Assembly (NCBI RefSeq): GCF_007625155.1
Contig: NZ_VMNK01000005.1
Span: forward strand, 1-64,000
Direction of reading: 5' to 3'
Source: Denitromonas halophila
Lineage (GTDB): Bacteria > Pseudomonadota > Gammaproteobacteria > Burkholderiales > Rhodocyclaceae
Length of the DNA: 64,000 nt
Shown: positions 1-64,000 of the stretch, piece by piece
Layout: every line of letters starts with the position of its first letter
Position numbering within the stretch: the stretch's first letter is position 1
The notes under the pieces: generated by a model
The model's input: the letters and a program-made list of their open reading frames with translations, nothing else
Told to the model about the DNA's origin: nothing
Database searches by the model: none
Made by a program: the position numbers and the translations under genes

Positions 1-288
1 ACGTCGAAGCCGATTGGTCAGTACTGGGGAATGGAGGTTGTTGACGCCAAAAATGTCCTCCCGGAAACAACGTTGAGAGACCAACCAGAATTCCAAAACC
101 TCCCCACCACCATCCCCGAGGTTAAGGATTATCAGGGCTGGTCCCAGATGCGTTGCGACCCGGACCTCGAAGGCGAGCCCAAACAAACCAGTGGCACCCG
201 CTGGAACGCCTTTCAGCTGGCCGTGCTCGATGGGCTCGGGCGCACCGTGGCGCGGCCGGTGACATGGCTGACTAGAGCGCAGCCTTGA
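1..288 (+). CDS. Hypothetical protein, copy A (5' end cut by window edge)
   Basis: An open frame runs from base 1 without a start and ends at a TGA, giving at least 95 residues. Its first residues (TSKP) match residues 2-5 of the intact paralogue at 1110-1412, so probably only the ATG lies outside the window. The two proteins share the central WSQMRC...PDLE...EPKQT.GTRWNAFQLAVLD.LGRTVARP block and differ mainly between residues 6 and 30. The C-terminal half is mildly hydrophobic. I do not recognise the family. It lies 65 bases before a membrane-protein gene on the same strand. Confidence 0.6.
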   Translation, partial: TSKPIGQYWGMEVVDAKNVLPETTLRDQPEFQNLPTTIPEVKDYQGWSQMRCDPDLEGEPKQTSGTRWNAFQLAVLDGLGRTVARPVTWLTRAQP

Positions 289-353
289 ACGACGGATCGA
301 CTACCAGACGGACGCCAGATGGCTATGAACATCGTAGATGACCTTGCAGTGGT

Positions 354-1085
354 GTGCGGTTACCAAATACCTGGATTTTCAAGATGACAAAACTCGCATC
401 CACTGGATTGCTTAAGGGGAGCTTCGCATTCCTGGCTCCTCCCATCGCGATCATTCTTGCCCTGTCTTTGGCCAATCCAGGCTGCGGAGCGCCGCTGGAT
501 CCGCTCCAGCTTTTTGTCCTTTCGCTCATATACGCACCGTTCGTACCAGAGTTCTACCTGTTTGCCCTTCCCGCATGGATTGCCTCAACCGTAGTGCTAA
601 GCACGAAGCGGGTCTCTCTTCGCATCGGAACGACCCCAGGGCGAATCGTTACATGGTATTTCTTCATGCTTCTGGTGATTGCAATCGTATCGGTCGCGAT
701 AGGCATCTGGAGTTGTGGAAGCAAAGCAAACACCGTGGGGCAAGCAACGCATTCAAACCAAGCGCAGCCTGACCTCGCTATCGTCAATGAGAACGACCTT
801 ATCCTCGGTTCAACCGTGGATTCGTCACCCCAAGCCTCTGCTCCCGACGCAGTTCTGGACGACGAACCGGAAGAGGGGTGTGTTCCATCGCCCGACGGCT
901 TTCATGTATTTCCCGTCCTCACATGGAATGGTTCTGACTCTCCAATCGTCAATCGTCGTTTTCGCATGACGCTCGAGGACGGTCGCGTCATCACGGGCAG
1001 AACCGATGCCCAAGGCAGAACCGTTCTGGTCAGCATGCCTACTTGTCAGCAAGTCGCGATTGAGCTGCTGAAGGATGACGAATAG
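354..1085 (+). CDS. Multi-spanning membrane protein with C-terminal TTR-like soluble domain
   Basis: 243 residues from a GTG at 354; an in-frame ATG at 384 is an equally plausible start. About three hydrophobic segments occupy residues 21-45, 55-85 and 97-120. An acidic Ala/Pro-rich linker follows, then a soluble domain of about 55 residues ending in a FRMTLEDGRV...GRTDAQGRT motif. From memory, that motif resembles the small beta-sandwich (transthyretin-like) tails seen on type VI secretion spike and effector proteins; this is a family-level impression only. The gene is visibly less GC-rich than the rest of the window. It sits between the two copies of the small paralogous ORF, suggesting a cassette. 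Function unknown. Confidence 0.6.
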   Translation: MRLPNTWIFKMTKLASTGLLKGSFAFLAPPIAIILALSLANPGCGAPLDPLQLFVLSLIYAPFVPEFYLFALPAWIASTVVLSTKRVSLRIGTTPGRIVTWYFFMLLVIAIVSVAIGIWSCGSKANTVGQATHSNQAQPDLAIVNENDLILGSTVDSSPQASAPDAVLDDEPEEGCVPSPDGFHVFPVLTWNGSDSPIVNRRFRMTLEDGRVITGRTDAQGRTVLVSMPTCQQVAIELLKDDE

Positions 1086-1109
1086 GCACTCAAGAATGGG
1101 CGGGGTTTC

Positions 1110-1412
1110 ATGACATCTAAACCGTTCGGGGAACATTGGGAAATCAGAGCCCGCAGCCAAGCGAACGTCATCGACATCCACCTACCAACAACCAGTTACA
1201 AGCACCTTCCAGAATTCCAAAACCTCGCCACCGCCACCCCCAAAGTGAAGGACTACAAAGGCTGGTCGCAAATGCGCTGCAGCCCGGACCTCGAAGACGA
1301 GCCAAAGCAAACCACCGGCACCCGCTGGAACGCCTTTCAACTCGCCGTGCTCGACTGGCTCGGGCGCACCGTGGCCCGACCGATCACCTGGCTTGTGCAC
1401 GTGATGGCTTGA
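1110..1412 (+). CDS. Hypothetical protein, copy A' (paralogue of 1-288)
   Basis: 100 residues from ATG 1110, 24 bases after the membrane-protein gene. It is closely related over its last 65 residues to the partial protein at 1-288 (shared WSQMRC.PDLE, EPKQT.GTRWNAFQLAVLD and LGRTVARP blocks), while the N-terminal third has diverged. This gives an A-B-A' arrangement, as left by tandem duplication of a two-gene cassette. No signal peptide or catalytic motif is evident and the family is not recognised. Confidence 0.6.
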   Translation: MTSKPFGEHWEIRARSQANVIDIHLPTTSYKHLPEFQNLATATPKVKDYKGWSQMRCSPDLEDEPKQTTGTRWNAFQLAVLDWLGRTVARPITWLVHVMA

Positions 1413-1502
1413 GGCGGCCTCGCCCTGCCGACGCCCCGATCCTCAAGCACTCGCCCTATAACCAGGAAACGCCCTTGTGCGAGCGAGGCCAATCGTACGG
1501 CC

Positions 1503-1754
1503 GCCAGCACTCACGCCGGGCGCACATTTACGCTCGCATCCGGAAAGCCGGTTGAATATGCTGTCTGGGCTGCCCGCCCGCCACGTTACTTGAAAGTAAG
1601 TGGGCGCAGCTTCAGGGTCGACAAATACGGTGAGGAAGGCGCACGAGAGCGGGCGATCGCACTGCGCCAGCACTTCGAGGCGCAGGTGGAGGGATTTCAC
1701 GCGCCGCATGTGCCTGAGAGGTTTTTGCCGGACGACAGCAAGCATCAAAAGTAG
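1503..1754 (+). pseudogene. AP2-like DNA-binding domain remnant
   Basis: A frame ending at TAG 1752-1754 reads GRTFTLASGKPVEYAVW, then PPRYLKVSGRSFRVDKYGEEGA, then RERAIALRQHFE. The SFRVDKYGEEGA..RAIALR stretch matches the second AP2-like unit of the intact gene at 41043-41573 (FSVNKYGEDGAFKLALEAR). No ATG opens this frame and the first AP2-like unit is missing, so I read it as the 3' remnant of a decayed or truncated gene. A short alternative-start protein cannot be excluded. Confidence 0.45.
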
Positions 1755-1787
1755 TCCGCTTCCCGCCCAAGAACCAAAATGCTTTAT

Positions 1788-3446
1788 CTACGCGCGCCCC
1801 AGGCGCTGCCGCGCAATCTGCCCCGACAAGATAATGACCGGCACCAGACCTACCGCGACAATCGTCAAGGCGGCGGTCGAGGCTTCGGCCAGTCGTTCGT
1901 CGGAGGCCAGATTGAAGGCCTGGGTGGCCAAGGTATCGAGGTTGAACGGGCGCATCACCAGCGTGGCGGGCAGCTCTTTCATCACATCCACGAACACCAT
2001 CAAGCCCGCCGTCAGCAAGCTACCCTTGAGCATGGGCATATGCACCCGCCGCAAACTAGCCCACGCACCCGCGCCCAGGCTGCGCGCGGCTTCATCCATG
2101 GACGGGGTGATCTTGCCCAGGCCGGTGTCGACGGCATGCAGCGCGACGCTGAGAAAGCGCGTCAGGTAGGCATACACCAGCGCCACCATGCCGCCAGTGA
2201 GCATCAAGCCGACACTGAGATCGAAATGCGTCTTGAACTGCCCGGCCAGCCAGTTGTCGAGTTGCGTGACCGGGATCAGCACCCCCACCGCAATCACCGT
2301 CCCGGGCACGGCATAACCGAGTCCGACCAGGCGATTCAGGCCGCGCGTAAACGGGCCGCGAGACAGTCGGTTAGCGTAAGCCAGCAGCATGGCCAGCGCC
2401 ACGCCGAGCACCGCAGTCACCGAAGCGAGCATGAAGCTATTGCCCGCCAGCGTGAAGAAGCGCGGGCCGAAATGCGCATCGCCTTCGGTCAGCGCCATCT
2501 CAAGCAGCAAGCCGGCCGGCAGCAAAAAGCCGAACAACAGCGGCAAGAAACACGCAATCGCGGCGATGGCCCCCGCCAGCGGTGACAGCTTTCGCCCGAG
2601 CGGCGGGCGCTGCTGACGCGAAGTGTCGTTAAAGCGAGCCCGACCACGGCTGATGTGCTCGAGCACCAGCACCAGCACCACGACCGACAGCAGCGCCGCC
2701 GATAGCTGAGCTGCCGCCGCCCGGTCGCCCAGCGAGAACCAGGCGCGGTAGATACCGGTGGTGAAGGTCTGCACGCCAAAATACGACACCGTGCCGAAGT
2801 CGGCCAGGGTTTCCATCAACGCCAGCGCGGTGCCGGCGACGATGGCCGGGCGCGCCATGGGCAAGGACACCCGAAAAAAACAGGCCCACGGGCCGAGGCC
2901 GAGCGAGCGCCCGGCTTCCATGGCGCCAGTGGCGCGCTCGAGAAACGCGGTGCGCGCCAGCATGTAAACATAGGGATAGAACACAAAGGCGAACATACCC
3001 ACCGCGCCACCGACGGTTCGGACGTCGGGAAACCAGTAGTCGCCGTACTGCCAGCCAAACCACTCGCGCAGCATGCTTTGCAGGGGGCCGACGAACTGCA
3101 GGAAGTCGGTGTACACATAGGCCATCACATAGGCCGGTACCGCAAGGGGCAAGATGAGCGCCCACTCGAAGAAGCGGCGGCCGGGGAAGTCGTGCATCAC
3201 GGTCAGCCAGGCGGTAGTCACGCCAATGCTGGACACGCCCAGACCGACGCCGACGCACAAAATGACCGTATTGAGCATGTAGTCGGGCAGCACCGTCGAC
3301 GCCAGATGCGCCCAAGTGTCCAGGGTGCTGAAATCGGCCAGGCTGGCGAAAACCGCCAGAATTGGCACCGCGGCCAAGGCAGCAATGCCTAGCGCGGCAG
3401 GCGTCAACCAGGGGTACTGGCCAAGCAGAGTCAGACGACGATGCAT
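1788..3446 (-). CDS. fbpB: Ferric iron ABC transporter permease (FbpB/SfuB type)
   Basis: 552 residues, the usual length of the fused two-half iron(III) permeases, in which two binding-protein-dependent transport domains of about six helices each lie in one chain. Many hydrophobic segments are visible, and each half carries an EAA-type loop (EAGRSLGLGPWACFFRVSLP in the first, EAARSLGAGAWASLRRVHMP in the second), which contacts the ATPase. It would sit in the inner membrane and move ferric iron released by a periplasmic binding protein. The ATPase gene diverges from it at 3548, so the two subunits are on opposite strands. No fbpA-like binding protein is in the window. Confidence 0.88.
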   Translation of the reverse strand: MHRRLTLLGQYPWLTPAALGIAALAAVPILAVFASLADFSTLDTWAHLASTVLPDYMLNTVILCVGVGLGVSSIGVTTAWLTVMHDFPGRRFFEWALILPLAVPAYVMAYVYTDFLQFVGPLQSMLREWFGWQYGDYWFPDVRTVGGAVGMFAFVFYPYVYMLARTAFLERATGAMEAGRSLGLGPWACFFRVSLPMARPAIVAGTALALMETLADFGTVSYFGVQTFTTGIYRAWFSLGDRAAAAQLSAALLSVVVLVLVLEHISRGRARFNDTSRQQRPPLGRKLSPLAGAIAAIACFLPLLFGFLLPAGLLLEMALTEGDAHFGPRFFTLAGNSFMLASVTAVLGVALAMLLAYANRLSRGPFTRGLNRLVGLGYAVPGTVIAVGVLIPVTQLDNWLAGQFKTHFDLSVGLMLTGGMVALVYAYLTRFLSVALHAVDTGLGKITPSMDEAARSLGAGAWASLRRVHMPMLKGSLLTAGLMVFVDVMKELPATLVMRPFNLDTLATQAFNLASDERLAEASTAALTIVAVGLVPVIILSGQIARQRLGRA

Positions 3447-3547
3447 CCTGTTCCCGAAAAAAGCCCGACGGCCGACGCGCCTCGGGCAGGAACGAAATTA
3501 TAATGGATCGCATTCACTCATCCCGCAACACCACCGAACTTTCTGCC
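3447..3547. promoter_or_regulatory. Divergent promoter region between the iron permease and ATPase genes
   Basis: 101 bases between divergent start codons. A perfect TATAAT lies at 3499-3504, reading toward the ATPase gene. It overlaps the upstream in-frame ATG at 3503, which would therefore precede the transcript start and supports use of ATG 3548. No good -35 box and no convincing Fur box were found by eye, although iron control would be expected for this family. Confidence 0.4.
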
Positions 3548-4639
3548 ATGACGCTTCTCGATGTTCGCCAGATCACACTCGCCTACGGAACACAGCCGGT
3601 CGTCGACCGCCTGGATTTCTCGCTGGCCGAAGGCGAGATCGGCTGCCTGCTCGGGCCGTCGGGTTGCGGCAAGACCACCGTTCTGCGGGCGATTGCCGGC
3701 TTCGAGCGGGTGCGCGACGGCGAGATCCTGATTGACGGGCAATGTGTCAGCAGTGTGCACACCCACCTGCCCCCCGAGCGTCGGCGCATCGGCATGGTGT
3801 TTCAGGACTACGCGCTGTTTCCGCATCTCGATGTGAGCGAGAACATCGCCTTCGGCCTCGGCAAACAGAACGCCGACGCCCAGCGAAAGCGGGTCGATGC
3901 CCTGCTCGATCTGGTCGGGCTCGGCCAACAGGCCAGGCGCTACCCGCACGAGCTCTCCGGCGGTCAGCAACAGCGGGTCGCGCTGGCCCGCGCCCTGGCG
4001 CCGGCGCCCAGTCTGCTGCTGATGGACGAGCCCTTCTCCAACCTCGATGTAGAACTGCGCGAGCGCCTCTCGCTGGAAGTGCGCCGGATTCTCAAGGAAA
4101 CCGGCACCACCGCCATTCTGGTGACTCACGATCAGAACGAAGCCTTTGCCGTGGCCGACGTGATCGCCCTGATGCACGGCGGCCGCATTCAGCAGCGCGC
4201 CACGCCATACGACCTCTACCACCGCCCGATCAATCGCTTTGTGGCCGATTTCGTCGGCCAGGGCGTGCTGGTGCCGGGCCGGGTGATCGGCGACGACCGG
4301 GTCGAGATCGCGCTGGGCACGCTGCGCAGCGACACCCCGCTCGATTGCGGCCCGCTCGGCGTGTGCCCGATCAATGCCACGGTCGATGTGCTGCTGCGCC
4401 CCGACGATATCGTGCATGACGATGCCAGCTCCGACACGGCCACCGTGCTGATGAAAGCCTTTCGCGGCGCCGACATCCTCTACACGCTCAAGCTCGACAA
4501 CGGCGTCAAGCTCTTGTCACTGGTGCCCAGCCACCACAACCATGCCATCGGCGAGCGCATCGGCATTCGACTCGATGTCGACCATGTGGTGACCTTCTAT
4601 GAGCCGGTCCCGCCACCGACGCATGCCACCCAGCCATGA
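3548..4639 (+). CDS. fbpC: Ferric iron ABC transporter ATP-binding protein (FbpC type)
   Basis: 363 residues from ATG 3548; in-frame upstream starts exist (3503 and earlier), but 3503 overlaps the -10 box and the family begins near here. Walker A GPSGCGKT is at residues 36-43, followed by a Q-loop, the LSGGQQQR signature, Walker B LLLMDEP and the switch His (VTHD). A C-terminal regulatory TOBE-like domain of about 110 residues follows, as in FbpC and related importers. It energises the divergent permease at the cytoplasmic face. The stop overlaps the aat start by ATGA, so aat may be cotranscribed. Confidence 0.88.
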   Translation: MTLLDVRQITLAYGTQPVVDRLDFSLAEGEIGCLLGPSGCGKTTVLRAIAGFERVRDGEILIDGQCVSSVHTHLPPERRRIGMVFQDYALFPHLDVSENIAFGLGKQNADAQRKRVDALLDLVGLGQQARRYPHELSGGQQQRVALARALAPAPSLLLMDEPFSNLDVELRERLSLEVRRILKETGTTAILVTHDQNEAFAVADVIALMHGGRIQQRATPYDLYHRPINRFVADFVGQGVLVPGRVIGDDRVEIALGTLRSDTPLDCGPLGVCPINATVDVLLRPDDIVHDDASSDTATVLMKAFRGADILYTLKLDNGVKLLSLVPSHHNHAIGERIGIRLDVDHVVTFYEPVPPPTHATQP

Positions 4640-5352
4640 TTCCCTGGCTGGAAGCACCCGACTTTCCGCCACTGACCCGCGCGCTGGCCGAGCCCAACGG
4701 CTTGCTCGCGGCAGGTGGTCAGCTCACCCCTGCCTGGTTGCTCGCCGCCTATCGCCGCGGCATCTTTCCGTGGTTCAGCGAAGGCGAGCCGATCATGTGG
4801 TGGAGCCCCGACCCGCGTATGGTCTTGCTGCCGAGCCAGGTCAAAATCACCCGTTCCCTCGCCAAGACCCTGCGCAGCGATCGTTTCGAGGTGCGCTTCG
4901 ACACCGCTTTTGCGCAAGTCATGGCCGGCTGCGCCGCGCCGCGCGCCGACGGCCACGGCACCTGGATTACCGCGCACATGCAGGCTGCCTATCTGCGCCT
5001 GCATGAACTGGGCTACGCTCACAGTGTCGAATGCTTTCAAGATGGTGAGTTGGTGGGCGGGCTGTACGGCATTGCACTCGATCAGGCGTTTTTTGGCGAA
5101 TCCATGTTTTCTCGGGTCAGCGACGCCTCCAAGGTCGCGCTGGCGCATCTGGCGCGCTTTCTCGATCAACGCGGAGTGGGACTGATCGACTGCCAGATGA
5201 GCACCACGCACCTGAGCAATATGGGCGGCGTCGAGGTCCCCCGCGCGGCATTCAGCCAGGCACTGACGCAGCTGATCGGCCCGGCGCCCGAGCCCCAACA
5301 CTGGCCGAAGGCGCCAGAAGCCGGGCACAATTGGGTTCGCACCTCGGAGTAA
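4636..5352 (+). CDS. aat: Leucyl/phenylalanyl-tRNA--protein transferase
   Basis: 238 residues. It moves Leu or Phe from aminoacyl-tRNA to the N-terminal Arg or Lys of proteins, marking them for ClpS/ClpAP degradation. The family opening is clear: PNGLLAAGG, then YRRGIFPWF and WWSPDPRMVL, and later the FGESMFSR and DCQ...HL blocks. The start overlaps the upstream stop by four bases (ATGA), and bpt follows three bases after the stop, so the two N-end-rule transferases are adjacent and probably cotranscribed. Confidence 0.95.
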   Translation: MIPWLEAPDFPPLTRALAEPNGLLAAGGQLTPAWLLAAYRRGIFPWFSEGEPIMWWSPDPRMVLLPSQVKITRSLAKTLRSDRFEVRFDTAFAQVMAGCAAPRADGHGTWITAHMQAAYLRLHELGYAHSVECFQDGELVGGLYGIALDQAFFGESMFSRVSDASKVALAHLARFLDQRGVGLIDCQMSTTHLSNMGGVEVPRAAFSQALTQLIGPAPEPQHWPKAPEAGHNWVRTSE

Positions 5353-5355
5353 GCC

Positions 5356-6087
5356 ATGCAAAAGGACTACCCCTACGCGCTGATTCAGTTCTATGTCACC
5401 GGGCCCTACGACTGCTCCTATCTCCCCGCGGAGCGCGCCCGCTCGCAGGTGGCCACGCCCAATCATGTGATCGACACGCCGATCTACTCCGAGCTCGTGC
5501 GCAATGGCTTTCGCCGCAGCGGCGTGTTCACCTACCGCCCCTACTGCGATCAATGCCAGGCTTGCGTGCCGGTGCGCATTCCGGTCGATCAGTTCGTCGC
5601 CAACCGCAGCCAGCGGCGCACCGCCGCGCGGCTTGGCCGTTTGTCGGTCACCGAACGCCCATTGGGCTTTGACGACGAACACTACGCGCTCTACAAGCGC
5701 TACCAGGAGCAACGCCACGCCGGTGGCGGCATGGATCAGGACAGCCGCGAGCAGTACGCCCACTTTCTGCTGCAAAGCCATGTCGACACCCGCCTGATTG
5801 AATTTCGCGACGCGGGTGTGCTGCGCATGGTGTGCATCATCGACCGCCTGACCGACGGGCTGTCGAGCGTCTACACCTATTTCGACCCCAACATCCCTGG
5901 CGCCAGCTACGGCACCTGGGGGGTGTTGTGGCAGATTGAGGTGTGCCGGGCACTGGATCTGCCCTATCTCTACCTGGGCTACTGGATTCGCGACAGCCGC
6001 AAGATGGCCTACAAGGCGCACTTCAAACCGCTCGAAGGCCGCATCGGCGGACAATGGCAGACGCTGAACCCCGACACCTTGGCCTGA
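5356..6087 (+). CDS. bpt: Aspartate/glutamate leucyltransferase (bacterial Ate1 family)
   Basis: 243 residues of the Ate1/Bpt family, which adds Leu to N-terminal Asp or Glu and feeds the same ClpS route as Aat. Visible family marks are the N-terminal YDCSYLP and the RRSG.F.YRPYC..C.ACVP block with its clustered cysteines, and the C-terminal [15 protein letters not shown] motif. In proteobacteria aat and bpt are commonly neighbours, as here with three bases between them. Confidence 0.93.
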
Positions 6088-6129
6088 CGCGGCGCACAAA
6101 ACGCAGCGGCGGTAGAGTAAAATCCGCCG

Positions 6130-7143
6130 ATGCTCTACGACCTGATCCGATCTGTATTCTTCTCGATGGATGCCGAGCAGGCCCACGGCCTCGGCATGAA
6201 TGCCCTGCGCCTCGGCGGCCGCCTCCTGCCCCCCGCCGAGCCCCTGCCCGCCGTACCCACCGAGGTGATGGGCATCGCCTTTCCCAACCGGGTCGGCCTG
6301 GCCGCCGGGCTGGACAAGAACGGCGAGGCCATCGATGGCCTGGCGCGCATCGGCTTCGGCTTTCTCGAAATCGGCACCATCACGCCGCGCCCCCAGCCGG
6401 GCAACCCCAAGCCCCGCCTGTTCCGCCTGCCAGAAGTCGAAGGCATCATCAACCGCATGGGCTTCAACAACCATGGCGTCGATGCGCTGGTCGCCAATGT
6501 GCGCGCGGCCAAATACCGCGGCGTGCTGGGCATCAACATCGGAAAAAACGCAGACACGCCGATCGAGCGCGCGGTCGATGACTACCTCGCCTGCCTCGAC
6601 AAGGTCTATGCGCTGGCCAGCTACGTCACGGTCAACATCTCCTCACCGAACACCAAGAACCTGCGCGCGCTGCAAGGCGCCACCGAACTCGACGCCCTGC
6701 TCGGGCCGCTCAAGGCCGCGCAAGAACGCCTGGCCGACCAGCACGGCAAGCACGTACCGCTGGCACTCAAGATTGCCCCCGACCTCGACGACGACCAGAT
6801 CACCCAGATCGCCGACGCCGTGCGCAAGCACCGCTTCGAGGCGGTCATCGCCACCAACACCACCATTGCCCGCGATGCGGTCAAGGGCCTGCGCCACGGT
6901 GACGAAACCGGCGGCCTGTCCGGCGGGCCGGTGCGCGACGCGAGCACCCGCGTGATCCGAGCCTTGTCCGCCAAACTCGGCGGCGAAGTGCCCATCATTG
7001 GCGCGGGCGGCATTCTGAATGGTGAGCACGCGCGTGAGAAAATCGACGCCGGTGCCGCCCTGGTACAGATCTACAGCGGCCTCATCTACCACGGCCCGCG
7101 CCTGATCCGCGACTGTGTCGCCGCCACCGATCGGCACTACTGA
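6130..7143 (+). CDS. pyrD: Dihydroorotate dehydrogenase (quinone)
   Basis: 337 residues, class 2 (membrane-associated, quinone-reducing) DHODH, the fourth step of pyrimidine synthesis. It shows the N-terminal amphipathic helix region typical of class 2, [39 protein letters not shown] in two adjoining blocks, NRMGFNN, the NISSPNT catalytic-base region and the C-terminal GAGGI...A..KI.AGA.LVQ.Y FMN phosphate site. It is followed by the strong rnf promoter rather than directly coupled to that operon. Confidence 0.97.
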
Positions 7144-7180
7144 CCGCGCCGAAATGCATATACCTATAACCGCAGCGGGG

Positions 7181-7209
7181 TTGAGCGGCACCTCCGCTCA
7201 GGGGATAAT
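7181..7209 (+). promoter_or_regulatory. Probable sigma-70 promoter of the rnf/rsx operon
   Basis: TTGAGC at 7181-7186 and GATAAT at 7204-7209 are separated by exactly 17 bases, 27 bases upstream of the rsxA ATG. An inverted repeat GAGCGG/CCGCTC (7183-7188 and 7194-7199) overlaps the -35 and spacer and could be an operator. Confidence 0.6.
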
Positions 7210-7236
7210 CCACCGCTTCAACAAGAACGGCTTGGC

Positions 7237-7821
7237 ATGAGCAGTTATCTCTTCGTGATTCTTGGTGCGGTTCTGGTCAACAACGTGGTGCTGGTGCGCA
7301 TCCTTGGCCTGTGCCCCTTCATGGGCGTCTCCAAGAAACTCGAGACCGCCATCGGCATGGGCGCGGCCACCACGTTTGTGCTCACCCTCGGCAGCGGCAC
7401 CAGCTGGCTGATCGACCACTACCTGCTGGTGCCCAACGATCTGGTGTATCTGCGCACCCTGTCGTTCATCGTCGTCATTGCCGCCATCGTCCAGCTCACC
7501 GAACTGGTCATCCACAAAACCAGCCCGCTGCTGCACCAGGTGCTCGGCATCTATCTGCCACTGATCACCACCAACTGTGCGGTGCTCGGCGTGCCCTTGC
7601 TCAACGTGGGTCTGCGTCACGACCTGTTCGAATCGCTGCTCTTCGGCTTCGGCAGTTCGGTCGGCTTCACGCTGGCGCTGGTGCTTTTCGCCGGCATCCG
7701 CGAGCGGCTCGACGGCGCCGACATCCCCGGCCCCTTCAAAGGCACTGCGATCGCCATGATTACCGCTGGCCTGATGAGTCTCGCCTTCATGGGCTTTGCC
7801 GGACTGGACCGCTTCCAGTGA
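7237..7821 (+). CDS. rsxA: Rnf/Rsx electron transport complex subunit A
   Basis: 194 residues with six hydrophobic segments. RnfA is an inner-membrane subunit of the ion-coupled ferredoxin:NAD+ oxidoreductase; in enteric bacteria the same complex is called Rsx and re-reduces SoxR. Family blocks include [18 protein letters not shown] near the start and TTNCAVLGV in the middle; these conserved Cys-containing helices pair with those of RsxE. First gene of an uninterrupted A-B-C-D-G-E operon. Confidence 0.95.
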
Positions 7822-7861
7822 CCGCAGCCCGCCATTTGCCCGTGCCCAAACACGCCCTGCC

Positions 7862-8413
7862 ATGCTGACCGCCATTCTCGTCATGACCGGCATCGCCCTG
7901 GTGCTCGGCGCTGCGCTCGGCTTTGCCGCCATCTTCTTCAAGGTCGAAGGCGATCCGCTGGTCGACAACATCGACGCCATCCTGCCCCAAACCCAGTGCG
8001 GCCAATGCGGCTTTCCGGGCTGCCGGCCTTACGCCGAAGCGATTGCCAATGGCGAGGCCGACATCAACCAGTGCCCGCCGGGCGGCGAAGAAGGTATCCG
8101 CCATCTGGCCGATCTGCTCGGCCGCGAATTCAAACCGCTCGACGAGGAACACGGCGTCGAAAAGCCGAAATCGGTTGCCGTCATCGACGAGCAAACCTGC
8201 ATCGGCTGCACACTGTGCATCCAGGCCTGCCCGGTGGACGCCATCGTTGGTGCGGCCAAGCAGATGCACACCATTGTCGAAGCCGAATGCACCGGCTGCG
8301 AGCTGTGCATCGCGCCCTGTCCGGTCGACTGCATCACCATGGAGCCGCTGAAAGAAACCGTGAAGACCTGGAAATGGAAGTACCCGGTCATCCAGATCAA
8401 GGATGTCGCATGA
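7862..8413 (+). CDS. rsxB: Rnf/Rsx complex subunit B, iron-sulfur protein
   Basis: 183 residues from ATG 7862; the frame is open further upstream, but this start gives the family's N-terminal membrane anchor. A 4Fe-4S site of the CGQCGFPGC type lies at about residues 46-54. Two ferredoxin-type clusters follow ([12 protein letters not shown] and [12 protein letters not shown]). RnfB receives electrons in the cytoplasm and passes them to the other subunits. Its stop overlaps the rsxC start (ATGA). Confidence 0.95.
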
Positions 8414-10089
8414 TCGCCGGTCTGTTCCGTTTCAAGGGCGGCATCAAACCCGAGACGCACAAAAACGCCTCGGCCGGCTCGCCCATCCAGATCGCGCCGC
8501 TGCCCAAACAGCTGATCGTGCCGCTGCGCCAGAGCCCACGTGCGACGGCCGAGTGCATTGTCGTGCCGGGTCAGAAAGTGCTCAAGGGCGAGCGCATCGG
8601 CCTGCCCGACAGCCCGCTGAGCACCGCCGTCCACGCGCCCACCTCAGGCACCGTCGTCGAAATCACACCCCACGCCATGGCCCACGCCTCCGGCTTGCAG
8701 ACGCGCTGCGTCGTCATCGAACCCGACGGGGACGAACGCTGGATCGATCGCCCCACCCTCGACTACGCGTCCGCCAGCCCCAAAGAAGCCCTCGCCTGGC
8801 TGCGCGACCACGGCATCGTCGGTCTGGGCGGCGCGACCTTTCCCAGCCATATCAAGGCCGGCGTCGACGGCGGCATCGAAACCCTGATCCTCAACGGCGC
8901 CGAGTGCGAACCCTGGATCACCTGTGACGACCGGCTCATGCGCGAACGCGCCGACGGCATTGTGGCCGGCGCGCTGATCCTCAAGCACCTCACCGGTGCG
9001 CGCGAGATCGTCTTCGGCGTCGAAGACAACAAACCCCAGGCCATCGAAGCCTTGCGCACGGCCATCCATGGTCTGAGCGGCGACATCACCGTCATTCCCG
9101 TGCCCTCGCTCTATCCGGCCGGCGGCGAAAAACAACTGATCCGCGTGCTCACCGGCGTCGAGATCCCGCACGGCAAGCTGGGCGGCGATTTTGGCGTGCA
9201 GTGTTTCAACGTCGGCACCGCCTATGCCGTCAATCGCGCCATCAACCATGGCGAACCGCTGGTCTCGCGCGTGATGACGGTCACCGGCAACGTCGACAAA
9301 CCCGGCAACTTTGAAGTCCTGATCGGCACCCCCGTCGAGGCCTTGCTCGCCCTGGGTCAGCCCAAGCCCGACACCGGCCGCATCCTGATGGGCGGCCCGA
9401 TGATGGGCTTCGAGCTGCCCCGCCTCGACGTGCCGGCCACCAAAGCCACCAACTGCCTGATCGCCACCTCACCAACGCTGTTCCCGCCTCCGCCGCCGGA
9501 AATGAACTGCATCCGCTGCGGCGCCTGCGCGGTAGTCTGCCCCGCCGAGCTGCAACCCTTCGAGCTGTACTGGTTCTCGCGCGCCCGCAACTTCGGCAAG
9601 GCGCAGGAATACCATCTCTTCGACTGCATCGAATGCGGTTGCTGCTCCTATGTGTGCCCCTCGCAGATCCGTCTGGTGGACTACTACCGTTTCGCCAAGG
9701 GCGAGATCTGGGCGCGTGAACGCGAAAAATCGGCTGCCGATGCCGCACGCGAACGCTTTGAATTCCGCAACGAACGCCAGGCCCGCGAGAAGCGCGAAAA
9801 AGCCGAAAAGCTCGCCGCCAAGGCCGCCGCCACCAAAGCCAAACTTGCCGCCGCACCAACGGATGCCCCCGCAGCTGTGGCCACCGATACCCCAGCCGGC
9901 CCGGACGACGCCAAGCGCGCCCTCATCGCCGCGGCGCTCGAACGTGCCAAGGCACAAAAAGCCGCCGTCGAGCCAAAGAACACCGATGCGCTGACGCCCG
10001 AGCAGGCCGCCCAGGTCGCCGAAGCCGACGCGCGCCGTGCCGCCCAGGCCGCCCCAGACACTGCCGCCGACGCGCCGGAATCGAATTGA
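8410..10089 (+). CDS. rsxC: Rnf/Rsx complex subunit C
   Basis: 559 residues from ATG 8410, overlapping the rsxB stop. The central part resembles the flavin/NADH-binding NuoF-like fold ([31 protein letters not shown]). It is followed by two 4Fe-4S motifs ([12 protein letters not shown] and [12 protein letters not shown]). Beyond about residue 430 is a long charged Ala/Lys/Glu-rich tail, as in the long RnfC forms of proteobacteria; its length varies between species. It is the NADH-interacting peripheral subunit. Confidence 0.95.
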
Positions 10090-11078
10090 TGCTGACTTCA
10101 CCTTTCGTTCGCAAACCCACCAGCGTGCAGCAGGTGATGTTCACGGTGCTGGTCGCGCTGCTCCCGGCTATCGCGCTCTACGTCTGGCAGTTCGGCGCCG
10201 GCATTGTCGTGAATATCATCATCGCCACCCTCAGTGCCGTGGGTGCCGAGGCAGCAATTCTCAAGCTACGCAAAAAGCCGGTCGGGCTGTATGTCTCTGA
10301 CCTGTCCGCCGTGGTCACCGCCTGGCTGATCGCCCTCACCTTCCCGACCATCCTGCCAGCCTGGATCCTCATCCTCGCCACCGTGCTGTCGATCGTGGCG
10401 GTCAAGCAACTCTACGGCGGCCTCGGGCAGAACCCGTTCAACCCGGCCATGGCCGCGTATTGCCTGATGATCGTCGCCTATCCCTCAGCCATGTCGCAGT
10501 GGCCTGCGGCTGGCTGGATGGACCTCTCCACCCATTTGCAACTCATCGGCGGCGCGAGTCTGGACGCGGTCACCGGTGCCACGCCACTCGATGCGCTCCG
10601 CACCGGCCTGCGCTCCGGCACCGATGTAGACGGCATTCTGGCCAGGGAAGCCTTCGGCATCCTCGGCGGGCGCGGTTGGGAGTGGATCGGCCTGGGTTAC
10701 GTGGCCGGCGGTCTGTTCCTGATCCAGCGCCGCGTCATCACCTGGCACCTGCCTACCGCTTTCCTCGCAGGCATGGTCCTCATCTCCGGCCTGTTCTGGA
10801 TCGCCAACCCGGCGCATTACGCCTCACCGCTGTTCCATCTGGCGAGCGGGGGCACGCTGTTGGCGGCCTTCTTTATCGTCACCGACCCGGTATCGGGCGC
10901 CACCACGCCGCGCGGCAAGCTCATTTTCGCCGCCAGCATCGCACTGATCACCTACCTGATCCGCAACTTCGGCGCCTATCCCGACGGCATCGCCTTCGCC
11001 GTGCTGCTGATGAACCTGTGTGTGCCGCTGATCGACATGAAGACTCAGCCGCGCGTGTTCGGCCACAAGGGAGATTGA
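10089..11078 (+). CDS. rsxD: Rnf/Rsx complex subunit D
   Basis: 329 residues from ATG 10089, whose A is also the last base of the rsxC TGA; a TTG one codon earlier is less likely. It is a polytopic inner-membrane protein. The TGATPLDALRTG block holds the threonine that carries covalently bound FMN in this family, and GGLGQNPFNPAM is another family mark. RnfD and RnfG form the flavin-bearing core that couples electron flow to ion movement. Confidence 0.95.
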   Translation: MLTSPFVRKPTSVQQVMFTVLVALLPAIALYVWQFGAGIVVNIIIATLSAVGAEAAILKLRKKPVGLYVSDLSAVVTAWLIALTFPTILPAWILILATVLSIVAVKQLYGGLGQNPFNPAMAAYCLMIVAYPSAMSQWPAAGWMDLSTHLQLIGGASLDAVTGATPLDALRTGLRSGTDVDGILAREAFGILGGRGWEWIGLGYVAGGLFLIQRRVITWHLPTAFLAGMVLISGLFWIANPAHYASPLFHLASGGTLLAAFFIVTDPVSGATTPRGKLIFAASIALITYLIRNFGAYPDGIAFAVLLMNLCVPLIDMKTQPRVFGHKGD

Positions 11079-11082
11079 GCGC

Positions 11083-11775
11083 GTGAGCACCGAATACACC
11101 GCCGCCCGCACCTCGATCCGCACCGCGCTGATCCTGACCCTGTTTGCCTCGCTATTTACCGCTGCGATGGCGCTCACCTACCGCTACACCAAACCGGCGA
11201 TCGACACCGCCGTGGCCGAGGTCAAACGCAAACTGATTGCCGAAGTCCTCGCACCGGAGAGCTACGACAACGCCCTGCTCGACGATGTCGTTACCGTGCT
11301 CGCACCCGCCGAACTCGGCATCGATGAAGGCAGCCTGGTCTATCGTGCCCGCAAGCGTGGCGAGCCGGTCGCGCTGATCGTCGAAGCCCGCGCACCCGAC
11401 GGCTATGGCGGCGGGATTGATCTGATTGTCGCCGTCGGTGCCGATGGTCGCCTGACCGGCGTGCGTGCCACCGCCCACAAAGAGACACCGGGCTTGGGCG
11501 ACTATGTTGATCCGCGCAAAGACCCCAACAAGACCCGCCCATGGATCAACCAGTTCGTTGGCCGTGGCCTGACCGGCAGCGACACCAGCGGCTGGAAAGT
11601 GCGCAAGGACGGTGGCGATTTTGACGCACGCGCCGGCGCCACCATCAGCGCCCGTGCCGTCATTGCTGCTACCGCCCGTGCGCTGGCCTGGGCCGACGCC
11701 AACCAGCACCGCCTGTTCGACGCAAAAACCGGCGAGCGAATCACCGCCGCCGCCAATGCAGGAGCTAAGCCATGA
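11083..11775 (+). CDS. rsxG: Rnf/Rsx complex subunit G, FMN-binding
   Basis: 230 residues from GTG 11083, four bases after rsxD, with no better ATG nearby. One N-terminal membrane helix is followed by a periplasmic FMN-binding domain. HKETPGLGD and the RAGATISARAV motif, whose Thr carries covalent FMN in the family, are both present. Its stop overlaps the rsxE start (ATGA). Confidence 0.94.
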   Translation: MSTEYTAARTSIRTALILTLFASLFTAAMALTYRYTKPAIDTAVAEVKRKLIAEVLAPESYDNALLDDVVTVLAPAELGIDEGSLVYRARKRGEPVALIVEARAPDGYGGGIDLIVAVGADGRLTGVRATAHKETPGLGDYVDPRKDPNKTRPWINQFVGRGLTGSDTSGWKVRKDGGDFDARAGATISARAVIAATARALAWADANQHRLFDAKTGERITAAANAGAKP

Positions 11776-12464
11776 GCGCCTTCAGCAAAGACACCTGGAT
11801 CAACGGCCTGTGGAAGCAAAACCCCGGCCTGGTGCAACTGCTGGGCCTGTGCCCCATCCTCGCGGTCAGCACCACCATGGTCAACGCGGTCAGCCTCGGT
11901 ATCGCCACCATCGTGGTGATGGCACTGGCCAACCTGTCAGTCGCCACGCTGCGCAACTTCATCCCCTACGAAATCCGCATCCCGGTATTCATCCTGATCA
12001 TCGCCTCGCTGGTGACCGTGGTCGATCTGCTCTTCAATGCCTATCTGCACGAGCTGTATCTGGTGCTCGGCATCTTCATTCCACTGATCGTCACCAACTG
12101 CATCGTGCTCGCGCGTATCGAGGCCTTTGCCGCCAAGAATGACCCGCTGGTGTCCACCTTCGACGGCATCGCTCAAGGTGTGGGACTGCTGCTGGTACTG
12201 GCCGTGCTGGGCACCATGCGCGAGCTGATTGGCGCGGGCACACTGTTTGGCGGCATCGATCTGATCATCGAAGGCGCATCGGCCATCAAGGTGCTGGGCA
12301 CGGACTACCCCGGTTTCCTGATTGCCATCCTGCCGCCCGGCGCCTTCTTTGCGCTCGGCTGCCTGATCGCCGCCTTCAACTGGATCAACAGCCGCGCCAC
12401 CGCGCGCAAACACGCCGCACCGGTGACGCCGCAGGCACCTGCCGACGCCGTACCGGAGAGCTGA
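11772..12464 (+). CDS. rsxE: Rnf/Rsx complex subunit E
   Basis: 230 residues with about six hydrophobic segments. It is the RnfA-related membrane subunit: the opening NPGLVQLLGLCPILAVS and the VTNCIVLARIEAFA block parallel the Cys-containing helices of RsxA. The C-terminus carries a short Ala/Pro-rich tail. It overlaps rsxG by four bases and ends seven bases before nth, matching the rsxABCDGE-nth order common in proteobacteria. Confidence 0.95.
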   Translation: MSAFSKDTWINGLWKQNPGLVQLLGLCPILAVSTTMVNAVSLGIATIVVMALANLSVATLRNFIPYEIRIPVFILIIASLVTVVDLLFNAYLHELYLVLGIFIPLIVTNCIVLARIEAFAAKNDPLVSTFDGIAQGVGLLLVLAVLGTMRELIGAGTLFGGIDLIIEGASAIKVLGTDYPGFLIAILPPGAFFALGCLIAAFNWINSRATARKHAAPVTPQAPADAVPES

Positions 12465-12471
12465 GCCCGGC

Positions 12472-13146
12472 ATGGCCCGCCCGATGAGCAAGGCCGCCAT
12501 CGCCGAGATGTTCGCGCGATTCCAGGCGGCCAACCCGAATCCGGAAACCGAGCTCGAATACGCCTCGCCCTACCAACTGCTGGTGGCCGTCGTGCTGTCG
12601 GCCCAGGCCACCGACAAGGGCGTAAATATCGCCACCCGCAAGCTGTTTGCCGAGGCCCCCACGCCGGAGGCCATGATCACTTTGGGTGAGGCGGGCGTGA
12701 CCGAACACATCAAGACCATCGGCCTGTTCCGCAACAAGGCCAAGAACGTCGTCGCGCTGTCTTACTTGCTGCTGGAACGCCATGGCGGCGAGGTGCCCGC
12801 CGATCGCGACGCACTCACCGCCCTGCCCGGCGTCGGCCGAAAAACCGCCAACGTGGTGCTGAACACCATCTTTCGTCAGCCGACCATGGCGGTCGACACC
12901 CACATTTTCCGGCTCGCCAACCGCACTGGTCTTGCCGCCGGCAAGAATGTCGACGCGGTCGAAGCTGCGCTGCTGCGGCGTGTGCCCAAGCCCTATTTGC
13001 TCGACGCGCACCACTGGCTGATTTTGCACGGCCGCTATGTATGCACCGCACGCAAGCCGGCCTGCGACCGCTGCCTGGTGCGCGACCTGTGCAATTCACG
13101 CGACAAGACCGATCTCCCGCCACCCGGAAGCCCAGACCATGTTTGA
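12472..13146 (+). CDS. nth: Endonuclease III
   Basis: 224 residues. This DNA glycosylase/AP lyase removes oxidised pyrimidines. The helix-hairpin-helix LPGVGRKTANVVLN carries the catalytic Lys, the catalytic Asp lies in MAVDTHIFRLANR, and the C-terminal 4Fe-4S loop has the C-x6-C-x2-C-x5-C spacing (CTARKPACDRCLVRDLC). The start at 12472 is the first ATG; ATG 12484 is possible. Its end overlaps the next gene by eight bases. Confidence 0.96.
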   Translation: MARPMSKAAIAEMFARFQAANPNPETELEYASPYQLLVAVVLSAQATDKGVNIATRKLFAEAPTPEAMITLGEAGVTEHIKTIGLFRNKAKNVVALSYLLLERHGGEVPADRDALTALPGVGRKTANVVLNTIFRQPTMAVDTHIFRLANRTGLAAGKNVDAVEAALLRRVPKPYLLDAHHWLILHGRYVCTARKPACDRCLVRDLCNSRDKTDLPPPGSPDHV

Positions 13147-13570
13147 TCCCAGCCGCGACCAAGCCCGCCACTTCTTCCTCGAAGCCTGGCGCAAACAGCG
13201 CGACGGCAGCATCCTCACCCCGCTCGAGTCCATGGTGGTGGATATCGTCCAGTTGCATCCGGAATACCAGCCCTTGCTCGAGGACAAAGATGCGATCGAG
13301 CACGAATTCGCACCCGAAGACGGACAGGTGAATCCGTTTCTCCACCTCTCGCTGCATCTGGCCATCGAAGAACAGCTCTCGATCAACCAGCCGCCCGGAC
13401 TCAAGCCGGCCTTTGCGCAACTGCAACTGCGCAAGGGCGATCGACACGACGCCTTGCACGAAGTGCTCGAATGTCTCGGTGAAGTGATCTGGAAAGCCCA
13501 GCGCGACCGGCAGCCGCCCGACGGCGCGGCCTATGTCGAGGCCGTACGTAAACGCGCCGGCCTCGCCTGA
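13139..13570 (+). CDS. DUF1841 family protein
   Basis: 143 residues from ATG 13139, overlapping the nth stop. The N-terminal FDPSRDQARHFF..AW, the LTPLE..V.DI...HPEY block and the FLH.SLHLAI.EQ..I.QP..L block match the uncharacterised DUF1841 family, which often follows nth in betaproteobacteria. It is soluble, acidic and probably helical. Function unknown; the overlap suggests translational coupling to nth. Confidence 0.8.
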   Translation: MFDPSRDQARHFFLEAWRKQRDGSILTPLESMVVDIVQLHPEYQPLLEDKDAIEHEFAPEDGQVNPFLHLSLHLAIEEQLSINQPPGLKPAFAQLQLRKGDRHDALHEVLECLGEVIWKAQRDRQPPDGAAYVEAVRKRAGLA

Positions 13571-13603
13571 CGGCAAGCACCGACGTGTTGATCAGCGCCG
13601 GCC

Positions 13604-13930
13604 TCAGCGTTTAACCGAGAGCCCCGACTGCGCGGCAAAGTAGGCTGCAAGATCGGCCATGTCAGTCTTGCTCAGGCTCTCAACCTGCGCTGCCATGATC
13701 GGGTTCTTGCGATGCCCGGCCTTGTAGTCGAGCAGCGCGCGGTAGAGATAATCGGCGTGCTGCCCCCCCAAGTTGGGAAAGTCCGGCGACACACTCTGCC
13801 CCGTCTGCCCATGACAGGCCGCACACACCGCGGACTTCTCCTTGCCGGCGGACACATTGCCGGCCAGCACCGACATCGGCATGATGAAGGCCGCCAGACA
13901 GCCCGCGATCAGCAATCGTTTGGTCTTCAT
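13604..13930 (-). CDS. Monoheme cytochrome c, class I (c4/c553-like), exported
   Basis: 108 residues with a signal peptide (to about residue 24, ending near MSVLAGN). One haem site CAACH is followed by the PNLGGQH region and a likely axial Met in PIMAAQV. A periplasmic electron carrier. Its ATG overlaps the stop of the paralogous cytochrome gene upstream, so the two form a tandem pair. Confidence 0.85.
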   Translation of the reverse strand: MKTKRLLIAGCLAAFIMPMSVLAGNVSAGKEKSAVCAACHGQTGQSVSPDFPNLGGQHADYLYRALLDYKAGHRKNPIMAAQVESLSKTDMADLAAYFAAQSGLSVKR

Positions 13931-14247
13931 TTCGCCCCTCCGTAATACGCAGCCAGATCGGCCATGTCCTGCTCACTCAGACTGGCCGCGATGGCCTGCA
14001 TGGACGGATGATCTCGATCCCCGCGCTGGTAGGCCTGAAGCGCCTGGACAATATAGGCCGGATGCTGACCGCCCAGCTTGGGCACGTGGTACACCGAGGG
14101 AAATGCTGTCCGGTATCCGGGGATTCCGTGACATCCGACGCACATGGATATTTTATCTTTTGCGGCGTCGGCGTTACCTTCTACAGCCCATGCGGGGACA
14201 CAGGCAGCGACCATGGCAGTCGCAATAATGAGACGTCGTCCCTTCAT
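13927..14247 (-). CDS. Monoheme cytochrome c, class I, exported
   Basis: 106 residues from the ATG at 14245-14247; the frame is open further upstream but this start gives a clean signal peptide (MKGRRLII...PAWA). The haem site is CVGCH, followed by PKLGGQHPAYI and the likely axial Met in PSMQAIAASL. It is clearly related to the next gene (shared LGGQH, the L..YQ.G.R..P.M pattern and DMADLAAYY). Probably the first gene of a two-gene operon supplying periplasmic electron carriers. Confidence 0.85.
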   Translation of the reverse strand: MKGRRLIIATAMVAACVPAWAVEGNADAAKDKISMCVGCHGIPGYRTAFPSVYHVPKLGGQHPAYIVQALQAYQRGDRDHPSMQAIAASLSEQDMADLAAYYGGAK

Positions 14248-14400
14248 GGAGACTCCTCTGTTGGGTTGGGGGGTGTGCGGAAACGACGGACTGATTCTAC
14301 GGGCAGGCTTCGGCCCGATGCAAACCATTCTCGTTTCGCTGCGGCGCACAAAAACTCACGAAAAATCAAAAACTTCCCGCATCACCCCGGCAGTACGGTG

Positions 14401-14431
14401 GTCGCCGCGCCCGAGACCCACACGCGGCGAC
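14401..14431 (-). terminator. Hairpin downstream of the GDSL hydrolase gene
   Basis: A perfect 9-base stem (14401-14409 with 14423-14431) and 13-base loop lies 8 bases past the hydrolase stop. There is no T-run on the minus strand after it, so it may be a factor-dependent terminator or a 3'-end stabiliser. Confidence 0.4.
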
Positions 14432-14439
14432 GCCATTGC

Positions 14440-15372
14440 TCAGGCGTTTCTGCGCCCGCGCACCCAGCCCAGCATGCCCAACACGCCAAACACCAGCCAC
14501 GCCGTTGACGGCTCGGGAACCGATCGCGCAAAGGCCAGCCCCAGCAGTCCATGGGCGGTCGTCGTCGGATGCACGCCGTCCCAGAACAAGGTCGTCATTT
14601 GCTCAGTCGGCGACGTCAAACACGCCAGACTATCAATACACGCACCAGTAACATTCGTCATGCCAAAGTCCCCGGGCCGTGCCAGCACCTCGGAGAAAAA
14701 GTTGAAAGTATCAAACTGAATGAAGCTGGCGTCGGGCAAGGCCAGCCCCAGGCTCATGACCTCGGCGTCAAGCAGCGCGTTGAACGCCAGGGACGCCCCG
14801 GTCATGGTGCCGGCCAGCGCCGTGCCGAGGAACTCCGGCGTACGGCCCAGGTCCGGCATGTTCGGCACAAAGAAACTGCGTGCCCCCAAGCCATACAAGC
14901 CCGAAATCGCTGACCCGATATTCGCCGCCGACATGGCCGGCGTCATGGTCGGCTCAAAGAAATCGTTCGGCCCGCCCCACACCATATACAGCGCGTTGGC
15001 GTCCGCCGCTGCGCCGCCAAGACTCGCCGCAAACATGCCCACCTGAGCGCCCATGCCGGTGCCGTTCAGGCCGAGGCTCCACAGATAGCTGTCATTGCCG
15101 ACAAGATCGACGCCCGTCTTGGCGCCGCCGTGGGCGAAGTCCTGCAAGCCAACCCCCAGCGAGGCGGCCATGTACTCCGCCGCGACCGGGCCATTGCTGA
15201 ACCGACCGCCCACATACGGTGGAGGTGGAAGCGCACCGCCGGTCAACGCCGATACATTGCCGTTGTCCGAGAGGCTGTCGCCAATCACCACCAGCGACGA
15301 CCACCCGGCGTTCGCCATGGTGCAAGCTGCCGACAACACCAGCGCCGCGCCAACGTGACGAATTTCGATCAT
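14440..15372 (-). CDS. GDSL/SGNH lipase-esterase with PEP-CTERM sorting signal
   Basis: 310 residues from the ATG at 15370-15372, preceded by a good AAGGAGA ribosome site. After a signal peptide (cleaved near ANAG) comes VVIGDSLSDNGN with the nucleophile Ser. Block III GGPNDF and the C-terminal DGVHPTTTAH (catalytic Asp/His) complete an SGNH hydrolase. The last 25 residues are VPEPSTAW, a hydrophobic stretch and an RGRR tail, the PEP-CTERM signal that exosortase-dependent sorting acts on. It is probably exported and surface-linked; substrate unknown. Confidence 0.87.
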   Translation of the reverse strand: MIEIRHVGAALVLSAACTMANAGWSSLVVIGDSLSDNGNVSALTGGALPPPPYVGGRFSNGPVAAEYMAASLGVGLQDFAHGGAKTGVDLVGNDSYLWSLGLNGTGMGAQVGMFAASLGGAAADANALYMVWGGPNDFFEPTMTPAMSAANIGSAISGLYGLGARSFFVPNMPDLGRTPEFLGTALAGTMTGASLAFNALLDAEVMSLGLALPDASFIQFDTFNFFSEVLARPGDFGMTNVTGACIDSLACLTSPTEQMTTLFWDGVHPTTTAHGLLGLAFARSVPEPSTAWLVFGVLGMLGWVRGRRNA

Positions 15373-15547
15373 AAAATGTCTCCTTGTCGTTATTTTTTGA
15401 TGAGCGCACCGGCGGCCCCCGCGGTGCCAGCACATGAGCAACTTAGTCTTCAGCGAGCAAATAATCAAACACTCGTTCGATTCTGACAAGCTCTGGTGCG
15501 GCGCATATAATCAGCGCTTCGACGATCCCCAACCGGCAGGACACGCC

Positions 15548-16390
15548 ATGCGATTTGAAGGCAGCGACAGCTATGTCGCCACAGACGACCTGAAACTGGC
15601 AGTGAACGCGGCCATCACGCTGCAGCGCCCGCTCCTCATCAAGGGCGAACCCGGCACCGGCAAGACCATGCTGGCCGAGGAAGTCGCCGCCGCGCTCGGC
15701 CTGCCCTTGCTGCAATGGCACATCAAATCGACCACCAAGGCACAGCACGGTCTGTACGAATACGACGCCGTCTCACGTCTGCGCGATTCGCAACTGGGCG
15801 ACGACAAGGTCAAGGACATCGCCAACTACATCGTCAAGGGCGTGCTGTGGCAGGCCTTTGAACAAGACACACCTTGCGTGGTGCTGATCGACGAAATCGA
15901 CAAGGCCGACATCGAGTTCCCCAATGATCTGCTGCGCGAACTCGACCGCATGGAATTTCATGTCTATGAAACACGCCAGACCATCGCCGCCAAACGCCGC
16001 CCGATCGTTGTCATCACCTCCAACAACGAAAAGGAACTCCCCGACGCCTTTCTGCGCCGCTGCTTCTTCCACTACATCCAGTTCCCCGACGCCGACACCA
16101 TGCAACGCATCGTCGACGTCCACTACCCGGGCATCAAACCGGCCCTGCTCAAGGAAGCCATGGAAGTGTTCTTCGGCCTGCGCAGCATTCCCGGTCTCAA
16201 GAAGAAGCCCTCAACATCGGAGCTGATCGACTGGCTCAAACTGCTGATGGCCGAAGACCTGCCGCCCGAAGCGCTGCATAGCAATGACGACCAGACCGTG
16301 CTGCCGCCGCTACATGGCGCCCTGCTCAAGAACGAACAAGACGTCCACCTCTTCGAACGCCTCGCCTACATGGCAAAGCGCAATCGCTAA
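15548..16390 (+). CDS. MoxR-type AAA+ ATPase
   Basis: 280 residues from ATG 15548; the frame is open to 15434, but the family starts near MRFEGS. Walker A is GEPGTGKT, Walker B VVLIDEIDKAD, with sensor ITSNNEKELPDAFLRRC. MoxR ATPases act as chaperones that assemble or remodel partner complexes and nearly always pair with a VWA protein. Here that partner is at 18802-19983, after a small membrane protein and a TIR protein on the same strand. Confidence 0.9.
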   Translation: MRFEGSDSYVATDDLKLAVNAAITLQRPLLIKGEPGTGKTMLAEEVAAALGLPLLQWHIKSTTKAQHGLYEYDAVSRLRDSQLGDDKVKDIANYIVKGVLWQAFEQDTPCVVLIDEIDKADIEFPNDLLRELDRMEFHVYETRQTIAAKRRPIVVITSNNEKELPDAFLRRCFFHYIQFPDADTMQRIVDVHYPGIKPALLKEAMEVFFGLRSIPGLKKKPSTSELIDWLKLLMAEDLPPEALHSNDDQTVLPPLHGALLKNEQDVHLFERLAYMAKRNR

Positions 16391-16424
16391 GCCCACCCAT
16401 TTCCGTGCACCATCGAGACACCGC

Positions 16425-16658
16425 ATGAAAGTCATCCTCTTCGCGATCGGCACCGCCGTGATGCCCATCCTCATGGTCTTCGGCTTCAGCATCTATGTCG
16501 CCGCCAGCCAGCCCTCTCCGCCCCCCCTGATCATGTCCGGCAGCGCCGGCATGCTGCTCGGGCTGGTCACGCTCGTCGGCTTCCTTCTCTGCATCGCCGG
16601 GCTGCACCGCGCCTACATGGCGCGCCAGCGCGCCCGCATCGAAGCCGAAGAAGACTAA
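16425..16658 (+). CDS. Small two-helix inner-membrane protein
   Basis: 77 residues from ATG 16425. Two hydrophobic helices (residues 2-27 and about 38-63) flank a short Pro-rich loop, and the C-terminus is charged (RARIEAEED). No family recognised. It lies 34 bases after the MoxR gene and 64 before the TIR gene, all on the same strand. Confidence 0.65.
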   Translation: MKVILFAIGTAVMPILMVFGFSIYVAASQPSPPPLIMSGSAGMLLGLVTLVGFLLCIAGLHRAYMARQRARIEAEED

Positions 16659-16722
16659 TCGGCGCCACACCGGCAGCGCGCCACTGCTATGCTTGCAGTA
16701 CGAAGGCATGAGGGCTGCGAGT

Positions 16723-18738
16723 GTGGATGGCATCTTCATAAGCTATCGTCGGGACGATTCAGCCGGTTACGCTGGCCGCCTCTATGACCGGCTGGCCGGC
16801 CACTTTGGCGCGGGCCGGGTGTTCATGGACGTGGAAGGCATTGAGCCGGGCACGGACTTCGTCGACGCGATCGAAAACGCCGTTGCGTCCTGCCGCGTCC
16901 TGATTGTCCTGATCGGCGATGAATGGTTATCGACCACCGACGCCAACGGCCGACGGCGGCTCGACGACCCGCACGACTTCATCCGTCTCGAAACCCGCGC
17001 CGCGCTGGCGCGCGACATCCGTGTCGTACCGGTCCTGCTCGACCGCGCGCCCATGCCGGCCTATGAGGCGCTCCCTGAAGACCTCCGCCCGCTGGTGCGT
17101 CGGCAGGCCGTTGAGCTCAATCACAAACAGTGGGAAGCGACCTCCGGCGAACTCATCCGTACGCTCGAGAAGATTCTTCACACAGGCGATGCGCCCACGC
17201 CCATCCCGTCGGCAGCCCCCGAACCCGCCGCCCCACCGCCCATCACTCCTGCGCCCCCCGCTGTCACGCCTGCGTCACCGGCCAAGCACCGGGGCCGCTG
17301 GGGGGCCCTCGCCGCCCTGGTCGTCGCGGCCGTCGGCACGTGGCTCTGGCTCAATCGCGACACCCCGCACCCGCCTGCCACGCCGGCCTCCACGCCCCCT
17401 GCGGCCGAAGCCCCCGTTCCCGAAGCCCCCGTTCCCGAAGCCCCCGTTCCCGAAGCCCCCGTTCCCGAAGCCCCCGTTCCCGAAGCCCCCGCTGCCGAAG
17501 CCCCGGCCCCTGTGGCACACCTGGTTGCCGAGCACAAAGAAGGTCGGTTCGACGCCATCGCGCTCGGAAAAACCGCAACGCTGGAACTCAAGCTCCGAAA
17601 CACCGGTCAGGCGCCCGCCGCGCTGAAAAGCACCCTGACTGACAACGCGCACAGCAGCTTCCGGATCATCGTCGACACCTGTGGTGACTCACTGCGCGCC
17701 GGTGGGGGCTGCAGCTACACCGTCGCCTTCTCTCCCGCCGAAGCCGGCAAGCATCTGGCGGCGCTGCATGTCAGTCAACTTGAGGGCGAACCACTGCAAT
17801 GGCAACTGTCCGGCGAGGCCGAGGCGCCGCCTGCGCCCACACCGCCAGCCCCAGTGGCTGTGTCGACACCCGCGCCTGCTCCGGCGCCCCAATCGCCCCC
17901 CGCGCCCGCCGCACCGCGCATTCTCAGCCTCGACGCCCGCGCCGAATCCGATGGCGCCACCATCTGCTATCGGGTCGAGAACAGTACACAGCTAAGCCTG
18001 ACACCGCGTCCGGGCGCCCTCCCCACCGCCGCCCGCAACTGCGTCAAGGTGCCACTGTCCACACCCGCCACGCTGACACTCACCGCAACAGGCCCCGGCG
18101 GCAGCACGCGTCAGAAAGTCCTCGCGACCCCGAAACCACCGCCGCCGGCACCGGTCGTATCTGCCCACCCCCAGCCCGGCGAGACCTGGATCTACCGCAC
18201 CCGCGGCAAGTGGCCCACCAGCCCGGCACGCACGCTTCAATTCACCACCGACCGGGTGGACGGCAACACGGTGTACGAAAACATGAGCGTCCTGGCACCC
18301 AAGCCCGCCCGCGCCGTGCTTCGGCGCTCACCCGGTACGCAAGCAACAGTGGTCGACTGGGGCGACATCGGATGGGAGTTCAGCCCCTGGATGGGCGCAT
18401 TTGACCCGCCCACCAATTCCGGGCGCTGGCGCGGCATCAGCACACCAAAACTCGAAGGCCGCTGGGGCGACTGGAGCACCGTGGCAAAAGTCGATGACCG
18501 TGAGCGCGTACGTGTGCCGGCGGGCAGCTTCGACACCGTCCGCATCGAAGTGTGGAGCACCCGCTTGGCGACCGGCGGCTCCGCCATGCGCGATATTGAA
18601 CCGACAACGGTTCACTTCGATGTGTGGTACGCGCCCGAAGCCAAACGCTATGTCAAAATGGTGCGCACTACCAAGGCCGCAAGCAACGCCGAGATTGAAG
18701 AAGACATTTTTGAACTGGTCGAAATCCGCGCACGCTGA
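16723..18738 (+). CDS. TIR-domain membrane protein with extracytoplasmic beta-rich region
   Basis: About 671 residues from GTG 16723, chosen because GAGGG at 16710-16714 is well spaced before it and TIR proteins usually start IFISYRR at residue 3-4; ATG 16708 is the alternative. Residues 1-150 are a TIR domain: FISYRRDDSAGYAGRL, VFMDVEGIEPG, and FIRLETRAAL, whose Glu (about residue 90, codon 16990) aligns with the NADase Glu of catalytic TIRs. A Pro/Ala linker, one membrane helix (about 193-210) and a PVPEA repeat follow. Next come an ASH/choice-of-anchor-like beta domain (about 260-370) and a C-terminal domain starting PGETWIYR, with VPAGSFDT and WYAPEAKRYVK motifs. Function unknown; the TIR would face the cytoplasm. 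Confidence 0.8.
   Translation: MDGIFISYRRDDSAGYAGRLYDRLAGHFGAGRVFMDVEGIEPGTDFVDAIENAVASCRVLIVLIGDEWLSTTDANGRRRLDDPHDFIRLETRAALARDIRVVPVLLDRAPMPAYEALPEDLRPLVRRQAVELNHKQWEATSGELIRTLEKILHTGDAPTPIPSAAPEPAAPPPITPAPPAVTPASPAKHRGRWGALAALVVAAVGTWLWLNRDTPHPPATPASTPPAAEAPVPEAPVPEAPVPEAPVPEAPVPEAPAAEAPAPVAHLVAEHKEGRFDAIALGKTATLELKLRNTGQAPAALKSTLTDNAHSSFRIIVDTCGDSLRAGGGCSYTVAFSPAEAGKHLAALHVSQLEGEPLQWQLSGEAEAPPAPTPPAPVAVSTPAPAPAPQSPPAPAAPRILSLDARAESDGATICYRVENSTQLSLTPRPGALPTAARNCVKVPLSTPATLTLTATGPGGSTRQKVLATPKPPPPAPVVSAHPQPGETWIYRTRGKWPTSPARTLQFTTDRVDGNTVYENMSVLAPKPARAVLRRSPGTQATVVDWGDIGWEFSPWMGAFDPPTNSGRWRGISTPKLEGRWGDWSTVAKVDDRERVRVPAGSFDTVRIEVWSTRLATGGSAMRDIEPTTVHFDVWYAPEAKRYVKMVRTTKAASNAEIEEDIFELVEIRAR
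17416..17490 (+). repeat. Five perfect 15-base tandem repeats inside the TIR gene
   Basis: The unit GTTCCCGAAGCCCCC occurs five times without a mismatch, flanked by degenerate copies, and encodes VPEAP repeats just outside the membrane helix. The frame is kept by the 15-base unit, so copy-number change would only alter stalk length. Confidence 0.9.
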
Positions 18739-18801
18739 TCGCTCGACAGCCGACGCCGTGCGCGACATCATGACTCGCCAAACCGCTGGAACCGCACCAC
18801 T

Positions 18802-19983
18802 GTGTTGATCCCGTTTTTCCTCCATCTTCGCCAGCACAAGCTCCCAGTCTCCACCAAGGAGTTCCTGACCTTGCTCGAAGGCCTGTCGCAGCGTGTGTGC
18901 GGACACTCGATCAACGATTTTTATGTGTTCTCACGTACCTGTCTGGTCAAGGACGAGAGCCACTACGATCGCTTCGACAAGGCCTTTGGCAGCTATTTTT
19001 CGGGTGTCACTGAAATCCCCGGTCTCAATGTCGACCTGCCCGAAGACTGGCTCAAGGCGCTGGCGACCAAGCATCTGAGCGCCGCAGAGAAAGCGGCCCT
19101 CGAAAAGCTCGGCTGGGACAGCTTGATGGACGAATTCCGCAAGCGCCTCGAAGAGCAAAAAGGACGCCACCAGGGCGGCAGCAAATGGGTGGGCACCGGC
19201 GGCACCTCACCTTTCGGTAACAACGGCTACCACCCCGAAGGCATTCGCGTTGGCGGCGAATCGGCGGGTCATCGCACGGCCGTCAAAGTGTGGGAGAAGC
19301 GCGAGTTCCGCAATCTGGACGACAGCGTCGAGATCGGCACCCGCAACATCAAGGTCGCGCTGCGCCGCTTGCGACGCTTTGCCCGCGAGGGCGCCGTCGA
19401 AGAGCTGGACCTCGACAAAACCATCTCCGCCACCGCCCGCAACGCCGGCTGGCTGGACCTGCACATGCGGCCGGAACGCCACAACGCAGTGAAAGTGCTG
19501 ATGTTTTTCGACGTTGGCGGCTCGATGGACGACCACATCAAGGTCTGCGAAGAACTCTTTTCGGCCAGCCGCACCGAGTTCAAACACCTCGAATATTTCT
19601 ACTTCCACAACTGCGTGTACGACTACGTATGGCGCGACGGCCACCGCCGGCACTCGGAGCGCACGCCGACCATGGACGTGATCCACACCTACGGGCCGGA
19701 TTACAAACTGATCTTTGTCGGCGATGCGACCATGAGCCCGTATGAAATCGTCCAGCCCGGCGGCGCCATCGAGTACATGAACGAGGAGCCCGGTGCGGAC
19801 TGGCTGCGCCGCCTGCTCGAAACCTACCCCTCGGCGGCCTGGCTCAACCCCGAGCCCGAGCGGCTGTGGGAGTACCGCCAGTCGATCCGCATCATTCGCG
19901 ATATCGTCGGCGAGGAGCGCATGTATCCGCTGACGCTCGACGGGCTCAGCCGCGCCATCAGTGCGCTATCGAAAAAACGCTGA
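18802..19983 (+). CDS. VWA-domain (CoxE-like) protein, MoxR partner
   Basis: 393 residues from GTG 18802. The N-terminal half is a helical region with a Gly-rich insert (KWVGTGGTSPFGNNGY, about residues 130-150), the C-terminal half a von Willebrand A fold. The metal site reads FFDVGGSMDD, with Gly where the first Ser of DxSxS usually sits, and a later GDATMSP loop is present. It would work with the MoxR ATPase at 15548-16390. The gap of 63 bases to the TIR gene is compatible with one transcript. Confidence 0.87.
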   Translation: MLIPFFLHLRQHKLPVSTKEFLTLLEGLSQRVCGHSINDFYVFSRTCLVKDESHYDRFDKAFGSYFSGVTEIPGLNVDLPEDWLKALATKHLSAAEKAALEKLGWDSLMDEFRKRLEEQKGRHQGGSKWVGTGGTSPFGNNGYHPEGIRVGGESAGHRTAVKVWEKREFRNLDDSVEIGTRNIKVALRRLRRFAREGAVEELDLDKTISATARNAGWLDLHMRPERHNAVKVLMFFDVGGSMDDHIKVCEELFSASRTEFKHLEYFYFHNCVYDYVWRDGHRRHSERTPTMDVIHTYGPDYKLIFVGDATMSPYEIVQPGGAIEYMNEEPGADWLRRLLETYPSAAWLNPEPERLWEYRQSIRIIRDIVGEERMYPLTLDGLSRAISALSKKR

Positions 19984-20038
19984 TTCCAGCTTCACGCAGC
20001 TTTCAGCCTGTCGTCCCCGTGGGTCGACTGAAGACCGC

Positions 20039-21820
20039 CTAGCGCCCCAACCAAGCATGCCGCAATCGACGCACGGGCGTGGCCGGACGCTCAAGCAGCG
20101 CGAGACGGGTGGTGCTGTCGCCACGGTCGAGTACGGCATCAAAACACATCAACTCATCGCGGCGGAAAGCGTGGATGCGCACCGCACTGCCTGCGGCGCG
20201 GCGCGCCAACATCGGCATCAGCGTCTCTGCCGAAACTTTCAGATCATCGATGGCGATCAAAGTATCGCCAGCAGACAAGCCCGCCCGATGCGCGGCTGAA
20301 CCTTCATGCACTACCGAGAGCACCGCGGGACCCGACGTAGCGCCAAGGCGTGCGCCGAGCGAGGGGGCGCCAGCCACATCGATCTGCACCTGCACACCGA
20401 TCTTTTTCAGCCAGCGCGCCAGCGGCACATCCTCGGCCGCGCTGACCGCTTTGCGCAACCAGCGGGCGATCGTCGCGCCACCGACGGCTTTGACAATCGA
20501 AAACACCGTCTCTTCGGTAACGCCGATATCGGTTTGTCCATGCGCTTGCCACAAGGCCCGCATCACATCATCCAGACTTTGCGCCCCCTCGCTGTGCAGC
20601 CGGATCTGCAAATCCAGCGCCAAGGCAATCAGTGCGCCCTTGCTGTAATAGCTGACGATCGCGTTGGCGGCATTCTCGTCCTGACGGTAGTACTTGGTCC
20701 ACGCGTCGAAAGAGGATGCGGCCACGCTCTGTTTGAGGCGTCCGGCGCCACGTTGCACCTGAGTGATCGTTTTGCCAAGCAAACTGAGGTAGTCCTCGAC
20801 CGCGAGCACCCCGCTACGCACCAGCGCCAGATCATCGTAGTAAGACGTGAAGCCTTCAAACAACCACAACAAGGGCGTGTGGGTTTCGCGGGACAAGTCG
20901 TAGGGGATGAAAGCCGCCGGCCGGATGCGCTTGACGTTCCAGCTATGGAAATACTCATGACTGCACAGCCCGAGAAAGCGCTGGTAGCCCTCGGTCTGTT
21001 TGTCCATGCCATGGAACGGCAGATCGTCGCGACGCGTGAGCAAGGCGGTGGACGCGCGATGTTCCAGCCCGCCATAGCCATCACCCACCACCATGGTCAA
21101 AAACACATAGCGCGACATGGGTGGCGGCGCGCCGAACAGATCGATCTGCCACTGGCAGACCTGTGCCAAATCCTCACATAGCCGCGCCAGATCGCAGTCG
21201 TGCCGACCAGTCAGCACGATCTCGTGCACCACGCCGCCGGCGTCGAAGCTCGCCAGCGTAAAGTCGCCCATCTCGACCGGATGGTCGATCAACTCATCGT
21301 AGCTGTCGGCTTCGTACCAGCCAAAGCCATGTCGGTGCGCCGCCCCGTCGACACCCACCGCCTCGCGCATGGCCGTGGCAACGCGCCAATGGCCGACGGC
21401 ATCGGCCGGTGGCGGCAAGATGTCGACCTGGCAGGGTTGATCGGTTTGCCCCTCAACGGCCAGAAAGACACTCGTCCCGTTGAAGAAGCCATGCGTTTGA
21501 TCCAGGTGCGCCGTGCGTACCGACAAGTCCCACGCATAGACGGTGTAGACAATCCGCAGCGCCGCGCCATCAGCCACCGGCTCAGCCTGCCAGGTGTGTT
21601 TGTCACGTTTTTCCAATCCAAGCGGTTTCCCCGCCGATTCGGCGGCGATGCTGACAATGTTTCGCGCGAAATCGCGAATCATGTAGCTACCAGGGATCCA
21701 GGCGGGCAAGGACAGACACTGCCCCGCCGGTGCCGGTGCGCTGATCTCGCAACTCACTGAAAACAGATGGCCTGCAAGATCAATAGGCTGAATGGAGTAG
21801 CGAATCGGAGCAGCAGTCAT
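20039..21820 (-). CDS. M61 family metallopeptidase with PDZ domain
   Basis: 593 residues. The zinc site is HEYFHSWNVKRIRP, the M61 (glycyl aminopeptidase-like) HExxH with its conserved SWNVKR extension. The N-terminal beta domain has the family SLPAWIPGSYMIRDFARN block. A PDZ domain covers about residues 480-560 (VHEGSAAHRAGLSAGDTLIAID). No signal peptide is visible, so probably cytoplasmic. It follows ftsH by 87 bases on the same strand and converges with the VWA gene. Confidence 0.9.
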   Translation of the reverse strand: MTAAPIRYSIQPIDLAGHLFSVSCEISAPAPAGQCLSLPAWIPGSYMIRDFARNIVSIAAESAGKPLGLEKRDKHTWQAEPVADGAALRIVYTVYAWDLSVRTAHLDQTHGFFNGTSVFLAVEGQTDQPCQVDILPPPADAVGHWRVATAMREAVGVDGAAHRHGFGWYEADSYDELIDHPVEMGDFTLASFDAGGVVHEIVLTGRHDCDLARLCEDLAQVCQWQIDLFGAPPPMSRYVFLTMVVGDGYGGLEHRASTALLTRRDDLPFHGMDKQTEGYQRFLGLCSHEYFHSWNVKRIRPAAFIPYDLSRETHTPLLWLFEGFTSYYDDLALVRSGVLAVEDYLSLLGKTITQVQRGAGRLKQSVAASSFDAWTKYYRQDENAANAIVSYYSKGALIALALDLQIRLHSEGAQSLDDVMRALWQAHGQTDIGVTEETVFSIVKAVGGATIARWLRKAVSAAEDVPLARWLKKIGVQVQIDVAGAPSLGARLGATSGPAVLSVVHEGSAAHRAGLSAGDTLIAIDDLKVSAETLMPMLARRAAGSAVRIHAFRRDELMCFDAVLDRGDSTTRLALLERPATPVRRLRHAWLGR

Positions 21821-21907
21821 GCGTCAGTCCTGATGGCAGTGCGAAAAATCGAGAATGAATGGAAAAATGGCCGGCATAGGCCGGCCATTCGAATCACACA
21901 ACGACGA

Positions 21908-23800
<1,893 letters not shown>

Positions 23801-23897
23801 CGCGACTTCCTTGAACGCCCGGCAGGGGCACTAGTGATGCAGACCCATTCTATGGGTGAACGTTCCCGCAGGCAAAACAAACACCACTTGCCTGCCT

Positions 23898-24524
23898 CTA
23901 ATCGGCCGATTTGACACCCAGCCCCAACAAATAGACTTCGGAACTGCGGTCCCGCGAGGCGGCGGGCTTTCGAACAACCACAGAACGAAAAGCGGCCTGC
24001 ATGGCGCGCCGGAACGCATCAAAGCCGCTGCCCTGAAACACCTTCACCAGGAAGTTACCCCCTGGCGTCAGATTTTGAACCGCGAAATCAAGCGCCAACT
24101 CGCACAGGCCAATCGATCGTGCCTGATCCGCCGCACCAATGCCGGATACATTGGGGGCCATATCTGATAAAACAAGATCGACCGGCCGGCCATCGAGAGT
24201 CGACTCCAATTGGCGCAGCACCGCGAGATCCTGAAAATCGCCCTGAATGAAGGTCACACGTGGCATACCCAGCACTTCAAGCAGGTCGAGGGCGATCACC
24301 CGCCCGTTGTCACCGACCTTCTGCGCCGCCACCTGGCTCCACGAGCCGGGCGCGGCACCCAGATCGACCACCACCATGCCCGGCCGGATCAGTTTGTCTT
24401 TTTCATCGATCTCAAGCAGCTTGTAGGCCGCACGGGCGCGATAACCGGCGGCCCGCGCCTGCTGTACATAGGTGTCGTTGAGATGCTCGCGCATCCACGC
24501 CTTGCTGGTCTTGCTACGCTTCAT
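23898..24524 (-). CDS. rlmE: 23S rRNA (uridine2552-2'-O)-methyltransferase
   Basis: 208 residues. RlmE (FtsJ/RrmJ) methylates U2552 of 23S rRNA during late 50S assembly. The SAM site [16 protein letters not shown] and the K-D-K-E catalytic set are recognisable: Lys in [14 protein letters not shown], Asp in VLSDMAPN, Lys in FLVKVFQG, Glu in SSEVYLLG. It diverges from yhbY by 41 bases and is followed by ftsH. Confidence 0.96.
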
Positions 24525-24565
24525 AGGAGTAGAATCGCGTCCTTTTCCCCAAATGGATCAACAAC

Positions 24566-25000
24566 ATGACTGACCTCACGCCCGTCCAGCGACGTGCTCT
24601 TCGCGCCCGCGCCCACCATCTGAATCCGGTGGTCAGTGTTGCGGGCAACGGGTTGAGCCCCTCGGTGCTGGCAGAAATCAATCACAACCTGGCTGCCCAC
24701 GAACTGATCAAGGTCCGCGTCTATGGTGAAGACCGCGATGCCAGAGAGCAGCTCATGGCCGACATCTGCGAGCAGACCGGCGCCGCCAGCATTCAGCATA
24801 TCGGCAATATTCTCGTGCTCTGGCGTGAAGCCCCGGCCGAAGAGAAACCGGCGGTCGAAGTCAAGAAACGCGCCCCCCGCCCGTCTGTCGACAAACCGAA
24901 GGCACGCGCAGCTTACACCCGCGACACCACCGCAAACCGCGGCAAACCGGCCTCCCGCACGGCGCGCACCAGCGCACCGCGTCGCCAGTCACGTGGCTGA
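24566..25000 (+). CDS. yhbY: YhbY/CRS1-CRM domain RNA-binding protein
   Basis: 144 residues. The first 95 form a CRM domain (LTPVQRRALRARAHHL.PVVSVAGNGLS, HELIKVRVYG, then IGNILVLWR), an RNA-binding fold linked to 50S ribosome assembly. A basic Lys/Arg/Thr/Ala-rich tail of about 45 residues makes it longer than the enteric protein. It is divergent from rlmE, another 50S maturation gene. Its last 12 bases overlap the convergent DUF4149 gene. Confidence 0.92.
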   Translation: MTDLTPVQRRALRARAHHLNPVVSVAGNGLSPSVLAEINHNLAAHELIKVRVYGEDRDAREQLMADICEQTGAASIQHIGNILVLWREAPAEEKPAVEVKKRAPRPSVDKPKARAAYTRDTTANRGKPASRTARTSAPRRQSRG

Positions 25001-25483
25001 ACGCGCTGACGCGTCCGCGATCGTGCCTTCGGGCACCGCGGCGCGCCAGACGGCCAAGACACCCAGCAGGCTCTGACACAGATAGAGCACGCTGGCGATG
25101 CCATGCCACATGGCAAAGCGGTCTTTCTGAGCCCCGGCCATGGCGCCAGCCGGTCCGGCTTCGGCCTTGATACCGGCAATCATCGGGTCAATCACGAACT
25201 GCCCGACACACACCAGCGCCAACATGCCGATGATACAAATCACCACAACACGCGGTAACGGCGAAGCGTGACCCCGTGAAAACTGGAGAACGAGCAGGCC
25301 GGCGCCACATACGAGCCCAAGCCATGCCACGTTTTCAAACAACCTGCCGGCCAGCGCCCCCGCCAACACCGGGTTGTCGAGCGCGCTGAACAGCACCGGC
25401 ACCACCAGATACGCCACCGCCCACATCGCACCGACCCAAAGTGTGAGGATCAGGCGCTGCAGGCGGGCGACGGTAAATGTCAT
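24989..25483 (-). CDS. DUF4149 family integral membrane protein
   Basis: 164 residues with four hydrophobic segments (about 8-30, 48-65, 78-98 and 128-150). The layout and the LILTLWVGAMWAVAYLVVPVLF opening fit the DUF4149/TMEM205-like family found between greA and yhbY in betaproteobacteria. Function unknown. It starts eight bases after greA, so it is probably in the carAB-greA transcript. Confidence 0.75.
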   Translation of the reverse strand: MTFTVARLQRLILTLWVGAMWAVAYLVVPVLFSALDNPVLAGALAGRLFENVAWLGLVCGAGLLVLQFSRGHASPLPRVVVICIIGMLALVCVGQFVIDPMIAGIKAEAGPAGAMAGAQKDRFAMWHGIASVLYLCQSLLGVLAVWRAAVPEGTIADASARSAT

Positions 25484-25491
25484 CGAATGAC

Positions 25492-25968
25492 TCAGATGTA
25501 CCGAACGTCGATGATTTCGTACTCGCGTACGCCGCCGGGTGCCTGCACTTCGGCCACATCACCGGCGTATTTGCCAATGAGGGCACGCGCGATCGGTGAG
25601 CTGATCGAAATCTTGCCCAACTTGATGTCGGCCTCATCGTCGCCGACGATCTGGTAGGTCACAGCGCTTTCGGTCTCAAGGTCTTCGAGTTCGATGGTTG
25701 CGCCAAACACGCAACGGCCGTCGGCGTCGAGCACGCTCGGGTCGATGATCTGCGCCATCGACAACTTGCCTTCGACTTCCTTGATTCGCCCCTCGACGAA
25801 TCCCTGGCGCTCTTTGGCGGCATCGTACTCGGCATTCTCCGACAGGTCGCCATGCGAACGCGCTTCGGCAATCGCCGCGATAACACTCGGGCGCTCGACA
25901 GTTTTGAGTTGATGCAGTTCTTGGCGGAGCAACTCGGCTCCGTTCACGGTCAAAGGAATCTTGTTCAT
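25492..25968 (-). CDS. greA: Transcription elongation factor GreA
   Basis: 158 residues, the usual length. The N-terminal coiled coil carries the acidic tip ([13 protein letters not shown]) that enters the RNA polymerase secondary channel and stimulates transcript cleavage. The C-terminal FKBP-like domain has [25 protein letters not shown], read here in two adjoining blocks. It follows carB by four bases, a conserved order. Confidence 0.97.
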
Positions 25969-25972
25969 TGTC

Positions 25973-28900
25973 TTAGTTCAGTTCCGCGTGCAGCGACTGC
26001 AGCGCGTACACCTCCAGTTGATTCAGGTGACGCAAGCCCATGCAGGCAGCGCGGGCGCCTTCTGCAGTGGTATAGACCGTCACTTTGGCAGCCAGCGCAC
26101 TGGTACGAATCGAGCGCGAGTCAGTCACTGCCTGACGACGCTCTTCGACCGTATTGATGACCAGCGAGATTTCGTTGTTCTTGATCATGTCCACAATGTG
26201 CGGACGACCTTCGTTAACCTTGTTCACCGCGGCGACCGGAATCCCCGCCGCCTCGATTGCCGATGCCGTACCGCGCGTTGCCACCAGACCAAAGCCCAGG
26301 TCGTGCAACTGCCGCGCCACATCCACCGCCGCAGGGCGATCGGTCGGCTTGACGCTGATGAAGGCGGTGCCGCCTTGCGGGAGCTTGACGCCGGCGGCGA
26401 TCTGCGACTTGACGAAGGCTTCGGCAAAAGTGAGGCCAACGCCCATCACTTCGCCGGTGGACTTCATTTCGGGCCCGAGAATGGTGTCAACACCCGGGAA
26501 TTTATTGAACGGGAAGACAGCCTCTTTCACCGAGAAATACGGCGGCACGATCTCACCGACGATGCCTTGATCGGCCAGCGAGCGCCCGGCCATGCAGCGC
26601 GCCGCAATCTTGGCCAACTGAAGTGAGCAAGCCTTGGAGACGAAGGGCACGGTGCGCGATGCGCGCGGGTTCACTTCCAGCACATACACCACGGCAGCCT
26701 CGCCCTCACCCTGGATGGCGAACTGCACATTCATCAGGCCGCACACCTTGAGCGCCTTGGCCATGGCCGCGGTCTGTCGGCGCAGTTCGTCCTGCAGGTC
26801 GGCAGGCAGCGAATACGGCGGCAGCGAGCAGGCCGAGTCACCGGAGTGCACGCCGGCCTGTTCGATGTGTTCCATGATGCCGCCGATGATCACCTGGTCA
26901 CCATCGGACAAGGCATCGACGTCGACTTCGGTCGCATCGTTCAGGAAACGGTCGAGCAGCACGGGCGACTCGTTGGAGACCTTGACGGCCTCGCGCATGT
27001 AGCGCTCGAGGTCTTTCTGCTCGTGCACGATTTCCATCGCGCGGCCACCGAGCACATAGCTGGGCCGCACCACCAGCGGATAACCGATTTCGGCCGCCAA
27101 GCGCACCGCCGCTTCTGGCGTACGCGCCGTGCGGTTGGGCGGCTGCTTCAGGCCGAGGTCGTTAAGCAGCTTCTGGAAGCGCTCACGGTCTTCTGCGGCG
27201 TCGATCATGTCCGGGCTGGTGCCGATGATCGGCACGCCGTTGGCTTCGAGCGCGCGCGCCCGCTTGAGCGGCGTCTGGCCGCCAAACTGGACGATGACGC
27301 CCTCGGGCTGCTCGATATGCACGATCTCCAGCACGTCTTCGAGCGTGATCGGTTCAAAGTAGAGGCGGTCCGAGGTGTCGTAGTCGGTCGAGACGGTCTC
27401 CGGGTTGCAGTTGACCATGATGGTCTCGTAGCCGTCTTCGCGCAGCGCCAGCGCGGCATGCACGCAGCAGTAGTCGAACTCAATGCCCTGGCCGATGCGG
27501 TTCGGACCGCCTCCAAGCACCATGATCTTGCGACGACCGGTCGGTGCGGCTTCGCATTCTTCCTCGTAGGTCGAATACATGTAGGCGGTCGAGGTCGCGA
27601 ACTCCGCGGCGCAGGTATCAACGCGCTTGTACACCGGGCGCACGCCGAGGGCGTGACGGTGCAGGCGCACGGCGGTTTCGTCGGTGGCCAGCAGTTTGGA
27701 AAGGCGACGATCAGAGAAGCCCTTGCGCTTGAGCGCACGGATCTGATCGGCATCGAGACGCTTGAGCGAACGGCCGGAAAGCGACTTCTCGGTCAGCACG
27801 ATGTCTTCGATCTGGGCCAGGAACCACGGATCGATCTTGGTGAGCTTGAACACCTCGTCCAGCGTCATCCCTTCGCGGAAGCCCTGACCCACGTACCAGA
27901 TGCGCTGTGCGCCCGGATAGGCCAGTTCGCGCTCCAGCTCATCCTGGTCGGCCTCGATTTCATCGAGGCCATAGACACCGACTTCCAGACCACGCAGGGC
28001 CTTCTGGAACGACTCCTGGAAGCTGCGGCCGATCGCCATCACCTCGCCCACCGATTTCATCTGGGTGGTCAGGCGACCGTTGGCGGTCGGGAATTTCTCA
28101 AATGCAAAGCGCGGGATCTTGGTGACCACGTAGTCGATCGACGGCTCGAAAGACGCCGGGGTAGCGCCACCGGTGATGTCGTTCTTCAACTCGTCCAGCG
28201 TGAAACCAACGGCCAGCTTGGCCGCGACCTTGGCGATCGGGAAGCCAGTGGCCTTGGACGCCAGCGCCGAGGAGCGCGACACGCGCGGGTTCATTTCGAT
28301 GACGATCATGCGGCCATCGTCGGGGTTGATGGCGAACTGTACGTTCGAGCCACCGGTATCGACGCCGATCTCGCGCAGCACAGCGATCGAGGCATTGCGC
28401 AGGATCTGGTATTCCTTGTCGGTCAGCGTCTGCGCCGGCGCGACGGTGATCGAATCGCCGGTGTGCACGCCCATCGGATCGAGGTTTTCGATCGAGCACA
28501 CGATGATGCAGTTGTCCGCATGGTCGCGAACCACTTCCATCTCGAATTCTTTCCAGCCGATCAGCGACTCTTCGATCAGCAACTCATTGGTCGGGCTGGC
28601 CTCAAGGCCGCCCTTGCAGATATCAATGAATTCTTCGTTGTTGTAGGCGATACCGCCGCCGCTGCCACCCATGGTGAAAGACGGCCGAATGATGACCGGG
28701 AAACCAATGCCGGCCTGGACCTGGTAGGCCTCTTCAATCGAGTGGGCGATACCCGAACGCGCCGAGCCAAGACCGATCTTGGTCATCGCCTGCTTGAACT
28801 TCTCGCGATCTTCAGCCTTGTCGATGGCCTCGCGCTTGGCGCCGATCAGCTCAACATTGTACTTTTCGAGCACGCCGTGCTTGGCCAGATCGAGCGCGCA

Positions 28901-29191
28901 ATTCAGCGCGGTCTGCCCGCCCATGGTCGGCAGGATTGCGTCGGGGCGCTCTTTTTCGATGATGCGCTCGACCACCTGCCAGGTGATCGGCTCGATGTAG
29001 GTGACGTCGGCCGTTTCCGGGTCGGTCATGATCGTGGCGGGGTTGGAATTCACCAGCACCACGCGATAGCCTTCCTCGCGCAAGGCCTTGCAGGCTTGCG
29101 CGCCGGAATAGTCGAATTCGCAGGCCTGGCCGATGATGATCGGACCCGCGCCAATGATCAGGATAGTGTTTAAGTCGGTACGCTTGGGCAT
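25973..29191 (-). CDS. carB: Carbamoyl-phosphate synthase large subunit
   Basis: 1072 residues, full length. Two homologous ATP-grasp synthetase halves are visible (N-terminal [23 protein letters not shown], second half [21 protein letters not shown]), followed by the C-terminal allosteric MGS-like domain (about 935-1072) that binds UMP and ornithine. It makes carbamoyl phosphate for pyrimidines and arginine using ammonia from CarA. It is separated from carA by a 78-base spacer with a strong hairpin. Confidence 0.98.
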
Positions 29192-29217
29192 GTGCTTGCC
29201 TCGATAACTCGGTAAAT

Positions 29218-29270
29218 GTGATGTGTCGAAAAGAAAGCGATCCCGCTTGTGCCGGGATCGGTCACATCAC
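29218..29270 (-). promoter_or_regulatory. Nested hairpin between carA and carB
   Basis: An inner 8-base perfect stem (29238-29245 with 29253-29260, 7-base loop) is followed on the minus strand by a T-rich stretch (CTTTCTTTT), like an intrinsic terminator. An outer 8-base perfect stem (29218-29225 with 29263-29270) encloses it and touches the carA stop. It could attenuate carB or stabilise the carA end. Confidence 0.5.
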
Positions 29271-30409
29271 TAACGCGCATCCATCAGTTTGATGAAGCGG
29301 TCGAACAGGTAGGCGACGTCGTGCGGGCCGGGGCTCGCCTCGGGGTGTCCCTGGAAGCTGAAGGCCGGTGCGTCGGTGCGCGCAATGCCCTGCAAGCTGC
29401 CGTCGAACAAGGACACGTGAGTGGCGCGCAGATTGGCCGGCAGGCTGTCGGCATCGACGGCAAAACCGTGGTTCTGGCTGGTGATCATCACCTGGCCAGA
29501 GTCGAGATCTTTCACCGGGTGGTTGGCACCGTGGTGGCCGAACTTCATCTTGGCTGTGCGCCCACCGGAGGCCAGCGCCAGCAGCTGATGCCCAAGGCAG
29601 ATACCGAAAGTCGGCACGCCCTTGTCGACGATGGTCTTGATCGCGCTGATGGCGTAGTCGCACGGCTCCGGATCACCCGGTCCGTTCGACAGGAAGACGC
29701 CGTCCGGATTCATAGCCAGCACCTCGTCGGCAGGCGTTTGTGCCGGCACCACGGTCAGGCGGCAACCGCGCGACGCGAGCATGCGAAGGATGTTGCGCTT
29801 GACGCCGAAATCGTAGGCCACCACGTGGTGCTTCGATGCGTCGAGCGCGCCGTAGCCGTCCGCGAGATCCCACTCGGTCTCAGCCCACTGCTGAGTCGCC
29901 TCGGCCGTGACTTCCTTCGCCAGATCCATACCAGCGAGGCCCGGAAAGGCGCGGGCAGCGGCCAGCGCCGCCTGGGTGTCGATCACACCATCTTCGCCCG
30001 CGGTAACGATGCACCCGGCCTGGGCGCCCTTCTCGCGCAACACACGGGTCAGACGACGCGTGTCGATATCGGCAATGGCCACCACGCCTTCGTCACGAAG
30101 GTAGGCGTCCAGTGTTTTGGACATACGCCAGTTGGAGGCGCGCAAAGGCAGGTCACGAATCACCAGACCGGCAGCGTGGATCCGGCCGGATTCCACGTCC
30201 TCGGCGTTCACACCGGTGTTGCCGATGTGCGGGTAAGTCAGCGTGACGATCTGCCGTGAATAGCTCGGATCGGTGAGGATCTCCTGATAGCCCGACATGG
30301 CGGTATTGAAAACAACCTCGCCCACGGTCTGGCCAACTGCACCGATGCCTTTGCCGCTAAAAACCGTCCCGTCAGCGAGGACGAGGATGGCGCGCGGAAA
30401 TTGAGTCAC
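29270..30409 (-). CDS. carA: Carbamoyl-phosphate synthase small subunit
   Basis: 379 residues. The N-terminal CarA domain ([35 protein letters not shown]) precedes a class I glutamine amidotransferase with the nucleophile Cys in [10 protein letters not shown] and the His/Glu pair in [13 protein letters not shown]. It supplies ammonia to CarB. A good CCAGGAG ribosome site lies upstream. It is the first gene of carA-carB-greA; its leader is in 30410-30527. Confidence 0.98.
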
Positions 30410-30527
30410 GACGAAACTCCTGGTTCAACCGTTGATAGGATTTCAGCGCAACCGCGCGCTGCTCCACACGTGAAAAACGGGACAAGCCTAGCCGGCCCAT
30501 CCCGCTCAGCAATCAACAAGAAAATTC

Positions 30528-30550
30528 GCCGAATTCTAGCTAAATTCGGC
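30528..30550 (-). terminator. Probable terminator of the hybrid kinase gene
   Basis: An 8-base stem (30528-30535 with 30543-30550) and 7-base loop is followed on the minus strand by GAATTTTCTTG. It lies between the kinase stop and the carA start, so it most likely ends the kinase transcript. The rest of 30410-30656 shows only the carA ribosome site. Confidence 0.45.
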
Positions 30551-30656
30551 CTCGCCGGCAACGTCGGTAAAAACGCACGGGCTCAAAAATGGCGTCGCCG
30601 CTCGGTCAAATCGGTGCCAACGCTACGTCTGGCTCGACACTTGCCCAGATGGTGCC

Positions 30657-33239
<2,583 letters not shown>

Positions 33240-33306
33240 GCGGATAGATTTCCCGGATCACAATGGCGGCCCTAGCAAAAAAGCGGGCCATCACAAGCGC
33301 TATCGG

Positions 33307-33341
33307 CCTGATGCATCGCTACTTGAGTGCGATGCATCAGG
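33307..33341. promoter_or_regulatory. Perfect 13-base inverted repeat between dapB and the kinase gene
   Basis: The arms 33307-33319 and 33329-33341 are exact inverted complements with a 9-base loop, each containing the palindrome ATGCAT. It could be the dapB terminator (no T-run follows) or an operator upstream of the kinase. Confidence 0.5.
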
Positions 33342-33353
33342 TCGCCACTCTCA

Positions 33354-34169
33354 TCAACGCAGGCCGAGAACGTCCTGCATGTCGAACAATCCCTTCTCAC
33401 GCCCGGCGAGGAAACGCGCGCCGCGCAAGGCGCCCAGCGCGTAGGGCATGCGACTGCCCGATTTGTGGGTGATCTCGATCCGCTCGCCGATGCCCGCGAA
33501 CAGCACCGTGTGATCACCCACCACATCACCACCGCGGATCGTCGAAAAGCCGATGGTCTCGTCTTTGCGCTTGCCGGTCACGCCTTCACGACCGTAGATC
33601 GCACATTGCTCAAGATCCCGACCCAGCTCAGCGGCTACAATTTCGCCCATGCGCAGCGCGGTGCCGGAAGGCGCATCGACCTTCAACCGGTGATGCGCCT
33701 CGATGACCTCGATGTCGTAGCCCTGATCGAGAATGCGCGCAGCCACTTCAAGCAGCTTGAAAACGGCATTTACGCCGACCGCCATGTTCGGTGCGAACAC
33801 GACGGGAATACTCTCGGCGGCGCGCTGGATCTGGCCTTTTTGCTCGGCATTGAAACCGGTGGTGCCGATCACCATGGCCTTACCCAGCTGGCGCGCCACC
33901 TCAAGATGCCCGAGCGAGCCTTCCGGCAGGGTGAAGTCGATGACACAATCGGCCGCCGCAATGGCTGCGGCCACGTCGTCAGTCATGATCACGCCGCAAG
34001 GCTGGGCCACCAGCTCACCGGCGTCACGGCCGATGAACGGGCTGCCGACGCGGTCGAACACCGACGCCAGCACCAGATCGTCTGACTGTTGCACGGCCTC
34101 GATCAGCATCCGGCCCATGCGGCCGCTGCCCCCGGCAACGGCAATTTTGATTGGCTGAGGTGCGCTCAC
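33354..34169 (-). CDS. dapB: 4-hydroxy-tetrahydrodipicolinate reductase
   Basis: 271 residues. NAD(P)H-dependent reductase of the lysine/diaminopimelate pathway. It shows the N-terminal dinucleotide motif [29 protein letters not shown], the catalytic [16 protein letters not shown] region, and [14 protein letters not shown] near the end. The start overlaps the bamE stop by four bases, so bamE and dapB are probably cotranscribed. Confidence 0.97.
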
Positions 34170-34615
34170 TTCTTCGCTTCCTGTGCGTCGGTCGAGGCCT
34201 CTGCCGCGGGTGTCGCCTCAGGGCCACTCAAGGACAGCGTGCGAATCCGGTTCTCGGTCGATTCAGGTTGCCCAGCGGCATCGCCGGCCACCACATCGCC
34301 TTCGACGCGCACCAGTTGATCGCCTTCGAAGAACACTGTCAGCACGCGCTGATCCGCTTCACCTTTGCCAGGCGCAAAGCGATAAACATAGTCCCAGCGG
34401 TCAGCATGGAAGGCATCCGACAGCAAAGGCGTACCGAGCGCAAAGCGCACTTGATCGCGGGTCATGCCTTTTTTCAGGTGCGACACCATGTCCTGAGTTA
34501 CATAGTTTCCTTGGCGCACGTCGATGCGATAGGGGCTGAGATACTCAGTCACGCTGCAGCCGGCGATCAGCAGTGCCGCCGCCATTGCGGTCATCAATTT
34601 GGTTTTGGAGTGCAT
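34166..34615 (-). CDS. bamE: Outer membrane assembly lipoprotein BamE (SmpA/OmlA)
   Basis: 149 residues. The lipoprotein signal ends in LLIAGCS, whose Cys is the lipidation site. The BamE fold is clear: [48 protein letters not shown] 35-residue Ala/Glu-rich tail extends beyond the enteric protein. It is part of the BAM complex that folds outer membrane proteins, and is divergent from fur, the widespread proteobacterial arrangement. Confidence 0.95.
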
Positions 34616-34733
34616 GGTCTGCTCAAGGAACGGCGTGGAATAACGCCCGAATTCTCAGGAAAAGGCAAAAAATATATCATACTGTCTCGCCCAACTTTTC
34701 GTGTTCCCCAACATCTGGCGGGCCGACACCGAC

Positions 34734-35174
34734 ATGCCATCAAATTCGCAGAGCCTCAAGAGCATGGGTCTGAAAGCCACTTTACCGCGGCTGAAGATCC
34801 TCGAACTGTTCCAGCACACCGATCAGCGCCACCTGACCGCAGAGGATGTCTATCGTCTGTTGATGAATGACGACATGGACATTGGCCTGGCCACGGTCTA
34901 TCGGGTACTCACCCAATTCGAGCAGGCCGGGCTGCTCGAACGCCATCACTTCGAGTCCGGCAAAGCCGTGTTCGAACTGAACGAAGGCGCGCACCACGAC
35001 CATCTGGTGTGTGTCGAATGCGGTGCGGTGGAAGAGTTTTTCGACCCCGAGATCGAAAAACGCCAGGTCGCCGTCGCCAAAGAACGCGGTTTTGCGGTGA
35101 AAGAGCATGCGCTGTATCTCTACGTCGAATGCCTGCGCAAGAACTGCCCCAACCGAAACAACAACGAAAAATAA
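34734..35174 (+). CDS. fur: Ferric uptake regulator Fur
   Basis: 146 residues from ATG 34734 (the frame opens at 34701 but Fur starts here). Winged helix: [25 protein letters not shown]...[10 protein letters not shown]. Metal sites: [27 protein letters not shown] and the C-terminal Cys pair in [10 protein letters not shown]. It represses iron-uptake genes when iron-loaded. The A/T-rich stretch just before it (34668-34685) probably holds its promoter. Confidence 0.97.
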
Positions 35175-35189
35175 TCAAAGCAGGCGTAC

Positions 35190-35750
35190 TTGGAAACCTT
35201 TCTGACGGCGACCGCTCTGGTCGCTGTCGCCGAAATCGGCGACAAAACCCAACTTCTCTCCTTCATGCTGGCCGCACGATTGAAGCATCGCAGCGCCATC
35301 ATCTGGGGCATCCTCATCGCCACCGTACTCAACCATGCGCTGGCCGCTGCGGCGGGTGCCTGGCTGGCCCAGTGGCTACCGGAGGGCTGGCTGAAATGGG
35401 CCCTGGTCATCAGCTTTGTCGCATTCGGGCTGTGGGCGCTTCTCCCCGACACGCTGGACGACACCACCACCCCGCCCGCGCACACCGCGTGGCGGGTGTT
35501 CATGATCGCGCTGGTGGCGTTTTTTGTGGCGGAGATTGGTGACAAAACCCAGTTCGCGACCGTTGCGCTGGGCGCACGCTTTGATGGATTGACCTCGGTC
35601 GTACTTGGCACCACGCTGGGCATGATGATTGCCAACATACCGGCAGTACTGGTTGGCGAACGCCTGGCCCAGCGCCTGCCCGGTCACATCATGCGACGCG
35701 TCGCCGCGGCGGGGTTCATGCTCACCGCGCTGATCACCGCCCTCAACTGA
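35190..35750 (+). CDS. TMEM165/GDT1 (UPF0016) family cation transporter
   Basis: 186 residues from TTG 35190; no ATG is better placed. Six hydrophobic segments form two repeats, each with the family signature: AVAEIGDKTQLLS and FVAEIGDKTQFAT. Characterised relatives transport manganese or calcium, and bacterial members export Mn. It lies 15 bases after fur on the same strand, so it may be cotranscribed with it and tied to metal balance; that link is an inference. Confidence 0.88.
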   Translation: METFLTATALVAVAEIGDKTQLLSFMLAARLKHRSAIIWGILIATVLNHALAAAAGAWLAQWLPEGWLKWALVISFVAFGLWALLPDTLDDTTTPPAHTAWRVFMIALVAFFVAEIGDKTQFATVALGARFDGLTSVVLGTTLGMMIANIPAVLVGERLAQRLPGHIMRRVAAAGFMLTALITALN

Positions 35751-35751
35751 C

Positions 35752-37419
35752 TCAAGCGGTTGGCGTCAGGCCGAGGATTTCCGAGGCGTGCTGGCGGGTG
35801 GTGTCGGTGATATTGACGCCGCCGAGCATGCGGGCGATCTCATCGATGCGGGCTGCGTCGTCAAGCACGGCCACGGTACTCACCGTTTCGCCATCGCGCT
35901 GCGTCTTGGCGATGGACCATTGCCAGTTGGCCTGCGCCGCCACCTGCGGCAAGTGGGTCACGCACATCACCTGGCGCTGCACACCCAGCTCGCGCAGCAT
36001 GCGACCAACGATCTCGGCCACCCGACCGCCAATACCGACATCCACTTCGTCAAAAATCAAGGTCGGCACCGCCGCAGCGCGACTGGTGATCACCTGAATC
36101 GCCAGCCCGATACGCGACAACTCACCGCCCGACGCCACTTTGGCCAAAGGCCGCACCGGCTGACTGGGGTTGGCGGCCACCTGAAATTCCACGGTTTCAT
36201 TGCCATGCGCGCTGCCCTCCGGCGTCGGCAGCAAGGCAATGTCGAATTGGCCGCCGGTCATCGCCAGCGTCTGCATCGCGGCAGTCACCTGCTCAGACAA
36301 GGCCTTAGCGACCGGCGCACGCGCCGCACTCAAATCGGCCGCCAGTGTTGCGTAGGCGCGCTGCGCTGCCTCGGCTTTCTCTTGCAGGGCGACCGGATCG
36401 GCCTCCGAAAGCAAGGCGTCCAGACGGGCGCGGCGCTCGGCGAGCACATCCGCCAGAGCCTCGGGGCTGACCCGGTGTTTGCGCGCCATGTCGGTCACGG
36501 CCGCAATACGGGCTTCAATATCTGCTAGGCGTTCGGGGTCCGCCTCGACACGATCCCGATAGCGCCGCAGGCCGTGAACTGCCTCATCCGCCTGAATGGC
36601 CGCACTGCTGAGAAGCTCTTGCAGTTCTTGAAGTGTTGGGTCGATCGCCGCCAGTTCGGCAATCCGTACGGCCAAGCGCTCGAGTTCGCCAATCAGCGGC
36701 TGCTCGCCTTCGTCCAGCACATTGACCGCAGCCGACACGCCTTCGAGCAGCCCGGTGGCGTGACCTAACCGGGCGTGTTCGGCTTCGAGTTCGCGCCAGG
36801 CTTCTGCATTGAAATCGAGCGCGTCGAGCTCCTTCACCTGCCATTCGAGCAGTTCGCGCTCCTGCGCCACACCGGCGGCGTCAGCCTCGGCCCGCTGGCA
36901 GGCCTGACGAGCCTTTTGCCACTGCTGCCAGGCGGCAGCAACAGCCTTTACCTGGTCTTCCAGGCCTGCATAGGTGTCAAGCAAATTGCGCTGCGCATCA
37001 GCACGCAGCAAGGCGTGGTGAGCGTGCTGCCCGTGGATATCAGCCAGCCAGCCGCCGACCTCGCGTAATTGCGTGAGCGTGACACTCACACCGTTGATCC
37101 AGGCGCGCGAGCGGCCGGTCTGGTCGACCACGCGGCGCAGCAGCAAGCTGTCGTCGTCCACCTCGATGGCTTGCTCGTCGAGCCACTGCATCAGGTCGTC
37201 GGCTACCGGCAGGTCGAATTCGGCACTCATCTCGGCCCGCGCCTGCCCCGCCCGAACCACTCCGCTTTCGGCACGATCACCCATCACCAGGCCGAGCGCG
37301 TCGAGCAGGATGGACTTGCCCGCACCGGTCTCGCCGGTGAGCGCGCCAAAGCCTGCATCGAAATGCAGTTCGAGCGCATCAACAATGACGAAATCGCGGA
37401 TATGAAGACGACGCAGCAT
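35752..37419 (-). CDS. recN: DNA repair protein RecN
   Basis: 555 residues, SMC-like ATPase for double-strand break repair. Walker A GETGAGKS sits near residue 30, followed by a long coiled-coil middle. The signature VASGGELSRIGLA and Walker B TLIFDEVDVGIGG come near the C-terminus, then CVTHLPQVAA. It converges with the UPF0016 gene with one base between stops, and follows nadK, the common nadK-recN order. Confidence 0.96.
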   Translation of the reverse strand: MLRRLHIRDFVIVDALELHFDAGFGALTGETGAGKSILLDALGLVMGDRAESGVVRAGQARAEMSAEFDLPVADDLMQWLDEQAIEVDDDSLLLRRVVDQTGRSRAWINGVSVTLTQLREVGGWLADIHGQHAHHALLRADAQRNLLDTYAGLEDQVKAVAAAWQQWQKARQACQRAEADAAGVAQERELLEWQVKELDALDFNAEAWRELEAEHARLGHATGLLEGVSAAVNVLDEGEQPLIGELERLAVRIAELAAIDPTLQELQELLSSAAIQADEAVHGLRRYRDRVEADPERLADIEARIAAVTDMARKHRVSPEALADVLAERRARLDALLSEADPVALQEKAEAAQRAYATLAADLSAARAPVAKALSEQVTAAMQTLAMTGGQFDIALLPTPEGSAHGNETVEFQVAANPSQPVRPLAKVASGGELSRIGLAIQVITSRAAAVPTLIFDEVDVGIGGRVAEIVGRMLRELGVQRQVMCVTHLPQVAAQANWQWSIAKTQRDGETVSTVAVLDDAARIDEIARMLGGVNITDTTRQHASEILGLTPTA

Positions 37420-37449
37420 GGATGGACCGTAGGGACGAAAAAACCGGTG

Positions 37450-38334
37450 TCAGGGCGTGCGCGGCGAGGCGCTCCAGTGGAGCTTCTCGCGCAGCATGGC
37501 GAAATAGCTGTAGCCGGGTGGATGAATGAGGCGGAGGTAATGCGGCGAACGGGTCACACGAATACTGTCGCCCGCCCGTGCATCGAAGCGTTCCTGACCA
37601 TCGAAGTGCACCCGCGCGTCATGCGGCGCGAGCAATGTGATATCGATGGTGCAGCTATCGGGCAAGGTGATCGGGCGCGCCGTGAGCGTATGCGGACACA
37701 AGGGCACGAGCGCGATACCGACCATGTCGGGATGCAGGATCGGGCCGTTGGCTGACAGCGCGTAGGCCGTAGAGCCCGTCGGGGTGGACACGATCATGCC
37801 GTCGGAGCGCTGGGTATAGACGAACTCGTCGTCGATCCGCACATCGAATTCAATCATGCGGCCAATGTCGCCCTTGTTAACCACAACGTCGTTAAGGGCA
37901 ACCGTATGAAACACGCTACGGGGCCCACGCTTGACGACCACATCAAGCATGAATCGGTGGGCCTCGACGCCTTCGCCGTCGAGAATTGCCCCCAGACTGA
38001 CGTCCATGACCTCACGCGCGATGTCCGTCAGAAAGCCCAGCCGCCCTTTGTTGACGCCAACCAATGGCACACCATGCGCGGCCAGGCGCCGCGCGGCATT
38101 GAGCATCGTGCCATCACCACCCAGCACCACGGCCAGATCGGCGCCAGCGCCGATCTCTTCGTAAGTCGCCACGGCGAAGCCCGAACCGAGCCGGGTGGAA
38201 CTTGCCGTCCCCTGCTCGATCAACACGTTCAGCCCGCGCTCGCGCAGAAAATCACCGATTTGCAGCACGGCGGCGGCCACATCGGGGCTTTGGTATTTGC
38301 CGATCAGAGCGATCGTCTTGAACGCAGGATTCAT
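37450..38334 (-). CDS. nadK: NAD kinase
   Basis: 294 residues from the ATG at 38332-38334; an upstream in-frame start adds 17 residues with no family match. It phosphorylates NAD to NADP. VVLGGDGTMLNAAR (GGDG motif), GVNKGRLGFLTD and the SDGMIVSTPTGSTAYALSANGPI region (two adjoining blocks) are diagnostic. It diverges from hrcA by 126 bases and precedes recN. Confidence 0.96.
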   Translation of the reverse strand: MNPAFKTIALIGKYQSPDVAAAVLQIGDFLRERGLNVLIEQGTASSTRLGSGFAVATYEEIGAGADLAVVLGGDGTMLNAARRLAAHGVPLVGVNKGRLGFLTDIAREVMDVSLGAILDGEGVEAHRFMLDVVVKRGPRSVFHTVALNDVVVNKGDIGRMIEFDVRIDDEFVYTQRSDGMIVSTPTGSTAYALSANGPILHPDMVGIALVPLCPHTLTARPITLPDSCTIDITLLAPHDARVHFDGQERFDARAGDSIRVTRSPHYLRLIHPPGYSYFAMLREKLHWSASPRTP

Positions 38335-38460
38335 AGGGCAAAGATTAAACCACAAGAATCCGGGCGATTCGACGGCGCAAAGCATGACGCCGCCGACACT
38401 GCGCTAGGCACACGTGGCAGACTTACTTAAAATCCATGCCCGATGCGGACAACGAACACT

Positions 38461-39486
38461 ATGGCTGAACTCGACGAACGCTCCAGAATCCTGCTCAAGA
38501 CGCTGATCGAACGCTATATCGCGGACGGCCAGCCGATTGGATCGCGCGCGCTGTCGAAGCAATCCGGGCTGGAACTGTCACCGGCCACCATCCGCAACGT
38601 CATGTCGGATCTCGAAGAAGCGGGCTTCATTTCGAGCCCCCACACCTCGGCCGGCCGGATTCCGACCTCGCGCGGCTACCGCCTGTTCGTCGACAACCTG
38701 CTCACCGTCCGGCCCATGCACAAGGCGCAGATGCTCGAACTCAAGGAGCAATTGCAACCTGACCAGCCGCAGCGCCTAATCAGCGCCGCATCCAACCTGT
38801 TGTCGCAACTCACCCACTTCGCCGGCGTCGTGGTTTCACCGCGACGCGAGGTCGTGCGCATCCGCCAGATCGAGTTCCTCTCGCTGTCCGACACCCGGAT
38901 TCTGCTGATCATCGTCACCACCCGCGGTGACGTACAAAACCGCATCCTGATCACTCAGCGCAAGTATTCGCCCTCCGAGCTGGTGACCGCAGCCAACTAC
39001 CTCAATCATCAATACGCGGGGTTGGACTTCGACGATATCCGCAACCGACTCAAGGCCGAGCTTGAACAACTGCATTCAGACATGTCGGAGCTGATGACCG
39101 CCGCGGTGGATGTCGGCTCAAAAGCGGTCGAGGAATCTTCCCAATACATCCTGTCAGGTGAAACCAATCTGCTCGACGTGGAAGACCTGTCGTCCAACAT
39201 GGTTCGCCTGCGCGAGCTGTTCAAGCTGTTCGACCAGAAAACCGGTCTGCTGCAATTGCTCAATGTGTCCAACCGGGCCGAAGGCGTGCAGATTTTCATC
39301 GGCGGCGAGTCGGGCCTGGCCCCACTCGACGAATGCAGCGTGATCACCGCACCTTACGAAGTCGATGGCCAGGTCGTCGGCTCGCTGGGCGTGATCGGCC
39401 CGACCCGCATGGCCTACGAGCGCGTCATCCCCATCGTCGACATCACCGCGCGCCTGCTCTCGAGCGCGCTGTCGTCCAACAATTGA
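38461..39486 (+). CDS. hrcA: Heat-inducible transcription repressor HrcA
   Basis: 341 residues from ATG 38461; ATG 38443, six codons earlier, is possible. N-terminal winged helix: [56 protein letters not shown] (each a separate block). HrcA binds CIRCE elements at chaperonin operons. No CIRCE was found upstream of it or of grpE-dnaK here, so its targets (typically groESL) are off-window. Confidence 0.95.
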
Positions 39487-39510
39487 ACCCGCTTTTCCGG
39501 AGACATCTTG

Positions 39511-40623
39511 ATGGCCCGTTACCGGCCTGAACCGACGCATGCTCACGGCAGCACACCGCGCATTGGCGTCTTGCTGGTCAACCTCGGCTCGCCCGAGGCG
39601 CCCACCGCAGCCGCCGTGCGCCCCTACCTCAAGCAGTTTCTGTCCGACCCTCGCGTGGTCGAGATCCCCCGGCTGGCATGGTGGCCTATCCTCAACCTGA
39701 TCATCCTCAACACCCGCCCCGCCAAGTCTGCCGAAAAATACGCATCCATCTGGACCGATGAAGGCTCGCCGCTACGCGTGCACACCGAACGTCAGGCCAA
39801 GTTGCTGGCCGGTTTCCTGACCGAAGCGGGACATCACGACGTGAAAGTGGACTGGGCCATGCGTTACGGCCAGCCTTCCATCCCCGACCGACTCGATGCG
39901 CTGCGCGCTGCGAGCTGCGACCGCATCCTGCTCGTGCCGCTCTACCCGCAGTACGCCGGCAGCACGGTCGGCAGCGTGATGGACGAGGTCGCCAGCAGTA
40001 TTCACGCCTGGCGCAATCTGCCCGAACTGCGCTTCATTCGCAGCTACCACGACGACCCCGGCTACATCGCAGCGCTGGCCGCCAGCGTGACCGAGCACTG
40101 GGCCAAAAATGGCCAGGCCGACCGCCTGATCCTGAGCTTTCACGGCGTGCCGCGCTACACGCTGGACCAAGGCGACCCCTACCACTGCGAATGCCACAAG
40201 ACCGCCCGCCTGCTGGCCGACGCGCTGGACATCGCGCCCGAGCGCGTGATGCTCACCTTCCAGTCACGCTTCGGCAAGGCCGAGTGGCTCAAGCCCTACA
40301 CCCAACCCACACTCGAAGCCCTGCCCAAGCAAGGCGTTCGCTCGGTTGACGTGATGTGCCCAGGCTTCTCGTCAGACTGCCTCGAAACGCTGGAAGAGAT
40401 CGCCATGGAGTGCAAGGAAGCCTTCCTCACCCACGGCGGCGAGCGCTTCCACTACATCCCCTGCCTGAACACCCGCAACGACTGGATGCATGCGCTCACC
40501 GCACTGGTGATCCGCCACGCCGGCCACTGGCTTGCGGCCGACCCCCGCCGAAGCACAGCGGATCGTCAGGTGGGCAAGGCACGCGCCATCGCTCTCGGCG
40601 CCAAGAACGGAGACGCGAAGTGA
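39511..40623 (+). CDS. hemH: Ferrochelatase
   Basis: 370 residues from ATG 39511, preceded by CCGGAGA; a TTG one codon upstream is less likely. It inserts Fe2+ into protoporphyrin IX, the last haem step. Blocks: GVLLVNLGSPEAP, the ILLVPLYPQYAGST region, SFHGVP with the catalytic His, LTFQSRFG.AEWLKPYT, and CPGFSSDCLETLEEI. The stop overlaps the next start (GTGA). Confidence 0.97.
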   Translation: MARYRPEPTHAHGSTPRIGVLLVNLGSPEAPTAAAVRPYLKQFLSDPRVVEIPRLAWWPILNLIILNTRPAKSAEKYASIWTDEGSPLRVHTERQAKLLAGFLTEAGHHDVKVDWAMRYGQPSIPDRLDALRAASCDRILLVPLYPQYAGSTVGSVMDEVASSIHAWRNLPELRFIRSYHDDPGYIAALAASVTEHWAKNGQADRLILSFHGVPRYTLDQGDPYHCECHKTARLLADALDIAPERVMLTFQSRFGKAEWLKPYTQPTLEALPKQGVRSVDVMCPGFSSDCLETLEEIAMECKEAFLTHGGERFHYIPCLNTRNDWMHALTALVIRHAGHWLAADPRRSTADRQVGKARAIALGAKNGDAK

Positions 40624-41018
40624 ATGTGACGCTGATCGCGCGCTGGGCGCTCAATGCGGTGGCCTTGATGCTGGTGCCCGAGTTGGTGGACGGGCTGGAG
40701 GTGACCTCCTACACCACGGCGCTGATCAGCGCCCTGCTGCTCGGTCTGGTCAACGCCCTGATCCGCCCGGTGCTGATCCTGATCACGCTGCCGATCACGG
40801 TGCTGACCCTGGGCATCTTCACCCTGGTCATCAACGGACTGCTGTTCTGGCTGGTTTCCGGGCTTGTCGCGGGATTGCTGGTGCCGGATTTTTCCACGGC
40901 ATTCTGGGGGGCACTGGTCTACAGCCTGCTCACCTGGGTGGTCAGCATGGCCTTGTCGGACGGAAGTAAAACGGTGCGCGTCAGCGTCAATCGCTGGCCG
41001 CCAGACGGGCGGGGCTGA
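40620..41018 (+). CDS. Phage holin family 4 / YvlD-like membrane protein
   Basis: 132 residues from GTG 40620, overlapping the hemH stop by four bases. Four hydrophobic helices are visible, with the family block LLGLVNALIRPVLILITLPITVL and then LGIFTLVINGLLFWLV. Despite its Pfam name, this family is chromosomal and widespread; bacterial YvlD has been linked to envelope stress, but the role here is unknown. Translational coupling to hemH is likely. Confidence 0.85.
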   Translation: MNVTLIARWALNAVALMLVPELVDGLEVTSYTTALISALLLGLVNALIRPVLILITLPITVLTLGIFTLVINGLLFWLVSGLVAGLLVPDFSTAFWGALVYSLLTWVVSMALSDGSKTVRVSVNRWPPDGRG

Positions 41019-41042
41019 GTCAGCCCGGCTCCTTCCAAACCA

Positions 41043-41573
41043 TCAGAGTCGAGCCGACTTGTCTGCGCCGTTGTGTGACGGCGATTTGCGCGCCGGCCGC
41101 CGACGCACGGCACCCGGATCGAAATCGCCATCGAGTTTGTTCAGCGCCGCATTGCGCGCCTCAAGCGCCAGTTTGAACGCGCCATCTTCGCCGTATTTAT
41201 TCACCGAAAACTTGACCCGCTTGCGCCGACCGTCCGGCAAAGGCCAGGATGCCACCCAGAACCAGCGCTGCTTGTCCTCGGGCAGGTCTCGCGTTTCGGA
41301 GGCGCAATAGCGGCACACGCCGACCACGCCAGAACGATTGTTCTTTTTTCGGATCGACGAATACTCCTGCATCGACAAGGGCGGATGCGCGGCAATCACC
41401 TCATCCCGATAGCTCTTGGCGGCCGAGAAGGCCTTGCGCTTGCCACTGAACACGCCGTCGCTGAAGTGCTTCCGATAAATCACCCCCCGGCGCTGGATCG
41501 TGACCAGCCAGCCATGGGTACGGCTCGCTTCATTATCGACACGGCTGATGCCATATACGCTGCTTTGGCTCAC
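41043..41573 (-). CDS. Tandem AP2-like domain protein
   Basis: 176 residues. Two AP2-like units: GWLVTIQRRGVIYRKHFSD.VF.GK..A..AA..YRD at about 20-57, and a longer unit with NNRSGVVGVCRY, FWVASWPLPDGRRKRVKFSVNKYGE and AF.LALEAR at about 78-155. A basic tail follows. Bacterial AP2 domains bind DNA and are often attached to HNH endonucleases, but no HNH or other catalytic motif is visible. A stand-alone DNA-binding role is plausible. It relates to the remnant at 1503-1754. Confidence 0.65.
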   Translation of the reverse strand: MSQSSVYGISRVDNEASRTHGWLVTIQRRGVIYRKHFSDGVFSGKRKAFSAAKSYRDEVIAAHPPLSMQEYSSIRKKNNRSGVVGVCRYCASETRDLPEDKQRWFWVASWPLPDGRRKRVKFSVNKYGEDGAFKLALEARNAALNKLDGDFDPGAVRRRPARKSPSHNGADKSARL

Positions 41574-41720
41574 TCGAACGTCCTCCGGCCCGGTTTGATG
41601 AGGGGCATAAGGACGCTTTCGGCCGCGAAGAGAAAAACTTTACCGACAGCAGAGGAACGGTCTTGAAAGCCGACAGGCGGCCACCATGTATCAGCCATCG
41701 CTAATCATCAGGAACACCCC

Positions 41721-42158
41721 ATGCCCGCCGACACACCGCAGGTCGTCTGCCCGCACTGCCAAGCCGTCAATCGTGTTCCCGCTCACCGCCTCGGCGACGG
41801 TGCGCGCTGCGGTAAGTGTCGCGAGCCACTCATCGAAGGCAAAGTCATCCCGGCCGGCGCACCGGCCTTCGAGCGGCATCTGGCCAACGACGAACTGCCC
41901 GTGCTGGTCGACTTCTGGGCGCCCTGGTGCGGCCCCTGTCGCTCAATGGCGCCGGCGTTCGAAGCCACGGCAAAGACACTGATGACCGAAGCCCGCATGC
42001 TGAAGGTCAACACGGAGGATGAGCAGGCGCTCGCCGGGCGCTACAACATTCGCAGCATTCCGACCTTGGTCTTGTTCCGCGGCGGGCGGGAAGTTGCCCG
42101 CATCAGCGGCGCCATGGACGCGAGCCGACTGGCCGCCTGGACGCGCGAAAACCTCTGA
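41721..42158 (+). CDS. trxC: Thioredoxin 2 (zinc-containing)
   Basis: 145 residues. An N-terminal zinc module with two CxxC pairs (CPHC at about 9-12, CGKC at about 32-35) precedes a thioredoxin fold with active site WAPWCGPC and the cis-Pro loop RSIPTLVLF. TrxC reduces protein disulfides in the cytoplasm and is oxidant-inducible in enteric bacteria. It converges with the kinase gene, eight bases between stops. Confidence 0.94.
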   Translation: MPADTPQVVCPHCQAVNRVPAHRLGDGARCGKCREPLIEGKVIPAGAPAFERHLANDELPVLVDFWAPWCGPCRSMAPAFEATAKTLMTEARMLKVNTEDEQALAGRYNIRSIPTLVLFRGGREVARISGAMDASRLAAWTRENL

Positions 42159-42166
42159 GCCGCCGC

Positions 42167-43528
42167 TCAGTCGTCCATCAGTTGCAAATCAACACCCGCG
42201 GCCAGCGCCTGGCCTTTGGCGGCCGACGGGGCGTGTTTCGCGACATCCGCCGAGAGCAGGCTCAAGCGCTTGACCATGGTCGTTGTCAGGCGCCGGCGGA
42301 ACAGGTCCTGACTCTCGTCAGTCGACAAGGCCAGCGCCGCCGGGTTGATCTCGAGGAAAGTCGCGTCGGTCAGCGACACCACCGTGAACACGTGCTTGTG
42401 GCCGAGTTCATCGAGAAACGCGGTTTCACCGAACACCTCGTCTTCACCCAACTCTATGATCCGTTTATTGGCCACCGACAGCTCGACCTTGCCTTCAATC
42501 ACCAAACCAAAGCGCTGATCCTGATCGCCCTCGCGAATCACCGTGGTATTCGGTTTCACGGTGCGCCAGGTGGAGATGCGTAGCGCCTCCCAGACATCGA
42601 TGTCGTCAAACTCGGTAAAAAAGCTCAGCTTGCGCAAGGTCGAGAAGCGGCTGGTGTCCGGCGGCAGGAGCTTGTCATCGACCAGCTGGTAGCGCACGGC
42701 CGACAGATCCTTGGCAAACTCGGCGCCGTTCTTGTAGCGCGAGTACAGATCCTTTTCGAGCGACTTGCGTATCACGCGATCCATCAGCTCCGGCAGATCC
42801 GGCAATAGCTGTGTCACGGCAGGCGGATCGGCGTTGATGATCTTGTATATCAATTGCGCGGGATTCTTGGCGCGAAACGGCAAACGCCCCGTGAGCATGT
42901 GAAAAAGCACCACACCCAAGGAGTAGAGATCGGTTTTCTGGTTGAGCGGATAGCTCTTGATCTGCTCCGGCGACATGTAGGCCGGCGAGCCGACGCCCAT
43001 GATGAAGGTCGAATCGGTATCCACCTTCTTGTTGATGTTCATGGCCAAGCCAAAATCGGTGATCTTGACGTTGTCCTTTTCATCCACAAGGATGTTCGCC
43101 GGCTTGATGTCCCGGTGTACCACGCCCTGGCGATAGGCATAGTCGAGCGCCATGCAGCACTTGAATACGATGCCGATGGTTCGATGCACCGGCAGCAAAT
43201 GGGCGAAAGTACAGAAGCGCTCGAGGGATTCACCGGCGAAATACTCCATCACCACATAGGCTTCTTTGTGGGCAACCACGCCCTCGAAGATACGGATGAT
43301 GTGCGGATGGTTGAGTCGACTGGCGACCGCCCGCTCCGCCTTGAGCAGTTTCAGCAGCCGCCGGTTCCACTTGGCTTCGTCCTTGGACTTGTCTTCGAAG
43401 CGGATGTACTTCAAGGCCACCGGCTCCGGATAGTCCGGGCTCTCGGCCAGGTAGACGGTCGCCGTCGCGCCCTTGCCAAGTTCCTTGATGATCCGGAAAT
43501 TCCCGATCTGTGCCGGGAGATCGCTCAT
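42167..43528 (-). CDS. Ser/Thr protein kinase fused to a cyclic-nucleotide-binding-like domain
   Basis: 453 residues from the ATG at 43526-43528, with a GGAGG ribosome site; the frame is open far upstream, but only antisense to grpE-dnaK. Residues 10-270 are a Hanks kinase: Gly loop GKGATATV, Lys40 in VALKYI, HRDIKPANIL with catalytic Asp140, DFG 158-160, SPAYMSPEQ. No membrane helix. Residues about 300-415 are a cNMP-binding fold (VIREGDQDQ, GLVIEGKVELS, FGETAFLDE). The usual phosphate-binding Arg is replaced (LGHKHVFTVV), so ligand binding is doubtful. It is divergent from grpE. Confidence 0.88.
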   Translation of the reverse strand: MSDLPAQIGNFRIIKELGKGATATVYLAESPDYPEPVALKYIRFEDKSKDEAKWNRRLLKLLKAERAVASRLNHPHIIRIFEGVVAHKEAYVVMEYFAGESLERFCTFAHLLPVHRTIGIVFKCCMALDYAYRQGVVHRDIKPANILVDEKDNVKITDFGLAMNINKKVDTDSTFIMGVGSPAYMSPEQIKSYPLNQKTDLYSLGVVLFHMLTGRLPFRAKNPAQLIYKIINADPPAVTQLLPDLPELMDRVIRKSLEKDLYSRYKNGAEFAKDLSAVRYQLVDDKLLPPDTSRFSTLRKLSFFTEFDDIDVWEALRISTWRTVKPNTTVIREGDQDQRFGLVIEGKVELSVANKRIIELGEDEVFGETAFLDELGHKHVFTVVSLTDATFLEINPAALALSTDESQDLFRRRLTTTMVKRLSLLSADVAKHAPSAAKGQALAAGVDLQLMDD

Positions 43529-43657
43529 TGAAATCCTCCACCCAAGCCATGACGGCACACACACGCCGCCGTATTTGATACGCATCATTATGCCCCCGCC
43601 TCCCCGGCTTGATGCAAATCGCACCATTACTGGGCACAACAAATTTCGCTTTTTTGG

Positions 43658-43685
43658 CTTGAAATCCGCGACCCAGCCCCAAGCT
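43658..43685 (+). promoter_or_regulatory. Probable sigma-32 promoter of grpE
   Basis: CTTGAAA at 43658-43664 and CCCCAAGCT at 43677-43685 with a 12-base spacer match the heat-shock pattern CTTGAAA-N11-16-CCCCATNT with one central mismatch. It lies 42 bases upstream of the grpE ATG. Confidence 0.6.
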
Positions 43686-43726
43686 AGGGCTGCATCGCCC
43701 AACTCAAACCGCATCAGGACCGATCC

Positions 43727-44314
43727 ATGCAAGAGAAACAGACGCCCGAAGCCCCCGAGCAAACGCCGGTTATCGACGTCAATGCGACCGACACCGACGC
43801 CACAGAAAACACCATTGAAGCTGCCCAGGACACCGCGCAAGCCGACGTAATGCCGAGCCTGGAAGAAACCCTGCGCCAGGCCGAACTCAAAGCCAGCGAA
43901 CATCACGATGCTTGGTTGCGCGCCAAAGCCGAGACCGAAAACGTGCGTCGTCGCGCGCAGGAAGACATCGGCAAGGCCAGTAAATTTGCCGCCGAAAAAT
44001 TCGCGCAGGCCATGCTGCCGGTCAAGGACAGCCTTGAGGCTGCCCTCGCCGCCGAGAACAGCACGGTCGAAAACCTGCGTAATGGTGTTGAGCTGACACT
44101 CAAGCAACTGACCGCCGCCTTCGACGGCGCCGGCCTCGCTGTCATCGACCCGATGGGCGAAAAATTCGATCCCAACCTGCACCAGGCGATCAGCGCCCAG
44201 CCGGACGACGGCGAGCCGAACCGTGTCATCAATGTGCTCCAGCGCGGCTACAGCCTGCACGAGCGGGTCATCCGTCCGGCACTGGTGATCGTTTCTGCGC
44301 CCAAAGCGGGTTGA
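43727..44314 (+). CDS. grpE: Nucleotide exchange factor GrpE
   Basis: 195 residues. An acidic N-terminal tail and long coiled coil ([23 protein letters not shown], in two blocks) precede the beta-rich head with [16 protein letters not shown] and the C-terminal [20 protein letters not shown] region. It releases ADP from DnaK. First gene of grpE-dnaK-dnaJ, with a heat-shock-type promoter upstream. Confidence 0.97.
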
Positions 44315-44338
44315 AATTTCGCACCACGCCCCCACTTC
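44310..44338 (+). promoter_or_regulatory. Probable sigma-32 promoter of dnaK
   Basis: GTTGAAA at 44310-44316, overlapping the grpE stop codon, and CCCCACTTC at 44330-44338 are separated by 13 bases. This is a second heat-shock-type promoter within the operon, 63 bases before the dnaK ATG. Confidence 0.65.
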
Positions 44339-44401
44339 TGAATTCAACAACGGACCGGATGCCTGGTCCGGCCAGACAAGCATCTCGTTAAAGGAACCAT
44401 C

Positions 44402-46330
44402 ATGGGAAAGATCATCGGTATCGACCTGGGCACCACCAACAGCTGTGTGTCCGTCATGGAAGGCGGAAAACCCAAGGTCATTGAAAACTCCGAAGGCGCG
44501 CGCACCACGCCGTCCGTCGTCGCTTACGCCGAAGATGGCGAGATCCTGTGCGGCGCCCCGGCCAAGCGTCAGGCCGTGACCAACGCCAAGAACACACTGT
44601 TCGCCATCAAGCGTCTGATCGGCCGTCGCTTCGAAGAAAAAGAAGTCCAAAAAGACATCGCGATGATGCCCTACACCATCGCCAAGGCCGACAACGGCGA
44701 CGCCTGGGTGGAAGTGCGCGGCAAGAAAATCGCCCCGCCGCAGGTGTCGGCCGAAGTGCTGCGCAAGATGAAGAAAACCGCCGAAGACTACCTCGGCGAA
44801 GAGGTGACCGAAGCGGTCATCACCGTGCCAGCCTACTTCAACGACAGCCAGCGCCAGGCCACCAAGGACGCCGGCAAAATCGCCGGTCTGGACGTCAAGC
44901 GCATCATCAACGAGCCGACCGCAGCCGCACTCGCTTTCGGCATGGACAAGAAGCCGGGCGACTCCAAGGTGGCCGTGTATGACCTGGGCGGCGGCACCTT
45001 CGACATCTCGATCATCGAGATCGCCGACCTCGACGGCGAGCACCAGTTTGAAGTGCTGGCCACCAATGGCGACACTTTCCTGGGCGGCGAAGACTTCGAC
45101 CAGCGCATCATTGACTATATCGTCACCGAGTTCCAGAAAGACCAGGGCGTCGATCTGAAGAAAGACGTGCTGGCCCTGCAGCGCCTGAAAGAAGCGGCTG
45201 AGAAAGCCAAGATCGAGCTCTCTTCCGGCAGTCAGACCGAAGTCAACCTGCCCTACATCACTGCTGACGCCTCCGGCCCGAAACACCTGGCCGTGAAGAT
45301 CACCCGCGCCAAGTTCGAGTCGCTGGTCGAAGAGCTGGTGAGCCGCACGATCGAGCCCTGCCGCGTGGCGCTCAAGGATGCTGGCCTGAAAGTGACCGAC
45401 ATCGACGACGTGATCCTGGTCGGCGGTCAAAGCCGCATGCCCATGGTGCAAGCCAAGGTCAAGGAGTTCTTCGGCAAGGAAGCCCGCCGCGATGTGAACC
45501 CGGACGAAGCCGTTGCCATCGGCGCCTCGATCCAGGGTGGCGTGCTGCAAGGTGAAGTCAAGGATGTGCTGCTGCTCGACGTCAGCCCGCTGAGCCTCGG
45601 CATCGAGACCATGGGCGGCGTGATGACCAAGCTGATCCAGAAGAACACCACCATCCCGACCAAGGCCAGTCAGGTATTCTCGACCGCCGAAGACAACCAG
45701 AACGCGGTGACCATCCATGTGTTGCAGGGCGAGCGCGAGATGGCCGTCGGCAACAAGAGCCTGGGCCAGTTCAACCTGTCCGACATCCCGCCGGCGCCGC
45801 GCGGCATGCCGCAGATCGAGGTCACCTTCGACATCGACGCCAACGGCATCCTGCATGTGTCGGCCAAGGACAAGGCCACCGGCAAGGAAAACAAGATCAC
45901 CATCAAGGCCAACTCCGGCCTGAGCGACGAGGAAGTCGAGCGCATGGTGCGCGACGCCGAGGCGCACGCCGAAGATGACAAGAAGGCGCATGAACTGGTC
46001 GATGCCCGCAACGCCTGCGACACGCTGGTGCACTCGATCAAGAAAGCGCTGACCGAGCACGGCGACAAGATCGAGGCCGACGAAAAGGCGCAGATCGAAG
46101 CGGCCGTTGTCGAAGCCGAAGAAGCGATGAAGTCCAACGACAAGGACACCATCGTGGCCAAGACCGAGGCTCTCGGTCAGGTCAGCCAGAAGCTGGGCGA
46201 AAAGATGTACGCCGACGCACAGGCCCAAACCGGTGCGGCGGGTGCTGCTGAAGGCGCCCAGGGTGCCAAGGCCGAAGACGCCGATGTCGTCGATGCCGAG
46301 TTCACCGAAGTGCAGGACGAGAAGAAGTAA
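44402..46330 (+). CDS. dnaK: Chaperone protein DnaK (Hsp70)
   Basis: 642 residues, full length. ATPase domain marks: [11 protein letters not shown], the [17 protein letters not shown] block, and [12 protein letters not shown]. These are followed by the [14 protein letters not shown] linker, the substrate-binding domain and a Gly/Ala-rich tail before [10 protein letters not shown]. An AAGGA ribosome site precedes it. It works with GrpE and DnaJ, encoded on either side. Confidence 0.99.
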
Positions 46331-46350
46331 TTCGCTCCCTCGCAACATCC

Positions 46351-46389
46351 GGCCGGGCCGTACTGCACCTCGTGCAGCGCGGTCCGGCC
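46351..46389 (+). promoter_or_regulatory. Long hairpin between dnaK and dnaJ
   Basis: An outer 10-base stem (46351-46360 with 46380-46389, one G-T pair) and an inner perfect 6-base stem (46363-46368 with 46372-46377) are followed by only three Ts. Likely partial terminator, processing or mRNA-stability element. Confidence 0.5.
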
Positions 46390-46416
46390 TTTCCACGACA
46401 GAGCTGATACAAGACC

Positions 46417-47544
46417 ATGGCCAAGCGCGACTTCTACGAAATTCTCGGCGTCAATCGTGACGTCTCCGACGCCGACCTAAAAAAGGCTTATCGCAAGCTG
46501 GCGATGAAATTTCACCCCGACCGCAACCCGGACAGCAAGGATGCGGAAGAACACTTCAAAGAGGTGAAAGAAGCCTACGAGGTGCTGTCCGAACCCGACA
46601 AGCGTGCCGCCTACGACCGCTACGGCCATGCCGGCGTCGATCCGAGCATGGGCGCCGGTGCGGGCGGCCAGGGCTTCGAGGGCTTCGGTGACGCCTTTGG
46701 CGACATCTTTGGCGATATTTTTGGTGGTGGCGGCGGTGGTCGCGGCGGACGCTCCAACGTCTATCGCGGCGCAGACTTGCGCTACAACCTCGAAATCTCG
46801 CTGGAAGAGGCCGCGCGCGGTGCAGAAAAAACCATTCGCATCCCCACCCAGGAACGCTGCGACACCTGCGGTGGCAGTGGCGCCAAAGCTGGCTCACACG
46901 CCAAGCCCTGCCCGACCTGCGGCGGCGCGGGTCAGGTGCGCATCCAGCAAGGTTTCTTCTCGATCCAGCAGACCTGCCCGAAATGCCACGGCTCGGGCTC
47001 GTACATTCCCGACCCCTGCGCCACCTGCCATGGCGCGGGCCGCGTCAAGAAGCAAAAGACGCTGGAAGTGAAGATCCCCGCCGGTATCGACGAAGGCATG
47101 CGCCTGCGTCACGGCGGTCATGGCGAGCCTGGCATCAACGGCGGCCCGTCAGGCGACCTCTATGTCGAAATCCATATCAAACCGCACGCCGTCTTCCAGC
47201 GCGAGGGGGACGATCTGCACTGCGAAATGCCCATCAGCTTCGCCACCGCAGCCCTGGGCGGCGACATCGAGATCCCGACACTGGACGGTATGGCCCGCAT
47301 CAAGGTGCCTGCCGAAACCCAGACCGGCAAGGTTTTCCGCCTGCGCGGCAAGGGGATTCGCAATGTCCGCTCGCATGTTCAGGGTGACCTGATGTGCCAT
47401 GTGCTGGTCGAAACGCCGGTCAAGCTGACCGAACGCCAGAAAGAGCTTCTCGAGGAATTTCAAAGCATTGGCTCAGAAAACGCCGACCGGCAAAACCCGA
47501 AAGCCAAGTCCTGGATGGACAAGGTAAAAGACTTCTTCCAGTAA
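46417..47544 (+). CDS. dnaJ: Chaperone protein DnaJ (Hsp40)
   Basis: 375 residues. J domain with HPD ([10 protein letters not shown], about 33-35), a Gly/Phe-rich linker, and four zinc-finger repeats ([32 protein letters not shown], about 147-210). The C-terminal substrate-binding domain follows. It delivers clients to DnaK and stimulates its ATPase. Type I DnaJ of normal length, last gene of the grpE-dnaK-dnaJ set. Confidence 0.98.
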
Positions 47545-47554
47545 GACCCCAATC

Positions 47555-47579
47555 CGGAGTGGCCATTCGTGCCACTCCG
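47555..47579 (+). terminator. Hairpin downstream of dnaJ
   Basis: Perfect 9-base stem (47555-47563 with 47571-47579) and 7-base loop, ten bases after the dnaJ stop. No T-run follows, so termination strength is uncertain. Confidence 0.5.
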
Positions 47580-47651
47580 ATTGCATTGCGGCCGGCATCG
47601 ACCGCACATCCGCTCCTGCCGCCTTTTCGTCACGCCATCGTCGAACGAACG

Positions 47652-47679
47652 TTTACGTTCGCGGAAGCTTCGCTATACT
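47652..47679 (+). promoter_or_regulatory. Probable promoter upstream of the binding-protein gene
   Basis: TTTACG at 47652-47657 and TATACT at 47674-47679 with a 16-base spacer. The -35 lies within the inverted repeat CGAACG/CGTTCG, and the spacer holds a GCGGAAGCTTCGC near-palindrome, either of which could be an operator. Confidence 0.5.
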
Positions 47680-47719
47680 GCGGCCCGCAGGAGACATTTT
47701 TTTACAAAAGGCATACGCA

Positions 47720-47986
47720 ATGCCATATCTCACTTCGGGCGGCTCGCCACGAGCGCCTTCGGCCACGCGTCCGCACCGCACGACCGCTCTCGTCGTACCC
47801 GCATTACTCGGACACTCCGGCCACGGAACATCCAGCCGCACTACCCGCCTCCGCCAAAAGCACGGCACCCACCCAGCACACCCGCCGCGAGTCACCGCGC
47901 AATGCCTGCCCGTGCACGCCGCCAGGCCCGGGCATACGCCGAAACGCCGTGCTCCAACCAAGGGCAGCTACGCCCCCCTTACTTAG
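47720..47986 (+). other. Unassigned leader; possible 88-residue ORF
   Basis: The 310-base stretch between this promoter and the binding-protein start has no recognised gene. It contains one ORF with a well-spaced AAAAGG ribosome site, ending nine bases before the next ATG. The product would be a basic, Pro/His/Arg-rich peptide with no recognised domain and unconvincing composition. A structured leader RNA is the alternative. Confidence 0.25.
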
Positions 47987-47995
47987 AGGACGCCC

Positions 47996-49117
47996 ATGCG
48001 ACCACTCAAATCCTGGATCGCCGCACTGCTGCTCGCGGCCACACCCCTGGTTCATGCCGAAATCGGCGTCACCGCCGAGCGCATCCTGATCGGCCAGACG
48101 GGCGCAGCAAGCGGCCCGCTGGCCACACTCAACAGTGAGTACCTTGGCGGCGCCGGCCTGTATTTCGATACGGTCAATCGCGGCGGTGGCGTTCATGGGC
48201 GCAAGATCGAGTTGATCACGCTCGATGACGCCTACGATGCTGAACGTGCAGAGCAGAACACTCGGACACTCATTCAAGACAGACAGGTGTTTGCCCTGTT
48301 CGGATGCTTCGGCACCGGCCCCAGCCTGCGCACGATTCCGGTCGCCACCGAAGCGCGAGTACCGTTCTTTGCACCCTACACCGGCGCAGACATACTGCGG
48401 AGCATGAAGCCCGAGGTGTTCCACATGCGCGCCTCGTATGGCCAGGAAATCGAAAAGATCGTCAGCCATCTGGTGAGCGCCGGCATCACCAGCATTGGGG
48501 TCGTTCACCATGCGGACAGCTTTGGCACCGCGGGCTTGGACGTGGCGCGCAAGGCGCTCGCCGGGCGAGGCTTGACGGCCGTGGTCGAGGTCCCGGTCAA
48601 AGCCTCGGCCGAAGACGCCGAGCAGGCCGCCGACAAGATTGCGCAAACCAACCCCGCCGCCTTGATCATGGTCACCGCGGGCAAAAGCTCGATCGGAATC
48701 ATGCAAGGATTGCGCACACGCGATGCGCGTCCGATGCTCTATGGCTTGTCAGTCATCAGCGCCAATCAGCTGATCAAGACCTTGGGCGAAAACGCGCACG
48801 GACTGGTGATTGCGCAGGTCGTCCCTTCCCCTTTCCGCTTTGACCACGAGGTGGTTCAGGCCTACCGAAACGCGGCAGAAGCGGCGAAAGTCGAGATATC
48901 CTACACCTCACTGGAAGGCTATATGGCGGCTAAGGTGCTGACGGAAGGCCTGACGCGCGCGAGCGCGGAGCTGACCCGCGACAAGCTGATCAAGGCGCTG
49001 GAAAGTCTGAAAGGTTGGGATGCGGGCGGGGTCAAGATCGGCTTTTCACCCCGCGATCACGTGGCCTCGAAATTTGTCGATCTGGCGATTATCAGCCGCG
49101 GAAAATATCTGCGCTGA
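47996..49117 (+). CDS. Periplasmic substrate-binding protein, branched-chain amino-acid (LivK) type
   Basis: 373 residues. A signal peptide (MRPLKSWIAALLLAATPLVHA) precedes a two-lobed type I periplasmic-binding fold: ILIGQTGAASGP, YFDTVNRGGGVHGRKIELI, FGCFGTGPSLRTIPVA, and later ISYTSLEGYMAAKVL. Members bind amino acids, ureas or aromatic acids for ABC importers. No permease or ATPase gene is nearby, so it is an orphan that may share a distant transporter or serve sensing. Confidence 0.87.
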   Translation: MRPLKSWIAALLLAATPLVHAEIGVTAERILIGQTGAASGPLATLNSEYLGGAGLYFDTVNRGGGVHGRKIELITLDDAYDAERAEQNTRTLIQDRQVFALFGCFGTGPSLRTIPVATEARVPFFAPYTGADILRSMKPEVFHMRASYGQEIEKIVSHLVSAGITSIGVVHHADSFGTAGLDVARKALAGRGLTAVVEVPVKASAEDAEQAADKIAQTNPAALIMVTAGKSSIGIMQGLRTRDARPMLYGLSVISANQLIKTLGENAHGLVIAQVVPSPFRFDHEVVQAYRNAAEAAKVEISYTSLEGYMAAKVLTEGLTRASAELTRDKLIKALESLKGWDAGGVKIGFSPRDHVASKFVDLAIISRGKYLR

Positions 49118-49222
49118 GTGCACACCAAGCGACGGAGCGCGGGTCGTCAGACAGCGGTCAAGACACCCGCGTTCGCTGCGCCGCGCCACGTCTGGACACA
49201 CCGGTACGACAGCCGGCACGAC

Positions 49223-49948
49223 TCAGTCCGCGCGGCTTTCGGCTTCCTGCATCAAGCGATCTGAATCGGCCGTCATGACATAACTACCTGCCGCCGGCGG
49301 CGTCAAAACGCCACTGCGCTTGAACGCAGCGATCACCCGACTCGCGGTTTCAACGGTAATCCCCAGGATGGCCGCGATATCCGACGAGGCCAGGCGAAAC
49401 ACCTCAGTGCTGCCCGGCTTGGTCTTCAAACGCAGCAGCAGGCGTGCGACGCGCACGCGCGCCGGGGCGCTGCCTGCGGTGAGTTCGGCCAGCCACAACT
49501 GGGCTTCGGCCAGCGCGTCGCCGGCTTTCTCCAGCATGCGCTGACCAAGACCTGAATCGATGGTCCGCAAACGATCGAGCGTCGCCAGCGGCAAGCGGCA
49601 CACCCGTACCGGACCAATGGCGATAGCCGACGCATCGTATTCGCGCCCGCTCAGCACCTCGAGACCGGCCAGATCGCCCGGCTTGATGATGCGCACAATG
49701 CGCGCCGATCCATCGGCGCCATGGCGCACCAGCTTGATCGCGCCTTCTCGCACGGTATAGAGCGCGTCACTTCGAGCGCCCTGATGATAAAGCACCCGCT
49801 TTGCCTCGATTTTCAGGTCATCGAGACTGCCCTGCACCAGCGCAATTTGCTCGGGCGCCAAGGAGGAGAACAAGGCCGAGTCCCGCACCGGACATTTGGC
49901 ACAATCGGTGTGCCCGGACCACTGGGATAGAAGGTGCACTCGCGTCAT
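49223..49948 (-). CDS. Crp/Fnr family transcription regulator
   Basis: 241 residues. An N-terminal C16-x2-C19 motif (DCAKCPVRDSALFSSL) precedes a cNMP-binding-type beta roll (about 30-145) and a C-terminal winged helix with IAAILGITVETASRVIAAFKRSG. It lacks the full four-Cys set of Fnr, so an Fnr-type 4Fe-4S cluster is not supported. The ligand and regulon are unknown. It is on the same strand as cysS, which starts upstream and ends 54 bases before the regulator's stop-side neighbour region. Confidence 0.85.
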   Translation of the reverse strand: MTRVHLLSQWSGHTDCAKCPVRDSALFSSLAPEQIALVQGSLDDLKIEAKRVLYHQGARSDALYTVREGAIKLVRHGADGSARIVRIIKPGDLAGLEVLSGREYDASAIAIGPVRVCRLPLATLDRLRTIDSGLGQRMLEKAGDALAEAQLWLAELTAGSAPARVRVARLLLRLKTKPGSTEVFRLASSDIAAILGITVETASRVIAAFKRSGVLTPPAAGSYVMTADSDRLMQEAESRAD

Positions 49949-50002
49949 GAACGAAGTGTGCCCGAATCCAGCCCCGCGTGCCGCGCATGCATGTTCAACA
50001 TG

Positions 50003-51382
50003 TCACGCTCGACGCCACAGCGTGCCTTCGGCCGTGTCTTCAAGCACGATGCCGGCCGTCTGAAGCTCGGCGCGAATGCGGTCAGCGGCCGCGTAATCCT
50101 TCGCCCGCTTGGCGGCCACGCGCTCGGCAATCGCCGCTTCAATGGCGGCTTCATCCAGACCGTCGGCGTCACCGCCCCCCTGCAAGAAGCTAGTCGCCGA
50201 ACGCTCAAGCAAACCGAGCACATTCCCCAGCGCCTGCAACTGCGAGGCCAGCGACGCGTTTGCCGTGCGATTGACCTCGGCAGCCATTTCAAACAACACC
50301 GCCATGGCTTCAGCGGTATTGAAATCGTCATCCATCGCGGCGCGAAAGCGAAGCGCAAACTCGCCTGTCCAATCCACCGACGCCACTGCCTCGGGCGCGT
50401 GCTTGAGCGCCGTGTACAGACGCGTCAAGGCCGTGCGGGCATCATCGAGATGGGCGTCGCTGTAATTCAAGGGGCTGCGATAGTGCGCACGCAAGATGAA
50501 GAAGCGCACGACTTCGGCGTCGTACTGCTTGAGTACCTCACGAATGGTGAAGAAATTGCCCAGGCTCTTCGACATTTTTTCGTTGTCGACTCGAACGAAT
50601 CCGTTGTGCATCCAGTAATTCACATACTGGCAATCATGCGCGCCTTCGCTCTGGGCGATTTCGTTCTCGTGGTGCGGAAACTGCAGATCCTGGCCGCCGC
50701 CGTGAATATCGAACTGCTTGCCGAGCAAGGCCGAGCCCATGGCCGAGCACTCGATGTGCCATCCCGGACGCCCTTCGCCCCACGGCGACGCCCAGCGTGC
50801 GTCACGCGGGTCATCTTCCTTGGCGCGCTTCCAGAGCACAAAATCGAGCGGATCGCGCTTGCCATCGACAACATCCACACGTTCGCCCGCCCGCAACTCG
50901 TCCAGCGTTTTGCCCGACAGACGACCATAGGGTGCAAACTTGCGAACGGCATAGCAAACATCGGCGTTGTCCGCCACATAGGCCAGGCCGCGGGTTTCGA
51001 GTTGGCCGATCATGCCGAGCATGCCCTCGACGTACTCGGTCGCGCGCGGCTCATGATCGGGCGGCAAGACGCCCAGTTTGGCCGCGTCTTCGTGCATGGC
51101 CGCGACGAATCGATCGGTCAGGGCGCGAATCGATTCGCCATTTTCGCCCGCTCGTCGGATGATTTTGTCATCGATGTCGGTAATATTGCGCACATAGGTC
51201 ACATCGTAGTCACTGGCCCGCAGCCAGCGCGCCACCATGTCGAACACCACCATCACCCGGGCGTGCCCCAGATGGCAATAGTCATATACCGTCATCCCGC
51301 ACACATACATCCGCACTTTTCCGGCCTCTATCGGGCGGAACGGCTCTTTTTCACGCGAAAGGGAATTGTGGATCATCAACAT
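50003..51382 (-). CDS. cysS: Cysteinyl-tRNA synthetase
   Basis: 459 residues. Class I synthetase: zinc Cys in [19 protein letters not shown] (which includes the HIGH-like HLGH), further zinc ligands in WHIECSAM and HHENE, and KMSKSLGN. The C-terminal helical anticodon-binding domain is complete. A second in-frame ATG two codons in is possible. An intrinsic-terminator-like hairpin lies 54 bases upstream of its start. Confidence 0.98.
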
Positions 51383-51435
51383 GGGACAAGTGCCTGTTCA
51401 GATGGGGCCTACGTACCAACGCCCACGCCAATCGC

Positions 51436-51472
51436 AAAAAAGGCGGGCCCCACAAGGGGAACCCGCCTTTTT
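51436..51472. terminator. Strong hairpin with A/T tails between cysS and the TPR gene
   Basis: AAAAAGGCGGG at 51437-51447 pairs with CCCGCCTTTTT at 51462-51472, and CCCC/GGGG in the loop pairs as well. On the minus strand it ends in a run of Ts inside the cysS leader. On the plus strand there is no gene just upstream. The genes on either side are divergent. Confidence 0.7.
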
Positions 51473-51594
51473 CGGCGGCAAGTCGGCAACCGGCAAAGCG
51501 CCCCGGGTGAGACTCGACTGATGTTTATTGGTAGAATGCCCCGTTGTTTTTCGAGCTATCAACGGCGGCAAATTTGGTGCCGAAGTATATCACA

Positions 51595-52782
51595 ATGAAA
51601 AAACGCGACTCCTCCGTCCTGCACGCCGCATCCGCTGCGCTGTTCCTCGCTTTCGGGCAGAGCGCCGTCGCGTCTGTTCAGGAAATCCAGGCCCTGGTCG
51701 CGCGTGGCCAATTCCCTGAAGCAATCCGTGTTGCTGACGTCGATTTGACCAGCAATCCGACGGATCCTCAGACCCGCTTCCTGAAAGCCGTCGCTCTCAC
51801 CGAACTGAACAAGGTCGAAGAGGCGATCGGTGTATTCCGCAAGCTGACCGAGGACTATCCGGAGCTGCCCGAGCCGTACAACAATCTGGCCGTACTCTAC
51901 GCCCAGCAAAAATCCTTCGACAAAGCCAAGGCGGCGCTCGAAATGGCGATTCGCACGCATCCGAGCTACGCCACGGCACACGAAAACCTCGGCGATGTCT
52001 ACGCCCGCATGGCCAGCCAGGCCTACGATAAGGCCTTGCAGCTCGACTCCAGCAATACCGTCGCGCAATCCAAACTGGCCTTGATTCGCGAGCTCATGAC
52101 CGCTTCGGGCGGGCGCACACCGCCAGTGGTCATGGCTCAGGCCGACCCAGCACCAGCCAAGCCCGTCGCACCGGTCGCCGTTGCCAAGCCCGCACAGACG
52201 CCCTTGCCGCCACCCGTGGTGGTCATACCGGCACCTGCCCCGACACCCGCGCCAGTCGCTGCCGCACCAACACCAGCGGCGCCAGTCGCCGTGGCCACTC
52301 CGACGCCTGCCCCGACCCCCGCCCCCGTTGCTTCGCCTGCCCCGACCCCCGCGCCAGTCGCTGCCGCACCAACACCTCCGGCGCCAGTCGCCGTAGCCAC
52401 ACCGACCGCGCCCATCAAGGCGCCGGCCAAAGTCGACGCCACCAATCCAGTCCGCGAAGCACTCAGCGGCTGGGCACGCGACTGGGCACGCAAAGACGTC
52501 AAGGCCTACCTGTCGCACTACGCCAAAGACTTCCGCGTACCAGGCGGCCGAAGCCGATCGCAGTGGGAAAATGAACGTCAGGCGCGCGTGGGTGACAAAC
52601 CCGGTGAGATTTCAATCGTGCTCGAAAATATCGACGTCACGATCAAGGGCCAAACGGCCAAAGCCACATTCCGCCAACACTATGATTCATCGGGCTTTAG
52701 CGGCTCCACCAACAAAACACTGGTCTTTGTTCAGCAAGATGGCCGGTGGCGCATTCAGCAGGAATTGATTGGTCTCCAATGA
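51595..52782 (+). CDS. Exported TPR protein with C-terminal NTF2-like domain
   Basis: 395 residues from ATG 51595; the frame opens at 51544, but this start gives a signal peptide (MKKRDSS...QSAVAS). Three or so TPR units span about 25-160 (PEPYNNLAVLYAQQKSFDKA, YATAHENLGDVYARMA). A Pro/Ala/Thr/Val-rich stalk follows (about 180-280). A C-terminal NTF2-like domain (about 285-395: ALSGWARDWARKDVKAYLSHYAKDF, split here, and DGRWRIQQE) closes it. The same domain ends the next protein. The ATGA overlap with the transpeptidase gene implies coupling and a shared envelope role. Confidence 0.82.
   Translation: MKKRDSSVLHAASAALFLAFGQSAVASVQEIQALVARGQFPEAIRVADVDLTSNPTDPQTRFLKAVALTELNKVEEAIGVFRKLTEDYPELPEPYNNLAVLYAQQKSFDKAKAALEMAIRTHPSYATAHENLGDVYARMASQAYDKALQLDSSNTVAQSKLALIRELMTASGGRTPPVVMAQADPAPAKPVAPVAVAKPAQTPLPPPVVVIPAPAPTPAPVAAAPTPAAPVAVATPTPAPTPAPVASPAPTPAPVAAAPTPPAPVAVATPTAPIKAPAKVDATNPVREALSGWARDWARKDVKAYLSHYAKDFRVPGGRSRSQWENERQARVGDKPGEISIVLENIDVTIKGQTAKATFRQHYDSSGFSGSTNKTLVFVQQDGRWRIQQELIGLQ
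52231..52406 (+). repeat. Imperfect direct repeat in the Pro/Ala stalk
   Basis: About 74 bases starting near 52231 recur 102 bases later (near 52333-52406) with few mismatches, encoding PAPTPAPVAAAPTP.APVAVATPT twice. It is an internal duplication within the TPR protein's flexible region. Confidence 0.75.
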
Positions 52783-53960
52783 ACGTATTCAGTACCCTCC
52801 GCCTCGGTGTCATCGGGGCGCTCGCAACGGTCGCACTTGGCGTATCCGCGGCAACACTGTCGGACAGCGGTCCGGATGCCGATCTGCTGCGGGTGTTTCA
52901 AGCCATTGAATCAAAGCGTCTTGACGAGGCACTCGCGCAGACCGAGGCCATCATCAAGGTATATCCGAATTTCCGGCTGGCTCACCTGATCAAAGGCGAT
53001 CTCCTGCTCGCGCGCGGGGGCGCACTCAAAGGTTTCGGCAACACCGGCAGCAACAGTGGCGCGATCAACGATCTGCGTGACGAAGCGCTGGCCCGGCTGA
53101 GCGCCTACCGTGACAAACCACAGACGCATTACGTACCACGCTACTTGCTGCAAATGGGCGCTGAGCAGAAGTACGCAGTGGTGGTCGATACCCGCCGCGC
53201 CCGACTCTACGTCTACAAGAACGAGAACGGTACACCGCGTTTCGTGGCCGACTTCTATGCCAGTCACGGCAAGGCCGGCGCTGAAAAAATCCGCGAAGGC
53301 GACAACAAGACGCCGGTGGGCGTCTATCACGTCATCTCCCAAATTGATCGCAGCAAGCTCCCCGACCTCTACGGCGACGGCGCCTTCCCGATCAACTACC
53401 CCAACGAGTGGGACAAACGGGTCGGCCGCACCGGCTACGGCATCTGGCTGCATGGCGTGCCGCAAGACACCTATGCTCGCCCACCGCGCGCTTCAGAGGG
53501 CTGCGTGGTGCTCGCCAATCAGGACTTCAACACCCTGTCCAATTATGTTCAGGTCGGGCTGACACCGGTCATCATCAGCAACCAGATCGAATGGCTGTCG
53601 ATGGACGATTGGCAGGCAGAGCGCGGTTCGCTCAATGCGGCCATCGAATCCTGGCGCAAAGACTGGGAGAGCCGGGATGTTGCCCGCTATCTCAAGCACT
53701 ACGCCAGAAACTTCAAGAGCGGCAGCACCGATCTGGCCAGTTGGTCGAAGCACAAAAGCAAAGTAGCCGGCGGCAAGACCTGGATCAAAGTCGGACTGGA
53801 TCGCATCAGCATGCTGCGCAGCCCCGGCAAGGACGAATTGGTCGAAGTAAGCTTCGATCAGCGTTATGAAAGCAACAACCACGACGACCAGCGGCGCAAG
53901 AAGCAATACTGGATCAAGGAAGACGGCCAGTGGCGAATTGCCTATGAAGGCAACGCCTGA
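52779..53960 (+). CDS. L,D-transpeptidase (YkuD) with C-terminal NTF2-like domain
   Basis: 393 residues from ATG 52779, overlapping the previous stop. A signal peptide is followed by a short TPR-like helical region and a YkuD domain (about 135-270). The catalytic His is in YGIWLHGVP and the Cys in RASEGCVVLANQD. Residues about 285-393 are NTF2-like (SWRKDWESRDVARYLKHYARNF in blocks, DGQWRIAYEG), matching the preceding protein's tail. YkuD enzymes form 3-3 peptidoglycan cross-links or attach proteins to the wall in the periplasm. Confidence 0.9.
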   Translation: MNVFSTLRLGVIGALATVALGVSAATLSDSGPDADLLRVFQAIESKRLDEALAQTEAIIKVYPNFRLAHLIKGDLLLARGGALKGFGNTGSNSGAINDLRDEALARLSAYRDKPQTHYVPRYLLQMGAEQKYAVVVDTRRARLYVYKNENGTPRFVADFYASHGKAGAEKIREGDNKTPVGVYHVISQIDRSKLPDLYGDGAFPINYPNEWDKRVGRTGYGIWLHGVPQDTYARPPRASEGCVVLANQDFNTLSNYVQVGLTPVIISNQIEWLSMDDWQAERGSLNAAIESWRKDWESRDVARYLKHYARNFKSGSTDLASWSKHKSKVAGGKTWIKVGLDRISMLRSPGKDELVEVSFDQRYESNNHDDQRRKKQYWIKEDGQWRIAYEGNA

Positions 53961-54034
53961 TTCGCTGATCTCTCGCAATTGACGTACCGGGGCACACCAC
54001 CCCGCTCACCCCAAAACCGACACAGGTAAACACC

Positions 54035-54595
54035 ATGAAAGCACTGTTGCTCGCGCTGAGCTTTGCATTGTCCACAGGCGCCGCCTACGCTGGCCCCAAG
54101 GTCGCACTCGAAACCAACAAAGGCCAGATCGTCATCGAACTCGATGACAAGGCGGCACCGGTGACAACCCAGAATTTTCTCAAGTACGTCAATGACGGCT
54201 TCTACAATGGCGTGATCTTTCACCGCGTCATTCCCGGTTTCATGATTCAGGGCGGCGGCTTTGAGCCCGGCATGAAGCAGAAGAGCACCCGCGAGCCCAT
54301 CAAGAACGAAGCCAAGAACGGCCTCAGCAACGTCCCCGGCAGCATCGCCATGGCACGCACCAGCGATCCGCACTCGGCCAGCGCTCAGTTTTTCATCAAC
54401 CTCGTCGACAACAGCAAACTCGACTACCCCTCGTTTGATGGTTGGGGTTACGCCGTATTCGGCAAAGTCGTGGAAGGCATGGACGTGGTCAAAGCCATTG
54501 GCGCCGCACCGACCGGCATCGCTGGCGGTCATCGCGATGTCCCCACGGAGGACATCACCATTCGCAGCGCCCGTGAAATCACCAGCGCCAAATAA
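54035..54595 (+). CDS. ppiA: Periplasmic peptidyl-prolyl cis-trans isomerase A (cyclophilin)
   Basis: 186 residues. A signal peptide ([19 protein letters not shown]) is followed by a cyclophilin domain with [37 protein letters not shown] and [15 protein letters not shown]. It catalyses proline isomerisation during periplasmic folding. It is a close paralogue of the next gene, 28 bases downstream, which lacks the signal peptide. Confidence 0.94.
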
Positions 54596-54623
54596 TTTCA
54601 CCCGAACACGCAAGGAGCATCAC

Positions 54624-55118
54624 ATGGCAGTCAAACTGCACACCAACCACGGCACCATCACCCTCGAACTCGACGCTGAAAAAGCACCCGAGACGGTCAA
54701 GAACTTCCTGGCCTATGTCGAGGCCGGCCACTACAACAACACCATTTTTCACCGTGTGATCGACGGCTTCATGATTCAGGGCGGCGGATTCGAGCCCGGC
54801 ATGAAGCAGAAGCCGACCAACGACCCGGTCAAGAACGAAGCCGACAACGGCCTGAAGAACGACAAAGGCACGATTGCCATGGCGCGCACCCAAGACCCGC
54901 ACTCGGCCTCCGCCCAGTTCTTCATCAACGTGTCCGACAACGACTTCCTGAACCACCGCTCCCCGTCGCCGCAGGGCTGGGGCTACTGTGTCTTCGGCCG
55001 TGTGACCGAAGGCCTGGAGACGGTTGACGCTATCCGCGCGGTCAAGACCGGCTCATCCGGCTTCCACCAGGACGTGCCGACCGAAGACGTCATCATCGAG
55101 CGCGCCGAGATCATTTGA
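54624..55118 (+). CDS. ppiB: Cytoplasmic peptidyl-prolyl cis-trans isomerase B (cyclophilin)
   Basis: 164 residues from ATG 54624 (AAGGAG ribosome site; the frame opens earlier). There is no signal peptide: [22 protein letters not shown]. Cyclophilin core [36 protein letters not shown] and [16 protein letters not shown]. Cytoplasmic proline isomerase. The ppiA-ppiB-lpxH order, often near cysS, is common in proteobacteria. Confidence 0.95.
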
Positions 55119-55126
55119 TCGCGCCC

Positions 55127-55870
55127 ATGAACACACAGGTGGAAGGACCGGTTCTCTTCATTGCCGATCTGCACCTGTGTGCGGCCGAGGCCGCCACGAC
55201 CCGCGCCTTTGAGGCCTTCGTGGCGGGGCCTGCCCGCCAGGCAAAAACGCTGTACATCCTCGGCGATCTCTTCGAGTACTGGGCCGGCGACGACGATCTC
55301 GCCGCCCCGTATCACCGCCACATTGCCGATCTCCTCGCCGAACTGACTAAGGCCGGCACCGAGATCATCTTTGTCGCAGGCAACCGTGACTTCCTGATCG
55401 GGACCGATTTCTGCACCGCCACCGGCATCACGCTGGCCACAGAGCCCGTCACGCTATCCCTGAGTGCTCGCCCGGCAATTCTCTTGCACGGCGACGTCCT
55501 GTGCACCGATGACCACGCCTACCAAGTCTTCCGACAACAAGTCCGAAACCCCGGCTGGCAAGCCACATTTCTCGCCCGCCCGCTCGACGAGCGCCGAGCC
55601 ATTATCGAAAGCATCCGCGCGCAAAGCGAAGCTGGCAAGCAGCAAAAAACGGCCGACATCATGGATATCAACGAATCCGCCGTTGTTTCAGCCTTCCAGA
55701 GCGCCGAATGCGACCTGATGATCCACGGACACACCCACCGCCCGGCCACCCATATTCATTCCGTCAATGGCCGGCCGTGCGAGCGCTGGGTGCTCTCAGA
55801 CTGGCACGGAACCGCACCCTACCTTGCCTGGACGGACGGCGCCCTGACCCGAAAAGAACTGTTCATCTGA
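55127..55870 (+). CDS. lpxH: UDP-2,3-diacylglucosamine diphosphatase
   Basis: 247 residues from ATG 55127 (a TTG at 55115 is possible). It hydrolyses UDP-2,3-diacylglucosamine to lipid X in lipid A synthesis at the inner membrane. Metallophosphoesterase motifs in order: FIADLHL, GDLFEYWAGDDD, GNRDFLIG, LLHGDVLCTDD and IHGHTHRP. It begins eight bases after ppiB. Confidence 0.95.
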   Translation: MNTQVEGPVLFIADLHLCAAEAATTRAFEAFVAGPARQAKTLYILGDLFEYWAGDDDLAAPYHRHIADLLAELTKAGTEIIFVAGNRDFLIGTDFCTATGITLATEPVTLSLSARPAILLHGDVLCTDDHAYQVFRQQVRNPGWQATFLARPLDERRAIIESIRAQSEAGKQQKTADIMDINESAVVSAFQSAECDLMIHGHTHRPATHIHSVNGRPCERWVLSDWHGTAPYLAWTDGALTRKELFI

Positions 55871-55910
55871 CCTCATGGTAACCATCACCGACAAACCAGC
55901 CAGATAGCTA

Positions 55911-58900
55911 CTACTTGTAGAATTCCAGCAACTTGTACGGCACCCCCGAGACCAACGGAACATCCGTCACCGTCACCGTATCGCCCTCAACCTCGGCACG
56001 CCCCGACAACACCCCCTTATCCCATGTCCATCGAATCTGTTCGCCATCGCGCAGCTGGAATTGCGCCGGCCGACGCGGCGTCACACGCCGCGGCTGATCG
56101 GGGATTCCTCCGCCAATCTCCTGGCGTTGTACATAACGAAGCGGAAAAACGAGACGCGACGGCGTATCGACAATCCGCGCGTGGTCCCACAACAAGCCCA
56201 TGTTGTAGTGACCGCGCGGGAAGCGCTCTTCGTCAACACGATCCGTTGCCAACAGCGGATAGTTTCCGCTCGAGTGGGTAAACGCCGAATGCGCCCGATC
56301 CAGCGTCACGTCCTGGTCCGGGCTCTCGAAAGCAGAGAGATTCGGCAGTCGAACGCCCTTCTCTGCCGCGTTGTGCCCATCGCGCCCCCATGAAAACGCT
56401 CCGCCGATCCTATGCTGTTCGATCAGGTTCACGAACTCCAATTGGGTATTTCCATCCGGTCCGGCGCTGAATCCATCGTTGCTTGAAAAGGCGTGGCGAT
56501 AATGAATGCCGCGTACTATCGGATCGCTGGCCGCCTGAAGGGCGAAGTCGATACGCTCCCACACCATCTTTGTGCCCCCGGTCGGGCGGCAGGGTGCCAT
56601 ATTGCCCGGGGTTACGCTGGGCGATTCGGCGCGGCATGATCACACCGATGGCTCCTGTCACATAGGCAATCCGCTGGCGCCACGGCGCCGGAAGAATCAT
56701 GCTCTGTATGACCGCCCCGCCACCGCCCATTGAGCCGCCCTTGAGTATGATTCCTTGCCGTTCGGTATCGATCTGCGGATAGCGTGCGACCAGATATTCG
56801 ATCGATCCGGCCAGACGGCGCCCCGGATAGGGCGCGCCATCGGCCCCATAGGCCCACCATTCCCGCCACCGACCGTCGTGGGCTTCGGCATCCTGATTGC
56901 GCAATTCGATCTGCCCCAGCCGTGGCTGTGGCGGAGAAAACGCCTGGTGCATGCCGGCACCACTACCCGCTGACGATCCGTGCAAGTGCACAAACAGTCG
57001 CATCCGCACAGGTACCGGATCGGTTCGCGAATACGCCCACTGAAAGTCGACACCATGCGGATCGAAGTAGTGCTCCGATGCAATATCCCAAACGCCTGGA
57101 AACCATGCCCAGCGTCCGGCAGGCCCACCGCCAGTTTGGGCAGGGTGATCCGGTGCCGTGAGATAGCCCGCCGGTTGCAGTCGCACCACCGCCCCACCGC
57201 CGCCACCCTGACCTGCGCTACTCGTCACCCCGGCCCGCGAGACTGACGTGTTTGAGACAGGCCCATCACCACGAAAGGCCTCGGGTCGGACCCGTGGATC
57301 AAAGAACGCGCCACTATCGATCCAGTCGCGCACCGTCGCCAACTCCGCCGCAGTGACCTTCACATCGGGGTGGCCATTGTTGTAATCGATGTCCTTAAGA
57401 TAGGCATCGTTCGTCTGATAGTCGGCCCGACGCCCCTTGAAATACCAGTACAGCGCCGAGCCAGCAGCATAGTTGCCATTCACGAGCCATGAAACATGTG
57501 GCCTATCGAGCCAGTAGACCGCCTTTTCTGAATAACCTTCAGCGCGCTCATGCACCTGCACCGGCCTTGGATTGGTCTCCTGTTTGTAATCTTTCAGGAT
57601 CATCATCCACGTGCGCACGCCTTGAGGCGCGGTGTGATTACCGAAGTCGATCCCGCCCGCCGGCGCCCGTCCGCTGTGACAGCTCGCGCAACGACGGTTG
57701 AGAATCGGCACAATGTCCGCGTTGTATTCCGGCTGACGCATTAAAGCAAGAAGACGCGTCGGCGAGCGTTTCGCGGCCAGGCTTTCGGAGAAGTCCGGCG
57801 TGGCATCGACATCATTGTGTTGATGGCACCCACCACAGGTCAACACGGTGCCGGGCCGCAAGGACTGCGGCATCATGTCCCGACGGATGACCTCGCGGTC
57901 AGCGTTCAATCCAGACAAGACCCAAGGCACATCGCAGGGAAGCTCGATTTTGGCCGAACCATCCGGCTCGACCGGCGCGTCCCCGAGAATCGCAGCGCGA
58001 TACCCCCACACCGACCACCACTGCCGACCTTCCCCGGCGAAATTGCGCACTCGCTCGGTATTCGGAATCACCTGGGTAATCCGGATGTATTTCACATCGG
58101 CATCTTTGACCCCGACCAGTTCCTTGCCAAACAAGGGCGACAACTCCTGATGCCCCCAGCGGTAGTTGCCATGCAGCACCGGATAGGCCTTCGTCTCAGA
58201 CTGCTGGGATGCGATATGCAAATAGCACTTTCCATCATCTGAGCGCGGCTGTGCCACGTTGTCGGGTGTGGCTTGACCATGCACGTCGATATACGGCCCG
58301 CCGTAAATGGCACCGTATTCAGCCACTCCCGGCCGGTCAATCAAACGCACCGGGTCGCGCAGGTAATCGTCCGACGGAATTTTGTCCGCTGGCAATTTGT
58401 AGATACCGATCTCGATCCCGACTGGATTGACGATATTTGCCGGGCGCCGGTTGGGGTCGGGGCCTTGCTCCACAAAACGGTCATTGCCATCCGGCTTCAG
58501 TCCCATCTGCTTGTTGCACATGCCCTGGCACCACACAAAACCCAAGGCATTACCAGGCAACCCGAACGGATCGCGGATCTTGCCCTTGTAGCGTGCATTG
58601 GAAAAATCGAAATGTGCCTTTTCATCGTTGCCGTTCGCCCAGCTCGCAACATCAAGTAGATCGCGGGGGTTGAGCGCAGCGAAGCGGCCCTTCGCTTCAC
58701 GAACCGGGATTCCCTCGACGGTGAACGGCTTGGGCGACCACAGAAAAATCTTGCCAGCTCCCTGATTATTATTGCCTCGGTAGTACTCCCCCACCGCCAG
58801 CCTGCCGTCCTGGAGCTGGCTGACCCAGTGCAAGGCACGGCCACGATAATGCGCACCGAACGACGACTCCTGAGAGCCGCCCCAAGGATCGGTCGCGCAT

Positions 58901-59715
58901 ATCCACCATTGATTCAGAAGGGTTCCCGGGTAATTGGTGTAAACCGGGCCATAGCCGATATAGGCCAGATCATGGCCCCACTGGGCGCACGAGCCAATCA
59001 ATCGGCCATCCCGAATCTGAGTCGCACCGTAAAAACTGGCCATGTCGTGATAACCCGTCTTGACGACATTCGAGCCATCGAGATCGGCAAAATAGGTCTG
59101 CAGGTTTGCATACCCCTGAACAGACATTCGCGGCAACAATGGCTCGTACTCGCGATCGCGATCCGATGAAAACGTCACCCGCAAACGACCGTTCTGATTC
59201 ACGAATGCCGGCGTCAGGTCATGCTGCCCTGGCTTATAGGGCCAAGTGGTAGTGGTCCCACTGACCAAATCATGAATGGCGACGCTGGCGCCAGACACCC
59301 CCGCCAGCACCCTGTTCCTTGAACCACACACCGGTTCCCACTGACTACCGTGATAAAGCGTGAACGCCACTTTCGTGCCATCAAACGACAGGCGAGGATC
59401 CGTGGGCATACAAATCTTCCCGGCAGCGGCACAGTCGTAGAGAACAGTCACCCGCCCGGTCTTGTCACGGCGCATGAGGCGGCCAGGGCCGCTGATACCG
59501 TTGGGTGCATTGCCGGCGGCCTTCTGGTTGTGCACCCGATTGTTCACTTCCGGTAACGAGATGCATACGTCCGGGTGGTCGAACACCTCCCCCTGGTACT
59601 GCGAAGGCGTGCGATCAATATCGAATTCGACCCAGATCAATGGCGTCGTCGTGTCCTCGTCAGCCAAAGCAATGCTTGCGAGCGCGACTAAAAGCAAAGC
59701 CAGCATCCAGCGCAT
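55911..59715 (-). pseudogene. Exported diheme HZS-alpha-like protein with hydrolase domain, frameshifted
   Basis: Start at the ATG 59713-59715, with a signal peptide (MRWMLALLLVALASIALA). The frame runs about 1,045 residues, then continuity passes to another frame (55911-56600) around the C-run 56575-56579; the reconstructed product is about 1,268 residues. The N-terminal two-thirds is beta-propeller-like and resembles hydrazine synthase alpha-subunit-type domains. Two haem sites are CGGCH (57823-57837) and CASCH (57676-57690). After about residue 870 comes an alpha/beta-hydrolase-like part with nucleophile elbow GGSMGGGG (Ser at 56731-56733). It could be a real lesion, a sequencing error or programmed shifting. 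Function unknown; hydrazine synthesis is not implied. Confidence 0.7.
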
Positions 59716-60051
59716 GTGCAACCCCCATGTCAGCGACGAGCTCTTCAGTGCAACACAACAAGAGCACGGCAGAACCGTGACTGGACGACGAGGCGGACAC
59801 ACCGGATCAGTTGGAGCGACCGCACGCAGCCAGTCAGCGCGACGTTACGGTTCATCGTCAGAAGTAGACGCATTTCCCAATCTTGCGCCATACAAACTCA
59901 CAGTGAAACGCTGGCGCCATGGGCTTGAAGCACACGCCAGAAGTACACTTCCATGCTCGATCCGGTGAGCAGCAAGGCAAAGCCGGCCACGGAAGAAAGT
60001 CATCCGCAGGAATCTTTGCTACAGACTCTTACATACTGACTTCCAAAATAA
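59716..60051. other. Gene-free stretch upstream of the haem/hydrolase gene
   Basis: About 335 bases with no credible ORF and no recognised RNA. It should hold the promoter and leader of the haem/hydrolase gene; I see no clear -35/-10 pair. Confidence 0.5.
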
Positions 60052-60079
60052 AAAGGCGCGGACTTTCGTCAGCGCCTTT
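60052..60079 (-). terminator. Intrinsic terminator of metZ
   Basis: An 8-base stem (60052-60059 with 60072-60079), extended by GAC/GTC in the loop, is followed on the minus strand by TTTTTATTTT. It lies 20 bases past the metZ stop. Confidence 0.8.
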
Positions 60080-60099
60080 CGAGATGTATCACGACGATG

Positions 60100-61281
60100 T
60101 CAGCGAGTCAGCCCCGCCAGATCCGCCTGTAAATCTGCCACCGACTCCAGCCCGACGGCCACACGAATCAGACCTTCGCCAATCCCGCTTGCCGCGCGCG
60201 CTTCCGCCGAAATGCGACCGTGCGTGGTCGAAGCCGGATGAGTGATGGTGGTCTTGGTGTCGCCCAGGTTGGCCGTGATTGATATCAGGCGCGTCGCATC
60301 AATCAGTTGCCACGCCGCGGCACGACCGCCGACGACATCAAAACTGACGATCGCACCACCCGAGCCCTGCTGGCGTAATGCCAGTTGATGTTGCGGATGA
60401 GACGGCAAACCTGGGTAGTAGACCCGTTCGACTTGCGGCTGATCCGCCAGCCACTGAGCCAGGGCAAGCGCACTGGCGCTCTGGGCTTCCATGCGGATGC
60501 GCAGCGTTTCCAGGCCTTTGAGAATGACCCAAGCGTTGAACGGGGAGAGACATGGGCCAGCAGTGCGCAGGAAGCGGAAGACTTCTTCGATCAGGGTCGC
60601 GCCGCCGACCACGGCGCCGCCGAGTACCCTGCCCTGTCCATCCAGATACTTGGTGGCCGAATGAATGACCAGGTCGGCACCCAGCGCCAAAGGTCTTTGC
60701 AGCGCAGGCGTACAGAAACAGTTATCAACGGCCAGCAATGCACCGTGACGATGGGCGACTTCGGCCACGGCAGCGATATCGACCAGCTCGGTGAGCGGGT
60801 TGGACGGGGTTTCGACGAAGAACAGCCGGGTGTTCGGACGCGCCGCCGCATCATACGCCGCGATGTCCGCGGCGGGCACGAAGGTGGTTTCGATCCCGAA
60901 GCGCGAAAATACATTCCCAAATAACTGCTGCGTCGACCCGAACAATCCCTGCGAGGCAACGATGTGATCGCCGCTCTTGAGCAAGGCCATCACGGTCGAC
61001 AGAATGGCCGCCATGCCGGACGCCGTGGCCACGCAGGCCTCGCCGCCTTCGAGCGCGGCCAGGCGGGTCTGCAAGGCTGAGACCGTCGGGTTGGTGAAGC
61101 GCGCGTACACATTGCCAGGCTCTTCGCCGGAAAAACGTGCCGCCGCTTGCGCTGCGCTGTCAAACACGAAGCTCGAGGTGAGGTACATCGCCTCGCTGTG
61201 CTCGTTGAACTGGCTGCGCTCTATCCCTGCGCGCACTGCCAGGGTATCGAAATCGAGCGAGAGCCCGGAATGATCTGCCAC
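60100..61281 (-). CDS. metZ: O-succinylhomoserine sulfhydrylase
   Basis: 393 residues, Cys/Met-metabolism PLP family. It makes homocysteine from O-succinylhomoserine and sulfide in direct-sulfhydrylation methionine synthesis. The start DTLAVRAG, NPTV..L...LA.LEG, VDNCFCTPALQRPL and SATKYLDGQGR (PLP Lys) favour MetZ over cystathionine synthase, although the family is hard to split by eye. Its position 13 bases after purF is the standard order in beta- and gammaproteobacteria. Confidence 0.93.
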   Translation of the reverse strand: MADHSGLSLDFDTLAVRAGIERSQFNEHSEAMYLTSSFVFDSAAQAAARFSGEEPGNVYARFTNPTVSALQTRLAALEGGEACVATASGMAAILSTVMALLKSGDHIVASQGLFGSTQQLFGNVFSRFGIETTFVPAADIAAYDAAARPNTRLFFVETPSNPLTELVDIAAVAEVAHRHGALLAVDNCFCTPALQRPLALGADLVIHSATKYLDGQGRVLGGAVVGGATLIEEVFRFLRTAGPCLSPFNAWVILKGLETLRIRMEAQSASALALAQWLADQPQVERVYYPGLPSHPQHQLALRQQGSGGAIVSFDVVGGRAAAWQLIDATRLISITANLGDTKTTITHPASTTHGRISAEARAASGIGEGLIRVAVGLESVADLQADLAGLTR

Positions 61282-61294
61282 GCGAAAGTCCTTG

Positions 61295-62833
61295 CTAGTC
61301 CGAGTTGTCCGACGCCAGATTCAGGTCGAGCTGATTGGCGACCGGTTCGCTGTCGGTGTCTTCCAGCGTCACCGGCGGCGAGCTACGACGATTCTCAATG
61401 CCGAAGAGATAGTCCGGGGTCACATCGCCGGTCACATACTTGCCGTCAAAACAGGAAGTTTCGAAGTATTGGAGCGACGGATTGATGGCCCGCACCGACG
61501 CGCGCAAGTCTTCAAGATCCTGATACAGCAGGCCATCGGCGCCGATGGCTGCACAAATTTCGGCCTCGTCCCGATCTGAGCCGATCAATTCGGCGCGGGT
61601 GGGCATATCGATGCCATACACGTTGGCATGACGCACCGGAGGCGCCGCCGAGGCGAAATACACCTTGGTCGCTCCCGCATCGCGGGCCATGCTCACGATC
61701 TCCTGGCTGGTGGTGCCACGCACGATCGAATCATCGACGAGCAGCACCCGCTTGCCTTTGAATTCCTGATGGATCGTATTGAGCTTCTGGCGTACTGACT
61801 TCCGTCGTACCGCCTGACCAGGCATGATGAAAGTCCGACCGATATAGCGATTCTTGACGAAACCCTCGCGATACGGCACCCCCATCTGGTTGGCCATTTC
61901 AAGCGCAGCGGGCCGGCTCGAGTCCGGGATGGGAATCACCACATCGACCTCGACATGCGGCATGGTGCGTCGAAACTTGGCTGCCAGATACTCGCCCATT
62001 TTCAGGCGGGCTTCATACACCGACACGCCATCGATAAGTGAATCCGGTCGTGCCAGGTACACATACTCGAACATGCACGGTGCGTGTACCGTTGACTCGG
62101 CACAGGCGTGGCTGCGGAAGTTGCCTTCCATGTCGATGACGATCGCCTCGCCAGGTTCGACGTCGCGCAACAGTTTGAAACCGAGCGCATCGACAGCAAC
62201 ACTCTCTGAAGAGACGATCCACTCTGTGCCCGCCGGCGCGTCATTGCGACCAATCACCAGCGGTCGGATCCCGTAGGGGTCGCGAAACGCCAGCAGACCA
62301 TACCCGGCAATCATCACGACCGCGGCATACGCGCCGCGACAACGACGATGCACCGCCGCGACGGCCTGGAAAATGGCCTTCTCGTCCAGTTTGCATCCAT
62401 TGGAGGCAGCCTGCAGCTCGTGCGCGAGCACGTTGAGCAGCACCTCAGAGTCGGAGTTGGTGTTGATGTGGCGCAGGTCAGCGAGAAACATCTCGCGCTT
62501 GAGCTCTTCCGAATTGGTGAGATTGCCGTTATGAGCGAGCATCAGCCCGAACGGTGAATTCACATAAAACGGTTGCGCCTCGGCCGGGTTATACGCGGAA
62601 CCCGCCGTCGGATAGCGCACATGACCGATCCCCCAGTTGCCCTGAAGGTTGCGCATGTTGCGCGTACGGAACACATCACGAACCAGACCCGAGCCTTTGT
62701 GCATCAGGAAGCGCCCACCCTCGGTGGTCGCGATCCCGGCCGCATCCTGGCCGCGGTGCTGCAGCACCTGCAGTCCGTCGTAAAGCAACTGATTGACCGC
62801 CGTTGTAGCGACAACCCCTAGAATCCCGCACAT
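61295..62833 (-). CDS. purF: Amidophosphoribosyltransferase
   Basis: 512 residues. It transfers glutamine nitrogen to PRPP, the first step of purine synthesis. After Met removal Cys2 (MCGILGVV) is the glutaminase nucleophile, with RGQDAAGI and GIGHVRYPTAG. The phosphoribosyltransferase half has the PRPP loop VLLVDDSIVRGTTS. The C-terminal 35 residues are a variable acidic tail. It sits between cvpA and metZ. Confidence 0.98.
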   Translation of the reverse strand: MCGILGVVATTAVNQLLYDGLQVLQHRGQDAAGIATTEGGRFLMHKGSGLVRDVFRTRNMRNLQGNWGIGHVRYPTAGSAYNPAEAQPFYVNSPFGLMLAHNGNLTNSEELKREMFLADLRHINTNSDSEVLLNVLAHELQAASNGCKLDEKAIFQAVAAVHRRCRGAYAAVVMIAGYGLLAFRDPYGIRPLVIGRNDAPAGTEWIVSSESVAVDALGFKLLRDVEPGEAIVIDMEGNFRSHACAESTVHAPCMFEYVYLARPDSLIDGVSVYEARLKMGEYLAAKFRRTMPHVEVDVVIPIPDSSRPAALEMANQMGVPYREGFVKNRYIGRTFIMPGQAVRRKSVRQKLNTIHQEFKGKRVLLVDDSIVRGTTSQEIVSMARDAGATKVYFASAAPPVRHANVYGIDMPTRAELIGSDRDEAEICAAIGADGLLYQDLEDLRASVRAINPSLQYFETSCFDGKYVTGDVTPDYLFGIENRRSSPPVTLEDTDSEPVANQLDLNLASDNSD

Positions 62834-62841
62834 GCCATCAC

Positions 62842-63333
62842 CTATCGAAAACTCACCCGTTCCGCCACCACATTGGGCATCCAGGGTTTCGCCGCAACCA
62901 CGGCTGTCTCAAGCAGCGGAGAGAACATCGCCGCCTCCCACCACGGGGCCCGAGACAGTCCGCTCGCACCCCCAAAAGCTACCAGCAGGCACGCAATCGC
63001 AACCGCCTTGGCCGTTCCGAACAGCGCACCAAATCCTCGATCGACAAAGCCCAGACCGACCGCGTGGATCAGCGCGCGCAGGGCATACCGGACGACCGCC
63101 ACCAACACAAGCACCGCCAGGAAGATCAACGCGAACGCGGCAAGATAAGCAAACGCGGGCTCGCTGATCCAGTCGGCAAACAAAAACGCGACCTGACCGG
63201 CAAACATGCGCGCCACAATAAAGCCGAGAATCCAACCCGCCAGGGCCAGGACTTCACTGATCAATCCGCGCCAAAAGCCGAGAATCGCCATGACGCAGAG
63301 CAAACCCAGAAACGCATAGTCGAAAACTGTCAT
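62842..63333 (-). CDS. cvpA: CvpA family inner-membrane protein
   Basis: 163 residues with four hydrophobic segments. The opening MTVFDYAFLGLLCVMAILGFWRGLISEVLALAGW (in two blocks) and the later GLGFVDRGFGALFGTAK match CvpA, known from colicin V production in E. coli and linked to envelope tolerance. It lies eight bases before purF in the conserved dedD-cvpA-purF cluster. Confidence 0.95.
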   Translation of the reverse strand: MTVFDYAFLGLLCVMAILGFWRGLISEVLALAGWILGFIVARMFAGQVAFLFADWISEPAFAYLAAFALIFLAVLVLVAVVRYALRALIHAVGLGFVDRGFGALFGTAKAVAIACLLVAFGGASGLSRAPWWEAAMFSPLLETAVVAAKPWMPNVVAERVSFR

Positions 63334-63349
63334 TACAGTGCCCGGCTAC

Positions 63350-64000
63350 TCAGCCGCGAGCCATTACCACGCCTTTGAAACCGGCTTTTTCCAATTGATC
63401 TGCGGCCTTTTCCGCGGCGTCCCGACTGCCGTACGGCCCCACACGCACGCGCGTGCTCGTCCCAACCTTCTGGGTAAATACCTTGAAGCCCCTTTCGCGC
63501 ACCTTGTTCGCCTGATTCGTCGCGCTATCCGCATTGCTGTAGGCACCCAGCTGCACCACAAAGGCCTCACCCGTCGCCGGGGCTTCGGGCTTCAGCAATT
63601 TTCCGGCCAGAATCGCCTCGACGCGGGCACGCTCGTCAGTCGTAGTCGTCGCAGTCGTAGTCGTAGTCGTCGGCGCCGGCTTCTGGTCCTCGGGCGCTTT
63701 CTGTGTGACAGGCTTCGGTTCTGGCTTGTCCGCAGCGACCGGCTTGACCGGCGCAGCCGCCACTGGTTCAGGCGACGGCTCGATCTTTGGCGCATCGGCA
63801 GGCGCCGCCATTGGCGACATCGCGGGTGGCGACGGCAACTCGATCTTTCGTTGCGCGAAATTTTCGCCATCCTGGCTGGGAATGCGCACCTGAATATCCT
63901 CACCCAGGGGCTTGGGCGCTGGATCCATCACCATCGGCAAAATGATGATGGCAAGCAGCGCCAGCGCAGCGGCACCTACCAGGCGGCGGCGGGCGCGCTT
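63350..64000 (-). CDS. dedD: SPOR-domain cell-division protein, DedD-like (N-terminus beyond window)
   Basis: The frame stays open to the window edge, giving at least 217 residues. A basic KRARRR stretch and membrane helix (LVGAAALALLAIIILPMVM) lie at the left, then a long Pro/Ala/Lys-rich periplasmic linker with a run of Thr. The C-terminal SPOR domain (about the last 75 residues: FVVQLGAYSNADSA, VRVGPYGSRDAAEKA) follows. SPOR domains bind denuded septal peptidoglycan. Location before cvpA-purF supports dedD. Short internal starts exist, but the helix shows the gene begins outside. Confidence 0.88.
   Translation of the reverse strand, partial: KRARRRLVGAAALALLAIIILPMVMDPAPKPLGEDIQVRIPSQDGENFAQRKIELPSPPAMSPMAAPADAPKIEPSPEPVAAAPVKPVAADKPEPKPVTQKAPEDQKPAPTTTTTTATTTTDERARVEAILAGKLLKPEAPATGEAFVVQLGAYSNADSATNQANKVRERGFKVFTQKVGTSTRVRVGPYGSRDAAEKAADQLEKAGFKGVVMARG

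Follow-up and report, generated by a model that had tools for sequence, protein, structure and literature searches.

The DNA analyzed here, referred to as the window, is a stretch of 64,000 nucleotides of Denitromonas halophila (contig NZ_VMNK01000005.1), and the gene described lies on its minus strand at 55911-59715, coordinates that had been given in the first-pass annotation and are exact, as located by the start and stop codons. The neighbors of the gene are read as UDP-2,3-diacylglucosamine hydrolase-like (lpxH-like, downstream), sulfhydrylase-like, and then purF-like, and the closest loci to the gene are those of D. ohlonensis and D. iodatirespirans; these bacteria are denitrifiers. A pair of cyclophilin (peptidyl-prolyl-isomerase-like) genes with a cross-match of ~63% identity is found in tandem at 54035-55118 of the window. 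The components of the gene are as follows.

59715 to 55911-55913, minus strand: whole gene, from its ATG to the natural stop (translation and open reading frames)
59715 to 56410-56412, minus strand: frame 1, from the ATG to a premature stop past the lesion
ending at 55911, minus strand: frame 2, which continues the same hydrolase to the stop
59662-59715, minus strand: predicted Sec-type signal peptide (MRWMLALLLVALASIALA), read from the translation; its kind is conserved in all homologues
58099-59661, minus strand: N-terminal region, probably beta-propeller-like (repeats in a distant homologue and a weak profile match)
57820-58098, minus strand: HZS_alpha middle domain PF18582 (Pfam match)
57823-57837, minus strand: first haem c site, CGGCH, equivalent of haem alpha-I (alignment to 5C2V_A)
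57676-57690, minus strand: second haem c site, CASCH, equivalent of haem alpha-II (alignment to 5C2V_A)
57184-57296, minus strand: variable Gly/Ser-rich linker (low between-species identity, high dN/dS)
56580-57183, minus strand: alpha/beta-hydrolase domain, first half, in frame 1 (profile)
56722-56739, minus strand: nucleophile elbow GGSMGG, with the Ser codon at 56731-56733 (alignment)
56560-56579, minus strand: frame lesion (net change of -2, or +1, compared with intact genes), adjoining five consecutive G of the coding strand
55914-56571, minus strand: second half of the hydrolase domain plus a small beta domain at the C-terminus, both in frame 2 (profile and alignment)
56475-56477 and 56373-56375, minus strand: presumed catalytic Asp and His, respectively, in frame 2 (alignment)

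The first-pass annotation had proposed that a diheme region resembling the alpha subunit of hydrazine synthase (HZS-alpha) is joined in one exported polypeptide to a hydrolase with a GGSMGG elbow. The fusion is considered real because the gene is intact in a single frame of 1272-1285 codons in four sister species (L002/L021, L003/L022, L005/L020, and L006/L068), and the proposal is borne out by these full-length homologues. In the window, a single hydrolase profile of the intact homologues spans both frames, with positions 4-213 matched in one and positions 200-437 in the other. Had the two parts always been separate genes, or had the N-terminal region been unlike HZS-alpha, the proposal would have failed; instead, fused intact homologues exist and the N-terminal profile matches HZS-alpha. 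In another sister species (G009), only the diheme part is present as a protein of 818 codons without a hydrolase, the downstream neighborhood reads by eye as the same, and the placement of this species in the tree is compatible with either loss of the hydrolase or branching before its gain. The diheme part can therefore work alone. HZS-alpha-like proteins outside anammox bacteria are already known (PMC12758564, PMC10732223); no earlier report of their fusion to a serine hydrolase was found in the searchable literature, which covers few subscription journals, and within that literature the joining of the two is the new element.

The diheme part matches PF18582 with 44.2 bits against a curated cut-off of 26.6 (E 2.9e-11), and HZS-alpha (5C2V chain A) is the only significant PDB match of an N-terminal family profile built from 11 homologues (E 7.9e-13); a PDB search with the single window protein as query returned chance matches only. 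In the profile alignment, both CxxCH motifs, CGGCH at 57837 and CASCH at 57690, fall on the haem alpha-I and alpha-II sites of 5C2V_A, which agrees with the two haem sites and the HZS-alpha-like region read earlier from the sequence. A second His just after the first haem site (CGGCHxH) is invariant in the homologues. Asp-Gly repeats and PD40 in a distant homologue, together with a weak profile match to the propeller of acyl-peptide hydrolase (E 0.11), suggest that the N-terminal region is probably beta-propeller-like. The AlphaFold2 model of the diheme part is poor (mean pLDDT 29). PF18582 is present in 57 of the 369 sampled genomes of the class, and the Denitromonas proteins form a divergent clade within the family in the tree. 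The protein is predicted to be exported and to bind haem.

The middle domain, two haem c sites at equal places, and a WIDxG segment near the C-terminus are shared with HZS-alpha (5C2V_A) and its non-anammox homologues (PMC12758564), but the residues characteristic of hydrazine synthase are not. In hydrazine synthase, Tyr591 is the proximal ligand of haem alpha-I and His772 the distal ligand of haem alpha-II (PMC12607021, PMC12758564). The equivalent of Tyr591 is replaced in Denitromonas (CGGCHQHND versus CSGCHYGSY in HZS-alpha) with no Tyr nearby, and at the sequence level no His equivalent to His772 occurs between WIDSGAFFDP and the linker. Other non-anammox homologues show equal ligand loss and have been judged not to be hydrazine synthases (PMC12758564). 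Because both ligands are missing, the diheme part is taken, from its sequence, to be a divergent two-haem protein within PF18582 and not a hydrazine synthase, and hydrazine chemistry is not implied by the similarity to HZS-alpha. That the protein nevertheless serves as the alpha subunit of a hydrazine synthase in a hydrazine-producing organism, as the family-level similarity and the two aligned haem motifs might suggest, is extremely improbable, given the absent ligands, a score of 17.4 bits against the 800-bit cut-off of the NCBIfam equivalog NF052339, and flanks of housekeeping genes in which neither an HZS beta or gamma gene nor a cytochrome gene adjoins the locus. The genome yielded no match to PF13447 (hydroxylamine-oxidoreductase-type cytochromes), a search in which the control genomes gave no match either, and a literature search for Denitromonas and hydrazine, with most subscription journals outside its coverage, returned nothing relevant. 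Plasmid sequences searched by tblastn matched only weakly and only within the diheme region, and the matching records bear SUMF1-family annotations. The Denitromonas protein also differs in its fused C-terminal hydrolase, which is described for no homologue in the literature consulted.

The C-terminal part is classified, from its sequence, as a divergent serine-esterase-like alpha/beta hydrolase. Ser, Asp, and His are invariant and in this order across six hydrolase homologues with identity as low as 27%, and from this order and conservation the Asp and His are presumed to be catalytic, the GxSxG elbow with Ser-Asp-His to form the putative active site, and the domain to be a candidate esterase. 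Around the elbow, the hydrolase profile has a weak match to cutinase/PET-hydrolase structures (E 0.003). The domain resembles PF00756 (esterase D, carbohydrate esterase family 1, and antigen 85) and the cutinase/PET-hydrolase-like proteins in its GxSMGG elbow, the Ser-Asp-His order, and weak profile matches, but it is divergent: no Pfam cut-off, that of PF00756 included, is passed by the Denitromonas domain, whereas a separate relative in another genome (G261, described below) scores 25.3 against the PF00756 Esterase cut-off of 22. It also differs from both groups by the beta domain at its C-terminus and by its diheme partner. The AlphaFold2 model of the hydrolase has a mean pLDDT of 34. Prolyl oligopeptidase/acyl-peptide hydrolase (S9) carries a propeller and then an alpha/beta hydrolase on a single chain, and the Denitromonas chain, with its propeller-like region, has the same order; it differs in that a diheme module lies in between and the profile similarity (E 0.11) covers the propeller only.

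The two parts also meet as separate genes. In G261, G435, and G439, three genomes from a single distant proteobacterial family, an HZS-alpha-like gene is preceded on its own strand, at a distance of 50-60 bp, by a separate gene for a hydrolase relative; the C-terminal half of the protein encoded by that separate gene is related to the Denitromonas hydrolase with 27-28% identity and is found by a Denitromonas-only hydrolase profile at E 1e-17. Both haem motifs are readable in the diheme gene of G261 and G435, and the contig of G439 ends before them. A very long branch separates the diheme proteins of the distant family from those of Denitromonas in the tree. Outside these two groups, this hydrolase was not found in the other sampled genomes except for one fragment in G124, which is not followed by a diheme gene, and the hydrolase is absent from most genomes with PF18582. 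Because it is so rare in the sampled genomes, its meeting HZS-alpha-like genes by chance is unlikely. From gene content, the pairing is taken to be independently supported, as a fusion in Denitromonas and as adjacent genes in the distant family. Other HZS-alpha-like genes of the distant group adjoin alginate-lyase-family (PF05426) genes, an arrangement recorded for diheme genes whose products carry Ig-like tails of the surface-protein kind (L057 and L058 in G261, and L062 in G257). A polysaccharide context is possible for that branch of PF18582; no alginate-lyase-family gene was found in Denitromonas, so such a link does not extend to the locus described here.

DNA identity between the window and D. 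ohlonensis is 91-99% over most of the N-terminal part, falls to ~50-82% from ~57940 to 55780 (~2.2 kb), which is as low as to other species, and partly recovers inside the next gene. The synonymous distance correspondingly rises from 0.36 for the N-terminal part as a whole to 1.3-2.1 for the hydrolase. From this drop in identity and jump in synonymous distance, recombination in one or the other lineage probably exchanged a tract that includes both haem sites together with the linker and the entire hydrolase, and the frame lesion sits within this tract. In the lpxH-like gene (55180-55780), identity to D. ohlonensis is 0.95, then 0.74, and then 0.96, as if the tract were patchy.

One clean frame break had been described at 56575-56579 with coding-like sequence on both sides. 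The net frame change is confirmed, and the gene is the only broken open reading frame among ~50 in the window comparable with D. ohlonensis, the other multi-frame matches in that comparison being paralogues. The break does lie near the run at 56575-56579, but its exact site is not fixed there: the window is 2 bases short relative to D. ohlonensis just after the G run, and, because D. iodatirespirans likewise has five G at the run, the change can be placed only to ~56560-56579. The gene and its immediate flanks contain 11 runs of at least five C or G and the window contains 73, so many that a lesion beside one is unremarkable. No RNA structure beyond that of shuffled sequences was detected at the break. 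The coding character of both sides is evident from dN/dS values of 0.07-0.17 on each side against the three nearest species. Because purifying selection persists on both sides, the lesion is judged to be a very recent event or an isolated error and not old decay; decay of the 3′ part is rejected in view of the dN/dS values, as selection is not relaxed after the break. Because the lesion falls between the codon of the catalytic Ser and those of the presumed Asp and His, the esterase should be dead in this genome if the lesion is real. A later frame break is seen in the gene of a fifth sister species (G001); it is not counted as a second independent lesion, as 5 of 49 comparable genes in that assembly lie in two frames, and frameshifts in this assembly (L084-L087) are not to be read as biology.

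A sequencing or assembly error, with the gene in truth intact as in the sister species, would account for a constraint after the break equal to that of the intact gene (synonymous/nonsynonymous branch changes of 20/21 in the window and 21/22 in D. ohlonensis) and for the G run adjoining the break. The ~50 comparable open reading frames without another break, however, indicate a low error rate, and a run of five G is short, with 73 such runs in the window causing no trouble; an error is consequently a possibility of some weight but not the expected explanation. Phase variation at the G run, toggling the esterase half, could draw on the differing run lengths among species (5, 7, 5, 6, and interrupted), but a tract of five bases is short for a slipped-strand mechanism, the sister genes have not retained the run, and every well-assembled sister copy is in frame. 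The long simple-sequence tract kept in relatives that marks a phase-variable gene is absent from the locus, which has five G only, and the phase variation raised in the first-pass annotation is accordingly highly improbable.

We moderately favor an exported two-module diheme/esterase protein with both modules acting on the same target, which bears a recent indel in this genome. A single exported chain would comprise the signal peptide, the propeller-like region, the PF18582 diheme module, a flexible linker, and the serine-esterase-like hydrolase with its beta domain. The esterase would cleave an ester on an exported target, and the diheme module would perform or supply a redox step acting on that substrate or on the product; both the substrate and the order of events are conjectural. 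The target may be an acylated polymer, proposed on the thin basis that distant diheme relatives adjoin polysaccharide-lyase genes. The copy in this genome would have been split by a small indel of very recent origin (an assembly error being the less likely cause), which leaves the esterase dead and the diheme part intact. Redox coupling itself is rather doubtful, and so is the reading in which the HZS-alpha-like diheme centre and the serine esterase take successive steps on a single substrate or the haem gates the esterase. The main rival to a coupled mechanism is a fusion of convenience, in which the diheme part is an electron-transfer or scaffold domain, the esterase is independent, and the two are joined for co-export only. 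Such a fusion is consistent with the long variable linker, the retention of the diheme part only in G009, and the mostly stand-alone PF18582 proteins, but it fits poorly with a very rare hydrolase being paired with an HZS-alpha-like gene in two lineages that lie far apart, by fusion in one and by adjacency in the other, and is considered somewhat unlikely.

In PMC12758564 and PMC10732223, the HZS-alpha-like proteins of non-anammox bacteria are given no established function. A partner that recurs, either fused or as a neighboring gene, provides a concrete lead to a testable activity, esterase plus haem redox, for PF18582, and the pairing is relevant to the question of what hydrazine synthase did in its ancestral forms. 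Elsewhere in the family, several gammaproteobacterial PF18582 proteins (L027-L037) carry three CxxCH motifs and not two, and one genome of the same order (G051) has four HZS-alpha-like diheme genes (L060, L061, L016, and L017) with open reading frames of ~1000-1800 aa and long Ig-like repeat tails.
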